Source: Steroidobacter sp.
GTDB lineage: Bacteria; Pseudomonadota; Gammaproteobacteria; Steroidobacterales; Steroidobacteraceae
DNA: 64,000 nt
Assembly: GCA_025929585.1 (NCBI GenBank)
Contig: JAICPY010000001.1
Span: 93,802-157,801 of the forward strand
Reading direction: 5' to 3'
Below the pieces are notes generated by a model. That model was not told the origin of the DNA, did not search any database, and saw only the letters and a program-made list of their open reading frames with translations. The translations under genes were made by a program, and so were the position numbers. The first letter of the stretch is position 1. Each line of letters begins with the position of its first letter. Positions 1-64,000 of this stretch are shown here, piece by piece.

Positions 1-2
1 AG

Positions 3-347
3 ACAGCCGAATTAGAGCCAGGCGATGCCGTCTTCGTGCCCAGCATGTGGTGGCATCATGTCGAGGGATTGAGCCCGTTCAACACCCTCGTGAACTATTG
101 GTGGAGTTCATCGCCGACTTTCGTTCCGACGCCCATGAATGCGCTTTATCACGCGCTGTGGGCTATTCGCGATCGGCCTGAGCGGGAGAAACAGGCCTGG
201 AGAGACGTATTCGAGTACTACGTGTTCGGGCCTTCCGAGCGCTCCGGCGCACACTTGCCCGAGCAGGCGCGGGGTGTTTTGGGACCGATCGATGAAACGC
301 GTGCACGGCAAATTCGAGCCATGTTGATAAACAAACTCAATCGGTGA
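3..347 (+). CDS. cupin-like (JmjC-type) domain protein, C-terminal part, truncated by window start
   Basis: Open frame from the window edge, TAELEPGDAVFVPSMWWHHVEGL...; the 'PGD-x-hh-PSMWWHHV' pattern fits the cupin_8/JmjC-like C-terminal region; adjacent to a tryptophan halogenase, as is common for this family. Confidence 0.7.
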   Translation, partial: TAELEPGDAVFVPSMWWHHVEGLSPFNTLVNYWWSSSPTFVPTPMNALYHALWAIRDRPEREKQAWRDVFEYYVFGPSERSGAHLPEQARGVLGPIDETRARQIRAMLINKLNR

Positions 348-428
348 TCCAAGCGGCGCTGCCTTACCATCGGCGCACCTGTCTTTTGAGTATCCGTCAG
401 GATCATTGCTATAGGTGGAGTTGGATTC

Positions 429-1955
429 TTGAACAAGAATGAAGTACGCAAGCTCGTTATCGCCGGCGGCGGCACCGCAGGCTGGGTTGCCGCTGCGGCG
501 CTCTCGTACAAGTTCCAAGGCATCGTCGATGTCACCCTGGTGGAATCCGAGGAGATCGGCACGATCGGCGTCGGGGAGTCGACTATTCCGCCGATTCGGA
601 CGTTCCATCGCCTATTGAAGATCGATGAACAGGAGTTCATGCGTGCGACCGCGGCCACCTTCAAGCTTGGAATTCTGTTCGAGGGTTGGCGCGACGGCCA
701 CGACACCTACATCCATTCCTTTGGCACCTTGGGCAAATCCACATGGGCTTGCGACTTTCATCACTTTTGGCTTCATAGCCAGACAAAGGGTTTTCAATCC
801 GAGCTAGGCGAATACTGTTTGGAGTACCAGGCGGCGAAGGAAAAGAAATTTGCGACCTCCCCGCAATCACCCATCAACTACGCCTATCACCTCGATGCAA
901 GTGTCTATACAAAGTTTCTGCGCGGCTTCTCCGAGCGATATGGCGCGAAACGTATCGAAGGGAAAATCAAGGAAGTCAAACAGAACTCCGAGTCCGGCTT
1001 CATCGAAGCTTTGGTTTTGGAGTCGGGACAAACGATTGAAGGTGATCTATTCATCGATTGCACGGGATTTCGAGGTTTGTTGATCGAACAGACTTTGCAG
1101 ACCGGTTATCAGGACTGGGACAAATGGCTGATATGCGATAGAGCCGTAGCGGTTCAAACGGAATCTACGGGACCAGCGGTTCCCTATACACGCGTGATCG
1201 CACATGAGGCAGGCTGGCGCTGGAAGATTCCGTTACAACACCGCGTGGGCAACGGCTTGGTCTACAGCAGCCGCTACATGTCGGATCAGGATGCTACCGA
1301 CAAGCTGCTGCGCGAGATCGAAGGTAAGGCGATCATCGAGCCCAGAGTCATCCGGTTCCGTCCGGGTCAGCGTCGCAAGGCCTGGAATAAGAATGTGATC
1401 GCCATGGGTTTGTCGAGTGGCTTCGTCGAACCGCTCGAGTCGACCAGCATCCAAGTCATCATGACCGGCGTGAGTCGGTTGATACATCTCTTTCCATTTG
1501 GCGGTGTCACGCAATCGTTCATCGATCAATACAACGACGACGCACGCTCGGAAATGGAGAAGATCCGCGACTTCATCATCTTGCATTATCACGTAACGGA
1601 TCGGGATGACACTGCGTTCTGGAAATACTGCAGAGAGATGGAAGTGCCGGAAGCGCTGGCGCGTCGCATCCAAATGTTCAAGGAGCGCGCCCACGCTTGG
1701 CAGGCGGACAACGAACTGTTTCGGGTCGACTCATGGACGCAGGTAATGCTCGGCCAGGGGATCGCACCGGCCCACTATCACCAAATGACGAGGGCGATGT
1801 CGGATTCGGACCTGACGCGCTTCCTAGAGGGCCTGCGGGCATCGATCAATCGCTCGATCGAGCGCATGCCGAGCCACCAGGATTTTGTCGATCAGTACTG
1901 TCCGGCCAGCAGCGATATTTGGGGGGCGCGCAAGCCGTCCGTCGGGAACGCCTAG
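429..1955 (+). CDS. flavin-dependent tryptophan halogenase family protein
   Basis: GGGTAGW flavin motif, VGESTIPP, WRWKIP motif; 508 aa, TTG start, TAG stop. Confidence 0.9.
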   Translation: MNKNEVRKLVIAGGGTAGWVAAAALSYKFQGIVDVTLVESEEIGTIGVGESTIPPIRTFHRLLKIDEQEFMRATAATFKLGILFEGWRDGHDTYIHSFGTLGKSTWACDFHHFWLHSQTKGFQSELGEYCLEYQAAKEKKFATSPQSPINYAYHLDASVYTKFLRGFSERYGAKRIEGKIKEVKQNSESGFIEALVLESGQTIEGDLFIDCTGFRGLLIEQTLQTGYQDWDKWLICDRAVAVQTESTGPAVPYTRVIAHEAGWRWKIPLQHRVGNGLVYSSRYMSDQDATDKLLREIEGKAIIEPRVIRFRPGQRRKAWNKNVIAMGLSSGFVEPLESTSIQVIMTGVSRLIHLFPFGGVTQSFIDQYNDDARSEMEKIRDFIILHYHVTDRDDTAFWKYCREMEVPEALARRIQMFKERAHAWQADNELFRVDSWTQVMLGQGIAPAHYHQMTRAMSDSDLTRFLEGLRASINRSIERMPSHQDFVDQYCPASSDIWGARKPSVGNA

Positions 1956-1966
1956 TAACCGGACTC

Positions 1967-2368
1967 TCAGGTCGACAGCGCGTCGTACACGACGACTCGT
2001 TCCCAAAGGTTCGAGCAAGTCTCCACGAACTGCTTGTGAATCGGATGCTCCTGGTAGAGGTTTTGCCCATCGACGTCGTCGAAGAACAGAATCTCCGAGG
2101 CACTGAAGCTCGAATCGACGACAGCGCGTTTCTCGGTGGAGGCAGGCACCCCGATGTGAATGCCGCGCACCGACTCGATCTTCTCCAGGGTGCGCAACCC
2201 GGCGAGAAGCTTCGCCAAATCCTCTTTGGAGTTTGGATTCTTGAGCCAAAAGAAAACGTGATGAACAAGTTTCGGGTATGTGTTCGACACCGTTGCGGCA
2301 CCTGCGGCGCCAGCTGCCGCTGTGGCAGCCCCTGCAGCCAAAAAGGTTCGGCGAGAAGAAACAGTCAT
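1967..2368 (-). CDS. Dabb (stress-responsive alpha/beta-barrel) family protein with Tat-like signal
   Basis: MTVSSRRTFLAAGAA leader; LVHHVFFWLKNPNS...VRGIHIGVPAST...YQEHPIHKQFVE typical of Dabb domains. Confidence 0.8.
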   Translation of the reverse strand: MTVSSRRTFLAAGAATAAAGAAGAATVSNTYPKLVHHVFFWLKNPNSKEDLAKLLAGLRTLEKIESVRGIHIGVPASTEKRAVVDSSFSASEILFFDDVDGQNLYQEHPIHKQFVETCSNLWERVVVYDALST

Positions 2369-2544
2369 GCTGGCGTTCCGATTTACTGGGCAGGTAACCA
2401 GTCTATCGCAAGCGCGGCTATGGCACAGCCGGCGCGCGCCAGCGAAGCGTCAAGAATTGAAGCATGGTCGATATTTCCCGCACCTAACGGACATTCAATC
2501 GTTCGAGCTCGTCGTCCACGCCGCTCACCTTCCCAAGTACACAC

Positions 2545-3243
2545 ATGATTCTGGATCTTCATCCTGATATTCGCATTCAGAAGCTCACGATCGGAACCGA
2601 GCGGGCGCCGCTACTGGTGGTAGACAACTTCGTCGCCGACCCTGAAAAACTCGTGCGCCGCGCTGCGACGAAGTCTTTCACTGCGCAGTCGTCCCATTAC
2701 CCCGGTATTCGAGCAGAAGCACCTCTAGGCTATCAGCAGCTTTTCGAGCGCAAACTCAAGGAGCTGCTGTTCGAGTATTTCTCGCTGCAGGGCAGGTCTT
2801 TTAAGTTTCCGATGTGCCACTACTCGCTCGTGACAACTCCGCCCGACCAGCTCGTATTCTTACAGCGCGTCCCGCACATCGATTCAGCCATTGGGAATGG
2901 CTTGGCCTCGATCCACTATCTGTTCAAAGGCAGCCACGGCGGCACGGCCTTCTATCGTCATCGGCAGACCGGTTTCGAATACATCGATGAGTCTCGCAAA
3001 GAGCGCTACTTCAAGCTGCTCGAGCTCGAGAAGAGTGGTCCCCATTCGCCGGGGCCTGAGTACATCAATGGCGATACCCGGCTTTTCGAGCAGATCGGCT
3101 ACCAGGAGGGGATTTTCAATCGACTCCTGGTTTATCGCCGAAATTCCCTGCACTCGGGTTCGGTGGGCAAAGATTTCGTTCCGGATTCCAATCCTCGAAC
3201 AGGGCGGCTCTCAATCAACAGCTTTATCGACCTAATCCCTTGA
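2545..3243 (+). CDS. DUF6445-like protein (halogenase-neighbourhood family)
   Basis: MILDLHPDIRIQKLTIGTERAPLLVVDNFVADPEKL... 232 aa; HIDS...LHSG histidine pattern; family name from memory. Confidence 0.6.
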   Translation: MILDLHPDIRIQKLTIGTERAPLLVVDNFVADPEKLVRRAATKSFTAQSSHYPGIRAEAPLGYQQLFERKLKELLFEYFSLQGRSFKFPMCHYSLVTTPPDQLVFLQRVPHIDSAIGNGLASIHYLFKGSHGGTAFYRHRQTGFEYIDESRKERYFKLLELEKSGPHSPGPEYINGDTRLFEQIGYQEGIFNRLLVYRRNSLHSGSVGKDFVPDSNPRTGRLSINSFIDLIP

Positions 3244-3388
3244 GCCGGCCCGCCAGTCGAGAGTGCTGTCGGTAAGCCATCAGGAACGATTGCGCCCACG
3301 GCCTACCGATCGATAGCCCGGATCCTTGAGTGCGGGCCTATCCTTCTCCACACTTGCCGCCTTAGGCGGCGATAAAAGGGATAATGCT

Positions 3389-3811
3389 ATGGTCGAGCGC
3401 GTCGGTGGTCAGAGAAGGCGATTCGGCCGAATTGGACTCCTCTTGCTGGCGATCGTCATCCTCATTCCGGTCGTGTGGACATGGTTCACCCTGTCTTGGG
3501 CATATTCGGAAGGAGAGCGCGCCGGCGTCCTGCAGAAGTTTTCCAGTAAGGGTTGGTTGTGTAAGACATACGAAGGCGAGTTGGCGCAATACGTCGTGGG
3601 CGGCGTCGCACCGCAAATTTGGCATTTCAGTACTCGAGACCATGATCTCGCCAAGGCCTTGTCTCAAGCGGTCGGTCAACAAATTCGACTTCATTACACC
3701 GAGCATCGAGGGGTTCCGACGAATTGCTTCGCGGAGACACCATACTTCGCTCAGAGTTTTCAGGCCATGAATCCCTCAGACGTGCCAGCTATTCCCGCGC
3801 CAGCGAACTAA
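3389..3811 (+). CDS. hypothetical single-TM protein upstream of glutathione peroxidase
   Basis: ATG at 3389 in ORF 3326..3811; N-terminal TM IGLLLLAIVILIPVVWTWF; stop 2 nt before gpx ATG. Confidence 0.6.
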   Translation: MVERVGGQRRRFGRIGLLLLAIVILIPVVWTWFTLSWAYSEGERAGVLQKFSSKGWLCKTYEGELAQYVVGGVAPQIWHFSTRDHDLAKALSQAVGQQIRLHYTEHRGVPTNCFAETPYFAQSFQAMNPSDVPAIPAPAN

Positions 3812-3813
3812 CC

Positions 3814-4293
3814 ATGCCGCTCGTCTACGATTTCAATGCGCGAGCGCTGAGCGGCACTGAAACTTCACTGCGCGCTTTCGAAGGCAAAGTGCTGCTGATT
3901 GTGAATACCGCAAGCGAGTGCGGTTTTACACCTCAGTATCGAGGGTTGCAGCAGTTGCATCGCGACTATGAGGCTCGTGGTTTGGCCGTGCTTGCTTTCC
4001 CGTGCAATCAATTCGGTAGACAAGAGCCGGGCGAGGCCGAGCAGATCGCCGAGTTCTGCGAAACCAATTACGCGGTAACGTTTCCTCTATTCGAGAAGAT
4101 CGAAGTGAATGGCGTCGATGCGCATCCGTTGTTCCGCTGGCTCAAGAGCGAAGCACCCGGCTTACTGGGGACCGAGAGGATCAAGTGGAATTTCACCAAG
4201 TTTCTAATCGGCCGAGACGGCCGAGTCGTGCGTAGGTTCGCGCCCAATACCAAACCCGAGGAGTTGCACGACGAAATCGAGCGGCTGCTCTGA
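3814..4293 (+). CDS. glutathione peroxidase
   Basis: NTASECGFTPQY, AFPCNQFGRQEPG, IKWNFTKFLI motifs; ATG at 3814. Confidence 0.93.
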   Translation: MPLVYDFNARALSGTETSLRAFEGKVLLIVNTASECGFTPQYRGLQQLHRDYEARGLAVLAFPCNQFGRQEPGEAEQIAEFCETNYAVTFPLFEKIEVNGVDAHPLFRWLKSEAPGLLGTERIKWNFTKFLIGRDGRVVRRFAPNTKPEELHDEIERLL

Positions 4294-4340
4294 TCAATCA
4301 CGGGGCTTTCGGGTGCCCAGCTCATTTCGCCTGTGTCCAT

Positions 4341-5183
4341 ATGCGCAGATCATTGGCTCTATTCGTTGTTGTCTCGAGCATCGTCCTCGTGCGAACGGCT
4401 GCGGCCGAACAAAAACCGCTTTGGGAAGCAGGATTGGGAATCGGCGGTCTAGTGTTCCCGGATTATCGCGGTTCGGATGAAGTACGCGCGTACCCGATTC
4501 CAATGCCCTATTTCGTCTATCGGGGCGACTTCCTGAAAGCAGACGGGGAAGGCTTGCGAGGTGAGCTCTTCGATCAACGATATGCCGAGCTCAGTCTCAG
4601 CATCAACGCGACCATCCCGGTCAGCAGCGAACACAACGACGCCCGTCGCGGCATGCCGGATCTAGATCCCACCTTCGAGTTGGGCCCTTCTCTCGATTTG
4701 CATTTATGGAAGTCTCGTGATGATCGTATGAGGCTAGATCTCATCATGCCTCTGCGCGCGCCGATCACTATCGAACGCTCACCGGAGTTTATCGGCTGGC
4801 TATTCTCGCCTCGCCTGAATTTGGATGTCGGCAACGTCAGCGCCAGCGCCAGCGGCTGGGACTTCGGTATCGGCGCAGGACCGATATTTGCCGATCGAAA
4901 GTATCACGAGTACTTCTATTCGGTCGCGCCGCGTTATGCGACCGCGCAGAGACCAGAATACCGTGCGCATGGAGGCTACTCGGGACTGCATGTGCTTGCG
5001 TCTGCGTCCAAGCGCTACCCCGGATTCTGGGTAGGTGGCTACATTCGTTATGACTCGCTCGAATCTGCTGTCTTCGATGACAGTCCATTATTCAAGAGCT
5101 CTCACTACCTCGCGGGCGGAGTAGGCATCGCTTGGATGATCGGTCAGTCGAAGAGAATGGTCGAGGTAGAGGAAACGGAGTAG
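4341..5183 (+). CDS. MipA/OmpV family outer membrane protein
   Basis: Signal peptide; GLGIGGLVFPDYRGSDEVRAYPIPMPYFVYRGDFLKADG signature. Confidence 0.88.
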   Translation: MRRSLALFVVVSSIVLVRTAAAEQKPLWEAGLGIGGLVFPDYRGSDEVRAYPIPMPYFVYRGDFLKADGEGLRGELFDQRYAELSLSINATIPVSSEHNDARRGMPDLDPTFELGPSLDLHLWKSRDDRMRLDLIMPLRAPITIERSPEFIGWLFSPRLNLDVGNVSASASGWDFGIGAGPIFADRKYHEYFYSVAPRYATAQRPEYRAHGGYSGLHVLASASKRYPGFWVGGYIRYDSLESAVFDDSPLFKSSHYLAGGVGIAWMIGQSKRMVEVEETE

Positions 5184-5196
5184 TGCGCGCGAAGCC

Positions 5197-5280
5197 AGTG
5201 ACTCGTGATTAGTGACTAACGGGTAGCAGGAGGGCGGCTATTCGTCCGCTTACCAACCTGCGACCCGCCAATCACGAGCC
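5197..5280. repeat. word-repeat inverted element, CGTGATTAGTGACT family
   Basis: gactcgtgattagtgactaacgggtagcagg ... cctgcgacccgccaatcacgagcc. Confidence 0.75.
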
Positions 5281-5339
5281 GATCCAGCGATCGATCTGCG
5301 CGCGGCGCTTGTGCCCTCCCGCACGCCGCACGTCACCTG

Positions 5340-5783
5340 CTAATGCTGCGCCGACTGCGAATGCTGTCCACCAGGTTGGGAGATTTGACCGAGCGCTTCG
5401 CCAGCTTCGTCTTGCCATCTATTTTCAATCGCAAGATCTCCTAACGAGAGAATACCTACCAGGCGCTTCTCTCGGTTCACGACAGGAAGCCGACGGATTC
5501 GCAAATCGCCCATATTCTGGGTGACTTCATCGATAGTTTGATCGTCGAAGCAGTATTTGATCTCGCGACTCATCACCTCGCGCACCGGCGTATCCGGACC
5601 GCGGCCCTCGCCGACCGCGCGCACCGCGATGTCGCGATCTGTGATCATGCCCACGAGTCTATCGTTCTCCTGCACGGGTACGGCGCCGATGTCCATCTCG
5701 CCCATCAAGCTCGCTATCTCACGAATCGGCTGATCGGGTCGCGCGAGCTGCACCTCGCGCGTCATCGCTTCACTTACTTTCAT
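5340..5783 (-). CDS. CBS domain-containing protein
   Basis: Paired CBS motifs: VGMITDRDIAVRAV and RLPVVNREKRLVGILSLGDLA. Confidence 0.9.
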   Translation of the reverse strand: MKVSEAMTREVQLARPDQPIREIASLMGEMDIGAVPVQENDRLVGMITDRDIAVRAVGEGRGPDTPVREVMSREIKYCFDDQTIDEVTQNMGDLRIRRLPVVNREKRLVGILSLGDLAIENRWQDEAGEALGQISQPGGQHSQSAQH

Positions 5784-5815
5784 GGCATTCTCCGTTTATC
5801 GTTGGCAGGAACCTA

Positions 5816-7249
5816 ATGCAACTCATGACACATTCGACGGTTCCCGGGACCAGCAAGCTTGCGCGTTTCGCACTGAGCTGTTGCAACTGGTCGGAACGCT
5901 GGATTCCCGATGCCTATGTTTTTGCGGCTGCGGCGGTCGTCATCGTGGCCGTGGTTGCATTGCTCGCTGGCGCATCGCCGCTACTCACTGCGCGCGCCTT
6001 TGGAGATGGATTCTGGAGCCTCATTCCATTCACGATGCAGATGAGCTTCATCATCATTGGCGGGTACGTGGTGGCCAGCTCACCGCCCGTCGCTCGGCTG
6101 ATCACGCGACTCGCCGCCCTACCTCGGAGCGGCCGAAGTGCGATCTGTGCAGTTGCAATAGTGAGCATGACGAGCTCTTTGCTGCATTGGGGGCTCAGTC
6201 TGATTGTCGGCAGCTTGTTAGTGCGCGCCCTCGCTCAGCGCGCCGAGCTGCGGATGGACTATCGCGCTGCTGCAGCTGCGGCGTACTTAGGGCTCGGATC
6301 CGTATGGGCGATGGGTCTGTCTTCATCGGCCGCGCAGCTGCAAGCCAATCCCGCCAGCATGCCGCCGGGTCTGCTGGAGATAACCGGCGTTCTGCCGTTT
6401 ACCGAAACGATCTTTTTGTGGCAGTCGCTCGCACTCACCGCGGTTTTAATTGCAGTCACTCTGGCGATTGTGTGGTTCACCGTCCCATCGCGAGAGAATG
6501 CGAAGACATCGAAAGAACTAGGGATCGCCATTGCTGCTCCACCCATAAGCGAGGCCAAAGTGTCACGACCGGGTGAGTGGCTCGAGCACACACCCATCTT
6601 GAATGTAGCGATCGCTGCGCTCGGGGTGGCCTGGGTCGCGCAAGAGTTTGCCAGCCGCGGCGTCGCCTCGGCGATCGCGAATCTCAATACCTATAATTTC
6701 CTGTTCTTGATGCTCGGCCTCATCTTGTGCTGGCGACCTCGGATCTTCTTGGACGCCGTCGCTCGTGGAGTTCCGAGTATCACCGGTGTTCTGATTCAAT
6801 TTCCTCTCTATGGAGGAATCGCCGCTCTCATCACCAGTGTGCAAGGAAGGGATGGATTCACCCTTGCGCACCATCTCTCGACCTTCTTCACCGAAGCCGC
6901 ATCGCGGGAAAGTTTTCCAGTAGTGATGGGCCTCTACTCGGCTGTTCTGGGGTTCTTCGTTCCTTCCGGTGGCGGCAAGTGGATCATCGAAGCCCCTTAC
7001 GTCATGCAGGCAGCGAACGATCTAGAAGTACATCTTGGCTGGGCGGTGCAGATCTATAACGCAGCCGAAGCGCTGCCAAATCTCGTCAATCCTTTTTGGA
7101 TGTTGCCCCTGCTCGGCATTCTCGGCTTACGTGCGCGCGAGGTGGTTGGCTTCACGATTATTCAATTCATCGTGCATGTACCTCTAGTGCTATTCCTGCT
7201 CTGGGTCTTCGGCCTGACATTAGAATATCAGCCGCCAGTGATGCCTTGA
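5816..7249 (+). CDS. atoE: short-chain fatty acid transporter (AtoE/TIGR00366 type)
   Basis: 477 aa multi-TM; WIPDAYVFA, FVPSGGGKWIIEAPYV, NLVNPFWMLPLLGILGL. Confidence 0.85.
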   Translation: MQLMTHSTVPGTSKLARFALSCCNWSERWIPDAYVFAAAAVVIVAVVALLAGASPLLTARAFGDGFWSLIPFTMQMSFIIIGGYVVASSPPVARLITRLAALPRSGRSAICAVAIVSMTSSLLHWGLSLIVGSLLVRALAQRAELRMDYRAAAAAAYLGLGSVWAMGLSSSAAQLQANPASMPPGLLEITGVLPFTETIFLWQSLALTAVLIAVTLAIVWFTVPSRENAKTSKELGIAIAAPPISEAKVSRPGEWLEHTPILNVAIAALGVAWVAQEFASRGVASAIANLNTYNFLFLMLGLILCWRPRIFLDAVARGVPSITGVLIQFPLYGGIAALITSVQGRDGFTLAHHLSTFFTEAASRESFPVVMGLYSAVLGFFVPSGGGKWIIEAPYVMQAANDLEVHLGWAVQIYNAAEALPNLVNPFWMLPLLGILGLRAREVVGFTIIQFIVHVPLVLFLLWVFGLTLEYQPPVMP

Positions 7250-7253
7250 ATTC

Positions 7254-7440
7254 AGGCGTCACAAGAAGTATCTCGCAGAGACGTGGAGCATGCGGAGGTA
7301 CAAAGAGAAATAGCTCGGAGGGATATTCGGCCTATGGTCCATCAACACCTATTCCTGTCTTGCTCGAGAATATTCGAGTTATCGCTTATTCAGATCCGAA
7401 TCTCCGCGCGCTCTGCGTCGCTGCGAGAGAATCCTCCTAT
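7254..7440. repeat. degenerate TCTCGCAGAG...GCGAGAGA element between atoE and the GGDEF gene
   Basis: gtcacaagaagtatctcgcagagacgtgg ... ctctgcgtcgctgcgagagaatcct. Confidence 0.6.
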
Positions 7441-7485
7441 TTTTGACTAGGACAATCCGCCCGCCACGCTGCGAGATGGCGCTCC

Positions 7486-8664
7486 TCAAGCCGCCAAACG
7501 AGACTCCACGAACACGCTGCGATTGCGGCCCTGGCGTTTTGCCGCATATAGGGCGCCGTCGGCAAGGCGAACGATAGAATCGTAGGAGGGAGTGAAGCGC
7601 GGATATTGGGTCGTGGCGCCGACACTCACGCTGACGCTTTGGATCTCGGGTGAAGATGCATGCGGGATTTGTAATGCCTGCACTTCGCGAACTACATGAG
7701 TCGCGATGTTTTGTGCCTCGCTCGCAGAGCGATCCACGAGCACAGCAATGATTTCTTCGCCACCGTAACGTGCGACGAAGTCACCGGCTCGAGCTCCCAC
7801 TGCTGCGCGCACTGCTGCAGCCACGCGACGCAGACAATCATCGCCGGCTTGATGCCCGTAATGATCGTTGTACAACTTGAAGTGATCGACGTCGACCATG
7901 ATCACGGTGACGGCTCTATGTTCGTCAACCGCTCTCTGCCATGCATCGCGCACTCGTGCTTCGAAAGTCTGTCGATTCAGCAATCGCGTGAGCCCGTCGA
8001 GTGCAGCAATCTCCACGAGCAGCTGACGCTCTAGAAAAGATGTCCGATTCGCGTGTTCCAAGGCGTATGCGCCTGCACTCCCGATGATGTTTGCACAGAA
8101 GAAAGCAAAGCCTAGATATGCGGCAACATCCGTCGTCAAGGCTCCGACACTGCTCGCGACCAGCAGCGAGATGCCGACTATCAAGTTACTGCTGAGAGCT
8201 TGAAACGTGCGCATGCCCAGCATGAAGTAGATGAAGAATGCCACCAGTAGAACGCGACTACCGACGAGTGGTGCATGCTCCGGCAGAGCGTTGCTGGCCA
8301 TGACGACCGTACCGATGCCGAAAAGCGGTGCACAAAATTGGATCGCGAGGGGATACCAACGCGTGTAGAAACGAGCATCCGTTGCCAGAAGACAAATGAC
8401 GAGGACCGGCATTTGCAGCCCAAAGCGCACCACATCAGGTACTGGACTGCCAGCGTTCAAAACCCAATGATCGATGACCGCGAAGCCGCTGGTCGTGATC
8501 AGTGCGACCAAAAGACTCAGTCGGACCCAACGGCGCGCGGACACGGAGGCGTCCTGCCGAAACTCTCGCTCCAACGGTTCTGGAAAGCGCAGGCGTGCAT
8601 ACCCCTGAGCGAGTACGCGCGCAACTTGAGATTCTTCGTGTTTTGCAGGCTCCGCTGAATTCAT
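7486..8664 (-). CDS. GGDEF-domain diguanylate cyclase with N-terminal membrane region
   Basis: DGLTRLLNRQTFE, DVDHFKLYNDHYGHQAGDDCLRRVA, ARYGGEEIIAVL. Confidence 0.9.
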   Translation of the reverse strand: MNSAEPAKHEESQVARVLAQGYARLRFPEPLEREFRQDASVSARRWVRLSLLVALITTSGFAVIDHWVLNAGSPVPDVVRFGLQMPVLVICLLATDARFYTRWYPLAIQFCAPLFGIGTVVMASNALPEHAPLVGSRVLLVAFFIYFMLGMRTFQALSSNLIVGISLLVASSVGALTTDVAAYLGFAFFCANIIGSAGAYALEHANRTSFLERQLLVEIAALDGLTRLLNRQTFEARVRDAWQRAVDEHRAVTVIMVDVDHFKLYNDHYGHQAGDDCLRRVAAAVRAAVGARAGDFVARYGGEEIIAVLVDRSASEAQNIATHVVREVQALQIPHASSPEIQSVSVSVGATTQYPRFTPSYDSIVRLADGALYAAKRQGRNRSVFVESRLAA

Positions 8665-8859
8665 TATTGGACGCCGAGCTGCGCCACAAGGATCGGATAA
8701 ACGGTCAGCAGCGAAATATTGCGGTGCCGCACCGAGGGAGGCAAGCAGTTAGTTGCCCGATAGAATGTTTGTTCGTCTGTTGCGCGAGATCGTTTCTGCA
8801 GGTGCTTGATTGATCACGGGGCGACTGATATCGCCCAGGCGGGAAGCGGCACAAGAAGG

Positions 8860-9669
8860 TCAACCGAGAAGCGCTTCACGCACCTTTTCGCGCATTTCGT
8901 GAGGCACGCCCAGAGTGCGCGCGAGGTACGCGTCCAATCCGCCACTTCCCTCGATCGCATCGAAGGCAGCGGCCAAAAAGTCAGGATGGGCACTGAACAC
9001 GACTTTCCGTACGTCATCCGGCATCGCGAGTAATGGATGTTTCGCATCGGCTAGTCCCAATTCCGTGTTGTGACGGCCGCGGATGAAACTCTCGAAATTG
9101 CCGACTTCGTTCGTGAGCAAATAGTCCTCGATGATGGTGTCGCGAGGCACGCCCAGCGTCGCGAGTAGAACCGCAACCGCTACACCGGTGCGATCCTTCC
9201 CGGCTGCACAATGGATCAGTAACGGCAGGCGATTTTCAGCGATGCAGCTCAGCATCCCGTGCAGACGAGTGCTCATTCGATCAGGGAGGCCGCGGTACAA
9301 GTCCAACATCGCACTGAACATCCCTTCGCCGGTGGCAGGTCGCTGCGCGGCGTACTTGCGCAATGTTTGGACATCGGAGGCATCGTCCCAGTGAAAGGTG
9401 CGGGCGGATTCACCCGGCCATTGTGTAGGCTCTTTGCCTCGCTCTTCCGCCCGCCTCAGATCGCAGATCGCGCGGATATCCAGCGATGCTAAAGACGCGT
9501 GATCCATCGCGGTCATGTAACTGAGCACTCCCGCTCGAAATACATGACCCCATTTGACGGTGCGACCGTCGATCGTTTGATAGCCGCCGATGTCACGGAA
9601 GTTACAACCGCCTTCGAGGCTCAGTACGCGTTGATTTGTGGGTTGGCCGCCGGCGGTCGATTGCATCAC
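8860..9669 (-). CDS. tyrosine-protein phosphatase (PTP/DSP-like)
   Basis: GGCNFRDIGGYQT and P-loop HCAAGKDRTG. Confidence 0.9.
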   Translation of the reverse strand: MMQSTAGGQPTNQRVLSLEGGCNFRDIGGYQTIDGRTVKWGHVFRAGVLSYMTAMDHASLASLDIRAICDLRRAEERGKEPTQWPGESARTFHWDDASDVQTLRKYAAQRPATGEGMFSAMLDLYRGLPDRMSTRLHGMLSCIAENRLPLLIHCAAGKDRTGVAVAVLLATLGVPRDTIIEDYLLTNEVGNFESFIRGRHNTELGLADAKHPLLAMPDDVRKVVFSAHPDFLAAAFDAIEGSGGLDAYLARTLGVPHEMREKVREALLG

Positions 9670-9753
9670 TTGTGTGCGAAAAATGATCAGAAGTCGAATG
9701 AGCTAGAGCAATTCACAAGAGCCGCCCGCGATGAGGCGGGCGGCTCGGCGACG

Positions 9754-9999
9754 CTAGATACTCAGAATCGCTTTCGCCTTTCCCAGCGTAGTCACCGATT
9801 CTTGATGCTTGCCAGCCTTATGAAGTGCCTCGCCTTCAGCACGGAGCTTTTTGACTTCGGCTAGCTTCTCGGCACTGAGCTGCGGATTCGCACTCAGCGC
9901 ATCGTCGATTTGCTTCATATCCATCGGACAATGCCCAGCAAACGCACTCGCGGTTACGAGGGCAAGAACCATCGATAGAACGAACTTCTTCACAATCAT
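9754..9999 (-). CDS. small exported hypothetical protein
   Basis: 81 aa, signal peptide MIVKKFVLSMVLALVTASAFA; helical Lys/Ala/Glu-rich mature part. Confidence 0.6.
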   Translation of the reverse strand: MIVKKFVLSMVLALVTASAFAGHCPMDMKQIDDALSANPQLSAEKLAEVKKLRAEGEALHKAGKHQESVTTLGKAKAILSI

Positions 10000-10090
10000 T
10001 GACGTACTCCCTCTGTGTCCGAACCCACGCGTATGTTACTCAGCTCACAGCGCAATTGCCCGATCTATTCGTGAGTCAGGAGATACCGAA

Positions 10091-11053
10091 GTGAGTCCAT
10101 TCTCAGCTCGCGTGCGCCGCCGCGAATTGCTCAAAGCCGGCGCATTGTTGAGTGCGAGCTCGATGCTCGCGCCGTTCAACTTATCGATCGCAGCGCAGCC
10201 CGATGAGCAGCTGGAGCTCATCACTCGAGCAATTCCTGCGACTGGCGAGCGCATTCCTGTCGTTGGCCTTGGAACGAACAACTACAGCGTTACCGCCGCA
10301 GAAGATCTTGCAATGCGTCGCGAAGTCCTCGAGCGCATGCCCAAACTCGGCGGGAGCCTAATCGATACCGCGCCTGCATACGGACGATCCGAGGAGGTGC
10401 TGGGGAAGCTTCTCGCGGACATCGGCAACCGCCGCGAGTTCTTCATCGCGACGAAGGTCACTGCTGCGAACGAGGACCTTGCCGGTGGCAAAGCGATGAT
10501 CGAGGAATCGTTCCGACGACTGCGTACCGATAACATCGAGCTGATTCAGGTGCACAGTCTGCAGGGATTGGACACTTTGATGCCATGGCTGCAGGAGTTG
10601 AAAGGGGCGAAGCGCATCAAGTATCTCGGCGCGACTACTTCCGACGATCGGCAACACACGGCGATGGCAGAAGCGATGCGTAAGTATCGCTTGGATTTCG
10701 TGCAATTGAATTACTCGCTCGACGATCGAGAGTCGGCGAGTACTTTGCTCCCCTTGGCTCAAGAGCGTGGCACTGCGGTTCTCATCAATGTGCCTTTCGG
10801 CGGGCGGCGAGGCAGCAATTTGTTTTCGCGCGTGAGCGGCAAGTCCGTTCCTACTTGGGCGCAGGAATTCGATGCGACGAGTTGGGGACAGTTCTTTTTG
10901 AAGTACGTGATTTCGCATCCAGCCGTCACGTGCACGATCCCGGGCACAACCAAGCTTTCGCACTTGCAAGACAATCAACGCGCCGCGCGGGGCAGACTGC
11001 CCAACGCAGCGCAGCGCAAGCGGATGGAGGAGTTCTGGGCGAGTATCGGTTGA
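10091..11053 (+). CDS. aldo/keto reductase with Tat-like signal
   Basis: GTG start in ORF 9851..11053; RRRELLKAGALL; LIDTAPAYGRSEEVLG; PGTTKLSHLQDN. Confidence 0.88.
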   Translation: MSPFSARVRRRELLKAGALLSASSMLAPFNLSIAAQPDEQLELITRAIPATGERIPVVGLGTNNYSVTAAEDLAMRREVLERMPKLGGSLIDTAPAYGRSEEVLGKLLADIGNRREFFIATKVTAANEDLAGGKAMIEESFRRLRTDNIELIQVHSLQGLDTLMPWLQELKGAKRIKYLGATTSDDRQHTAMAEAMRKYRLDFVQLNYSLDDRESASTLLPLAQERGTAVLINVPFGGRRGSNLFSRVSGKSVPTWAQEFDATSWGQFFLKYVISHPAVTCTIPGTTKLSHLQDNQRAARGRLPNAAQRKRMEEFWASIG

Positions 11054-11138
11054 GTGCGGCCAGGTGATAGAAGATTGTGGCTGAATGTGTTGTACGTAAG
11101 AGGCCCCCTAACCCTCCCCGGAAGCCCCTTCCCTAACG

Positions 11139-11158
11139 CTCCCCCGTAAACGGGGGAG
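11139..11158. repeat. perfect hairpin CTCCCCCGT-aa-ACGGGGGAG within a C-rich repeat
   Basis: aggccccctaaccctccccggaagccccttccctaacgctcccccgtaaacgggggag. Confidence 0.7.
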
Positions 11159-11303
11159 AAATGGATATAGGCATTCTCGTTCAAGCGGAGGGCCGTAAGC
11201 GCACCGTAGCATGGTGGCTCCGTTGTGATGTCAACAGGAGAGGTTGCGCTACCAGTCTCCTCCGGCGATCCGCTAATCACGAGTCACTAATCACTTGCCT
11301 GGG

Positions 11304-11654
11304 CTACCGGTACTCGTCGTTCCGATACTCAACAGCGACGCGATGAGTGATAGGCAAGTCTTTGCGCTCGCAGTTCGATATGTCGAACTGCCAGCTCGTC
11401 AGAACGCTTTCTTGTGCTGCCCGATCGAGTAAACGATAGCCACTCGAATCCACGACCTCTACGTCCGCGGCGCGACCTCGCTGATCGATCAATACATCCA
11501 TGAAGACCACGCCTTGCTGTCCGCGCACCTGAGAACGGATTGGAAAGGAGGTATCGTCCTGGATCACTTGAGGGTCGCAGGCATCGGCCAAACTCGTGTT
11601 CGCAGACGTGAAAGATAGGCCGGCAGCTGCCAAGACTAGTGCTAGGGTATTCAT
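11304..11654 (-). CDS. TonB C-terminal-domain protein (energy-transducer-like)
   Basis: GQQGVVFMDVLIDQRGRAADVEVVDSSGYRLLDRAAQESVLTSWQF. Confidence 0.75.
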   Translation of the reverse strand: MNTLALVLAAAGLSFTSANTSLADACDPQVIQDDTSFPIRSQVRGQQGVVFMDVLIDQRGRAADVEVVDSSGYRLLDRAAQESVLTSWQFDISNCERKDLPITHRVAVEYRNDEYR

Positions 11655-11782
11655 CGCATTCTCCCGATTACGATGCTAAACAACGGGTTGCCGACCTTGT
11701 GCAGGTGCGGCGCCCAACATCGACAGCGAAGTGCAGGATTTGGCTGCTTGCGCTGGCCAGGCGGAAGCAAGTAGATTCAAGC

Positions 11783-11829
11783 ACGATACAGACCTGTCTG
11801 TTTTTATGCTACGAACAGGTCTGTATCGT
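11783..11829. promoter_or_regulatory. 15-bp perfect inverted repeat, candidate TetR-family operator
   Basis: ACGATACAGACCTGT (11783-11797) / 17-bp spacer / ACAGGTCTGTATCGT (11815-11829); left arm extends to palindrome CAGACctGTCTG; lies 33 bp upstream of the TetR ATG. Confidence 0.75.
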
Positions 11830-11861
11830 TGTCAAGTCTAAAATGCGGAAAAGGTAGAGGA

Positions 11862-12470
11862 ATGGCCAAAACTGAGAAGACGACCAGTAGCGCCGCGGTA
11901 TCCACAGAGAGCGTCAGGGATCGAATTCTCAATACTGCGCGGGAGCTGTTCTATCGCCATGGGGTTCAGGCGGTCGGCGTCGATACCGTGGTCGCACAAT
12001 CCGGTGTAGCGAAGACCAGCCTCTATCGGTGGTTTCCATCGAAGGACGCGCTCATCGTTGCTGTTCTCGAAAAAGAGGCAGAGGAGAGGTGGGCAGGATG
12101 GGACTACACGGCTGCCAAAAGCGGAACCGAACCGCGTGACAGACTGCGGGCGCAATTGGCCGGTATCGTTCGATACGTGACCGGGCCCAAGTATCGCGGC
12201 TGCCCGTTCATGAATGTCACTGCCGAGTTTGCGAATCCCGAGCACCCGGCGCGAGCTGTCGCGCGGGAGATGATGGAGGAGTTACGCCGGCGCGTTAGAT
12301 CGCTCGTCGATCCGCTCGGTGTACGTAATGCGGAAGAACTCACCGAACAACTCGTCATGCTCATCGATGGCGCGTTCTCCTCGGCTCAAGTGTTCGGCAA
12401 AGATGGACCGCATCGGCTGCTCGTTGCTGCGGCGGATGCTTTGGTCGATTCGCAGTTGACGAAGAGATAA
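11862..12470 (+). CDS. TetR/AcrR family transcriptional regulator
   Basis: RDRILNTARELFYRHGVQAVGVDTVVAQSGVAKTSLYRWFPSKDALIVAVL HTH. Confidence 0.92.
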   Translation: MAKTEKTTSSAAVSTESVRDRILNTARELFYRHGVQAVGVDTVVAQSGVAKTSLYRWFPSKDALIVAVLEKEAEERWAGWDYTAAKSGTEPRDRLRAQLAGIVRYVTGPKYRGCPFMNVTAEFANPEHPARAVAREMMEELRRRVRSLVDPLGVRNAEELTEQLVMLIDGAFSSAQVFGKDGPHRLLVAAADALVDSQLTKR

Positions 12471-12482
12471 TCACAGGAAGTC

Positions 12483-12632
12483 TTCAAGGTTTTCGCGCGG
12501 GAACGGTCACCAAGAAAATCGCGCAGCGGCGCGGCGGCGCAGCGGTTCGGAAGAATCGATGACTACGACCACATCAGTCTGCGTGAGCCTGAATAGGTCC
12601 CGCTACGCCGCGCCGCTGCGAGAACATCTTGG
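12483..12632. repeat. intergenic inverted-repeat element, TCGCGCAGCGGCGCGGCGGCGCAGCGG family
   Basis: aatcgcgcagcggcgcggcggcgcagcggtt ... cgctacgccgcgccgctgcgagaacatcttg. Confidence 0.75.
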
Positions 12633-12683
12633 CGAGGACTAAATGCGGCATCTGGTAAGGCATTACTCATCGGCATCACGGAC

Positions 12684-14585
12684 TCACTGCGCCTGCAGCG
12701 CTTCGAGTTTCTCGCTCGATTCCAGCCATGCGGCTTCGGTCGATTCCAGTTCTCGTTTTAGACGCGCCTGATTGTGAAGTAGCTCTTGCAACTGCGCTTT
12801 CGCAGAGTGGTCGTAAATCGATGGGGAGGCGAGAGCATCTTCGATCTCCGAGAGCTCCGCGTGTAAGCGCTCCATTTGCTTCTCGAGCTTCGTGATCTCG
12901 CTGCGAAGCGGGCTCAAGCGATTGCGCCGCTCGGCCTCTTCACGTTTGCGCTGCTTGCGAGCATCGGCACTGCTCGGAGTCTCGGTTTCGCTCTGCGCTG
13001 CCTGCTCACGAATCGTGAACCAGCGCGCATAGTCATCCAGATCACCGTCGAATGCGGTCGCGCGTCCGCCGTCGACGAGGAGCAGCTCGTCTGCGACCGC
13101 TCTGAGCAGATGCCGGTCGTGCGAGACGAGTACCACGGCCGCTTCGAAATCTTGCAGCGCGACTGCAAGCGCTTGCCGCATCTCCAGATCGAGGTGGTTC
13201 GTCGGCTCATCCAGCAACAAAAGGTTTGGCCGCAAGAAACTCACCAATGCGAGCACAAGACGCGCCTTCTCGCCGCCGGAGAACGGACCGATCGGCTCGA
13301 ACACTCGATCGCCGCTAAAGCCAAAACTTCCCAAGAACGTACGAAGCTCTTGCTCGGTGGCACGCGTTGCGGCCTCGCCGCCGTGGCGGCGCACATGGCC
13401 GAGCGGCGTATCTTCTATGTTGAGTTGCTCGAGTTGGTGCTGTGCGAAATATCCAATTCTGAGATCCCGCGCCTCGGCGCGTTTGCCTTCGAATGCTGCG
13501 AGCTCACCGGCCAACAGCTTCATGAGCGTGGACTTGCCCGCGCCATTGCGCCCGAGCAACGCTATTCGACTGCCGGGCGCGATGGTCATGCTCACCGAAC
13601 GAAGTACGATACGTTCACCATAACCCGCCGATTGCTGCTCGATCGTCAGAAGCGGGCGCGGTAATTTCTCCGGAGCCAAGAACGTGAACTCGAATTGCGA
13701 GTCCACGTGCGCAGGCGCGATGCGCTGCATGCGTTCAAGCGCCTTGAGGCGGCTTTGCGCCTGGCGTGCTTTGGTTGCCTGCGCGCGAAAACGCTCCACG
13801 AAATCCATCATATGACGGATCTCGCGCTGCTGACGCTCGAACATCGCCTGATGCTGTGCAAGCTGCGCTGCGCGTTGCTCTTCGAAGGCCGAATAGTTGC
13901 CGCTGTAAGTCAGCACCTTGCCGTTCTCGATATGGACGATGCGGTTGACCGTCCGATCGAGGAATTCTCGATCGTGCGCAATCATCAAGAGCGTGCCCGG
14001 ATAATTGCGTAGCCATTCTTCCAGCCAAATCACCGCGTCCAAATCCAGGTGATTCGTCGGCTCATCCAACAACAGCAGATCCGAGCGGCACATGAGTGCC
14101 TGCGCCACGTTCAACCGGACACGCCATCCGCCCGAGAAAGCGTTGACGGGGCGCGACTCATCCTCGGCAGAGAAGCCCAAACCATGCATTAGCTTGCCAG
14201 CACGGCTGCGCGCATCGTAGCCGCCGAGAGCCGCGTACTTCGCATGTAACTCGCCCAGTGCAACACCGGCATCGCGCGCTTCGGCTTGCGCGATGGCGCT
14301 TTCGGTGGCGCGTAATTCCTCATCGCCGTCCATGACGAAATCTAGCGCCGCGCGGTCGGTTGCCTCCAGTTCCTGTGCGACGTGCGCCAACACGAGTTGC
14401 GAAGGACGCTCGAAGCTGCCCGCATCGGGTTGAAGCTCACCGTACACGAGTGCCAGCAGCGAGGATTTACCAGTACCGTTTGCTCCTACGATGCCGACTT
14501 TCTCGCCACGATAAATCGTGAACGTCGCATCCGAGATCAGTAGTCGCGTCCCGCGGCGAAGCGAAAGGGAGGAGAAGGAAAGCAT
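12684..14585 (-). CDS. ABC-F family ATP-binding protein (YheS-like)
   Basis: Two ABC cassettes: GANGTGKSSLL...NAFSGGW...LLLDEPTNHLDL and GRNGAGKSTLMK...SGGEKARL. Confidence 0.93.
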   Translation of the reverse strand: MLSFSSLSLRRGTRLLISDATFTIYRGEKVGIVGANGTGKSSLLALVYGELQPDAGSFERPSQLVLAHVAQELEATDRAALDFVMDGDEELRATESAIAQAEARDAGVALGELHAKYAALGGYDARSRAGKLMHGLGFSAEDESRPVNAFSGGWRVRLNVAQALMCRSDLLLLDEPTNHLDLDAVIWLEEWLRNYPGTLLMIAHDREFLDRTVNRIVHIENGKVLTYSGNYSAFEEQRAAQLAQHQAMFERQQREIRHMMDFVERFRAQATKARQAQSRLKALERMQRIAPAHVDSQFEFTFLAPEKLPRPLLTIEQQSAGYGERIVLRSVSMTIAPGSRIALLGRNGAGKSTLMKLLAGELAAFEGKRAEARDLRIGYFAQHQLEQLNIEDTPLGHVRRHGGEAATRATEQELRTFLGSFGFSGDRVFEPIGPFSGGEKARLVLALVSFLRPNLLLLDEPTNHLDLEMRQALAVALQDFEAAVVLVSHDRHLLRAVADELLLVDGGRATAFDGDLDDYARWFTIREQAAQSETETPSSADARKQRKREEAERRNRLSPLRSEITKLEKQMERLHAELSEIEDALASPSIYDHSAKAQLQELLHNQARLKRELESTEAAWLESSEKLEALQAQ

Positions 14586-14599
14586 GGGACGATTCTAAG

Positions 14600-14688
14600 G
14601 GAAGCGGAGAGCGGATAGCGGATGGCGGATAGAGCTGATCGGAAACCGCGCAGCCTCGGCCGCCATCCGCCATCCGCTCTCCTCCTTC
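14600..14688. repeat. word-repeat inverted element, GCGGATAGCGGATG family
   Basis: ggaagcggagagcggatagcggatggcggatag ... ccgccatccgccatccgctctcctcc. Confidence 0.8.
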
Positions 14689-17130
14689 CTACGCGAACAG
14701 CTCGCTTACCTTCGCGCTTCCAGATTCCTGCGTGCAGATCAACGTGAGGAATTCATCGGCAGCCATCGCATCGCCGAACAAACGACCCTGTGCGTAGTGA
14801 CAACCTCGGGCGCGCAGTAACGCGAGTTGCTCTTCGTTCTCTACGCCCTCTGCAACGACTTCGACTTCCAAAGCCTTACCCATGTCGATAATGGTCCGAA
14901 CGATAGTCGCGTCGTCGGCGTTGATCGCGGCGTCGCGCACGAAGGATTGGTCGATCTTCAGCGTGCCGATCGGGAACTGTTGCAAAGCACTGAGCGAGGA
15001 ATAGCCGGTGCCGAAGTCGTCGATGGACAAATGCAAGCCCATCGCATACAGCTCATCCAGCAGCTTGATCGTGCGCTTTGGGTCCACCATCAAAGTCGTT
15101 TCCGTGATCTCCAACTCAAAGCAGGTCGGGGAGACGCCATGCTTGCGGAACACCGCCTTGCAGCGGGGGATAAAGCTCGCCTGGCGAAGTTGCTTCAATG
15201 AAAGATTGATCGATACGCGCCCGGGATTCTGAATACGTTCCGTCCACCGCTTGTAGTCGGAGCACACGCGATTGAGAACCCATTCTCCGATGCCGAGAAT
15301 CAGCGTCGTCTCTTCCGCGAGTGGGATGAACTGTGAAGGAGGAATGTCGCCATGGCCAGGCAAGCGCCAACGCAGCAGCGCTTCGGCGCCGATGATGCGG
15401 CCATCGCGCAGATCGACTTTCGGCTGATAGAACATCATCAGCTCATCGCGCTCCAGCGCACGACGTAGTTTGCTCTTCAACATCAAGCGCTCGACCGCGG
15501 CCGCATTCATCTCCGGTGAGTAGAAGGCGAAGCTGTTGCCGCCGTTCTGCTTCGAGTGATACATCGCAGCGTCCGCATTGCGGATCAGATCGATTACGTT
15601 CTCCGCATCTTTCGGGCAGAACGCGATGCCGACGCTGGCGGTAAGAAACACTTCTTGCTGATCGACGTAGTACGCTTTGCAGACTTCACCGAGCACCATG
15701 CGAGCGAGATTCGCGGCCTGTGCACGCTCATCTTCTGACTCCGCGAACCCTTCGATGAACAGTCCGAATTCATCGCCGGCCAGTCTGCCGATGATTGCTT
15801 CACGCGGCAGAATGCGCGTCAGCCGTTCGCTCAACACTTCGAGCATGCGATCGCCGGCCGAGTGGCCGAAAGTGTCGTTCACTTCTTTGAAGCGATCCAT
15901 GTCGAGATACAGCAATACGATGCTTCGCTCGGTGCGCCGTGCGCGCGCAATCGCTTGTTGCAGCATGTGCTGAAACTGCATGCGATTGGGCACTTTCGTC
16001 AGCGCATCGTAACGAGCTAAATATCGGATTCGCCGCTCGGCTCTTTTGCGATCGGTGATGTTGCGCACGACGAAAATCGTGCCTTGGAACTGCGGATCGT
16101 CCGCTGCGATCGGCGCTCCAGACAGAGAAACGGGGATGGTCTGGCCGTTGAGAGTGGCGATGACCGTCTCGCGAGTTTCGACGCCCGCTGTTTCGATCGA
16201 GAACGTTTCTTGTTCGCTTTGCGTCAGCAGGGAAGTGAAAGGCCGGCCGGCGATGTCTTCTTCTTTGTAACCGAAGAGTCGTACCGCCGCCTCGTTGATC
16301 TTGCGGATCGTGCCGTCGGGCGCCGTAACGAGCACGGCGTCGTTCATGCTGTTCAGAACCGTGGTGAGATAATTTTTCGTGATCGTCGTCTGCCGCAGGT
16401 TTTGCCGCATGCGATCCAACGCCAACTCCAAATCCGCAATCTCATCGTTGCTGGTCACCTTATGAGGACGTGTGTAGTCGCCCTCGCCGATGCGCTCGGC
16501 CGATCGAATGAGCTCGACGATGGGTTTCTCCAGTCGTCGCGCAAGCACCCAAGCGACGCACACCAACAACGCCGTGATCAGCGCGCCGGCCGCCCCGATA
16601 ATCCAAATCCAACGAAAGAAATCCTTGCGCTCGACTTGCTCGAGCTCGGCATGCAGAGCGTTACCCGATGCGAGCAACCCTGGGCGACCGGCAGTCATCT
16701 CGACGCTGCCGCTTGCCTGCAGTCCACCGAGCTCGCGGCGAACGCTACGTTTCTCTTCGGGTGCGAGCGACTCTGTCCAGGTATCGGCACGCTGTTGTTG
16801 AAAAGCTAAGGTGCCATCAGCGTGAAGCACTTTCACTTCGATCACTGCTGGATGAGATAACAAATCTACGGCGATGCTTACCAGCGCATCCTGATCGTTG
16901 AGGCGTAGCGCCTTGTCGAGTGCTTGTGCATTGACCGCAAGAAGATCGCTGGCGATCGATTCCAAGCGCTGCGATTCGGCAGTAAGGAGCGAGCGCTCAC
17001 CTTGCGCGCCACGCATCGCACTCGACTTGCGGTACTCGTAGTACTCCAACGCGAACAGCGTGGCCGATATACAAATGCCGGCCGCGATGGCGATCAGAAT
17101 CAGCTTATATTTGAGGCCGCGCGATTTCAC
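14689..17130 (-). CDS. HAMP-PAS-GGDEF-EAL protein, cyclic-di-GMP phosphodiesterase/cyclase
   Basis: TM-HAMP; PAS region; GRLAGDEFGLFI; GAEALLRWRLPGHG, ELEITETTLM, IDDFGTGYSSL. Confidence 0.93.
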   Translation of the reverse strand: MKSRGLKYKLILIAIAAGICISATLFALEYYEYRKSSAMRGAQGERSLLTAESQRLESIASDLLAVNAQALDKALRLNDQDALVSIAVDLLSHPAVIEVKVLHADGTLAFQQQRADTWTESLAPEEKRSVRRELGGLQASGSVEMTAGRPGLLASGNALHAELEQVERKDFFRWIWIIGAAGALITALLVCVAWVLARRLEKPIVELIRSAERIGEGDYTRPHKVTSNDEIADLELALDRMRQNLRQTTITKNYLTTVLNSMNDAVLVTAPDGTIRKINEAAVRLFGYKEEDIAGRPFTSLLTQSEQETFSIETAGVETRETVIATLNGQTIPVSLSGAPIAADDPQFQGTIFVVRNITDRKRAERRIRYLARYDALTKVPNRMQFQHMLQQAIARARRTERSIVLLYLDMDRFKEVNDTFGHSAGDRMLEVLSERLTRILPREAIIGRLAGDEFGLFIEGFAESEDERAQAANLARMVLGEVCKAYYVDQQEVFLTASVGIAFCPKDAENVIDLIRNADAAMYHSKQNGGNSFAFYSPEMNAAAVERLMLKSKLRRALERDELMMFYQPKVDLRDGRIIGAEALLRWRLPGHGDIPPSQFIPLAEETTLILGIGEWVLNRVCSDYKRWTERIQNPGRVSINLSLKQLRQASFIPRCKAVFRKHGVSPTCFELEITETTLMVDPKRTIKLLDELYAMGLHLSIDDFGTGYSSLSALQQFPIGTLKIDQSFVRDAAINADDATIVRTIIDMGKALEVEVVAEGVENEEQLALLRARGCHYAQGRLFGDAMAADEFLTLICTQESGSAKVSELFA

Positions 17131-17368
17131 CGCTTACTCCGCCCATTGTTGCTGTTATATCGTCGAAGTGCCCCCGCCCCGACGACTTGATTCTTCGACC
17201 CTGCAGATTTCGATCTATCGCGACACATGTCGGATCGACGCTCGAGCGAACCGGTTGGTTTCCTCGAGCTACTCGAAGATCATACCCGTGTTCGTGCCTC
17301 AGCGGTTCGTACGCTTGATGTCGGGTTTTTTGACATACTGATCCAAACTGAAACGAGATTGTTAGTAG

Positions 17369-18055
17369 ATGAACGAGCTTGAACTGACCGGACGGGCCCG
17401 CACGCACATCGTCGATTTGTTGGAACCTCAGTGCTCGCTCCACTATGAAGCTGTGGCCGCCTTGCTTGCGATGCGCGATGCGGCAGCGCTCGAAGGCATC
17501 GACCTAAGGCCCTGCTCTAGCTTCCGCGACTTTCAGGCGCAGATGACGATTTGGAACCTGAAATGGGCCGGAGAGCGGCCGCTTTATGACCGCCAGGGAC
17601 GACGACTGGAGCGCTCCAAGCTGAGCGACTCAGACGCAGTACAAGCTATTCTGTGCTGGTCAGCGCTTCCCGGAGGCAGTCGCCATCACTGGGGGACCGA
17701 CTTGGATCTGCTCGACGCTGCGGCGATCCCGGCGGGATACAAAGTGGAGCTCCTGCCTAGCGAATACTCGCGCGACGGAATCTTCGGAAAACTCACGGCA
17801 TGGCTCGACGCCAATATGCACCGCTTCGGCTTCTTTCGACCCTACCAATCCGATCGCGGTGGAGTAAGTCCCGAGCCATGGCACGTGAGCTATGCGCCAG
17901 TTTCCTTGCCTGCTCTCGAATCACTTAGCTTGTCGCTGTTGAGACACGTGTTGGAAGGCAGCGACATTGCGGGAAAGCCGCACGTCCTTGGCCGCTTGCC
18001 GGAAATCTACACGAGGTATTTGTTGTCGATCGACAGTCCGGCGCCATCGACATAG
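17369..18055 (+). CDS. M15 family metallopeptidase (D-Ala-D-Ala carboxypeptidase-like)
   Basis: SSFRDFQAQMTIWNLK, GGSRHHWGTDLDLLD, EPWHVSY. Confidence 0.85.
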   Translation: MNELELTGRARTHIVDLLEPQCSLHYEAVAALLAMRDAAALEGIDLRPCSSFRDFQAQMTIWNLKWAGERPLYDRQGRRLERSKLSDSDAVQAILCWSALPGGSRHHWGTDLDLLDAAAIPAGYKVELLPSEYSRDGIFGKLTAWLDANMHRFGFFRPYQSDRGGVSPEPWHVSYAPVSLPALESLSLSLLRHVLEGSDIAGKPHVLGRLPEIYTRYLLSIDSPAPST

Positions 18056-18058
18056 GAG

Positions 18059-18880
18059 CTACTCTCGCTTCGCGGCGAGCGGCAACAGCTTGTTCACGAA
18101 GAGGCTTGGCATCCAACGCTTGATGGCCCACACCCACTTCGCCTTCGTAGGCAGCACGATATGTGTTTTACCCCTGCTTGCGCCTCGCAACACGTCGATT
18201 GCCGCCTGCGCTGCCGAATAGCCGGACGCGTCCATCAATTCGCGAGCTCGCTGTTGCGTCTGGATGGGGCCGCGAAACGATTCCAATAAATTGCTACGGA
18301 AAAACATCGGCATGGCGACCGATACCTGAGTACCGTTTTCCCTTAACTCCCCGACCAGAGATTCACTAACCGATACGACCGCGGCCTTGGTCGCGTTGTA
18401 CGGAATCATTCCCGGCGCCGAGCCAAAAGCCGCTGCACTGGCGACGTTGATCAGAAGGCCGGAGCCGTTGCGTTGCAGATGGGGAATCGCTGCGCGGCAT
18501 CCATGAATAACGCCCATCAAGTTGATGTCGATCGCCCAACGCCAATCTTCCAATGGGACTTCCATCAACGAGCCGGAGGCGGCGACGCCCGCGTTGTTGA
18601 TCATGACGTCCAGGCCATCGTTCGTTCCGGCAAAAGAATTCACCGCCACGGTCAGCTCATCTGCATGGGTGACATCGCCCGGATAGGCAAGTACCGCAAC
18701 ACCTGAGAGCGACAGGTCGCCCTCGACCACCGCGAGTCGTTCGAGATCTCGATCGAACAATCCAAGTGACCAACCTTGCTGAGCCAGCGCGCGCGCGAGT
18801 TCCAAGCCGAGCCCGCTGCTCGCCCCCGTGATGAATGCGCGTTTCCGTGGAAAGCGTGCATTGAGCTTTTTGAAAGGCAT
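18059..18880 (-). CDS. SDR family oxidoreductase
   Basis: ITGASSGLGLELA, INNAGVAASG, YNATKAAV. Confidence 0.92.
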   Translation of the reverse strand: MPFKKLNARFPRKRAFITGASSGLGLELARALAQQGWSLGLFDRDLERLAVVEGDLSLSGVAVLAYPGDVTHADELTVAVNSFAGTNDGLDVMINNAGVAASGSLMEVPLEDWRWAIDINLMGVIHGCRAAIPHLQRNGSGLLINVASAAAFGSAPGMIPYNATKAAVVSVSESLVGELRENGTQVSVAMPMFFRSNLLESFRGPIQTQQRARELMDASGYSAAQAAIDVLRGASRGKTHIVLPTKAKWVWAIKRWMPSLFVNKLLPLAAKRE

Positions 18881-18912
18881 CGTGGGAGTTCCTTGGGTAT
18901 CGATCTTGGGCG

Positions 18913-20169
18913 TCAGCCCTGCGACCACCAGCGCCAGAGCCACCCTGCCCAAGCACCTGCGACCATTAGAATCAAACCGGGCAGCAACTCGAATGCATAT
19001 TGTCGCGTGCCCATCGAGAAGGCGACGACGAATTTGCTCACGGCGTTCGTGCTGAATGCAACCAACACAGCCACCGTTGCAAGCTGCGTTGAAGCCAGCT
19101 CGCCTGCGGCTAACGTGGCGGCCGAAATCGCGGCAGCGTGTGCATCGCTGAATCCTGAAAATCCGCTGGCGAGCAGCAAGCCGCGCTCACCTAACCAAGA
19201 GGTCAACGCCGCGGAAATAACTAGCGTCAGACCGACCACGACGACGAACAACAGCGCGGTCTTCGGATCGAAAGGCCGGCCAGCGGGCGGTTCACGTTCC
19301 GGAGACTGGCGTGCGCTTCGTAAGGTGAAGAATCCCGCATAGATCAGTGCTGCAGCACCCGCGGCGATCAACGACCAGGTTAACTCCCGCAGCACCGGAA
19401 GGCTGACGAGTCCGATTACGATCGCCAACTGCACGACAGTGGCGAGCGAGGAGGCCGCGGCTCCAGCCACCGCGCCAGCGTGAAGCTCCGGATGCTTGTG
19501 GCTGCGCGTTCCCATCGCTCCAATCGTCGCAGTGCTGGAGACGAATCCGGAGAACAAGCCGGCAAGCGAGAGTCCGATTCTGGATCCCAAAGTTCGCAAG
19601 GCAAGATAGCCAAGCGCATTGATCGCCATGATCAGGACAACCAGCAGCCAGAGCCGGCGGGGACTCACGACACCCCACGGATCGACTGGGTCGGCCGGAG
19701 TAAGCGGCAGGATGATCAAGGCCGCCGCGGCGAGCATCAAACCGTCGTGCACCTCTTGTGAGGTGAGCACGTTATTGACCCAGTTGTGCAAACGAGTGCG
19801 CGCCGCGAGCAGGATGGTAATCACCACGGCGAGCGCCGCAGCCAAGTGATGCTCGCGCATTGCGAGTCCCCCGAGCAGGAATGTCGCAAGCAAGGCAATC
19901 TCAGTGGTCAACCCCGGATCCGTGTCGTGACTGCGCCGATAGCCGACGGCTGCAAGTATTCCGATGATGGATCCAAATACCGCGAAGGCGATGGTCGAGC
20001 CCACCAACAGACTAATTGCACCGACCAGCGAGACGAGCGTAAACGTACGCAAGCCCGCGAGGTCGCGCCCCGGCCCTTGCCCTTGATTTCGTTCTCTTTC
20101 GATTCCGATCAGCATGCCGAGCGCGAGCGCGACGGCTAGGCCGACAAGAGTTTTGCTATCGAAGGACAT
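18913..20169 (-). CDS. MgtC/SapB + DUF4010 family membrane protein
   Basis: ALALGMLIGIERER, GLRTFTLVSLVGA, then DUF4010-like FSGFVSSTATIGAMG and SGFSDAHAAAISAATL. Confidence 0.85.
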   Translation of the reverse strand: MSFDSKTLVGLAVALALGMLIGIERERNQGQGPGRDLAGLRTFTLVSLVGAISLLVGSTIAFAVFGSIIGILAAVGYRRSHDTDPGLTTEIALLATFLLGGLAMREHHLAAALAVVITILLAARTRLHNWVNNVLTSQEVHDGLMLAAAALIILPLTPADPVDPWGVVSPRRLWLLVVLIMAINALGYLALRTLGSRIGLSLAGLFSGFVSSTATIGAMGTRSHKHPELHAGAVAGAAASSLATVVQLAIVIGLVSLPVLRELTWSLIAAGAAALIYAGFFTLRSARQSPEREPPAGRPFDPKTALLFVVVVGLTLVISAALTSWLGERGLLLASGFSGFSDAHAAAISAATLAAGELASTQLATVAVLVAFSTNAVSKFVVAFSMGTRQYAFELLPGLILMVAGAWAGWLWRWWSQG

Positions 20170-20257
20170 GAGGAACGCGGATGTGGAGCGTCAGCATCCG
20201 ACAAGGCTACGCAGTCGCAGCAAAGAAAGGAATGACGCGCTTCGCGCCGTTCTTAAC

Positions 20258-21253
20258 TTAGGTTTTCCAGACTTGTTTCAACCGCCCAATGACGAGCGAG
20301 CGGATGTTTTGGACCGGGTTGCGTTCCCAAGTGAAGCAAGGCGGATCGCGCCTGAGCATTGGCCAGCGCCCGGTGCGCAGGACTTCGCTCAAATAATCCA
20401 TGTTGCGCTGGATGGCGTCCATGTATGGGTTGCGACCGTTGAAAAGAACGTCCAGGTGCCGGTACACAGCGCCGAATTCGCCGTCCAGGCGCGTGCGTCG
20501 AGTTTCTTCGATGAACTCCGGCGTGTGACGCAGGATGTCCAATCCCGAGCTGAAACGCACCGAGGTCTTGCCTTCGGCGTCATTCGCCATCGCGACACCA
20601 CCGAGCACGAACTCGGGATAGAGACGATCGCGGCATTTTTCCAGATAGCAACGGTCAGACATCTGTGCGATCAGATCGCCAGTGCCGATCAGATGCCCGA
20701 GCTTGCGATCGCGATGATCGTCGAGCCGAATCTGATCGAACTGCATTTCATAGCCGGTGAAGTGCACGATCTTGGTGGCAACCGGAACCCATTCGGCCAT
20801 GCCTATCGTGGGCAAGTAGCGTCCGATGAAGTTCGCGCTGCGGCTGACGTGGCTGAGCGTGAACTCGGCACCGTTGCGATGTGTTGCATCGTCCGTCTGT
20901 CTGATGTAACCGGCATCGTGGAATAGTGCGATCACCACGCCGAGGGTCGCTCGCTCCGGACCCAGTCGCTCTTCGGCCAGATGCGTGCGTTCGTATCCCA
21001 TGATCAGACGCGCTACCGCGAGCGTGCCGTCCAAGGAATGCTGCATGTCGTGATAGACAGTGTCGCAACCGTAATATCCGGGGAACTGGCCATTGAAGAG
21101 TCGTTCGAAGTCGCGGAATGCGGTTTCGATCCGATCGAATGCATGATGCGGCCAGAACTGGCGGAATAGATCGCAGACGGCGCGGCGCACGGCATCAGCC
21201 GAGCTCACCTGTACGGTGTTCGTTACATCGAAATCGCTGCGCCGGTATTGCAT
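20258..21253 (-). CDS. HD-domain (PDEase-like) phosphohydrolase
   Basis: YHDMQHSLDGTLAVARLI, ALFHDAGYIRQTDD, HVSRSANFIGRYL. Confidence 0.75.
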   Translation of the reverse strand: MQYRRSDFDVTNTVQVSSADAVRRAVCDLFRQFWPHHAFDRIETAFRDFERLFNGQFPGYYGCDTVYHDMQHSLDGTLAVARLIMGYERTHLAEERLGPERATLGVVIALFHDAGYIRQTDDATHRNGAEFTLSHVSRSANFIGRYLPTIGMAEWVPVATKIVHFTGYEMQFDQIRLDDHRDRKLGHLIGTGDLIAQMSDRCYLEKCRDRLYPEFVLGGVAMANDAEGKTSVRFSSGLDILRHTPEFIEETRRTRLDGEFGAVYRHLDVLFNGRNPYMDAIQRNMDYLSEVLRTGRWPMLRRDPPCFTWERNPVQNIRSLVIGRLKQVWKT

Positions 21254-21378
21254 GAGTTTCTCGCGCGCTTGGATACGCGCAATCGGCTCAGTCTAGCCGC
21301 TTCACTCGATTTGTCTAATGCCGGAAAACTTGGCAACCCAGGAGTTTTGGTCGTTTGTGAAGTGGGTCACAAAGAGAG

Positions 21379-21471
21379 GTGATGAAAGTGATGGAAGTGA
21401 TAGAGGCGATGGCGGTCAGAGGTAACTCTGAGGTCTCCTGAGCTTCGTCACGTACATCACTTTCATCACGG
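21379..21471. repeat. word-repeat inverted element, GTGATGGAG family
   Basis: gtgatgaaagtgatggaagtgatagaggcgatgg ... cacgtacatcactttcatcacgg. Confidence 0.7.
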
Positions 21472-22902
21472 TTTGCCCCATTCCTCATCCGCCAGACGCA
21501 TTTCGGTGATCGGTCCGAACTTGGCGAGGGCGTCTTTCAGCGTGGTGGCTTTACCGATGACCACCAGGAGAACTTCGCTACTGGAGGGGAAGACATCGTT
21601 GATGACCTTGTTGGTGTCGTCCAACGCCACCCGACTCAAAGCATCGGCATATTCATCGATGTAGCGGGGGCCGAGACCATACTGCTCCAAAGTAGCGAGC
21701 TGTGACGCCCACTGCGAGGCCGTTTCCAGGCCGAGCGGAAACTGCCCGAGGACATACTGCTTGCTCGAGTCGAGCGCAGCGGGATCCAGTGCGCCTTCGT
21801 GGAGTTTGTCTAAGGTGGCGAACGCGAGGTCGATCGCCTCGATGGTCGCCTCGCTGCGCGTGAAGGAGCTCATTTCCCAATGTCCCGGCTGCGCCAATCG
21901 GTCGAAACCCGATCGCGCCCCGTAGCTCAATCCGGTGCGGATACGCAATTCGGTGTTCAGCATCGAGGTGAAACGTCCTCCGAACACTGTGTTGACGATA
22001 TCGAGTGCCGCTCGGCGCGGATCGCTGCGAGCTACCCCGACATTGCCCATCCAGAAATACGATTGCACCGAATCGGGCGCATCCACGAGCAGTACTCGGC
22101 GCGATGTTATTTTCTTCGGCGCAACTATCGGAGGCAACGCACTACCGGCCTTGCGCCACTTTCCAAATGCGCTCGACAATAACTTCTTCATCTCGGCGGC
22201 TTTGAAATCTCCGGCAACGGCGATGATCAGTCGATCGCCGCCCACATGACTTTCATAGAACGACCGAATGTCCCGTGCATCGATACCCGCAAGCGACGCT
22301 TCGCTGCCGAAGACCGGGTTTCCATAAGGATGGTCTGCGAACAGCGCCGCGGCCCCATAAATAGAGGTAAGCGCGGACAGGTCCGAATCCTTCGCAGCGC
22401 GAATGAATTCGATCCGCCGTGCCCGCAGCGCTTGTAACTCCGACTCCGCGAGTGTCGGGCGCTGCAGCATATCGGCAAGCAATTCGACCATCAGTTTGCG
22501 ATCGCGCGAAAGGAAAGAGCCGGTGATCGAAATCGATTCAGTCGATGCGTTGGTTTGAATCGAACCACCGACAGACGCCACGGTTTGTGCGAAAGCCAAC
22601 GCATCGCGCTCGCCTGCGCCTTTCTCGAACAAGCCGGCAAGAAGATTCGCGGTGCCGTATCGATTCTCGGGATCCAGCCGCGCGCCGCCGAGCACTCGTG
22701 CCTCGAACGAAATCAATGGAACATCGCGTTGCTCCAGCAGCATGAGCACAGTGCCATTTGACAGCTGAACGCGTTCGAACGGCGGAGTCTTCACGCCTTC
22801 CGCTGCTTGGAGTGCGCCGGACATTGCCAACGCGAGAACGCAGCCGAGCAGCCACCGCACTGCGCTTGGAGGCGTAAGCTTTTGCATTTTCACGGCGTTC
22901 AA
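21466..22902 (-). CDS. M16 family peptidase-like protein lacking the HxxEH zinc motif
   Basis: M16 fold sequence (NRYGTANLLAGLFEKGAG at the zinc-motif position); overlaps upstream gene by 4 bp. Confidence 0.88.
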   Translation of the reverse strand: MNAVKMQKLTPPSAVRWLLGCVLALAMSGALQAAEGVKTPPFERVQLSNGTVLMLLEQRDVPLISFEARVLGGARLDPENRYGTANLLAGLFEKGAGERDALAFAQTVASVGGSIQTNASTESISITGSFLSRDRKLMVELLADMLQRPTLAESELQALRARRIEFIRAAKDSDLSALTSIYGAAALFADHPYGNPVFGSEASLAGIDARDIRSFYESHVGGDRLIIAVAGDFKAAEMKKLLSSAFGKWRKAGSALPPIVAPKKITSRRVLLVDAPDSVQSYFWMGNVGVARSDPRRAALDIVNTVFGGRFTSMLNTELRIRTGLSYGARSGFDRLAQPGHWEMSSFTRSEATIEAIDLAFATLDKLHEGALDPAALDSSKQYVLGQFPLGLETASQWASQLATLEQYGLGPRYIDEYADALSRVALDDTNKVINDVFPSSSEVLLVVIGKATTLKDALAKFGPITEMRLADEEWGKP

Positions 22903-24263
22903 CCTTCTTCTCCAGAGCTTGCGCCGGAGGCGGCGGACAATATACCGACGGTGCGATTCGTGGGTTTCAGTAGCTCAGTGGCGACCTTCTGAATGTCCTC
23001 GCGTGTCACACGCTCGTACGCTTTTGGCGCATCGAACAGACGTTCGTGTCCGCCTTGCAATACCGCATAAGTGCCAAGCGCCTGGGCTTTGCCATTGATC
23101 GTCGTCAGGCCGCGCCAGAAGTCCGCGAGCGCTTGGTTGCGAGCTCGATCCAATTCCATTTCAGTGACGCCTGATGAAATGACTTTATCTATCTGGCTGC
23201 CGAATACCGCCTCGGCGCGAGCGAGATCCCCGCCGGCAGGCAGCGATAGCATGAACCAGACGATGCCCGGATCGAATCCGGCTTCGATATAACTGTCTGC
23301 CGAGATCGCCAGCTTCTGCTCTTCGACTAGCACGCGATGCAATCGCGAAGCGTCTCCGTCGGTGAGAATTCGCGCCAGCAGCTCGAGCGCTGGTTTGCGA
23401 GGATCGGCACCTGCGATTCCGTGATAGGCAAATTGCAGCAACGGAGTTTGTGCCTCTGCCACGATGCTGACGCGGCGTTCGCCTGTTTGCTCGGGTTCCT
23501 TGGTTCTGATCGGCTCTGGCTCGGGTTGCGGGGCAATCGACTCGAAATTTTTACGAGCAAGCTCGATTACGGTTTTCGGATCGAAGTCGCCGACCAAAAC
23601 CATCGTCACGTTGTTCGGCGCGTAATAGGTTTTATAGAACGTCTTTAGGTCATCCAAGCTCCAGGACTCGATATCCGAAGGCCAGCCGATCGTAGGGATG
23701 CCATAGGGATGTGCAAGAAAAGCGGTTGCCTGCACTTGCTCTTGCAATCGGCCAAAGTGACTATCGTCCACTCCGAGCCGCCGCTCTGAATGGACCACAC
23801 CTCGTTCACTCTCGATGATCTTCGGATCGAACGACAAGTTGCGCAGCCGGTCGGCTTCGAGCTCGAAAACGGTTTGCATGGACGCACTCGGGAACCAGTC
23901 TTGATAGACGGTTACATCGCTCGATGTATAGGCGTTGTTGCGTGCGCCATTCGCTTCGAGAATCTTGTCGAAGTCTCCCGGCGCGCTCGTGCTCGTGCCG
24001 TTGAACATCATGTGCTCGAAAAAATGCGCCAAGCCGGTGATGCCGGGCACTTCGTTTCGACTGCCGACTCGCACCCAGTTATAGAGCGCGACGTTCGGAA
24101 TATCTCGATCCGGCCAGAGGATGATTCGCATCCCGTTCTCGAGCGTCACCGCTTGAACTCGATCGGCTCCGGGCACCTGAGCCCCCGCGGAGCTAACGAT
24201 CAGAAGGAGGCCAAGTAGCAATCTGCGCGACATACGAATCCCTCGTGAGGAGGGAAGGATCAT
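22899..24263 (-). CDS. M16 family zinc metallopeptidase (pitrilysin-like)
   Basis: GLAHFFEHMMFNGT (HxxEH), signal peptide, ALYNWVRVGSRNE. Confidence 0.93.
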   Translation of the reverse strand: MILPSSRGIRMSRRLLLGLLLIVSSAGAQVPGADRVQAVTLENGMRIILWPDRDIPNVALYNWVRVGSRNEVPGITGLAHFFEHMMFNGTSTSAPGDFDKILEANGARNNAYTSSDVTVYQDWFPSASMQTVFELEADRLRNLSFDPKIIESERGVVHSERRLGVDDSHFGRLQEQVQATAFLAHPYGIPTIGWPSDIESWSLDDLKTFYKTYYAPNNVTMVLVGDFDPKTVIELARKNFESIAPQPEPEPIRTKEPEQTGERRVSIVAEAQTPLLQFAYHGIAGADPRKPALELLARILTDGDASRLHRVLVEEQKLAISADSYIEAGFDPGIVWFMLSLPAGGDLARAEAVFGSQIDKVISSGVTEMELDRARNQALADFWRGLTTINGKAQALGTYAVLQGGHERLFDAPKAYERVTREDIQKVATELLKPTNRTVGILSAASGASSGEEG

Positions 24264-24267
24264 AGCG

Positions 24268-24387
24268 CGATGACGTGATGGAGGTGACGGAGGTGACGGA
24301 GGTGATGTAAGGATGAAGGCCGGAAGAGCTTCAAGCCATTTCTGGCGTCCATCACTTACATCACCTTCGGCACCTCCATCACTTGCG
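24268..24387. repeat. word-repeat inverted element, GTGATGGAG family
   Basis: gtgatggaggtgacggaggtgacggaggtgatgtaagg ... atcacttacatcaccttcggcacctccatcactt. Confidence 0.8.
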
Positions 24388-24525
24388 CGTAGCGCAAAAA
24401 AAAGCGCCGCCAGCGCGGGGAGACGTTGGCAGCGCAGAATGCAGTGCTAGGGATTCTATGGGTCAGCGAGCGTCAGCTCACGGAAGGGGAACCCAGCAGG
24501 ACCTCTAGCGTGCATAGGGGATCAT

Positions 24526-24774
24526 TCACGGAGAACTCATCAGGTTGGGCACCATCTCCATCTCATAGCCAATCATCTGTCGCGACACCGGATCGATGAT
24601 CGGTTTGCCGCGTCGAAAGCATCCTGTGCGCATCGCATGTCGCCCCATCGGACTATCCGGGTTCACGTTCTGCAGCGACATTTGACCGTCCGCATTTCGG
24701 ATCAGCATCGTCGCACCGCTATCGGTGCGGGACTCACCTTCGGAAAGCAAAACAGCAATCACTTCGGCGTTCAC
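24526..24774 (-). CDS. hypothetical protein
   Basis: 82 aa open frame (GTG start) with plausible composition; no recognised family. Confidence 0.4.
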   Translation of the reverse strand: MNAEVIAVLLSEGESRTDSGATMLIRNADGQMSLQNVNPDSPMGRHAMRTGCFRRGKPIIDPVSRQMIGYEMEMVPNLMSSP

Positions 24775-24963
24775 TATGGGGCACTCTTGTTACTGGCTCG
24801 ACTGAAAGTGCAACGCTCGTGCCAAAGGCGATTGCAGCTTCAAATCAAATACTTAAGGCACCCCGTGTGAACTGCGCACGATGACGGGGAGTGTCAGCTT
24901 CAGACTCGCCTGCCTGGCGAAGTCATGAGTCGACGCTAAAAGGAGACGGAAGTTTGGCCGCTT

Positions 24964-25162
24964 CCTTCCGTGATTCGTGACTCGTGACTCGCGGGTAGTG
25001 AGAGGAGGCAGGGCCTCTTTGTCTTCCGTCTTACTACCCGCGACTCGCTAATCACGACCCGCGTTCTTCCGTGATTCGTGACTCGCAGGTAGTCAGAGGA
25101 GGCCGGTGCCTCTTTGTCTTCTGTCTTGCTACCCGCGACCTGCTAGGCACGGCCCGCTCGGC
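24964..25162. repeat. two tandem copies of a ~95-100 bp inverted element, CGTGACTCG family
   Basis: Copy 1 about 24964-25062, copy 2 about 25066-25157; both start tccgtgattcgtgactcg..gggtagt/..aggtagt and end cta/gctacccgcgac...cacg. Confidence 0.85.
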
Positions 25163-25213
25163 ACAGAGCCGCCTCACGGGCCTATAATCGTTTCCCTTTG
25201 AGGAGATCCAAAC

Positions 25214-25612
25214 ATGTCCGAAGAAGCGCCTCGCCGCCGGCACGCCGATCGCGTGTCAATCACGCCCACCTTTGTCGGCGCGGGGTCGAAGCTCACGGGC
25301 AACCTCGAATGCGAGGGAGATCTCGTCGTCGGTGGGCACGTCAATGGCGAAGGGAGTGTGCGCGGCGCATTCACATTGTCTGAAGGCGGCCATTGGGAAG
25401 GGAAGATTCATGCCACCAACGCCGTGATTGCCGGGGAAGTGACCGGAACGGTGTCGGTCTCGGAGAAGCTGGAGATTCGTAAATCGGCCCGCATTCGCGG
25501 CATCGTGATCGCTCGCACGATTGCCGTTGCCCAAGGCGCCGTCATCGACGGCGAAATGTCCGTGACCAGCGGCACGCCTGTGGTTAGCTACGAAGAGAAG
25601 CGCAAGGACTAA
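25214..25612 (+). CDS. bactofilin (polymer-forming cytoskeletal protein)
   Basis: GSKLTGNLECEGDLVVGGHVNGEGSVRG...GEVTGTVSVSEKLEIRKSARIRGIV beta-helix repeats. Confidence 0.92.
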   Translation: MSEEAPRRRHADRVSITPTFVGAGSKLTGNLECEGDLVVGGHVNGEGSVRGAFTLSEGGHWEGKIHATNAVIAGEVTGTVSVSEKLEIRKSARIRGIVIARTIAVAQGAVIDGEMSVTSGTPVVSYEEKRKD

Positions 25613-25723
25613 CTGCCGGGTCCGAAGGAGATATCTGGTGCGAGCCGCAGAACATGCGGTGATCGAGTCATGGGCAAGGGAGCTGTGGCTGTCTGAACCG
25701 ATCTGCAAACACTGTAGGTCGTC

Positions 25724-25845
25724 AAGAGCTTCTCGCGGCGGCGCAGCGGCGCGGGGAAAGAATATCGATGTGGATGTCTTCGCTTTGTATCTAGACTGAT
25801 CTTCTTAACCGCTGCGCCGCCGCGCCGCTGCGAGAAACCCTTGAT
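25724..25845. repeat. intergenic inverted-repeat element, TCTCGCAGCGGCGCGGCGGC family
   Basis: caagagcttctcgcggcggcgcagcggcgcgg ... ccgctgcgccgccgcgccgctgcgagaaacccttg. Confidence 0.8.
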
Positions 25846-25945
25846 CACGTCGATCGAGGTAACAAGTCGAAGCATCGCACTCTTAACGTTCTATTCCATC
25901 CCTGCGTTCTCTGCGCCCGCGCGAGAGACATTGCGATCCATATCC

Positions 25946-28459
25946 TCAGCAGCCGCTGAGGCCGCCGATCCACTCCGAAATCAATGCGACACCCGCGGAA
26001 TCGATTTGGTTGGATCCAAGCGGAGGCATCGCGAACTCGTCGCGACGATTCATTCGATTGACGAGGATCGAATTCCCTGAGCTGCCAGGGGCGATGATGC
26101 GGGCGTTCGCGCCGACGCCGAGATCGCCCGACTGCGGCGAGACATCGCAAGTATTCGTTGCATTCAAAACCGTCGAATAGCGTAAGTCCACCGTGCTCGG
26201 CGTGGGACCTTCAGGACGATGACAGAATGAGCAATTCGCATGCAGATACGCCCGCGCTCGATCGTTCAGTGGGGCAGATTCATCCGTCGGATCGGGCATG
26301 CTTCGCTCGGCGGCCGGATCGCTTATCGCGGGCGTCAGTACTCCAATGTGACTCAAGGTTGCGAGCTGATTCGCCGTGCGCCCAGTCGACTCATACGTAT
26401 GTTCGCCGTTCAGCTGCGCGGTCTCCAATCCAAGCGTGCGGCCCGCCGCACTCGTGTGACATTCCAAACATTGCGATTCGCTTGGAAAGATCCAGGGTTC
26501 GGGCAAACCGACATCGCGTTCGGCTCCGCCTTGAACCAGGGCTGCATCCGTTTGTTGCGCATTCCAGGCATAGCTGAACCCACCCCACACTCCATCTGGA
26601 TGGCGCATGAACAAGCGTGTTTCGATCAGTTGCGCTCCGGTGCGAAAATGCTTCAGCAACACTGTGCCGTTAGGCAGGTCCCAATCACCGTTTCCCTGCA
26701 CTGCGATGTTCTGTCCGTCGGGAAGTGCAATCCAGCGTTGCTTATCGGCGCCGTCAGACCAGAACGGCACACTGACTGAGTAGGGAATTAGGCCGCTGGC
26801 AGGTAGTGATGGATCGCTGGCCACGACGCAACCTGTCGCGCTTAGCGTCGCCGGTGCAGGCACGGGATTCGATGAACCGGCAAAGACGATGCGATGCAAG
26901 GTGCCACCATAATGTACGACATACAGTTCACCATCGTTCGCTTCACCGAACGAAGAGATGCTCAATCCCGATTCCAGCAAGACGGTGGGCGCGCGTGAGC
27001 TTGCGTCCTCATTCCAAGCAAATATTCGCCCGCTACCGAAATCTCCGAATAGATAAGTGCCAACCAGACTAGTGGATTGATTGCCACGATAGACATAGCC
27101 GCCTGTAATCGAGTTGCCCAGGCTTCTCCCGTATTCACTGACCGGATCGATCGCAGTGGCTTGGTCGCACCCCGGTGTGCTGCTGCTTGCGAAGTCGTGC
27201 GCGCCTTCTCGGCAACGCCAGCCATAGTTGCCTCCCAGCGAAACTCGATTCACTTCTTCAAACTGGTTCTGACCCACATCCGCAACCCATAGCTGTCCTC
27301 GAGTGCGATCGAAGCTCCATCGCCACGGATTTCGAAAACCATATGCATAGATCTCGGGACATGCGCCAGTTGCACGAGCCGACGCCGGACAACGTGTGTT
27401 TTGCGCAAACGGGTTTGTCGATGGGATCGAGTAAGGAGCCGCGCCATCGATGTCGATGCGCAGCATCTTGCCAAGCAACGTGGTTAGACGTTGGCCATTG
27501 CCAATGTCGCCGTGATTGTCGTTACTACCCCCTCCATCGCCGATGCCGATGTACAGGTAGCCATCGGGGCCGAAGGCGATGTGCCCGCCGTTATGATTCT
27601 GTTGGGGCTGATCGATCGAAAGCAGCACCTGCTCGGATGCAGCATTCAACGTTGCTCCACCGTCCGCGGTCGTGAATGCGGAAATGCGTGAGACGAGCGG
27701 AGTGCCGGTGGTATACGACAAGAAAACGCGCGGGTCACTCGGGAACTCGGGATGGAATGCCATCCCTAATAGACCCATCTCACCGCCAGAGCGAACGCGA
27801 TCCTGGATATCGACGAACGGTGCGGTGCTGGTGGGCGCCGCGGTCGCGAAACGCAGGACGATTCCATTCTGTTGCACGACAAACCAGCGAGAGCTATCTC
27901 CGGGCGCTTGCAGCATCCCGATCGGCGTAGTGAAAGACAACGACGCGTAGCGTTCGAGCTGAATGGTTGCCGTGCCGCTCGATCGTGGCCACGCTGTGCA
28001 GCTCGTGTTCGAGGGTCGGGTATCGAGGCCCGATGTTTGCGCGGAGGATTCAGAAAGCGTTCTCGCCCGGATCGATGCTGAAGGCTCGGAGACATTTCCC
28101 GCCGGGTCCACCGCTCGCACGGCATAGGTGTACTCGGTGTCGGCCGTTAGATTGGTGTCGGAATACGAAGTCGAGTCGACGCTCGTCAGCTCGGTCTGGA
28201 AGTCATCTCGAAAGATCCGATAACTCGCAATGCCGTTGGCATCGCTCGAAGGCAGCCAGCTCAGGTCGATACGATTAGTACCGATCGGGGTCGCCGTGAG
28301 CTCGCTCGGTGCAGTCGGAGCAAAGGTGTCGATCGGCTCATTCGCCTGCGGCGGGTTGCGCTCGGTATCCGCACCGCTATCGCAGCCTTGCAGGGATAAC
28401 GCCAGCGCGGCAGCGCAGAGGCTCGACAGCAGAAAGGCGTGTCTTGCAAGTGGGGGCAT
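25946..28459 (-). CDS. lipoprotein: fibronectin-III + PQQ-dependent sugar dehydrogenase beta-propeller + C-terminal CxxCH cytochrome-like domain
   Basis: Lipobox LSLQGCDSG; FN3 (APSELTATPIGTNRIDLSWL); propeller GHIAFGPDGYLYIGIGDGGGSND; CLECH and CSFCH haem c motifs. Confidence 0.85.
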   Translation of the reverse strand: MPPLARHAFLLSSLCAAALALSLQGCDSGADTERNPPQANEPIDTFAPTAPSELTATPIGTNRIDLSWLPSSDANGIASYRIFRDDFQTELTSVDSTSYSDTNLTADTEYTYAVRAVDPAGNVSEPSASIRARTLSESSAQTSGLDTRPSNTSCTAWPRSSGTATIQLERYASLSFTTPIGMLQAPGDSSRWFVVQQNGIVLRFATAAPTSTAPFVDIQDRVRSGGEMGLLGMAFHPEFPSDPRVFLSYTTGTPLVSRISAFTTADGGATLNAASEQVLLSIDQPQQNHNGGHIAFGPDGYLYIGIGDGGGSNDNHGDIGNGQRLTTLLGKMLRIDIDGAAPYSIPSTNPFAQNTRCPASARATGACPEIYAYGFRNPWRWSFDRTRGQLWVADVGQNQFEEVNRVSLGGNYGWRCREGAHDFASSSTPGCDQATAIDPVSEYGRSLGNSITGGYVYRGNQSTSLVGTYLFGDFGSGRIFAWNEDASSRAPTVLLESGLSISSFGEANDGELYVVHYGGTLHRIVFAGSSNPVPAPATLSATGCVVASDPSLPASGLIPYSVSVPFWSDGADKQRWIALPDGQNIAVQGNGDWDLPNGTVLLKHFRTGAQLIETRLFMRHPDGVWGGFSYAWNAQQTDAALVQGGAERDVGLPEPWIFPSESQCLECHTSAAGRTLGLETAQLNGEHTYESTGRTANQLATLSHIGVLTPAISDPAAERSMPDPTDESAPLNDRARAYLHANCSFCHRPEGPTPSTVDLRYSTVLNATNTCDVSPQSGDLGVGANARIIAPGSSGNSILVNRMNRRDEFAMPPLGSNQIDSAGVALISEWIGGLSGC

Positions 28460-28617
28460 AATGGATGCAGGCAATTTTCCGATGGATACCAGGACCGGCA
28501 GCTGCGGGGCAAGTGTCGTGGCCCAGCGACGCAACGTGTGGGATCGATGCGCGGATCCACGCAGGTCCCGCAGTCTGGGTAATAATACGAGCCTCATAAC
28601 AACACCCTAAGGCAAGG

Positions 28618-29382
28618 ATGTCCGCGCCCCCACCTAAGGCACCTGAGCTCATCGCACATCGCGGCAACGCGGCTGAGTATCCCGAGAACACGCTGCCTGC
28701 GTTGCGATCGGCGCTCGAGCTCGGCGCCCGCTATGTGGAGTTCGACGTGCAATTGTCAGCCGACCGACAGCCGGTGTTGCTGCATGACTCCAATCTGAAG
28801 CGTACGGCGGGCCTCGATCGCAATGCGCTCGAGATGACCTGGGCCGAGCTTGCGGAAGTTTCGGTGAACGAGGAGGAGCGGTTTCGACAGCGATACACGG
28901 ACGTCGGCATTCCGACGCTCAGCCAGGCCGTGAGCTTGCTGGCCACTTATCCTCATGCAACCGCGTTCGTCGAGCTCAAACGCGCAAGCTTGCGCACTTT
29001 TGGGCAAGAGATCTTTGTGCGGAAGGTTTGTGAGACGTTGAAGCCGATCGCACGGCAATGCGTGATCATCTCATTCGACCTTGCTGCCATTCACCATGTC
29101 CGGCAAGTCTCTTCTTACCGCGTCGGCTGGATTCTGTCCGAATATTCAAACCTATCCGCGCTCAAGTGCGAGGCACTCGCTCCTGATTACGTGTTCTGCG
29201 ACCACCAATTGCTGAGTGAAAGCGCCTCGAAGTTGTGGCGCGGACCGTGGCGCTGGGCGATTTACGAGGTGACTTCCCGCAAGCTTGCGTTCGATCTCGC
29301 TGCGCGTGGGGCGAAGCTGATCGAGACGATGGCGGTTCGCGATATGCTGCGCGAGTTCCGAAGTCTGCGATCGCGTGCTTGA
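28618..29382 (+). CDS. glycerophosphodiester phosphodiesterase family protein
   Basis: ELIAHRGNAAEYPENTLPALRSALELGARYVEFDVQLSADRQPVLLHDSNLKRT. Confidence 0.92.
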   Translation: MSAPPPKAPELIAHRGNAAEYPENTLPALRSALELGARYVEFDVQLSADRQPVLLHDSNLKRTAGLDRNALEMTWAELAEVSVNEEERFRQRYTDVGIPTLSQAVSLLATYPHATAFVELKRASLRTFGQEIFVRKVCETLKPIARQCVIISFDLAAIHHVRQVSSYRVGWILSEYSNLSALKCEALAPDYVFCDHQLLSESASKLWRGPWRWAIYEVTSRKLAFDLAARGAKLIETMAVRDMLREFRSLRSRA

Positions 29383-29408
29383 GGCGGTAAGAAGCTCCAC
29401 GGTTCTCA

Positions 29409-30884
29409 ATGAAAGATGGCGACTTAGGCTGGCTCGTGCGTGAATTGCGCTCGCTCGCGGGCGACTTGGATGAGCGTGGCCAAGCTCCAATCGTGCTTTC
29501 GATCGATCAAGGCGGCCATGCCAGCCGTGTGATCGCATTCGATCTGCTCGGCAATCACATCGCTGAGAGTTTCACGCCAATCAGCACGTATCGCAGCAGC
29601 GCGGAACGTGTCGAGCACGACGCAAACGAAGTCCTCGACTCGATCAGAACGGCGCTCGAAGACATGGCTCACAGTCTTGGCGAGGACGTACAGCGCGTGC
29701 TTGCAGTGGGACTTGCGACGCAACGATCCAGCATCGTGTGCTGGGATAAGCGAAGCGGTAAACCTTTGTCACCCGTTCTGTCCTGGCAGGACCGCCGCAA
29801 TAGTACGCTCATCAGCAAGCTACGCGTGCATGCCGGACAAATTCGGCAGACCACAGGTCTAGTGCTCTCTCCTCACTACGGCGCAAGCAAAATACGCTGG
29901 TGCCTGGATGAGATCGACGGCGTGCACCAGGCGGGCGAGGCGAAACGATTGTGTTGCGGACCGCTGGCCAGCTATCTCTTGTACTCGTTATTGAACGAGC
30001 GTCCTTTCGTTGTCGATCCTGCCAATGCCTCACGCACTCAGTTGTGGGATGCCCGCAAGCGAAACTGGTCGGAGAATCTGGGTTCGTTATTCGGCGTGCC
30101 CTTGGAGCTGTTGCCCGCCTGCGTGAACACCCGTCATGGTTACGGGCATTTGCCGTTCGCAGGCCGACAGGTTCCGTTGGTGGTGTGCACCGGAGATCAA
30201 TCCGCGGCTCCCTTTGCCTTTGGCTCTTTCGATCGCGCCACGATCTATCTCAACATGGGCACCGGTGCGTTCCTGCAACGCGCGAGCGAAGCCGAAGACA
30301 TGCGCCTGCTGCGCAGCGCGATCTATTCGGATGAGCACCAGCTCATTGCCGTCCAAGAAGGAACGGTAAATGGCGCGAGCAGCGCATTGGACTGGTTGAA
30401 TGAGCGCGTTGGAATCGATACGCATCGAGCTGCGCTCGCGATGGGCCGCACGCAAGCTGCAATGCCGCCGCTGTTCATTAACGGAGTTGGAGGAGTCGGC
30501 TCACCATTCTGGCGAGCCGATCTGGAAAGCCGCTTCCTCGAAGCAGCATCGGAGGCGTTGCAGGTCCAGTCGGTGGTCGAAAGTATTGCGTTCATGATTA
30601 CTCGCAACATCGAGTTGATGCGCAGCGACGGAGCAATTTGTCGGATTCTTGCAAGTGGCGGGCTCGCTGCGAGCGATTATCTATGCGCATGCATCGCATC
30701 GCTCAATGGCATCGAATTACAGCGCTCCAGCGTTCGCGAAGCGACCGCCCTCGGTCTTGCGTTCCTCGTGGCCAATCAGCCGCAAGAGTGGCGACCGCCA
30801 GTGCAGTTCGAACGATTCGCGCCGGAATCGAACGAGCACTTGAGAGCGCGTTACCTGCACTGGTGCGAGGAAATGGGAAGATAG
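29409..30884 (+). CDS. FGGY-family carbohydrate kinase (divergent glycerol-kinase-like)
   Basis: LSIDQGGHASRVIAFD, GLATQRSSIVCWDKRSGKPLSPVLSWQDRR, MGTGAFLQ, GGLAASDYLCA. Confidence 0.85.
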   Translation: MKDGDLGWLVRELRSLAGDLDERGQAPIVLSIDQGGHASRVIAFDLLGNHIAESFTPISTYRSSAERVEHDANEVLDSIRTALEDMAHSLGEDVQRVLAVGLATQRSSIVCWDKRSGKPLSPVLSWQDRRNSTLISKLRVHAGQIRQTTGLVLSPHYGASKIRWCLDEIDGVHQAGEAKRLCCGPLASYLLYSLLNERPFVVDPANASRTQLWDARKRNWSENLGSLFGVPLELLPACVNTRHGYGHLPFAGRQVPLVVCTGDQSAAPFAFGSFDRATIYLNMGTGAFLQRASEAEDMRLLRSAIYSDEHQLIAVQEGTVNGASSALDWLNERVGIDTHRAALAMGRTQAAMPPLFINGVGGVGSPFWRADLESRFLEAASEALQVQSVVESIAFMITRNIELMRSDGAICRILASGGLAASDYLCACIASLNGIELQRSSVREATALGLAFLVANQPQEWRPPVQFERFAPESNEHLRARYLHWCEEMGR

Positions 30885-30967
30885 AAGCAGCAGAAGGATC
30901 TCAAGAAGATCATGGCTGCGATGCTTATCTGAAGATGCCGGCGCTTCAGGTCAGTTACGCGTACGAA

Positions 30968-31445
30968 GAATAATCTCGCAGAGACGCGGCGCGCGGTGTA
31001 AGACGGAGATATCCAATGATCTTGCTTACTCTGCGTTCTCTGCGCCTCGCACACTTCATTTCCTCTTCCACTGCGTCTTCGCTGCGCCCGCTGCGCCGCC
31101 GCGAGAGAATCTTGCTACGGTTGACTGCCATGCAGCGGATGCTGTGACACGAGAACGTGTTGCCCAATCTGCAACAAAATCGCGCTTGATAGCGTGACAA
31201 GAATTTCTCGCAGCGGCGCGGCGGCGCAGCGGTAGAGAGACTAATTCGATTTGTCTTTATCTCCGCGAGCCCTGCGCCTTTGCGAGATTAATCTTCACCC
31301 TTGCTGATCCGACCCATCCCGCCGCGCCGCTGCGCCGCGGCGAGACTTTGATGGCACACGAATCGTTTGGCGCACGACGACGTGGATATCGTGGGCGTTA
31401 CAAGAAGGTTCTCGCAGAGCCGCGGGGGTCGCTGAGGCTCAGAAG
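30968..31445. repeat. cluster of three or more TCTCGCAG...GCGAGA inverted elements
   Basis: 30971-31113, 31197-31347 and a partial element at 31408-31440; each begins (a)caagaa/gaagaa..tctcgcag. Confidence 0.75.
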
Positions 31446-31476
31446 AAAAGAAGGATCAACAACGCGCGCGAAATGA

Positions 31477-32523
31477 CTAAAGCGGCGTAGCCCTCGTTTT
31501 GGTGACTCCCAGGAGCGAGGCGATTTTTCGGTCGGCCCAGCTCTCGCGATTGAAGCCGTCCATGAATCCGCAGTGACCGCCGTTAGGCATCGTGATGACT
31601 TGCAGGTTTGGATTGCGTGCGAGATGCGCTAAGTCCCGAGCAGGAATGATCGGATCGTCGAGCGAGACAAGTACGTCGCTGGGCACCTCGAGATTGGCAA
31701 GGACGTCACCTACGATGGCATAACCTTGAAGATAAGCATCCATGCTGGGGAACTCGCTGTAGTGCTCGATCAACAGTCGCGTCATGCCGCGCAAATCGCG
31801 TTGGGCGAGCACGTTGCGAAAATCATAAAGCTGTGGAAACAATTTCTGCTTCAAGCGTAACGAGCGCTTCCATTTCGCGACGAAGTACTGCCGATAGATG
31901 AATGAACCCGTGTCGAGCACATCCATCGTGCTGTGAGGTCTCAGGACCGGACACACGGCTACAGTTCGGGCGAGCTTTAATTCGGCATGCGTCGCGCGGG
32001 CGGCAACGCGCAGTGCAAAGTTTCCCCCCAAAGAGAAACCCGCGAGAGTGAGGCGCCGATCCGGCCAGAGTTGCTGGATGCGTTGAACGGCGCCGACTAC
32101 TTCGTCCAAGCGGCACGAGTGAAAGATCTCAGGGTTCAGATGATGGCTTGCTCCATGATCGCGAAAGTTCAAGCGGAACACATCGCAGCCCTGCTCGTAC
32201 AAGTAGGCGCCGAGCGATAGCACATACAGCGAGTCGGCACTGCCTTCCCATCCGTGAAGTAGCACGACCAAGTCACGAGCCTGATGGGACTCGGGTTGTT
32301 TCGAATGATGCCCCAGCAGACGCACTCCGTCCCCGCAGTCGAGAATGTGTGTCTCCGTCGCCTGCAGCAACTTGCGCGCACGGCGCGCGAGCAAGGGCCG
32401 GCGCAATTTCAAGCTCGGCAGGATGGATTGCAGGTGCGCGTTCGCGAGCCAACGCGGCGGCGTGAAGTGCGTGGCGGCCTGCACCAAAGTGGCCGCGGAA
32501 GTGAGCAGCGTCCGATCGCTCAT
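31477..32523 (-). CDS. YheT-family alpha/beta hydrolase
   Basis: WLANAHLQSILPSL, LVVLLHGWEGSADSLY, NFRDHGASHHLN, GFSLGGNFALR. Confidence 0.9.
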   Translation of the reverse strand: MSDRTLLTSAATLVQAATHFTPPRWLANAHLQSILPSLKLRRPLLARRARKLLQATETHILDCGDGVRLLGHHSKQPESHQARDLVVLLHGWEGSADSLYVLSLGAYLYEQGCDVFRLNFRDHGASHHLNPEIFHSCRLDEVVGAVQRIQQLWPDRRLTLAGFSLGGNFALRVAARATHAELKLARTVAVCPVLRPHSTMDVLDTGSFIYRQYFVAKWKRSLRLKQKLFPQLYDFRNVLAQRDLRGMTRLLIEHYSEFPSMDAYLQGYAIVGDVLANLEVPSDVLVSLDDPIIPARDLAHLARNPNLQVITMPNGGHCGFMDGFNRESWADRKIASLLGVTKTRATPL

Positions 32524-33578
32524 GGTTCGATGCGTATCGTCGAACAGTTCGGTAAAGTCGAGATGAAATCCGATCCGACCAACATTGTGGGCGTCATGTA
32601 ACCCGCGCGTTGTGGATCGGCGAGTAGGTCCTGAAGAATACCAAGGGCCGAAGTCACCGTGAGCGCGTATCCGTTAGGAGTGCGCAGGCGAGCGGTCTTG
32701 ATCTCACCGGCCGCGTTGCGCGCCTCGCCCCAAACATAACTAGGGTTACTCTCACGTTGGGTCCGATCCGGCGGTTGCAAGCGCCGCTCGATGCGGTTTT
32801 GCAAAAAGCGCTGGATCGGACGCTGACGCAGCAGTGGACGCAACCAGTTCATTCGCCGAAGTCTCTTCAAGCCACCGGAGGAGGTGGCGCTGAATACTTG
32901 GATATTCGGAATGCCGGTCGAATAAAAAGCGGTACTTACATCTCCCCAAGGAATTCCAACTGCCAGGCGCTCACCATTACCGAAATCGATACGACGCGTG
33001 CTCGAGCCGAGCGGCACGCTTACGATCTTGCCGTTGCGCCGCAGCTTCGATCCTTCGCCCATGGATTCGACGGCTGTTTTCGCTGTCCCCTTGCTAAACC
33101 CGGATCGGCTGTCGAAGCCGAGCGAAAGCTCGATGGCATCGGGTAGCGCGAGCTTGAGCTTCACGGCGACGCTATCGGTCGGCAGCACGTCGAATCCGAC
33201 ACCCGGACACAGCACGACGCCTGCTCGGCGTGCTTTGTCATCAACGCTGTGCGCCAGCTCGAATACGTCTATCTCCCCCGTGATGTCCAGATAGTGAACG
33301 CGCGTCACGAGACACGCCTGCATGATCGAGCGGGCAGTCAGCGAGAACGGTCCGGCGCAGTTGAGTACGGCGACACTGTCTTGTAACGCCGAGACCAGCG
33401 AAGTGTGGTCATCGACGCTGAATATCGCACTTGGGCAGCCGAGCTCAGCCGCGAGTCTGGAAATCTTTTGATGCGATCGACCAGCGAGAACGACTTGCAT
33501 TCCACGCTTGACCGCTTCGCGAGCGATCAGCTCGCCGGTGTAGCCGCTCGCACCATACAGAAGCCATTTGCCCGTCAT
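32520..33578 (-). CDS. saccharopine dehydrogenase-like / trans-acting enoyl reductase family protein
   Basis: WLLYGASGYTGELIAREAVKRGMQVVLAGR; CAGPFSLTA; HYLDITGEIDVFE; 4-bp overlap with downstream gene. Confidence 0.88.
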   Translation of the reverse strand: MTGKWLLYGASGYTGELIAREAVKRGMQVVLAGRSHQKISRLAAELGCPSAIFSVDDHTSLVSALQDSVAVLNCAGPFSLTARSIMQACLVTRVHYLDITGEIDVFELAHSVDDKARRAGVVLCPGVGFDVLPTDSVAVKLKLALPDAIELSLGFDSRSGFSKGTAKTAVESMGEGSKLRRNGKIVSVPLGSSTRRIDFGNGERLAVGIPWGDVSTAFYSTGIPNIQVFSATSSGGLKRLRRMNWLRPLLRQRPIQRFLQNRIERRLQPPDRTQRESNPSYVWGEARNAAGEIKTARLRTPNGYALTVTSALGILQDLLADPQRAGYMTPTMLVGSDFISTLPNCSTIRIEP

Positions 33579-33665
33579 GGTGAGACGCTGCCGATGTGAA
33601 GAACGAATGTTGTCGAATAAAAGACAGGTGCGCGCGATAGCATCGTATCCGGCGTCCTCACGCGG

Positions 33666-35000
33666 TCACTCCGTTACCTCACTAGGCTCGGCAATGAACT
33701 CGACGCGATTATTTGCAATCGCTGCCTTGTTCCATTCGCCCGCGGTCAGCTTGTCTTGGTTCGCATTCGGATACGGGACGATTGGCTTGCGTCCGAGATG
33801 ATGAACCTCGACGCTGATGAAATCGGGTGAATCGCTGCGCAGCGATGAAAGCAGATTGGCGAACGCGAGCGACTGGCGTTGCGCAACCGTCATGTTCTCA
33901 TCGAGAGGATTGCCGACGACATCGCAGCGTTTGAAGAGCAGATCATCTGCAGCGAGCGAGTAACCTTCGAAGCCGTTGCCGGTGAGACAGAACTCACCTG
34001 AGTAAGCGTTTACACGAATCTTGCCTTTGAAGTTGTCTGCTTTGAGATCCGTGATCAATTCACGCAAGCGTTCCACCCTCGAGCCGGCCAACGGCACTTC
34101 ACCATAGGGCACGGGTTCGGGTTGGATGGCAGTTGCGGCGGCTTGGCGTGCGGCCACCGCCTGGCTCGCAGCTGCCTCTTTCGCGGCCTGACGCAGGCTC
34201 GTGAGCTCCACCTGCTGATCGTTGATGATCGTCGACAAGCGCGCATTCGCCTGCATGATCTGTCGCGTCGACTCGAGCGTGCGGGTGTACAGCACGGCGA
34301 GCACGAGCGTCGCGAGCAATGCCAGTCCCGCAACCGCCGCCGCCAAGGGCCACCGGCGGCTCGGTGTCGGCTCGGGCTCCAGAATGACCGCAGGCTCCGG
34401 CGCAGGCGTCTGAGTATGTGGCTTGGCTTCATTGGCCATGCGACGCGCGAAGGAATCGAGACTCGCCAGCACGAACCTCCGCATTTCGGAGCTGTGCTCA
34501 TGCAGAATTGGCCCAATGGCGTTGCGTACTGCGGTCTCCACTTCGCCGACGTGGGGTCGCCGTGGCACTTCAACCTCGACGGTCGGGCCGAGATCGTCAT
34601 TTGCCGCAGCCACCCGCCCTTCACGACGCTCGGGAAGCAGCCGCAACTGGTAGAGCACCTTGGAAACATCGGCTTGTTTGACCGTTTTCGGCAACACGCC
34701 CACCGCTCCCAATGCTCTCGCCTGACTCAAATACAGGTCGCCTTCCTGAGAGGTGTACATCACGACCGGAATCGTCGCAGTGTCCGGATTGCCCTTGATT
34801 GCCTGGACAGCTTGGAATCCGTCCATCCCCGGCATCAAGTGGTCCATGAAGATCACGTCAGGCCGTGCCTGTCGCAAGTACTCGAGTCCTTGTTCTGCGG
34901 ACTCGGAGGAGTCGACCAACAGCCCATACCCTTCCAACATGCGTCCGAGAATGACTCGAGCCGAGCGAGAGTCGTCGACGATGAGAGCGCGCTTGGCCAT
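33666..35000 (-). CDS. response-regulator receiver domain fused to a TM segment and a C-terminal extracytoplasmic domain
   Basis: REC: LIVDDSRSARVILGRMLEGYG, DVIFMDHLMPGMDG, PVVMYTS; TM: WPLAAAVAGLALLATLVLAVLY; 200+ aa C-terminal part ending NRVEFIAEP. Confidence 0.8.
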   Translation of the reverse strand: MAKRALIVDDSRSARVILGRMLEGYGLLVDSSESAEQGLEYLRQARPDVIFMDHLMPGMDGFQAVQAIKGNPDTATIPVVMYTSQEGDLYLSQARALGAVGVLPKTVKQADVSKVLYQLRLLPERREGRVAAANDDLGPTVEVEVPRRPHVGEVETAVRNAIGPILHEHSSEMRRFVLASLDSFARRMANEAKPHTQTPAPEPAVILEPEPTPSRRWPLAAAVAGLALLATLVLAVLYTRTLESTRQIMQANARLSTIINDQQVELTSLRQAAKEAAASQAVAARQAAATAIQPEPVPYGEVPLAGSRVERLRELITDLKADNFKGKIRVNAYSGEFCLTGNGFEGYSLAADDLLFKRCDVVGNPLDENMTVAQRQSLAFANLLSSLRSDSPDFISVEVHHLGRKPIVPYPNANQDKLTAGEWNKAAIANNRVEFIAEPSEVTE

Positions 35001-35012
35001 TGATACGGAGGA

Positions 35013-35205
35013 AGGGGATAGGGGATAGGGGATAGGGGATAGTCAGAGCAACTTTCTTGAGAGCGTGCAGGACTATCAATCTACTTAGGTGCGCTTAGGG
35101 TAAGCGTTACGCGGTCGCGCCTCAACGGCCTTGTCTTACTATCCGCTATCCGCCATCCCCTATCGCCTTCAGTCCGATAGTCACTATCCGCTATCCGCGG
35201 ACGCG
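35013..35205. repeat. word-repeat inverted element, GGGGATA family
   Basis: (GGGGATA)x4 at 35014-35041; right arms actatccgctatccgccatcccctatcg and cactatccgctatccgcgg. Confidence 0.8.
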
Positions 35206-35417
35206 ATGTGCGAGCGTATTCTGCGGGGCACTAGCAAGCTGTTGAAAAACGTTTCGACCGGCCTGTTAGACCAGGACAGGGATGGCCCGGCGAAATGATG
35301 CACATTACTCGATGTGCCTGATTTCGGGAGCGCGGCGACAACCACGTTTTTCGCGAGCGACGTCGAAAAACGGCAGGGAATAGGCTTTCAACATCTGCTA
35401 GGGGGAGGGCCACTCCA

Positions 35418-37463
35418 ATGGCGCATTCGACCGCCGATATTCGCAACATCGCCTTGGTTGGCCCCGCGGGCGCCGGCAAGACTTGGCTGACCGAGGCTTT
35501 ACTGGCCGAAAGCGGTGCGATTCGCGCACGTGGGAGTTTGGAACGGGGCACGACGGTTTGTGACTTCGATCCCCAGGAGAAGGCCTTGCAGCACTCGCTG
35601 GACGCCGCGGTCGTCAATTTTCAGCTGCAAGACTGCCACATCAATCTGATCGATACGCCGGGAACCGCCGATTTCATTGGCCGCGCGCTGACGATGCTCG
35701 AAGCAGTCGAAACCGCTGCAGTGGTCGTGAGCGCGGTGACAGGCATCGAGCCTGTCAGTCAACGCATGATGGACTTCGCGCGGGATCGCGAGCTTTGCCG
35801 TTTGCTTATTATCAACAAGATCGATTCCCGCGACGCCCAGCCCGAAAGGGTGCTTGCGGAGCTTCGCGAAACCTTCGGCAAGGAATGTTTGCCGTTGAAC
35901 CTGCCGAGCGCCGACGGGAGCGGTGTGGTCGATTGCTTTTTCTCGCATGGAACAGCGAAACCCTTGTTCGGTTCAGTCGAGAGCGCTCATACGCAGATCA
36001 TCGATCAGGTCGTAGAGGTCGATGAAAAACTCATGTCGCTCTATTTGGAACAGGGCGAGGAATTGACGCCCGAGCAACTGCACGATCCGTTCGAGCAGGC
36101 TCTGCGCGAAGGGCATCTGGTTCCAGTGTGTTTCGTATCGGCAGAAAGCGGGGCAGGCGTGAAAGAGCTATTGCAGATTTTCGCGCGGCTCATGCCAAGT
36201 CCGCTCGAAGGCAATCCTCCGCCGTTCATGAAGGGAGAAGGTCCGAATGCGCAGCGCGTGCGGGTAACCAGCGATCCGCAAAGCCATGTCATCGCGCACG
36301 TGTTCAAGGTCAACATCGATCCGTTCGTCGGCAGGCTCGGTATCGTACGAGTTCATCAAGGCACCTTGCGTTCCGGCGCGCAGCTATTCGTCGGCGATGC
36401 GCGTAAGCCGATCAAAGTGGCGCATCTGTATCGCCTGCAAGGTAAGGATCATGTCGAGATTCCGCGAGCTATCCCAGGCGATATCTGCGCGATCCCAAAA
36501 GTCGAGGAGCTGCACGTCGATGCGGTACTTCACGATTCACATGACGAAGATCAGTACCACTTGCGCTCCATTAGCTTTCCGCCTGCGATGGCGGGATTGG
36601 CGATCGAACCGGAACGCCGCGGAGAAGAACAGAAACTTTCGGACGCTCTGCACAAGTTGATGGCCGAGGATCCCTGTGTGCGAGTCGAGCACCACGCGAG
36701 CGCCAACGAAACGATCTTGTATGGGATGGGAGATCTGCATCTTCGCATCCTGCTCGAGCGCATGGGGGAGCGCTATGGGGTTCGCTGTAAGACTCACCCG
36801 CCGAGCATTCCGTATCGCGAAACGGTCACACGTCCTGCTGAAGGTCATCATCGACACAAGAAGCAGACCGGGGGTGCTGGCCAATTCGGCGAGGTGTTTC
36901 TACGCGTCGAGCCGCTCGAGCGCGGTGCAGGATTCGAGTTCGTCGATGAAGTCGTCGGCGGCGCAATTCCCTCTCAATACATTCCGGCAGTAGAGAAGGG
37001 TGTGCGACAAGTGCTCGAGGAAGGCGTGATTGGCGGATTCGGGTTGCAAGATGTACGCGCCATTGTCTATGACGGGAAGCATCATTCGGTCGACTCCAAA
37101 GAAGTCGCGTTCGTGGCAGCAGGCCGGCGCGCGTTTCAGAATGCGATCCGCGACGCTGCGCCCATCTTGATCGAACCGATCGTCAAGATCGAAGTGACTG
37201 CGCCGAGTGCCTCAACCGGCGATATCACCGGGGATCTGGCCACTCGCCGCGGCCGAGTGAGCGGCAGCCATGCGCTCGCAGGTCACCGTACTCGCATCTC
37301 AGCGCTCGTGCCTTTAGCCGAGCTGCACGACTATCAATCGCGCCTCAAATCGCTCACCGGTGGTGAAGGCGCCTATTCGATGGAGTTCAGCCACTACGAT
37401 CCTGTACCGCCGAAAAAGCAGCAAGAACTGATGAATGCGTATAAGAGGGTGGAGGAAGAATGA
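35418..37463 (+). CDS. elongation factor G-like GTPase (EF-G paralogue)
   Basis: GPAGAGKTWL, LIDTPGTADF, INKID; domain IV/V: ETVTRPAEGHHRHKKQTGGAGQFGEVFLRVEP; IEVTAPSASTGDITGDLATRRGRV. Confidence 0.9.
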   Translation: MAHSTADIRNIALVGPAGAGKTWLTEALLAESGAIRARGSLERGTTVCDFDPQEKALQHSLDAAVVNFQLQDCHINLIDTPGTADFIGRALTMLEAVETAAVVVSAVTGIEPVSQRMMDFARDRELCRLLIINKIDSRDAQPERVLAELRETFGKECLPLNLPSADGSGVVDCFFSHGTAKPLFGSVESAHTQIIDQVVEVDEKLMSLYLEQGEELTPEQLHDPFEQALREGHLVPVCFVSAESGAGVKELLQIFARLMPSPLEGNPPPFMKGEGPNAQRVRVTSDPQSHVIAHVFKVNIDPFVGRLGIVRVHQGTLRSGAQLFVGDARKPIKVAHLYRLQGKDHVEIPRAIPGDICAIPKVEELHVDAVLHDSHDEDQYHLRSISFPPAMAGLAIEPERRGEEQKLSDALHKLMAEDPCVRVEHHASANETILYGMGDLHLRILLERMGERYGVRCKTHPPSIPYRETVTRPAEGHHRHKKQTGGAGQFGEVFLRVEPLERGAGFEFVDEVVGGAIPSQYIPAVEKGVRQVLEEGVIGGFGLQDVRAIVYDGKHHSVDSKEVAFVAAGRRAFQNAIRDAAPILIEPIVKIEVTAPSASTGDITGDLATRRGRVSGSHALAGHRTRISALVPLAELHDYQSRLKSLTGGEGAYSMEFSHYDPVPPKKQQELMNAYKRVEEE

Positions 37464-37465
37464 AT

Positions 37466-37515
37466 GGTTGACGGTCGGAAGAATAGTTGACGGTTGACGG
37501 TTGGCAGTTGACGGC
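37466..37515. repeat. GTTGACG word repeats
   Basis: ggttgacggtcggaagaatagttgacggttgacggttggcagttgacgg. Confidence 0.7.
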
Positions 37516-37541
37516 CAGAACGCAGAGCGCACACCTTTTTG

Positions 37542-37604
37542 CTGTCACCTGTCACCTGTCACCTGTCACCTGTCACCTGTCACCTGTCACCTGTCACCTG
37601 TCAC
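37542..37604. repeat. nine perfect tandem copies of the heptamer CTGTCAC
   Basis: 63 bp uninterrupted (CTGTCAC)9, counted directly. Confidence 0.95.
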
Positions 37605-37611
37605 CCGCCGA

Positions 37612-38445
37612 TCACCCTGAGCGCGCCGAAGGGCTCTTCCTAAATTTGTATATCACTCGATCCGTCTTGTGACGCACAGTCGTATCGAATACGCCCATTG
37701 AGTGATCGTCGTTCGGGTTGCGCAGCGCTTCGCTCTGAGTTTCGAAAACGAAGCCGGCGGCTTCAAAGTCGCGCTTGATCACTTCTGGATCGATGCGATG
37801 CAGAGCGTCGACGGAAACGGCGGGATCACTGCCGGCATTCGCGACATGATCGACAACGACTACGACCGCACCGGGCTTCAGCGCCCCTGCAAGTTTTTGC
37901 AGCGCGATCTTCGGATCGGTCGTTGGCCAGCTGCCGTCTTTCGAACGCCAGTGCAAATCGTGATAGGCATTCACGAACAACGCGGCATCGATGCTTTGGG
38001 GCTCGACCGGCAGATCTTCAGGCGCAGCAGTCAACTGGGCGACATTGGGCAATCGATTGTTGCCGTATCGTTGGCTCGGTTTGTCCGCCGCATACTTCAA
38101 ATAAGACTCGTTGTTGTACGCGATGACTTGCCCTTCCGGTCCGACGAGGCGCGATAGCAATTCGGTGTAATAACCGCCGCCCGCGAAATAGTCGAGCACG
38201 CGCATGCCGGGGCGAACTTCGAGCAGCGTCAGGATCTCGTTTGGCTTGCGCCAGGCATCGTCGATGGCGTCGCCCTCGAGCCGCTGGGGATCATTCAGTG
38301 CCGCGGCAAACGGTGAATTGTCTGCCGTGGACTCAGCCGCGCTTGATGGCGCTGCCGCGGACGGTGTCGACGCGGAATCGTTGTCTCGATCGCCGCAACC
38401 CATGAGCAGAAGCGCGATCAATCCTGTTTGGAGCCACCGGTGCAT
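37612..38445 (-). CDS. predicted exported/lipoprotein class I SAM-dependent methyltransferase
   Basis: Lipobox LLLMGCGD; VRPGMRVLDYFAGGGYYTELLSRLVGPEGQVIAYN; DHVANAGSD. Confidence 0.85.
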   Translation of the reverse strand: MHRWLQTGLIALLLMGCGDRDNDSASTPSAAAPSSAAESTADNSPFAAALNDPQRLEGDAIDDAWRKPNEILTLLEVRPGMRVLDYFAGGGYYTELLSRLVGPEGQVIAYNNESYLKYAADKPSQRYGNNRLPNVAQLTAAPEDLPVEPQSIDAALFVNAYHDLHWRSKDGSWPTTDPKIALQKLAGALKPGAVVVVVDHVANAGSDPAVSVDALHRIDPEVIKRDFEAAGFVFETQSEALRNPNDDHSMGVFDTTVRHKTDRVIYKFRKSPSARSG

Positions 38446-38563
38446 CGAATCCTCCCTCGCGTAAACCGCCGTGGAAGTGCATGTATAAGCAATCGCCTAA
38501 CGCGATGCAAAGATTTGCATACGGCGACACCCTCAAACTGTACGTGGAAGGATGTCGTGCGGC

Positions 38564-39658
38564 TTATTTCAAAGGTTTCGAAAGTGCGACGGCGGGTGCT
38601 TTCTTGCTCGCAAGCGACGCGGTGCGTGTCTTGGGTGAAACCGCCGCCGTAGATGCGCGGCATACAAGACGATAGCCCAGTCGAGCCGGCTGCGGCACTT
38701 CGCCCGTCTCCAACATCTGCAGCAATAAGTTCGTCGCCGTATAGGCCAGGTCGTAGATGGGCTGATGCACTGTAGTCAATGGCGGCCACACGGTTCGAGC
38801 GATATAGGTATCGTCGAACCCGGCGATCGACAATTCGTCCGGAACCTCGACTCCCATCTCATGCGCCGTCATGAGCGCACCGGCTGCCATGTCGTCGTTG
38901 CTTGCGAAAATAGCGGTTGGAGGCTCGGGCAGCGTCAGCAGATCACGTGCAGCTTCCAGTCCCGACTCGAAAACGAAGTAACCCTGCTTGAGCAGTTTCG
39001 GGTCGATCGGCACGCCATGTGCTTTCATGCCCGCTTCGAAACCCCGCAGGCGCTGACCGCTCGCGACATGGTCGGGATGGCCGATGATGAACGCAATGCG
39101 CCGATGACCAAGGCCGATGAGGTACTCCGTCATTTCGCGCGCGGCGCCGACGTCATCCATGTCCGCGTAGGGCGATTCGTGCTCGAACTCGTTGGGCGCG
39201 ATTCGCACGAAAGGGATCGCTCTTTGATCGAGCGATTTGATCAACTCGACCGACTCGCTCAGCGGAGCGGTCACGATCAATCCATCCAGGTGCGTTTGAT
39301 CGACGAGCCCAAGTACGTCGCGCTCCATCTCCTCAGCCTTGCCTATCGCTTGGTGGCTAAGCATTTGGAACCTGCCTTCTCGACATCGAGCTCGCGCTCC
39401 ATGCAGCAGATCCACGATGTAGTTTGCGCTGGGATTTTCGTAGATGAGACCGATCAGAAACGAGCGACGACCCGCGAGACTGCGTGCCGAGAGGCTCGGG
39501 TGATAGTTCAGTTGCTTGACGATTTCGAGCACGCGCGTGCGCGTTTCCTCGCGTACGTTCGGTTCGTTGTTCAACACGCGCGAGACAGTCTTGATCGCCA
39601 CGCCCGCAGCTTCGGCGACGTCGTTGATCTTGGCTCTGCGATTCGGCGGCTTCGTCAT
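38564..39658 (-). CDS. LacI family transcriptional regulator
   Basis: AKINDVAEAAGVAIKTVSRVLNNEPNV HTH; periplasmic-binding-like effector domain. Confidence 0.93.
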   Translation of the reverse strand: MTKPPNRRAKINDVAEAAGVAIKTVSRVLNNEPNVREETRTRVLEIVKQLNYHPSLSARSLAGRRSFLIGLIYENPSANYIVDLLHGARARCREGRFQMLSHQAIGKAEEMERDVLGLVDQTHLDGLIVTAPLSESVELIKSLDQRAIPFVRIAPNEFEHESPYADMDDVGAAREMTEYLIGLGHRRIAFIIGHPDHVASGQRLRGFEAGMKAHGVPIDPKLLKQGYFVFESGLEAARDLLTLPEPPTAIFASNDDMAAGALMTAHEMGVEVPDELSIAGFDDTYIARTVWPPLTTVHQPIYDLAYTATNLLLQMLETGEVPQPARLGYRLVCRASTAAVSPKTRTASLASKKAPAVALSKPLK

Positions 39659-39774
39659 GCAGGTTGTAGCGCGCTCAGTAGCAGGTGCTCTGCGTAGCAA
39701 AAATACCGCAAAGCCGCATGCGAGTGAGGATTCGCTTAACTAAATGCGTGAAGTCCTTGCCTCGATCCGCTCAA

Positions 39775-39802
39775 CGGCGCTGGGCGAAAAAGCCCAGCGC
39801 CG
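39775..39802. terminator. strong hairpin downstream of the GH3 gene
   Basis: cggcgctgggc gaaaaa gcccagcgccg; no flanking T tract, so factor-independent function uncertain. Confidence 0.45.
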
Positions 39803-39817
39803 AAGATTCTTCCGCGA

Positions 39818-42379
39818 TTACTCGCACCCGATCGCATCGGAGACGCCGGTTTCCAAGCGCACACTCGCAATGCCGAGCTTTAGCGAGCCGTCGGTCGAGA
39901 GCGCAAACGGTGCTGTGATCGCACGCATGTCCGCACCGCTTTTCTGGAAACACTGCAACAGGATCTTGAACTGCTGCCACTCTCCTTTCGGCGCCTTGCG
40001 CAGGTGCTCGGTCAGTTCGTACTTGCCGGCACAATTCGCGCCGCATTCCACAGCGAGCTGGACCGCCGAGCTTGGCGGTGCATCGACACGGTAGTTGAAC
40101 GCTAGCGATAACTGGCCATTCGCTTCGCGTTGCAGATCGATCGGGGTTGCGCCTTGAAGAGCGAGCGTCGCAGCACCCGAGCCTGACCACGTTGCCAAGC
40201 GAGCATCTTCCTGTGCCCCGTGATCGATCGCGCTGACGCTGAGGGCGCCTGCATCGCCGGTCGCATTGGCGAGAGCGGTGCGCGAAGCGTCCGCACCGGC
40301 TACAAGCGACCATCCCGCACCGGGTCGGCCCTGCGAGAAGTACACCTTGGTCGAGACTGCTCCTTCCTTCTGAGGGATCTCCTCCGAAAGCGGTGCAAGC
40401 TCCCCCTCATCCTGATACTTCAAGCCGAATCCGTAGGCAAACAAGGGAGGCTCGCCACCCGGATTCGCCTTGGTCTGATCGGGCGTTCTGGGCCACGAGA
40501 ACGACAAGCGGCCTTTGAAATCATGGTTAACGGAGCCATCGGGCTTGGCGATGAGCACATCGGCTATGCCGCCGCCCTCCGATCCTGGAAGCCACGCGGC
40601 GACGAACGCATCCGAGGCATTGATCTCGGGATTCACCCACATCGGGCGGCCAGAAAGGAACACGGAGACGACCGGAATATTCGCGGCTTTGAGCTTCTTC
40701 AGCAGATCTAGATCCGATTTGTTTCCGGGCTTGTACTCCAAGGTGTCCACATCGCCCTGGAACTCGGCGTACGGGTCTTCACCATAAACGACGATAGCGA
40801 CGTCGGGCTTGGTTTTGTAGCTACCCGAGACGCTCAGCGTCGCGGTACCGCCGCTCGCCTTTACCGCTGAGGCAATGCCCGCGTAGATCGAATCGGCATT
40901 CGGGAAATGCTGGTTGGTGATTCCAGTGCCTTGCCAAGTAAGTGTCCAACCGCCGTTTTGCTTCGGAAGATTATCTGCGCCGTCGCCCGCTACGAGCACG
41001 CGCATCTTTGGCTTGATAGGCAGAACGTCGTTCGAATTCTTCAGCAGCACGAGCGATTCGCGCACGGCCTGACGTGCCACTTCGCGATGCTCGGGCGAGC
41101 CCAACAACTTGAAATTTCCCGCCGGTGCGCGTGTGGACGGGCGACCTGCTTCGAACAGGCCGGAGCGGAATTTCACGCGCAGAATGCGGCGCACGGCATC
41201 ATCGAGACGTGCCATCGGGATCTCGCCCGAACGAACTTGCAACAAGGTGTTGTCGTACAACTCTCTCCAGCTATCGGGCGCCATGAACATGTCGAGGCCC
41301 GCATTGATGGACTGCGCGCAACTCGTATTCGTGCAGCCTTTGACTTGACCGTGGCCATTCCAATCGCCGACGACGAAGCCCTCGAACCCCATGCGATCTT
41401 TCAAGACATCGTTCAGGAGTCCCTTGTGACCGTGCATCTTCTCGCCTTGCCAGCTCGAGAACGAGGCCATTACGACTTGAACGCCCGCGCTGATGGCTGC
41501 GGGATAGCCGGCTGCGTGGATGTCGCGCAACTCCTCTTCGGAAGCGCGAGTGTCTCCTTGATCGCGGCCATCTAAGGTGCCGCCATCGCCCACGTAGTGC
41601 TTGACCGTAGAGATCACGTGATCGCCGCGCAGGAAGTCGGCATCGCCTGGGTTACCTTGTAGACCACGCACCATTGCTGCGGAGTACTCCGCGAAAATGT
41701 CGGGATTCTCGCCGTACGATTCATAGGCGCGTCCCCAGCGGCCGTCCTGAGCCACTGCAATCGTGGGCGCAAACGTCCACTCCTGGCCAGTCACCCGCAG
41801 CTCGCGCGCCGTGACCTCACCGATACGCTCGATCAATTCAGGGTTACGCGTTGCACCGAGCGCAACGTTATGCGGAAAGAGCGTCGCGCCGATGATGTTG
41901 TTGTGTCCGTGGACTGCATCGACACCCCAAAGAATGGGAATGGCGTGTTTGCCCTCGCTCGTGTCCATCGAAGCCAAATAAAACGCGTCCGCGGCTTCCA
42001 GCCATTTGGGCGCTAAAGCAAGGTCATCGCCGTCGGGGCCCGAATTGCCGCCGACCAGGATCGATCCGAGCCGATAACGACGTACGTCTTCGGGTTTGAC
42101 GCAGCACAGATCGGCCTGAATGATTTGGCCAACCTTCTCTTCGACCGAGAGCGAGCTCATCAACTCGTCGATGCGCGACTGAATGCCGCTGTCATCGATT
42201 GCAGGTCGCTGCGGTTGCGGCCATTCTTCAGGATGCACTTGCGCCGCACTGTTCGCGTCCGATGTAGTGGGCTGCACGGGTTCCTTCTTGGAGCAAGCAA
42301 CGAGCGTAGCGGCTATGAAGCAGCTGCCGATCATCACGCGTAACGATGGGCAGCGATGCCCCCCCAAATCGATCATCAT
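39818..42379 (-). CDS. glycoside hydrolase family 3 lipoprotein (beta-glucosidase / exo-beta-glucanase-like)
   Basis: LVACSKKEP lipobox; GVDAVHGHNNIIGATLFPHNVALGA; VVGDWNGHGQVKGCTNTSC; LLKNSNDVLPIKP. Confidence 0.92.
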   Translation of the reverse strand: MMIDLGGHRCPSLRVMIGSCFIAATLVACSKKEPVQPTTSDANSAAQVHPEEWPQPQRPAIDDSGIQSRIDELMSSLSVEEKVGQIIQADLCCVKPEDVRRYRLGSILVGGNSGPDGDDLALAPKWLEAADAFYLASMDTSEGKHAIPILWGVDAVHGHNNIIGATLFPHNVALGATRNPELIERIGEVTARELRVTGQEWTFAPTIAVAQDGRWGRAYESYGENPDIFAEYSAAMVRGLQGNPGDADFLRGDHVISTVKHYVGDGGTLDGRDQGDTRASEEELRDIHAAGYPAAISAGVQVVMASFSSWQGEKMHGHKGLLNDVLKDRMGFEGFVVGDWNGHGQVKGCTNTSCAQSINAGLDMFMAPDSWRELYDNTLLQVRSGEIPMARLDDAVRRILRVKFRSGLFEAGRPSTRAPAGNFKLLGSPEHREVARQAVRESLVLLKNSNDVLPIKPKMRVLVAGDGADNLPKQNGGWTLTWQGTGITNQHFPNADSIYAGIASAVKASGGTATLSVSGSYKTKPDVAIVVYGEDPYAEFQGDVDTLEYKPGNKSDLDLLKKLKAANIPVVSVFLSGRPMWVNPEINASDAFVAAWLPGSEGGGIADVLIAKPDGSVNHDFKGRLSFSWPRTPDQTKANPGGEPPLFAYGFGLKYQDEGELAPLSEEIPQKEGAVSTKVYFSQGRPGAGWSLVAGADASRTALANATGDAGALSVSAIDHGAQEDARLATWSGSGAATLALQGATPIDLQREANGQLSLAFNYRVDAPPSSAVQLAVECGANCAGKYELTEHLRKAPKGEWQQFKILLQCFQKSGADMRAITAPFALSTDGSLKLGIASVRLETGVSDAIGCE

Positions 42380-42442
42380 TAGACCTCCGGCCTATGTTCT
42401 AAGAAAGTTGAGGATACCGGCTCGAGGCAGAATCCCATCACG

Positions 42443-42456
42443 TGACAACGTTGTCA
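42443..42456. promoter_or_regulatory. perfect 14-bp palindrome TGACAACGTTGTCA, candidate LacI-family operator
   Basis: Read directly, 64 bp upstream of the GH3 start; central CG palindrome as expected for LacI-family sites. Confidence 0.8.
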
Positions 42457-42522
42457 ATTTAACTCAGAAGCTTTCATGAGCATGTTCGTACACGACACTT
42501 TTTTGCAGCGTTTTGCGCGAAG

Positions 42523-44697
42523 TTGTCTCGAGTTGAAGGTTGGCGTTGCAATCTCGTGCTCCATTTGAATCGTGTAGCAACGCCTCCTTTCGCGCCCCCG
42601 CGCAGGGAGCTCGCACGTTACGTGCTGCTCGCTGCCGTGTGCGTCGCTGGCATCGCAATGTTTGCACGAATTGCGCGCGCGCTCGATGCGATCGAGCTGT
42701 CCTTTGAAACGATCGCTAGCGCGGACTGGACTGTCGAAAAGTTCAGCGCCCATCTGGATGACCTGCAAAGTAATGCGCAGCTGCGAGTGAACATCGGCAC
42801 GCTGCGGCTGAAACAGTTAGCGCAACCACTCCACGATGTGGAGGTTCGCTGTACTCAGATGAAGATCTCGGCTGAGATCATCGGTTGTACGCAGGCACGA
42901 GCCTCAGCACGGATTCCACAGCTTGGCGCACAGAGCTTCGAAGTCGACTTCACCTATGGTCGTCGCGACGGGTCGCTCGATGTCCAAGCGCGCAACATCA
43001 AGGTGGGCACTGGAACACTGCAATTCAGTGCAGCTTCGCGCAAGGCAGGCTGGTCGTTTGCCGCCAAGCTGCAGGAAATTCCAATAGCAGTGCTGGCCAG
43101 CGTCGCCCAGTCGCTCGAGGTTTCTGTTCCGCTCGCAATCTCGAGCGGAACGATCACGAGCAAGCTGGAGGCGAGCGGTGTTGCCGCCGAGGTGGCTTCT
43201 CTCCTCGCTCGAGGTGAGCTGAGTGAAATCACGGCAAACAACGAGTCGGGCAGCATCGCAACGGATCGCCTCGACATTCAATTCGATCTCAACGCGGGTC
43301 AGCGTGACCAAGGTTGGCAGTACGAAATTGGAATCTCATCGCGCGCAGGTCAAGCGTACGCGGAACCGATATTTCTCGATTTCGCTACGCACGCATTATC
43401 CGCACGAGCCAAAGGCTATCGCGACGGTTCAGGGGCAATATACGCAGAGAGTTTTGAGATTTCACATGACGCCGCTTTGAAAGCTCACGGTCAAGCGATG
43501 CTGGATTTCGGACAACAACAACCGCTTCGCGGCCTGAGTTTGGAGCTGGAATCACTGCAATTTCCAGGAGCATACGAAACGTATCTGCAGCCGATGCTGC
43601 TCGACACGAATTTCAAATCACTGCAAACGAGCGGAGATCTCGCTGGTCGGATTTCTATCGAGTCTGGTGTACCTCGAGCATTCGATCTTGCATTCAAGAA
43701 AATCGATGTGGATGGCGGGGCGGAGTCGATCGCTTTGCGGGGACTCGAAGGTCAGTGGCATTGGATCGCGCAAGACGATGGGATTCGCGAGCCACGCGCC
43801 GTGTCGGAGCTTTCTTGGTCGAGTGGCGCAGTGTTCGGTTTGGATTTTGGCGCAAGCTCGATGAGCTTCGCCACCGAGGCGCGCGACTTTAGGCTGCTGC
43901 GTGCGACCACCATTCCGTTGCTCGACGGCGCGCTGCAGCTAGACAGTTTGCGTGCCCGCAATATCGGAACGCCAACGCTAGCCTTCATGATCGATGCCGC
44001 AATCGAGCCCCTGAGCGTAGAGCGGCTCTGCAGAGTATTTGGTTGGCCCGAGTTCGGCGGACGGCTGTCGGGCTCGATTTCGAAACTCAGGATGCGCGAA
44101 GGTGTCGTGACTCTGGGGACTACGCTGGAAGCTCAGGTGTTCGACGGCAATGTGCGCATCAGCGACTTGCGGTTGGAAGATCCGTTCGGAAAGTGGCCGC
44201 GCTTCTTCTCCAGTATCGAGGCGAGCAATTTGGATTTGGACCTCGTGACCAGCGCCTTTTCATTTGGCCGTATCACAGGCCGTTTATCCGGATCGATTCG
44301 TGATCTCGAACTGTTCGCGTGGTCGCCTGTCGCATTCGATGCGAGTTTGTTTACTCCTGAGAATGACCGCACCCGCCATCGCATCAGCCAACGCGCGGTT
44401 GAGAATATCGGCAGCATCGGCGGAGGCGGGACCAGCGTGACGGCTGCGTTATCCAGCGGGTTCTTGAGATTTTTCGAAGATTTCAACTACGCGCGCCTGG
44501 GCATTTCTTGCAAGTTGCGCAACGAGGTATGCGAGATGAATGGCGTCGGGCCCGCGCCGAGAGGCGGTTACTACTTGGTACAAGGACGAGGTGTACCGCG
44601 CATCGATGTGATTGGTAATTCGCGGCGAGTCGATTGGCCGCGCTTGGTTCAGCAGCTGATCGCAGTTACCGAATCCGAAGGACCCGTGGTTCAATGA
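42523..44697 (+). CDS. ydbH: YdbH-family (intermembrane transport) protein
   Basis: N-terminal TM, long beta-rich body, C-terminal ENIGSIGGGGTSVTAALSSGFLRFFEDFNYARLGISCKLRNEVCEMNGVGPAPRGGYYLVQG signature. Confidence 0.85.
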   Translation: MSRVEGWRCNLVLHLNRVATPPFAPPRRELARYVLLAAVCVAGIAMFARIARALDAIELSFETIASADWTVEKFSAHLDDLQSNAQLRVNIGTLRLKQLAQPLHDVEVRCTQMKISAEIIGCTQARASARIPQLGAQSFEVDFTYGRRDGSLDVQARNIKVGTGTLQFSAASRKAGWSFAAKLQEIPIAVLASVAQSLEVSVPLAISSGTITSKLEASGVAAEVASLLARGELSEITANNESGSIATDRLDIQFDLNAGQRDQGWQYEIGISSRAGQAYAEPIFLDFATHALSARAKGYRDGSGAIYAESFEISHDAALKAHGQAMLDFGQQQPLRGLSLELESLQFPGAYETYLQPMLLDTNFKSLQTSGDLAGRISIESGVPRAFDLAFKKIDVDGGAESIALRGLEGQWHWIAQDDGIREPRAVSELSWSSGAVFGLDFGASSMSFATEARDFRLLRATTIPLLDGALQLDSLRARNIGTPTLAFMIDAAIEPLSVERLCRVFGWPEFGGRLSGSISKLRMREGVVTLGTTLEAQVFDGNVRISDLRLEDPFGKWPRFFSSIEASNLDLDLVTSAFSFGRITGRLSGSIRDLELFAWSPVAFDASLFTPENDRTRHRISQRAVENIGSIGGGGTSVTAALSSGFLRFFEDFNYARLGISCKLRNEVCEMNGVGPAPRGGYYLVQGRGVPRIDVIGNSRRVDWPRLVQQLIAVTESEGPVVQ

Positions 44698-44782
44698 TCT
44701 CGTGGCGATGCTTTTGAAAGCATGACGAAGAAGGGTTTAATCTGGCAGCGGTTCTGCCATGAATGGCTTAAGGAGTAAAAAC

Positions 44783-45400
44783 ATGTCGCGACTCGCCTCG
44801 TTCAAGCTGGTGGCGCTGAGTCTTGCGCTATCCGCGTGCGTGACGATCAACGTCTATTTCCCCGCAGCGGCCGCGGAGAAGGCGGCGGATAAGATCATCG
44901 AGGATGTCTGGGGCAGCGAGCCGGCGGCGAAGCCGCGCGCGGAACAGCAGGAGCAGGGCACGTGGTACGTGGAATCTGCGCCTCAGCGCATCTTGTTAGC
45001 GGCCGCTGATTCCCTGTTGGATTTGCTGGTGAGTCCGGCACACGCCCAAGCGGATTTGAACGTGTCCACTCCCGCCGTTCGAGCGCTCACACAGTCGATG
45101 GAAGCACGCCACCCTCGCTTGAAGAAGTACTACGACTCCGGTGCAGTCGGTTTCACTCAGGACGGTCTGGTCGAGGTTCGCGACCAGAATCTGATACCGC
45201 TGCCCGAGCGCAATGCCGCTCGCAAGCTCGTCGCCGAAGAAAACGCCGATCGTGTGAATCTGTATCGCGAGATCGCGACTGCGAACAACCACCCGGAATG
45301 GGAGGCGGATATTCGAACCACGTTCGCGGAGCGTTGGATCAGCAGAGCTTCAGCCGGTTGGTACTACCAAGACTCCTCCGGCGCGTGGAAACAGAAGTAG
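44783..45400 (+). CDS. ydbL: YdbL/DUF1318 family lipoprotein
   Basis: ATG at 44783 with aaggag RBS; SACVTINVYFPAAAAEKAADKIIEDVWG; AVGFTQDGLVEVRD; AARKLVAEENADRVNLYREIATAN. Confidence 0.85.
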   Translation: MSRLASFKLVALSLALSACVTINVYFPAAAAEKAADKIIEDVWGSEPAAKPRAEQQEQGTWYVESAPQRILLAAADSLLDLLVSPAHAQADLNVSTPAVRALTQSMEARHPRLKKYYDSGAVGFTQDGLVEVRDQNLIPLPERNAARKLVAEENADRVNLYREIATANNHPEWEADIRTTFAERWISRASAGWYYQDSSGAWKQK

Positions 45401-45405
45401 CGAGC

Positions 45406-45437
45406 AAAAAAAAAGCCCCGCTCTTAGCGGGGCTTCT
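45406..45437 (+). terminator. Rho-independent-like terminator after ydbL
   Basis: aaaagccccgctcttagcggggcttctc. Confidence 0.75.
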
Positions 45438-45843
45438 CGCTTCCGAATCGACGACTTCTTCGAGTTATTTGGGCGCGGCGATTAAATCAGGAAACGTTGC
45501 GTTGTCGCTCTAACCCTTCATTAGCGCCGAGCCCGTCCGGATTCGGCGGCATCTTCCATGATGCTTTGTTGTCATCCCAATTCTCCCTTGCGGTGCCATC
45601 CCCGCTTTCTCTGCCAATCTCGCTTTGGTCCCGGCTAAAAGAGCACAGGATCAAGCGCGATTGCATACAAGAGAGCAAACGCCATGCCGATTATGCGGAT
45701 GCCGTTGTTACTTCAAGAGCTTAGCTCGACTGCAGCCCCTCTCAGCGCAGATCTAGAAGAGGGTCTGTAAAACGTTCCGACGCTGCGGCTGACGCGACGT
45801 TGCGATGTCATCGGGGCTCTTCTTCGACAAATCTTCCCAGCCT

Positions 45844-47892
45844 TCATTCTCGCGGCAGTTCTACGCGAATGCGCACGCCGGTGCCGTCGGGCAGGTTTTC
45901 CGCTTTGACTGACGCGCCGTGAAACTCGGCAATGAGTCGCACGATATAGAGGCCCAATCCCAGATGTGGCTTGCTGTGCGTGCCCGAGCGGCCACTGACC
46001 AAAGACTCGAATAAGCGGTCTCCGAGGCCGGGTGGCAGCTGCGGTCCTTCGTTCTCCACATCCAGCAGGCAGCTGCGCGCGTCCGCTGTAAGACTCAAGG
46101 TGATCGGGGCACCTGGCGCAGTAAAGTCGACGGCGTTGTCCATCAGCTTGTCGAGAAGCTGTGCGATCAGATCGGGCGATCCGTTGACATGACAGGCGCT
46201 GCTTGCCACTCGCGCTTCGATCCGATGCTGCGCGAACGTCTGTCGATAGGCGAGTGCCATGTTCCGTACGAGCTCCGCGAGATCGAAACGGACGCGCTCG
46301 GTGTGCTCGATGCTGTGCTCGACTCGAGTGGCTTCGCTCAGAGAAGTCAGAATGCCGTGCATTCGCGCCGTACCGTTCCTTGCGCGCTCCAGATATTCAC
46401 TAGCGGTTTCGCCCGGCATCGGCTCGGAGGCTAGATTGTCCAACGAGGAGCTGACAATCGTGAGCGGTGTGCGCAGCTCGTGCGAGAGTTTTGTGCCCAG
46501 GGTTTGAAGATAGCTCGTGTATTCCTTCAAGCGGCCGAGCAGATTTCCATAGCTGCGTGCTAAGGCGCCGATTTCATCGCGCGCATTCGTGTCCGGCAAT
46601 GCCAGCTCGATGCGACCTTCGGGTGTCAGCGCTGTGGACGCGGCGCGACTCAATCGCCGAATACGATGCGACAGGCGTGCAGCGAACACGAGCGTGACGA
46701 TGATCGTGAACAGCGTGGCGACGATCGTCAGGTTCAACAAGCGCGTCAGTGCGAGCTCACGCACCGATACCAATTGCTCACCCGGTTGCTCGACGATGAG
46801 CGCTCCGAATGCCTGACCGTCGAGCTGCACAGGCACAGCCGCACTGATCAGTGAGGGCTCACCTGCCGCCTGTTCGAACCAGATTGCCGTGCGTGCACCG
46901 CTTCGCGCCTCATCCACCGGTGTACCCCACATTCCATACGGCAATCCATAGGAATGTGCTGGAGCATCTTTGCTCGAGAACAAGATTCGGTAGATCGATC
47001 GAGCAAAGCCTTCCTCGTCGCGGCGAAGCTCAGCATGGTTAGGCTGGCCTATCACGACCGATCCTGCGCGGGCGAGTAGCCAACCATGATTGTCGACGAC
47101 CGAGACGCGCGTGCCTTCCGGCGAGAAGCGTTGCAGTCGGGCCTTCAACGCCTCCGAGCCTGTGTGGACGGCCGCCAGGCGAGTGCTAGCGACTGCGTTG
47201 CCTCGCGCGTCGATTGCATGAACCGCCATCTGCGTGCCGATGAGATTGATCGGGGCAAGCAATTCGATTGCATATCCATCGCTCGTCGAACGCCATACTC
47301 CGGAAACATGCGCGATCCGTTCATCGGACGGCGTCCAGGGCATGCCTACCGAACAAGGTCGAATGATGAGCGGCCCAGGTGCTACTGCGCTCAAGGACCA
47401 TGCGCGCTCCAAACCGAACTCATCGCGCATCAGAAGGATCAGTCGGTCGGAACTCTGGGCCGATAGGTCTTCTTGTGCCGGAGTCTCGTATTGGATCTTG
47501 GATGCGCGAACTTGCACATAGATGTGCATTGTTCGACCCGATACACCGAGCCGTATCTTGAGATCCTGCTGCGTGTCGTCCGTGAATCCCGGTACGCTGC
47601 GCGCCGGCACGGGCCATTCATCGGCGAACCCGTCGATCAAAGGTGTCGTAGGCAAGAGCGGCGCGAACAGGTCACCATTGCCGGCATCGAATTGCGTCGA
47701 AAGCTCGCGGACTCGATAAAGCAATTCGGGCTCGCTCGCAACGACGCGACTCAACACATCCGCAGTCGTGAGCAGCGCAACCTCTTGTCCTTCGCGCAAT
47801 GTTGTCTCCATCTGCTGCGCGTACCGCCATCCCGCCCAAGGCAGTACCAGCGTAAGCAGGCTGACGAGAAGGAGCTTGGTGCGAAGGGACAT
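45844..47892 (-). CDS. sensor histidine kinase, resembles 'proteobacterial dedicated sortase system' HK
   Basis: SHELRTPLTIVSSSLDNL; ATPase boxes; long extracytoplasmic sensor (PTTPLIDGFADEWPVPARSVPGF). Confidence 0.85.
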   Translation of the reverse strand: MSLRTKLLLVSLLTLVLPWAGWRYAQQMETTLREGQEVALLTTADVLSRVVASEPELLYRVRELSTQFDAGNGDLFAPLLPTTPLIDGFADEWPVPARSVPGFTDDTQQDLKIRLGVSGRTMHIYVQVRASKIQYETPAQEDLSAQSSDRLILLMRDEFGLERAWSLSAVAPGPLIIRPCSVGMPWTPSDERIAHVSGVWRSTSDGYAIELLAPINLIGTQMAVHAIDARGNAVASTRLAAVHTGSEALKARLQRFSPEGTRVSVVDNHGWLLARAGSVVIGQPNHAELRRDEEGFARSIYRILFSSKDAPAHSYGLPYGMWGTPVDEARSGARTAIWFEQAAGEPSLISAAVPVQLDGQAFGALIVEQPGEQLVSVRELALTRLLNLTIVATLFTIIVTLVFAARLSHRIRRLSRAASTALTPEGRIELALPDTNARDEIGALARSYGNLLGRLKEYTSYLQTLGTKLSHELRTPLTIVSSSLDNLASEPMPGETASEYLERARNGTARMHGILTSLSEATRVEHSIEHTERVRFDLAELVRNMALAYRQTFAQHRIEARVASSACHVNGSPDLIAQLLDKLMDNAVDFTAPGAPITLSLTADARSCLLDVENEGPQLPPGLGDRLFESLVSGRSGTHSKPHLGLGLYIVRLIAEFHGASVKAENLPDGTGVRIRVELPRE

Positions 47893-47899
47893 AGATTTA

Positions 47900-47975
47900 G
47901 TCTGCAGTCTGTAGTCCGTGGTCCATAGGCCAGAGAAAACATTCTTGCCTGCGGACTATGGACTGCAGACTGTCA
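47900..47975. repeat. word-repeat inverted element, AGTCTGTAGTCC family, between RR and HK genes
   Basis: tctgcagtctgtagtccgtggtccataggcc ... gcctgcggactatggactgcagactgtcag. Confidence 0.75.
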
Positions 47976-48665
47976 GCTCTCTTTCCAGCGATACCCCATC
48001 CCGTACATCGTTTCGATGTTGTCGAATGCGGAATCGATGGCTTGGAATTTTCGGCGGATGCGTTTGATGTGCGAAGTAATCGTATTGTCATCGAGTACCA
48101 CGTTGGCGGCATCCATCAGCTGCTGTCGATTTTTCACGTGACCAGGATTCTTCGCGAGGGCATGCAGGATCCAAAACTCGGTGAGCGTGAGCCCGAGAGG
48201 ATTGTCGTTCCAGGTCGCGTGGAGTCTGGCTGCATCGATGACCAACGGGCCGCGGGTCAGAATCTGGTCGCGATTCGAGGGCTGCGTCAGCGCATCGATG
48301 CGGCGAAATAGCGCGCTTACACGCGCGATCAGATGCGTAAGGCTGATATCTTTGGTGAGGTAATCATCCGCACCGAGCCGCAAGCCCGAAACGGCGTCGA
48401 GCTCACTGTCACGTGCGGTGAGAAAGATGATCGGTAACTCGGCCGATAGGGCTCTCAATTCGCGACAAAGCTCAAAGCCGCCTTCGGGTTCGTCCCGAAG
48501 CCCAACATCCACGACCGCCAAGTCCGGTAGTCGAACCTTGAACGCGTCCATCGCCTCTTTACGAGAGCCATACGCGCGCACCGCGTATCCCTGCCGCTGA
48601 AAAGCAGCTGCATAGTTGTCTCGCAACGCCGGCTCGTCCTCGACAATGGCAATCAGCTTTTTCAT
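47973..48665 (-). CDS. winged-helix response regulator, resembles 'proteobacterial dedicated sortase system' RR
   Basis: IVEDEPALRDNYAAAFQRQGYAVRAYGSR; LRLGADDYLTKDISLTHLIARVSALFRR; HIKRIRRKFQAIDSAFDNIETMYGMGYRW. Confidence 0.88.
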   Translation of the reverse strand: MKKLIAIVEDEPALRDNYAAAFQRQGYAVRAYGSRKEAMDAFKVRLPDLAVVDVGLRDEPEGGFELCRELRALSAELPIIFLTARDSELDAVSGLRLGADDYLTKDISLTHLIARVSALFRRIDALTQPSNRDQILTRGPLVIDAARLHATWNDNPLGLTLTEFWILHALAKNPGHVKNRQQLMDAANVVLDDNTITSHIKRIRRKFQAIDSAFDNIETMYGMGYRWKES

Positions 48666-48760
48666 GGATATCCGCGACTAAAACGTCGATGCGCGAAGTC
48701 TACCGCTACCCGCACCTGGTGTGCGGGGTTGCCAGGATTGATCACAATTTGGCGATGGAC

Positions 48761-48904
48761 GCGTGATGAAAGTGAGGGAGGTGATGGACGTGATGGACGT
48801 AAGATTTAGGGACTTCGCCCGGCGCCATCTCAGCGCGTGCGCAAATAGCACGACCAATCTGACAACCATCACTTACATCACTATCATCACCTCCATCACG
48901 TTTC
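48761..48904. repeat. word-repeat inverted element, GTGATGGAG family
   Basis: gcgtgatgaaagtgagggaggtgatggacgtgatggacgtaag ... accatcacttacatcactatcatcacctccatcacg. Confidence 0.8.
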
Positions 48905-48905
48905 G

Positions 48906-50108
48906 TCAGAACGCACTCATTCCCGTCAGCGCCCGCCCGACTGTCAGTTGATGTACCGTCTCCGTGCCCTCATACGTGATGACACTTTCGAGATTCAGGG
49001 CGTGGCGGATCGGAACATATTCGACGCTGATACCCGCGCCGCCGAGCAGGTCGCGTGCGTCTCGAGCGACTTCGATTGCGGCTCGGGTGTTGTTCCATTT
49101 GGCGAGCGATACTTGCGTTGGCGACATGCGGTGCTGATCTTTGAGCCTGCCGAGCTGCAGAGAGAGTAGTTGCGAGGTCGTGATCTTGCGAGCCATCTCG
49201 GCAAGCCGAATCTGAACCGCCTGAGTTGCGGCGAGGGGTTTACCGAACAAGGTTCGCGTCTTCGTATATTCAATTGCTTCGGCAAGGCACGCCTGTGCCG
49301 CACCGGTCACACCCCAGCTAATCCCATAGCGTGCTTGAGTCAGGCATGAAAGCGGGCCTTTGAGCCCTATGACTCCAGGTAGGACGTTCTCCTCGGGTAC
49401 GCGAACATTGTCGAAGAACAAACTCGAAGTGATCGAAGCGCGCAGACTCATCTTGTGCTTGATGAGATCGGCGGCGAAACCTTTGAAGCTCTTTTCCACC
49501 AGAAAGCCCCGGATGCCTTCTTCCGTCTGGGCCCAGACGACTGCTAAATCCGCAATCGACCCATTCGTGATCCACATTTTCGCGCCATTCAATATCCAAT
49601 CTTTACCATCGCGGCGCGCAGTCGTTTTCATGTTCGCGGGATCCGATCCGCCATGCGGCTCGGTCAATCCGAAGCACGCGATCACTTCTCCTTTCGCCAT
49701 CTGTGGAAGCCAACGTTGTTTCTGTTCTTCGCTCCCATAGGCAAAAATCGGAAACATGCAAAGGCTCGATTGCACCGAGACAAAGCTGCGCAAACCGGAG
49801 TCTCCCCGTTCGAGCTCCTGGCAGATAAGGCCGTAGGACACAGCGTTGAGCCCTGCGCATCCGTAGCCCTCGATCGAGCTTCCGAGCAGGCCGAGGTTTG
49901 CTATGCCGCTTACGAGCTCGCGAGGAAAACGTTCGTGTTCGAAGCAGTCCGCGATGATCGGCAAAATTTCTTCGTCGACGAATTTGCCGACGGAATTCTG
50001 TACTAACTGCTCTTCCTCGGTGAGGAATGCGCGAACCGAATACAAATCGAGCGGATCGATTGCGCTCGCTGTGGGCGCGTTTCTCGCAACCTTGGGTGTG
50101 TTCGACAT
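48906..50108 (-). CDS. gcdH: acyl-CoA dehydrogenase (glutaryl-CoA dehydrogenase-like)
   Basis: CFGLTEPHGGSDPANMKTTARR; KMWITNGSIADLAVVWA; YEGTETVHQLTVGRALTGMSAF. Confidence 0.9.
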   Translation of the reverse strand: MSNTPKVARNAPTASAIDPLDLYSVRAFLTEEEQLVQNSVGKFVDEEILPIIADCFEHERFPRELVSGIANLGLLGSSIEGYGCAGLNAVSYGLICQELERGDSGLRSFVSVQSSLCMFPIFAYGSEEQKQRWLPQMAKGEVIACFGLTEPHGGSDPANMKTTARRDGKDWILNGAKMWITNGSIADLAVVWAQTEEGIRGFLVEKSFKGFAADLIKHKMSLRASITSSLFFDNVRVPEENVLPGVIGLKGPLSCLTQARYGISWGVTGAAQACLAEAIEYTKTRTLFGKPLAATQAVQIRLAEMARKITTSQLLSLQLGRLKDQHRMSPTQVSLAKWNNTRAAIEVARDARDLLGGAGISVEYVPIRHALNLESVITYEGTETVHQLTVGRALTGMSAF

Positions 50109-50231
50109 AGTGTTTTCTCCTTGCCCACATCATAGCTCCGCTGGTTACACTGGTACGCAACGTTGCTGCTTGTCCTCATTTCACGACGCGAGTAGCGTAC
50201 GCGCGAGTTGCATACAGCGCCTGGAGGTGAC

Positions 50232-50699
50232 ATGAAAAGTGTCGATCAATGGCTCGACGAATACGGCGAGAGTCACCAGAACTCGGCGAACAAAACCCTG
50301 CATTGGATTTGTGTGCCCATCATCGTCGTAAGTTTGATCGGCCTTCTATGGTCACTGCCGGTTCCGGGGGCAATCGGGGAGATTTCACCCTTGCTGAATT
50401 GGGGTACGTTGGTTCTTGCGATGGCGGTGCTTTACTACTTCTCGATGTCGCGCTCACTGGCGTTTGGAATGCTCGCGTTCGTAATCCTCGTAACGTTGTG
50501 CATCATGGGCTTGCAGAATTTGCCCTGGTCTTTATGGGTAGTTTGCCTGGCCCTCTTCGTAGTCGCTTGGATTGGGCAATTCATCGGACATCACTACGAG
50601 GGTAAGCGTCCGTCGTTTTTCAAAGACGTTCAGTTCCTCATGATAGGACCTCTGTGGTTGTTGAGTTTCATCTACCGTAAGCTGCGCATCCCATATTGA
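50232..50699 (+). CDS. Mpo1-like (DUF962) membrane protein
   Basis: VDQWLDEYGESHQNSANKTLHWICVPIIV; FIGHHYEGKRPSFFKDVQFLMIGPLWLL. Confidence 0.9.
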   Translation: MKSVDQWLDEYGESHQNSANKTLHWICVPIIVVSLIGLLWSLPVPGAIGEISPLLNWGTLVLAMAVLYYFSMSRSLAFGMLAFVILVTLCIMGLQNLPWSLWVVCLALFVVAWIGQFIGHHYEGKRPSFFKDVQFLMIGPLWLLSFIYRKLRIPY

Positions 50700-50835
50700 G
50701 GGCTCTGGTTAAGGGCTTTGGCGCGTTGACACGTACAGTGGGCCGAACGCCCAGTTCAGGCGAAGTTCAGTCATTTCTCGCAAGGCTGTATGCAAGATGC
50801 TATTGCCTAAGCAGGAGCACAGGAGAGGAGAAGGT

Positions 50836-51504
50836 ATGCACAAGTCATTCGTCAGGTTAGTGAGCGTCGGCACGCTCGTCGTTTTTTGCGCAGCTGCTTG
50901 CACGACGGTGAATCCGTACACACGCGAGACGCAAACGAGCAAGGCCGTGAAAGGTGCTGGCATCGGTGCTGCCGCGGGTGCCGTGGCTGGTCTGCTCACG
51001 AAGGGCGATAAGCTAGAAAATGCCTTGATCGGCGCAGGAGTCGGTGCGCTGGCAGGCGGCGGTGTTGGCTATTACATGGATGTGCAGGAAGCGAAGCTTC
51101 GCCAGCGGCTCGATGGCACCGGAGTCAGCGTCACTCGCGTCGGCGATAACATCACCCTGAATATGCCGAGTAATATCACGTTCGCGTTGAACAGCGCTGA
51201 TCTCAACTCGCAATTCTTCAGCGCACTCGAAGGCGTCGGGGTCGTATTGAAGGAATACAACAAAACTGTCATCGAGGTGGCCGGTCACACCGACAGCTCT
51301 GGCAGCGATCAATACAATCAACAGTTGTCGCAACGGCGCGCGCAGGCAGTTGCGAGCTATCTGGCAAGTCAGGGCGTGAAGAACGAGCGTCTCATCACCG
51401 TCGGTGCCGGCGAAGCACATCCTGTTGCCGCAAACGACACGGAGCAGGGCAGAGCGGCGAATCGACGCGTCGAATTGACGATCGTGCCGGTGACCAAGGG
51501 ATAG
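50836..51504 (+). CDS. OmpA family lipoprotein (YiaD-like)
   Basis: Lipobox CAAACTTVNP; glycine-zipper; FALNSADLN, VAGHTDSSGSDQYNQQLSQRRAQAV, NRRVELTIVP. Confidence 0.92.
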   Translation: MHKSFVRLVSVGTLVVFCAAACTTVNPYTRETQTSKAVKGAGIGAAAGAVAGLLTKGDKLENALIGAGVGALAGGGVGYYMDVQEAKLRQRLDGTGVSVTRVGDNITLNMPSNITFALNSADLNSQFFSALEGVGVVLKEYNKTVIEVAGHTDSSGSDQYNQQLSQRRAQAVASYLASQGVKNERLITVGAGEAHPVAANDTEQGRAANRRVELTIVPVTKG

Positions 51505-51662
51505 GAAGTGAGTCGTGACTGGCGGGTCGTGAATTGCAAGGAAGCAGAGCGATGCTTCACGAAGCCAGCCGCTTACTACCGCAGTAAACAAAAAGGCCGG
51601 CTATCGCCGGCCTTTTTTCATCTCGCTCTGACTACCCGCGACTCACGAGTGACTAGTCATTT
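51505..51662. repeat. word-repeat inverted element, CGTGACTCG family, enclosing a terminator
   Basis: gtgagtcgtgactggcgggtcgtgaatt ... ctacccgcgactcacgagtgactagtcat. Confidence 0.7.
51591..51619 (+). terminator. Rho-independent terminator
   Basis: aaaaggccggctatcgccggccttttttc. Confidence 0.85.
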
Positions 51663-51667
51663 CCGTC

Positions 51668-52549
51668 TCATGCTGGTTCCGCAATCAGCCCGCGCAGCTT
51701 CTTGATCGCGTTTGCTTCGATCTGCCGGATGCGCTCGGCGGACACTCCGTATTCGTCGGCGAGTTCGTGCAGCGTCGCTTTCTCCTCGGTCATCCAGCGG
51801 CTTTGAAGAATCTTGCGGCTGCGATCATCCAGCGTTTCCAGTGCCTGGGACAGGCGCTCGGCCGTGTCTTCATCCCACTGCTCGCGTTCCACCGCGACTG
51901 AAGGATCGGCCTCAGGATGTGGCAAATACGTCGAAGGCGAGTATGACGAGTCTTCGTCGTCCGCATCCGGAGTCGGATCGAATGACAAGTCGCGCGAGCT
52001 CAGCCGCTGCTCCATATCGGTCACTTCGGCAGCGGTGACGCCAAGATCTTCCGCGATGGCGCGTGTCTCGCTATCCGTCAGCCAGCCAAGATTCTTCTTG
52101 AATCGCCGCAGATTGAAAAACAACTTACGTTGCGACTTGGTCGTGGCAATCTTCACGAGACGCCAGTTGCGCAACACGTACTCGTGAATCTCGGCACGAA
52201 TCCAGTGCACTGCGAACGACACCAATCGCACGCCGACCGTTGGGTCAAACCGCTTGACGGCCTTCATCAATCCGACATTGCCTTCTTGGATCAAATCGCC
52301 GACTGGCAGGCCATACCCTGTATAGCCGCGGGCGATATGCACCACGAATCTGAGGTGCGACAGCACGAGCTGACGAGCAGCTTCCAGATCGCCGCCGTCA
52401 CGAAAACGAGTCGCTAGCGCGCTCTCTTCCTCGCGCGATAGCACGGGAATTCGAGAAACGCGGTCGACGTATGCATCAAGGCTCCCGACCGGGCCGGCAA
52501 AGACCAGATCAGTGCTTGAACGTACCAGCGCAGTAGTCGCTGTAGTCAT
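51668..52549 (-). CDS. rpoH: RNA polymerase sigma-32 factor
   Basis: IQEGNVGLMKAVKRFDP; RpoH-box-like SQRKLFFNLRRFKKNLGWL; start MTTATTALVRSS with upstream GGAGGGAG; adjacent to ftsXEY. Confidence 0.93.
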   Translation of the reverse strand: MTTATTALVRSSTDLVFAGPVGSLDAYVDRVSRIPVLSREEESALATRFRDGGDLEAARQLVLSHLRFVVHIARGYTGYGLPVGDLIQEGNVGLMKAVKRFDPTVGVRLVSFAVHWIRAEIHEYVLRNWRLVKIATTKSQRKLFFNLRRFKKNLGWLTDSETRAIAEDLGVTAAEVTDMEQRLSSRDLSFDPTPDADDEDSSYSPSTYLPHPEADPSVAVEREQWDEDTAERLSQALETLDDRSRKILQSRWMTEEKATLHELADEYGVSAERIRQIEANAIKKLRGLIAEPA

Positions 52550-52611
52550 TACGAAATCTCCCTCCAGCATATGAACGTGGGATTGAGGTCCCCGCGCCTT
52601 TGCGTTGAATC

Positions 52612-52638
52612 TTAGCACTCGGGCAATTTGAGTGCTAA
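52612..52638. promoter_or_regulatory. perfect CIRCE element (HrcA operator)
   Basis: TTAGCACTC-gggcaattt-GAGTGCTAA: 9-bp perfect inverted repeat with 9-bp spacer, identical to the CIRCE consensus. Confidence 0.93.
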
Positions 52639-52741
52639 TCACCCAAAAAGTTCACTGGGTAGTCGGAGTGCTGCCGACACAGATTCGAACGCAACCCTTT
52701 GTTTTTAAATGGCCTCGGCGGCCCGAAGTTCCGTCTTTCGC

Positions 52742-53656
52742 TCAGGAAGGTTCGATATTTCGCAAGTGTCGGCTTGCAGCCAAATAGGAGCCCAGCCAGC
52801 CCAGGGCTGCTCCTGTGAGGAGGAGTTTCGCAGAAGTCGCCAGATCCATCGGAATGACCTGGAAATTACTGCCGTACAGCAAGGCGATGCGATTGATGGG
52901 TTCTCGGAGCGCTGCGACGACAATCGCAGTGATGATCCAGGCGAGAACTGCTCCGCCGACCCCATACCAGATCCCGCTGTAGAGAAAAGGCCGACGTACG
53001 AATCCATCGCTTCCACCAACCAACTTGGTGACCTCGATTTCCGCGCGCCGGTTCTGGATGTCGAGCCGAATCGTATTGCCGACGATCACGATCACACCGA
53101 AGGCGAGCACCGCTGTCGCAATCACGACGGCTCGTCCAATCGCGGCGAGAATTGCATCGAGCCGGTTTACCCAAGCGGTGTCCAGTTGGACTACATCGAC
53201 GGAAGCAAGCTCACGCAAGGAGCTCGCCAAGCTCTCGAGATCAGCAGGCGTCGCGTACTTGGGCGAGGGCCGCACGATCAAGGCGTGGGGTAGGGGATTG
53301 TCGCTGAGCGCATCGATCGCATCGCCGAAGCCCGAGTCGCGCCTGAATACCTGGAGCGCGGCTTCGGCACTGACGAATTGCACTTCCTCGACGTCTCGCC
53401 GCTGTCTGACGCGCTCAACGATTTGGCGTGCTTCATCGAGCGACGTGGGCCGCTTCAGGAATACCGAGATCTCCAAAGCACGGTTCCAATCTCCAGTAAC
53501 ACGTTGAGCGTTCGTGACGAGCACGTGCAAGCACAACGGCAGAGCGAGTGCGATCCCGATCACGAGCATCGTTAGGAGCGTTGCAAGCTTCTGCTGCGAG
53601 AGTCGACCCAGCGAGCCAACCATCGTTTGTGCATGACGAGTCAGCCATGCGATCAC
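52742..53656 (-). CDS. ftsX: cell division protein FtsX
   Basis: 304 aa, 4 TM; VFLKRPTSLDEARQIVERVRQRRDVEEVQFVSAEAAL; 4-bp overlap with ftsE. Confidence 0.92.
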   Translation of the reverse strand: MIAWLTRHAQTMVGSLGRLSQQKLATLLTMLVIGIALALPLCLHVLVTNAQRVTGDWNRALEISVFLKRPTSLDEARQIVERVRQRRDVEEVQFVSAEAALQVFRRDSGFGDAIDALSDNPLPHALIVRPSPKYATPADLESLASSLRELASVDVVQLDTAWVNRLDAILAAIGRAVVIATAVLAFGVIVIVGNTIRLDIQNRRAEIEVTKLVGGSDGFVRRPFLYSGIWYGVGGAVLAWIITAIVVAALREPINRIALLYGSNFQVIPMDLATSAKLLLTGAALGWLGSYLAASRHLRNIEPS

Positions 53657-54384
53657 GAAGGCTCTCCTTGTTCACGATCGAGCAAGGTCGCGGGATCGAG
53701 CAACGACGCTTCTTGCGGCTCGGCCGCGGCCGAATCAACGATGCGTCCTGCTTCCAGGCGCACGCGGCGCACGGGAAAATGCTCGAGCAGATAAAGATCG
53801 TGGCTCGCGACCAGCACCGTGACGCCCACTTCGTTGAAGCGTCGAAAGATGTTCATAACATCGATAGACAAGTCAGGATCCAGATTTCCGGTCGGTTCAT
53901 CTGCAATGAGGAGAGGCGGCTTGCTAACGACGGCGCGTGCGATACCGACACGCTGCTGTTCTCCGGTCGATAGCTCCAGCGGCAGGCTTTGTTCGCGGCC
54001 TAAGAGGCCGACTTGATCGAGGGCCGCCCGTACTCGTTTGCCGATTTCTTTGGTTCCCACTCCGGCGATGATCAACGGCAAAGCGACGTTGTCGAAGATC
54101 GTGCGATCGCTGAGCAGTTTGTGGTCTTGAAAGACGACTCCGATCTGCCGCCGAAAGGCTGGAATCTTCGAGCGCGACACACCCGAGACGTTCTGGCCAT
54201 TGACGATGAGTTGACCGCGGCTTGGCCGCTCGATCAGCGCGATCAGCTTCAAGAGGCTGGATTTTCCAGCGCCCGAATGGCCGGTGACGAATACGATCTC
54301 GCCGCTGCGAATCTCCAGCGATAAGTCGCTAAGAGCCTCGCGGCCATTGGGATATCGCTTATGAACGTGATCGAAAAGGATCAT
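53653..54384 (-). CDS. ftsE: cell division ATP-binding protein FtsE
   Basis: MILFDHVHKRYPNGREALSDLSLEI; GHSGAGKSSLLKLI; LSTGEQQRVGIARA. Confidence 0.95.
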   Translation of the reverse strand: MILFDHVHKRYPNGREALSDLSLEIRSGEIVFVTGHSGAGKSSLLKLIALIERPSRGQLIVNGQNVSGVSRSKIPAFRRQIGVVFQDHKLLSDRTIFDNVALPLIIAGVGTKEIGKRVRAALDQVGLLGREQSLPLELSTGEQQRVGIARAVVSKPPLLIADEPTGNLDPDLSIDVMNIFRRFNEVGVTVLVASHDLYLLEHFPVRRVRLEAGRIVDSAAAEPQEASLLDPATLLDREQGEPS

Positions 54385-54405
54385 TCTTTGATAGACATCT
54401 GCAGC

Positions 54406-55395
54406 TCAGGTTTGTTTGAGCAACGCATCGACGAACGCTTCTGCTTCGAATTCAGAAAAGTCCTCGGCGCTTTCACCGATGCCGATGTAGCGTAGCGGCA
54501 GCTTCAGCTCGCTCGCAATGGCGAACACGATGCCACCTTTTGCCGTGCCGTCCAACTTCGTCAGCGCAATCCCGGTCACGCCGAGCGCTTCGTTGAATAA
54601 TCGAGCTTGTTGGAGCGCATTCTGACCCTGGCTCGCATCGAGCACGAGCAAGACTTCATGCGGCGCCAGCGGATCGACTCGGCCCATCACGCGCTTCACC
54701 TTCTTCAACTCGTCCATGAGATTGGATTGAGTGTGCAGCCTTCCTGCGGTGTCTGCGATCAACACATCAATCCCACGAGCCTTTGCCGCCTGCATCGCGT
54801 CGAAAACCACTGCCGCTGGATCCGCACCGCTCGCCTGCGCGATAACGGGCACCTCGTTTCTTTGCCCCCAGACCTGAAGCTGTTCGACGGCCGCAGCTCG
54901 AAACGTATCGCCCGCTGCGAGCATGACCTTCATTCCATGCAGCTTCATCTGCCGCGCAAGCTTGCCGATGGTCGTTGTCTTGCCCGCGCCGTTCACGCCG
55001 ACGACGAGGATCGCGAAGGGAACAATTTGCGGCTCGATGATCAGTGGCTTCTCGGCCGGAGATATGACCTCCAGGAGCGAGCTTCTCAACGCGGCAAGCA
55101 GCGCGTTCAGATCGCTCAATTCATTGCGAGCGACCTTCTTGCGCAGTCCGCCCAGGATGCGTTCTGTGGTCTCGACGCCAACGTCGGCCGTGATCAGCCG
55201 CGTCTCGAGCTCATCCAATACGGCATCATCGATTCGACCTCCAGGGACCAGATTCGCGAGGTCATACGTAAGCCAGGAGTCGCCACGGTTGAGCTGTTTG
55301 CGCAAACGAGTGAATAGGCTTGGCTTCTCAGCAGCAGGCGCGGCGCCAGGATCTTTGGGCGTGGAGTTTTTGGGCTTGGATCTGAAGCCAAACAT
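54406..55395 (-). CDS. ftsY: signal recognition particle receptor FtsY
   Basis: VGVNGAGKTTTIGKLA; GDTFRAAAVEQL; DTAGRLHTQSNLMDELKK; TKLDGTAKGG. Confidence 0.96.
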   Translation of the reverse strand: MFGFRSKPKNSTPKDPGAAPAAEKPSLFTRLRKQLNRGDSWLTYDLANLVPGGRIDDAVLDELETRLITADVGVETTERILGGLRKKVARNELSDLNALLAALRSSLLEVISPAEKPLIIEPQIVPFAILVVGVNGAGKTTTIGKLARQMKLHGMKVMLAAGDTFRAAAVEQLQVWGQRNEVPVIAQASGADPAAVVFDAMQAAKARGIDVLIADTAGRLHTQSNLMDELKKVKRVMGRVDPLAPHEVLLVLDASQGQNALQQARLFNEALGVTGIALTKLDGTAKGGIVFAIASELKLPLRYIGIGESAEDFSEFEAEAFVDALLKQT

Positions 55396-55475
55396 CTTTT
55401 GAAGAAGGTCCTGAAAGGGGCAAGACGCGCGATTCTACTCCGAAGCGCTGCTCACTTCGGGCGCGCGTTATTATC

Positions 55476-56096
55476 GTGCGCATGAGTCGGGTCATCCGAA
55501 ATCGCACATCACAGAACGCGCCAGGCGCAAACCGCTTGCGAATCGTGGGCGGCCGGTGGCGCGGCATGCGGATCGATTTCCCTGCAATCGGTGCGATCAG
55601 GCCGACGCCGGATCGCGTAAGAGAAACCTTGTTCAACTGGTTGCAAACACGAATCGTCGACGCCCGCTGTTTAGATTTATTCGCCGGCAGCGGTGCATTG
55701 GGGCTGGAAGCGTTGTCGCGCGGCGCGAGCCACGTCACGTTGGTCGATCGAGAACCCGAGATCGCGCGGCATCTCAAAGCGACACTCGCGCGCTTTCACG
55801 CGACGAACGCGGAAGTGCACACCAGTGACGCTTTGCGTTTTCTCGAGCGACCTTCGCAGCGGTTCGACATCGTTTTTCTCGATCCGCCCTTTGCCTCCGA
55901 CGTGCTGCCGGCCATTTGCGAATCTCTGAATCGAGGCTGGCTCAACCCGAGCGCCTCCATATACATAGAATGCTCATCGCGCTCCGCCTTGCCGCAGTTG
56001 CCAATGGACTGGGTCATATATCGCAGCAAGAGCGCGGGAGAGGTCGGCTATCATCTGCTGCGAGCCGAAGGCCAGATGGCGGAGAAACTTTCATGA
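55476..56096 (+). CDS. rsmD: 16S rRNA (guanine(966)-N(2))-methyltransferase RsmD
   Basis: RIVGGRWRGMRIDFP; RPTPDRVRETLFNWL; DLFAGSGALGLEALSRGA; FLDPPF. Confidence 0.94.
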   Translation: MRMSRVIRNRTSQNAPGANRLRIVGGRWRGMRIDFPAIGAIRPTPDRVRETLFNWLQTRIVDARCLDLFAGSGALGLEALSRGASHVTLVDREPEIARHLKATLARFHATNAEVHTSDALRFLERPSQRFDIVFLDPPFASDVLPAICESLNRGWLNPSASIYIECSSRSALPQLPMDWVIYRSKSAGEVGYHLLRAEGQMAEKLS

Positions 56097-56605
56097 CAGG
56101 TGCGATGTACCCGGGCACGTTCGATCCGATCACGAACGGGCATCATGATCTCGTCCGACGGGCGGCCGACATTTTCGAACACGTCGTGGTGGCTGTCGCG
56201 GCGAATCCTGGGAAAGCGCCATTGTTCTCGCTCGATGAGCGCGTCGAGCTCGCGCGCGAAGTGCTGAAAGACATTCCGAATGTGGTGATCACCGGCTACG
56301 CAGGATTGACGGTCGATTTTGCTCGTCAACACAACTTGAGAGTAATCGTGCGAGGCCTGCGAGCAGTGTCTGACTTCGAGTTCGAATTTCAGCTCGCGAC
56401 CATGAGCCGCCATCTATCCGACCAGGTCGACTACGTGTTCATGACGCCCACCGAGCAGTTCAACTTCATTTCATAGACGCTGGTACGCGAGATCGCAAGC
56501 TTGGGCGGCGATGTCTCGCAGTTCGTCAATCCCGCTGTGCAAGCAGCGCTGCAGCGCGCGTGGGCGAAACGGCATGCAGAGAAGCGGATGGCGGATAGGG
56601 GATAG
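56093..56605 (+). CDS. coaD: phosphopantetheine adenylyltransferase, reading frame interrupted by an in-frame TAG at 56474-56476 (annotated ORF ends 56476)
   Basis: AMYPGTFDPITNGHHDLVRRAA...[11 protein letters not shown][TAG][33 protein letters not shown]...; ATGA overlap with rsmD. Confidence 0.9.
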
Positions 56606-56708
56606 TCAAAAGAGGAGTAGAGCCCACCCGTCACGCAGAGCCCACCCTGACTATGTCGCACGCAGGATGCAGCAGCACTTCCGACGATCCGCCATCCGCT
56701 ACCCGCTT
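56577..56708. repeat. word-repeat inverted element, GCGGATGGCGGATAGGGGATAG family
   Basis: agcggatggcggataggggatag ... gatccgccatccgctacccgct. Confidence 0.7.
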
Positions 56709-56712
56709 CTTC

Positions 56713-57528
56713 TCACTTCTGACACCCCGGACAGAAATACGTCGAACGTTGTCCTTGTACGAATTGTTTGATTGGCGTTCGGCACACGCGGCAAGGCTCC
56801 CCGGAACGTTCGTAGACGAATAGCTTTTGGCTGAAATAGCCCGGCATTCCTTCCGGATTTACGTAATCGCGCAGTGTCGTGCCGCCCGCGCGAATCGCTT
56901 CTTCTAAAACGATTTTGATCGCCGAGACCAGCGCGGCGAATTCCTCCTGGCGCAAGCGGCCGGCGGCTCTGCGCGGCCGAATGCCCGCGCGGAACAATGC
57001 TTCGCTCGCATAGATATTGCCGACGCCGACAACGAGTCGGCCGTTCATCAGCAATTGTTTGATCGCGACGCGACGACCTCGCGCCGCCTTGGCCAGATAT
57101 TCACCGTTGAACTCATCCGAGAGGGGTTCAGGCGCAAGAGAAGCGAGCAAAGGATGTTGTAGTGGATCGTGCGCAGTCCATAACACGCTGCCAAAGCGCC
57201 GCGGATCGTTGAACCGCAGACACAACTGCGAGTCGAGAACCAAGTCGACATGGTCATGCGTCAGAGGCGGGGTCTCTTTAGCCAGGAGCCGCAAGCTTCC
57301 CGACATACCTAGATGCAAGATGATGGCGCCATCGTCGAGGTCGAAAATGAGGTATTTAGCGCGGCGGCGAAGGCTGCGGATCGTCCGGCCTTGCACTCGC
57401 GACGCAAATCCGCGCGTGATCGGCCAGCGCAAACGCGAATGGCGCAGCACCGCAGCCACGATGGTGTGATCGACGACTGCCCGTGCTATGCCGCGTCGCG
57501 TGGTCTCTACTTCGGGTAATTCTGGCAC
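56713..57528 (-). CDS. mutM: formamidopyrimidine-DNA glycosylase
   Basis: PELPEVETTRRGI; GVGNIYASEALFRAGI; C-terminal zinc finger CRVCRTPIKQFVQGQRSTYFCPGCQ. Confidence 0.96.
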   Translation of the reverse strand: MPELPEVETTRRGIARAVVDHTIVAAVLRHSRLRWPITRGFASRVQGRTIRSLRRRAKYLIFDLDDGAIILHLGMSGSLRLLAKETPPLTHDHVDLVLDSQLCLRFNDPRRFGSVLWTAHDPLQHPLLASLAPEPLSDEFNGEYLAKAARGRRVAIKQLLMNGRLVVGVGNIYASEALFRAGIRPRRAAGRLRQEEFAALVSAIKIVLEEAIRAGGTTLRDYVNPEGMPGYFSQKLFVYERSGEPCRVCRTPIKQFVQGQRSTYFCPGCQK

Positions 57529-57791
57529 TGCTGGTTTCTAGGTTTTCCGGGAGAGGGATCGGACAGGAGCAATTTATCCTGTCTGCTCGCTTTCAATTCG
57601 CTGTCGAGGCCTCACTTAGCGGATGACCTGGTGCGTCGCTTCGTTCGCATTGAACTGAGAACGAGATCACAAAGGACGGAACAGTTTCGGCGCCTCGTGG
57701 ATCTACAGTGCGGACCAGGGAATCGCTCATTTGTACGCCCGCAGGGTGTCCGCTATAGTCCCCTCAAGTTTGCTCATTTTCCCTAATCCGT

Positions 57792-59003
57792 TTGCTCAAC
57801 GCTGCGTTGAAGGTTTGGCCTGTGAATCTTGATTTTTTATATGGTTTTCTGAACCTTAGCTTCTGGGGCTATGTGCTCGCCGCGTTCCTCATGGTGCAGT
57901 TCACGTTCATGGGCGTAACCCTGTACCTGCATCGCGATGCGACGCACCGTAGTCTCGATCTGCACCCCGCATTGCGTCATATCTTCCGCTTCTGGTTATG
58001 GATGAGCTCCGGGATCGTCACGCGCGAATGGGTCGCCGTTCATCGTAAGCATCACGCACGCTGCGAGACTCCCGAAGATCCGCATAGCCCGGTTATTTTC
58101 GGATTGAAGAAAGTTCTCCTCGAAGGCGCTGAGCTGTATCAGGCGGCCGCCCGAGACCCTGAGTTGGTGGAAAAGTACGCCCGCGGCACGCCAAACGATT
58201 GGATGGAGCGCAACGTTTACTTGCGCCACCGCAATTGGGGCATCGTGCTGATGGTGATCGTCGATCTACTGTTGTTCGGCGTCCCCGGCATCATCATCAT
58301 CGCCGCGCAAATGTTGGCCAACCCGCTGATGGCTGCCGGCGTAATCAACGGTCTCGGCCATCACACCGGCTATCGCAACTTCGAGTGCCCAGATGCCGCG
58401 CGTAATGTGTTGCCATGGGGATTCTTGGTTGCCGGAGAAGAGCTGCACAACAACCACCACGCGTTCCCGAGCTCGGCGAAGTTCTCGATTCGGAGCTGGG
58501 AATTCGATATCGGCTGGTTGTACATCACCGTGTTCAAGAGCCTGGGGCTTGCGCGCGTTATTCGCGTGGCTCCGACGCCCGCTATCGAGCCGAACCGCAA
58601 CCACATCGATCTAGAGACCGTTCGTGCCGTGATCGTCAATCGCATGCACGTTCTGCGCGCCTACACGAAGAACGTCATGCTGCCGGTGTTCCGCCAGGAG
58701 CTTGCGGCGGCGAGTGGCAACTTGAGCAAGCGGGTCAAGAAGCTGCTGGTGCGCGAGCCGGTCCTGTTGGACAGCCAGGCTCAGTCCAAGCTGAGCGAGG
58801 TGCTCGCGAGGAATCAAGCATTGAAGACAGTGCACGACTTCCGCGAACGCTTGAGAGTCCTGTGGAGCGGCGGCGCCAGTATGAGCAACGAGACGTTGCT
58901 GCAGCACCTGAAGGAATGGGTGGCCCAGGCCGAAGCGAGCGGCATCAAAGCGCTACAGGATTTCGCAGCGACCTTGCGGAGCTATCAACTGCAGACAGCG
59001 TGA
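57792..59003 (+). CDS. acyl-CoA/fatty acid desaturase
   Basis: LHRDATHRSLDLH, HRKHHARCE, ELHNNHHAFP histidine boxes; ~130 aa C-terminal extension. Confidence 0.9.
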   Translation: MLNAALKVWPVNLDFLYGFLNLSFWGYVLAAFLMVQFTFMGVTLYLHRDATHRSLDLHPALRHIFRFWLWMSSGIVTREWVAVHRKHHARCETPEDPHSPVIFGLKKVLLEGAELYQAAARDPELVEKYARGTPNDWMERNVYLRHRNWGIVLMVIVDLLLFGVPGIIIIAAQMLANPLMAAGVINGLGHHTGYRNFECPDAARNVLPWGFLVAGEELHNNHHAFPSSAKFSIRSWEFDIGWLYITVFKSLGLARVIRVAPTPAIEPNRNHIDLETVRAVIVNRMHVLRAYTKNVMLPVFRQELAAASGNLSKRVKKLLVREPVLLDSQAQSKLSEVLARNQALKTVHDFRERLRVLWSGGASMSNETLLQHLKEWVAQAEASGIKALQDFAATLRSYQLQTA

Positions 59004-59008
59004 GATTT

Positions 59009-59168
59009 GGATGGTTGGCGGTTGACGGTTGACCGTTGACGGTCGGACAAAGAAAAAGCCCGCCTTTAGGCGGGCTTTTTTCTTGGATACCCTGGAATTA
59101 GCGACGCGCGATAGCGACTGAGCGTCTCGATTTCTTGCCGCCAACTGTCAACGGTCAACCGTCAACTA
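59009..59168. repeat. word-repeat inverted element, GTTGACG family, enclosing a terminator
   Basis: ggatggttggcggttgacggttgaccgttgacggtcgg ... ccgccaactgtcaacggtcaaccgtcaac. Confidence 0.85.
59054..59082 (+). terminator. Rho-independent terminator after desaturase
   Basis: aaaaagcccgcctttaggcgggcttttttct. Confidence 0.85.
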
Positions 59169-59199
59169 CAAAAAACCCGCCTCGAAGGCGGGTTTTTTG
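59169..59199. terminator. bidirectional-type terminator 3' of rpmG
   Basis: aaaaaacccgcctcgaaggcgggttttttgg. Confidence 0.85.
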
Positions 59200-59200
59200 G

Positions 59201-59356
59201 TTACTTGATCTTCGCTTCTTTATAAGCGACGTGCTTGCGCACTTTCGGGTCGAACTTCTTCACTTCCATCTTATCGGGATGGAGGCGCTTGTTCTTGGTG
59301 GTCGTGTAGAAGTGACCGGTCCCGGCGGTTGAAACGAGTTTGATTTTCTCGCGCAT
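59201..59356 (-). CDS. rpmG: 50S ribosomal protein L33
   Basis: Manual translation: [51 protein letters not shown]; below the ORF-track size cutoff. Confidence 0.95.
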
Positions 59357-59373
59357 GATGAGTCTCCTTCAGC

Positions 59374-59610
59374 TCAGATCTTCACGCCTTCGGCGCGAAG
59401 ATCGGCGATGACTTTGTCGATACCGCGCTTCTCGATCGTCCGTAGACCGCGCGTGGACACGCGCAGGCTCACGAATCGGCGCTCGCTCTCGACCCAAAAG
59501 CGATGGACATGCAGGTTCGGCAAGAATCGGCGGCGCCGCTTGTTGTTAGCGTGCGAAACCCGATTGCCGACGGTCGGCCGCTTGCCAGTGACTTGACACA
59601 CTCTGGACAT
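59374..59610 (-). CDS. rpmB: 50S ribosomal protein L28
   Basis: [52 protein letters not shown]. Confidence 0.96.
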
Positions 59611-59685
59611 TGAAGTCTTCCTCAAGGGTCGGCCACGCCGGCAGACAGCCGCAGGCCGAAAAACGAGTCGCGCTTTATACCAGCG

Positions 59686-59842
59686 GAAGGGGGTAATGAC
59701 TAGGGGGTAGGTTTAGGAAGAGGGAAGAAAGGGGGTAATGATTAGGGGGGTAGGGGGTAGTAAGAGAGAAGATCTCGAAAGCTGCGACCAAGTTCGCCTC
59801 CGTTTCTTGCTACCCCCTACCCCCTGATCATTACCCCCTACA
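59686..59842. repeat. word-repeat inverted element, GGGGGTAATGATTAG family
   Basis: gggggtaatgactagggggtag...gggggtaatgattaggggggtagggggtag ... ctaccccctaccccctgatcattacccccta. Confidence 0.85.
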
Positions 59843-60512
59843 ACAGTCCCCTCTCCGCGAACGACTCGCAAACCCCGTCTCCCACGACTAGGTGGTCGAG
59901 GACTCGAATGTCGACCAGGCCGAGGGCCTCTTTCAGGCGCCTCGTGATCAATTCGTCCGCCTGGCTAGGTTCGGCCAGGCCGGAAGGGTGGTTGTGCACG
60001 AGAATGAGGGCCGCAGCATTGTGAGCGAGCGCCTCCTTCACGACTTCGCGCGGATGAACGCTCGCGCCGTCGATCGTGCCGCGAAAGAGCTCCTTGAAGG
60101 CAATCACGCGGTGCCGGTTATCGAGATAGACGCAGCAAAAAACTTCGTGAGGCAGGTCCCTGAGCTTGGAGCGGAGAAATTCCCGGGTGGCGCGCGGATT
60201 CGAGAGGGCCGAGCCGGTCATCATCAGTTCTTGATAGTGTCTGCGCGTCAGCTCCAGTGCTGCTTGCAAAGCGCTATAGCGGGCCGCTCCGAGCCCTTGC
60301 GCACGGCAGATCCGCTCGCGATCGGCGGTCAGCAGACTCCGCAGCGAGCCGAACTCCACGAGCAGGTCTCGAGCGACGTCCAGGGCGCTACGGCCCCGGG
60401 TGCCGGTTCTGAGCAAGATCGCGAGCAACTCGGCCTCGCTCAAAGCGCCCGCCCCAAGCTCGATCAGCTTCTCGCGAGGCCGCTCATTTTTTGGCCAGTC
60501 CCGAATCGACAT
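59838..60512 (-). CDS. radC: RadC family JAB-domain protein
   Basis: [48 protein letters not shown]. Confidence 0.95.
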
Positions 60513-60697
60513 TTCCGAAGTTCCCTGCTTGCCGGTCGACAGCGGCAGTGTGCGACCTCAATAGACGATCAATTGCGGCCAATTCCGGGCATTTGACGGG
60601 AAATGCGTGGGCTCAGAACGAGCCCTATACCCAACTGGAATGCTGGTATGCGACAGGGCGTTTGCCGCTGCCAGCAGCCGCGCCCATAATTCTTCAC

Positions 60698-61939
60698 ATG
60701 AGCGCGCAGCCTCGAAAAATCATTCTCGGTGTGACTGGCGGTATTGCTGCCTACAAGAGTCCCGATCTCGTTCGGCGCCTGATCGAGCATGGCGCCGACG
60801 TGCAAGTCGTGATGTCCCGAGGAGCTCAACAGTTCGTCACGCCTCTCACGTTTCAAGCGGTTTCCGGAAAACCCGTGCGTACGGATCTTTGGGACGAGGC
60901 GGCGGAAGCCGCAATGGGCCACATCGAGCTTGCTCGTTGGGCGGATGAAATCGTGATTGCGCCTGCGACCGCAGAATTCATGGCGCGCCTCGCCTACGGA
61001 TTTGCTGATGACTTGCTCTCGACTCTCTGTCTTGCGAGCTCTGCTCCGATCACGATTGCGCCGGCGATGAATCGGCAGATGTGGGCGAATGCCGCGACGC
61101 AGGCGAATGTGAAACTACTGCGTGAGCGTGGCATCCGCTTGTTAGGTCCGGAGAGCGGGGAGCAAGCATGCGGTGAAGTAGGCGTCGGTCGCATGGTCGA
61201 ACCGGCGCGTATCGCTGAAGAAATTTTTACCCCGCGTGGAGGCGCTGGCGTACTAAGCGGTCTGAAGGTCGTCGTTACAGCCGGACCGACACGCGAACGC
61301 ATCGATCCGGTGCGATTCATCAGCAATCGAAGCTCAGGAAAGATGGGCTTCGCCGTCGCGCAAGCGGCCAGAGAGGCAGGCGCAGAAGTGATCCTCATCA
61401 GCGGGCCGGTGCAAATTTGTACGCCGCTCGGTATCGAACGCATCGAAGTGGAAAGTGCCGAGCAGATGTTGAACGCCGCGCAGAAGCAGGTTGCCGATGC
61501 GGATATCTTCGTCGCGGCCGCAGCAGTGTCGGACTATCGTTGCTGTGAGATCAGCTCCGAGAAGATCAAGAAGACCAGCGACACGATGGCACTGTCCTTG
61601 TCTCGTGCACCTGATGTGCTGGCGACGATCGGTCGCAGCGAATCGCCGCCGTTCTTGGTTGGCTTCGCGGCAGAGACCGAGAATGTCGAGCGCAACGCAT
61701 TGACTAAGCTCAACGGCAAGAATCTAGACATGATCGCGGCGAACAAGGTCGGCGATGGTCTTGGCTTCGACAAAGACGACAACGCGCTGACGGTATATTG
61801 GCGAGATGGCAAGAAAGAGCTGTCGCTCACGAGTAAAATCGCGCTTGCGCGTCAGCTCGTGGAGTTGATTGCAGAGCGATATCGACTACGAAAACAAGAG
61901 CCGAAGGCGCTGCGCAAGTCGGCTGTGAACGTAGGCTAA
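60698..61939 (+). CDS. coaBC: bifunctional phosphopantothenoylcysteine decarboxylase / phosphopantothenate-cysteine ligase
   Basis: [69 protein letters not shown]. Confidence 0.96.
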
Positions 61940-62018
61940 GACGCTCGATTCGAGCGCTGGTCTTCAACAATAATTTCTATTTGGAGCCGGAGCATTCGAT
62001 CGCTCCGGAACGACAGCC

Positions 62019-62504
62019 ATGCAGAATTCCACCGCATCCAGCGATTCACGCCACCGCCTGCAGATTCGAATTCTCGATCCGCGGATAGGTAGCGAATATC
62101 CGCTGCCGCAGTACGCAACTCCCGGATCGGCCGGCGTCGATCTACGCGCTTGTATCGAGGCTCCAATCGAGATGAAGCCCGGCGATACGCAGCTCATTCC
62201 GAGCGGTATCGCCATTCATTTGAGCAACCCGCACTATGCAGCGATCGTGCTGCCTCGTTCGGGATTAGGCCACAAGCATGGCATCGTACTCGGCAATCTA
62301 GTGGGTCTCATCGATTCGGACTACCAAGGCCAAGTCTTCGTATCTTGCTGGAACCGCGGTCAAGCTTCCTTCACGATTCAACCCGGCGAGCGCATTGCGC
62401 AACTCGTCGTCGTGCCGGTCGTGCAAGTTGAATTCGAGGTCGTCGACGAGTTCGACGCGTCGCAGCGCGGTGCGGGTGGCTTTGGAAGCTCGGGAACGAA
62501 GTGA
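62019..62504 (+). CDS. dut: dUTP diphosphatase
   Basis: [63 protein letters not shown]. Confidence 0.96.
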
Positions 62505-62564
62505 CGGGGTGACCAGGTGACGGAGTGACGAAGGCAGATGTTCTTTCCGAACGTCGTCGCCTCA

Positions 62565-63215
62565 TCACTTCAAACCTTTTAGTTCCTTGAACCGCTTGAT
62601 GTCCGAGTCGAAGGATCTGGTTACTTCGGCTTGTTCGCGTTTGTTGTTCGCCAGCATCTCCTGGTAGGTGCGCAGGCTGTTCACCGTGTTCACCATTTCC
62701 TCGGCCAGGTGGTCCGGCAAGGCCGGTGCGTTCGGCTTCTCGCTATAGGGTTTGAACCGAGCGATCTGAGTCTCTAGACGTCGTTGACGCTCACGCAGGT
62801 TCGAGATGTTCTGCTCCGTCACGCGATACTGAGCGACGAGCAGATCCAATCGTTGACCCCGCAAGCGTTCGATGTCGGCCACGCTCAGGTACGTTTCGAT
62901 GAGCATGCGGTCGCGCTGCTCGCGCTGCTCACGTTGTTTACGTGTTTGTGCTTCGGCTTCTTCGCGTTTCAGGCGCGCCGCTCTCGTCGCTTCTCCTTCG
63001 ATCAGGCGCACGAGCATGCCGCGAGTGTCCAACACTTCCGTGTCGTGTCCCGCACATGCGGGCGGCATGCTATCTCCATAGTGAGTTTGGCCGCTGGCGT
63101 CGCGACAGCGATAGAACGCTTCCCGGCCGCCGGAACCGCGGTTCTGAGCCGACACCGGCCCGGCCAGGGCAAGCATCAATGTGCTCAGTAGAGCGAGGCG
63201 GCAGGTTGCATGCAT
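62565..63215 (-). CDS. DUF4124 domain-containing exported protein
   Basis: Signal peptide; AFYRCRDASGQTHYGDSMPPAC then coiled-coil region. Confidence 0.8.
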   Translation of the reverse strand: MHATCRLALLSTLMLALAGPVSAQNRGSGGREAFYRCRDASGQTHYGDSMPPACAGHDTEVLDTRGMLVRLIEGEATRAARLKREEAEAQTRKQREQREQRDRMLIETYLSVADIERLRGQRLDLLVAQYRVTEQNISNLRERQRRLETQIARFKPYSEKPNAPALPDHLAEEMVNTVNSLRTYQEMLANNKREQAEVTRSFDSDIKRFKELKGLK

Positions 63216-63318
63216 GTAGAGCGGTTGGTAAGACAACTTACAGGTATTGTGCCGCACGGCCACGGAAGCGCAACTTCAGTTATCAAAAATGGGCAATAGC
63301 CCAATGCTTCGCGGCGTG

Positions 63319-63960
63319 TTAGGCGGCGCTGATCCCGTATTCGGCGCGATATTGTCGAATCATCTTCAGGCGCTCAGGATCGCCGGCTTGCTCCAGATAG
63401 CTAATCAGGTCTTCGAGCTTCAGGATGCTGGTCACCGGAACGTTCAGGACTTGTTCGACCTCTTGTACAGCAGATAACTCGCCTTGACCGCGCTCCTGCC
63501 GGTCGAGCGCCAACACCACGCCCGCAGGCTCAGCGCCGGCATTGCGAATGATCTCAACTGCCTCGCGGATCGCCGTTCCCGCGGTGATGACATCGTCGAT
63601 GATCAAGACGCGACCCTGGAGCGGCGAGCCCACGATCGACCCACCTTCACCGTGATCCTTCGCCTCTTTACGATTGAACGCCCATGGAAGACTACGAGAG
63701 TGCGCATCGGCGAGCGCTACAGAGGTCGTCGCTACCAGCGGGATACCTTTGTAGGCCGGCCCGAACAAAACGTCGCACTCGAGATTCGCCGCCTGAATGG
63801 CCGATGCGTAATGACGACCTAATTCAGCCAACGCACGCCCCGAGTTGAATAGCCCGGCGTTGAAGAAATAGGGACTCAAGCGTCCGGACTTCAGTTTGAA
63901 CTCACCGAAGCGAAGCACGCCAAGCTCCAGACAGAGATCGATGAAGTTGTTTTGGGCCAT
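63319..63960 (-). CDS. pyrE: orotate phosphoribosyltransferase
   Basis: [53 protein letters not shown]. Confidence 0.96.
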
Positions 63961-64000
63961 GATCCTTTCTGCAGGATGCGCTGAACGATGTGGGGTTGAT

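Follow-up and report, generated by a model that had tools for sequence, protein, structure and literature searches.

A lone in-frame amber codon at a conserved serine of coaD in a Steroidobacter draft genome

The coaD locus and its internal stop codon

The window (the whole 64,000-nucleotide stretch of Steroidobacter sp. DNA that was analyzed) contains coaD, encoding phosphopantetheine adenylyltransferase (PPAT), immediately downstream of an intact rsmD, whose stop codon overlaps the coaD start. The gene order ftsX-ftsE-ftsY / rsmD-coaD / mutM is common to four congeners, and because of this conservation the locus is not a misjoin. The coding sequence, from its ATG at 56093, reads MTGAMYPGTFDP and is interrupted within its own frame (Table 1). 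A first-pass annotation of this DNA had reported a TAG in the coaD frame, and direct reading of the sequence agrees: 127 codons precede the internal TAG, which is codon 128, and 42 further codons lead to a second TAG at the normal end of the gene. The frame of this coaD therefore does not run unbroken across its ISSTxVRE motif and C-terminal helices.

Table 1. Features of the rsmD-coaD locus, in coordinates of the window.
Feature	Coordinates	Strand	Remarks
rsmD, intact, upstream neighbor	55476..56096	+	
coaD (phosphopantetheine adenylyltransferase), internal TAG read through	56093..56605	+	4-base overlap with the end of rsmD
coaD N-terminal 127 codons, with the nucleotide-binding TFDPITNGH stretch	56093..56473	+	
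In-frame TAG, codon 128; Ser in 107/109 homologues (Ser129 of E. coli and H. pylori)	56474..56476	+	alignment, PMC12784347
coaD downstream frame, intact, undecayed relative to congeners	56477..56602	+	
coaD normal end, also TAG	56603..56605	+	

Against TIGR01510, the product with Ser in place of the TAG reaches 186 bits (cut-off, 103), and the genome-wide search with this model returned coaD at 182.5 bits with one TAG inside. With the TAG counted as a residue, alignment of the product to the best solved CoaD structures needs no gaps, and identity to the G013 sequence is 0.88 and 0.84 in the 25-residue flanks on the two sides. Homology before and after the internal TAG is of equal strength, so the codon is not a frame or annotation mistake. 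The gene thus resembles CoaD/PPAT (TIGR01510) in its full-length homology before and after the TAG, its TFDPITNGH and ISxTLVRE motifs, and its adjacency to rsmD as in congeners; it differs in having a single TAG in frame where the second Ser of the ISST motif would be.

Conservation of the affected serine and of the downstream frame

Alignment offsets equate codon 128 with Ser129 of both E. coli and H. pylori CoaD, and of 109 homologues, 13 of them from congeners (Steroidobacter in the broad sense), 107 have Ser at this residue, 2 have Ala, and none has an internal stop, which bears out the earlier placement of the TAG at the second Ser of the conserved ISS motif. In E. coli PPAT, Ser128-130 touch the beta and gamma phosphates of ATP; the S129A variant of the H. 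pylori enzyme is still folded but has undetectable activity, and R133A is inactive as well (PMC12784347). Because S129A is inactive in H. pylori, truncation at this codon, or most other residues there, would be expected to destroy the enzyme. Two natural CoaD sequences (L150 and L151) nevertheless carry Ala at this position, in the contexts FISASLIKE and FISATLVRE.

The first-pass annotation had also proposed a comparison with relatives, and coaD is intact at the same place, with no internal stop, in 13 of 13 other congener genomes examined. Stops flagged "inside" the congener genes proved to be their ordinary C-terminal stops, and a conserved programmed stop was rejected. In an order-level sample of 396 genomes, there was no internal coaD stop among the top matches listed, and a scan of genome contigs found no record of the same species. 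Congeners encode this serine as TCG, TCC, or TCT, and TCG lies one substitution from TAG, so that a single C>A change suffices, as had been suggested from the sequence.

Before the TAG, pN/pS (Nei-Gojobori proportions) is 0.12 in pairs with this genome and 0.13 among congeners; after it, the values are 0.22 and 0.18, the post-TAG ratio resting on 30 codons, which are too few for a sharp test. Values near those of congeners on both sides of the TAG indicate that constraint acted on all of coaD until very recently, in keeping with the annotation's remark that the downstream frame shows no decay. An old pseudogene was rejected, given the similarity of post-TAG pN/pS to that of congeners and the lack of any additional lesion in the gene.

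Termination at TAG and the origin of the codon

Of the 131 gene ends that congener homology supports, 40 (31%) are TAG, and the first-pass annotation's remark that other genes here end in TAG is correct. Some of these genes would gain long extensions by readthrough. RF1 is intact in the genome. We surveyed in-frame stops in 953 kb of this genome against 1.43 Mb of congener sequence. Among the 221 genes aligned (153 kb of conserved coding DNA), coaD alone has a credible in-frame stop, and no frameshifts were found. An additional stop call at C41 153131 falls in a short spurious open reading frame (ORF) antisense to ribosomal protein L28/L33 genes, and other apparent in-frame stops lie in antisense or N-terminally over-extended ORFs.

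Taken together with the comparisons above, these observations suggest that the TAG is probably a one-base consensus error in the draft assembly and that the true codon is most likely TCG (Ser). The organism would then have an ordinary, essential, single-copy coaD, the wrong base having come from shallow read coverage or from molecules that were damaged or in the minority. The TAG is without parallel among relatives, affects one base, and lies in the only PPAT gene found, the remainder of which is normally constrained; we infer a sense codon at codon 128 in the living population. The genome (5.13 Mb) looks like a metagenome assembly or bin, because it is in 297 contigs, is 97.6% complete, lacks several tRNAs, and yielded no detected 16S rRNA gene, although the same 16S search also missed 5 of 14 control genomes. 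Approximately 3.4% of random coding substitutions create a stop, and by our own arithmetic an error rate of roughly one per 100 kb should leave a 5.1-Mb genome with one or two false stops. The otherwise clean state of the assembly, whose 221 aligned genes hold no other credible stop or frameshift, argues against an error. On the other side, a lethal allele present as the population majority would need rescue, either by a Ser-inserting suppressor, which was not found, or by readthrough, which is unlikely to work because another residue would replace the catalytic serine.

Isolated, one base in extent, and not conserved, the TAG of this draft assembly is most likely an error rather than new biology. 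Among the options listed in the first-pass annotation, base-call error and very recent mutation remain, and error is the more likely of the two. A real TAG would offer a naturally occurring example of an essential enzyme that lies behind a stop; a literature search for coaD nonsense mutations found nothing. A single nonsense codon in a draft genome needs to be checked against reads before it is given a biological reading, even when the gene is essential and the frame on either side is perfect.

Possible suppression, readthrough, or replacement of CoaD

The best surviving alternative, which we nonetheless consider unlikely, is that the TAG is real and recent and that CoaD is made by means of a Ser-inserting, supD-like suppressor tRNA that is absent from the assembly or encoded on an unbinned element. 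Such a tRNA-Ser with a CUA anticodon would insert the very residue conserved at codon 128, and the coaD frame is intact past the TAG. Searches with Rfam and ARAGORN recovered 37 tRNAs plus one fragment from this genome, compared with 43 to 68 tRNA matches in congeners; tRNAs for His, Phe, Ile, Ala-TGC, Gly-TCC, Thr-GGT, and others were not found in the assembly. None of the 37 tRNAs found by these programs has a CUA anticodon, and as the set is incomplete, one more tRNA could be missing; the suppressor tRNA offered as an option by the annotation was not found, in a tRNA set known to have gaps. The usual parent of supD is tRNA-Ser(CGA), and this gene, like those of the other three Ser isoacceptors (GCT, TGA, and GGA), is present with a normal anticodon. 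A degenerate CUA-tRNA pattern gave 8 matches, fewer than the 35 for a reversed control, and these were rejected as suppressors since ARAGORN calls none of them a tRNA. Furthermore, efficient suppression would carry a cost, since 31% of homologue-supported genes terminate at TAG, and an in-frame TAG occurs in no other conserved gene sampled. The stronger proposition, that the TAG is real and fixed and that a free-living gammaproteobacterium makes an essential CoA enzyme only via natural Ser-inserting amber suppression at the active site, appears improbable to us; were natural suppression true, CoA supply would hinge on suppression efficiency.

The 38th tRNA match was also rejected as a suppressor, being a truncated extra copy of tRNA-Arg(ACG). 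This partial copy (L072, G000:C278:5500-6580, with the two matches at ~560-615 and 769-845) breaks off within the T arm; it is located ~200 bases upstream of the intact tRNA and looks like the trace of an integration or a partial duplication.

It is also improbable that the TAG is real and that basal or near-cognate UAG readthrough yields enough CoaD for growth. Near-cognate decoding of UAG inserts mostly Gln, Tyr, or Lys. These residues would stand at a catalytic position where Ala inactivates the H. pylori enzyme (PMC12784347). Many prokaryotic genes have been reported to contain in-frame stops maintained by purifying selection (Belinky et al. 2021, PMC7918605), and coaD shares with those cases a nonsense codon, an intact downstream frame, and low dN/dS; it differs in that its stop occurs in no related species (0 of 13 congeners) and in that the gene is single copy and essential elsewhere. 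The presence of an intact RF1 argues against readthrough, as does the RNA past the stop, where a search for a readthrough-promoting structure found folding no better than that of shuffles (z = 0.12). Translation of a split protein that restarts downstream was rejected: the first in-frame start past the TAG is a TTG at 56501, and a product begun there would be missing residues 128-136, among them the Arg that corresponds to H. pylori R133, whose replacement by Ala is inactivating (PMC12784347), so two working halves are unlikely.

More doubtful again is a true nonsense mutation in an organism that obtains CoA via an unrecognized PPAT or by salvage of dephospho-CoA or CoA precursors. CoaE (TIGR00152) is intact in the genome, so conversion of dephospho-CoA to CoA would still be possible, and the assembly is estimated to lack ~2.4% of the genome. 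However, the gene is undecayed, and a 5.1-Mb genome is unlike that of a dependent symbiont. The second PPAT gene elsewhere that the annotation had suggested was likewise not found in the 97.6%-complete genome, where the TIGR01510 search gave one place only and the PF01467 members are limited to coaD and two proteins that were rejected as a second PPAT once identified as NadD and a NadM-Nudix protein. The bifunctional NadM-Nudix protein (L064, G000:C156:1468-4635, at 652-1689 on the minus strand) adjoins an NAD synthetase gene, and NadD is encoded in the same genome.

Reassignment of TAG to an amino acid, for which the TAG at a Ser position of an essential gene could be cited and which the annotation had already judged unlikely, is refuted for practical purposes, as is genome-wide UAG recoding, by the use of TAG as a common terminator (40 of 131 gene ends), the absence of any other in-frame TAG from 153 kb of conserved coding DNA, the presence of RF1, and the failure to find a CUA tRNA.

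A second damaged coaD came to light in the same family. The G033 gene (L283, G033:C29:44050-44650, reverse strand) is missing ~22 residues with the frame kept, the Lys42 region among them, and reads AIVADLPNV where AIAANPxK...DLPNV is expected. As in the genome described here, coaD is single copy, the draft is rated highly complete (98%), and the lesion is expected to be inactivating, but in G033 it is an in-frame loss rather than a stop. The gap may be another draft-assembly lesion or a true deletion.
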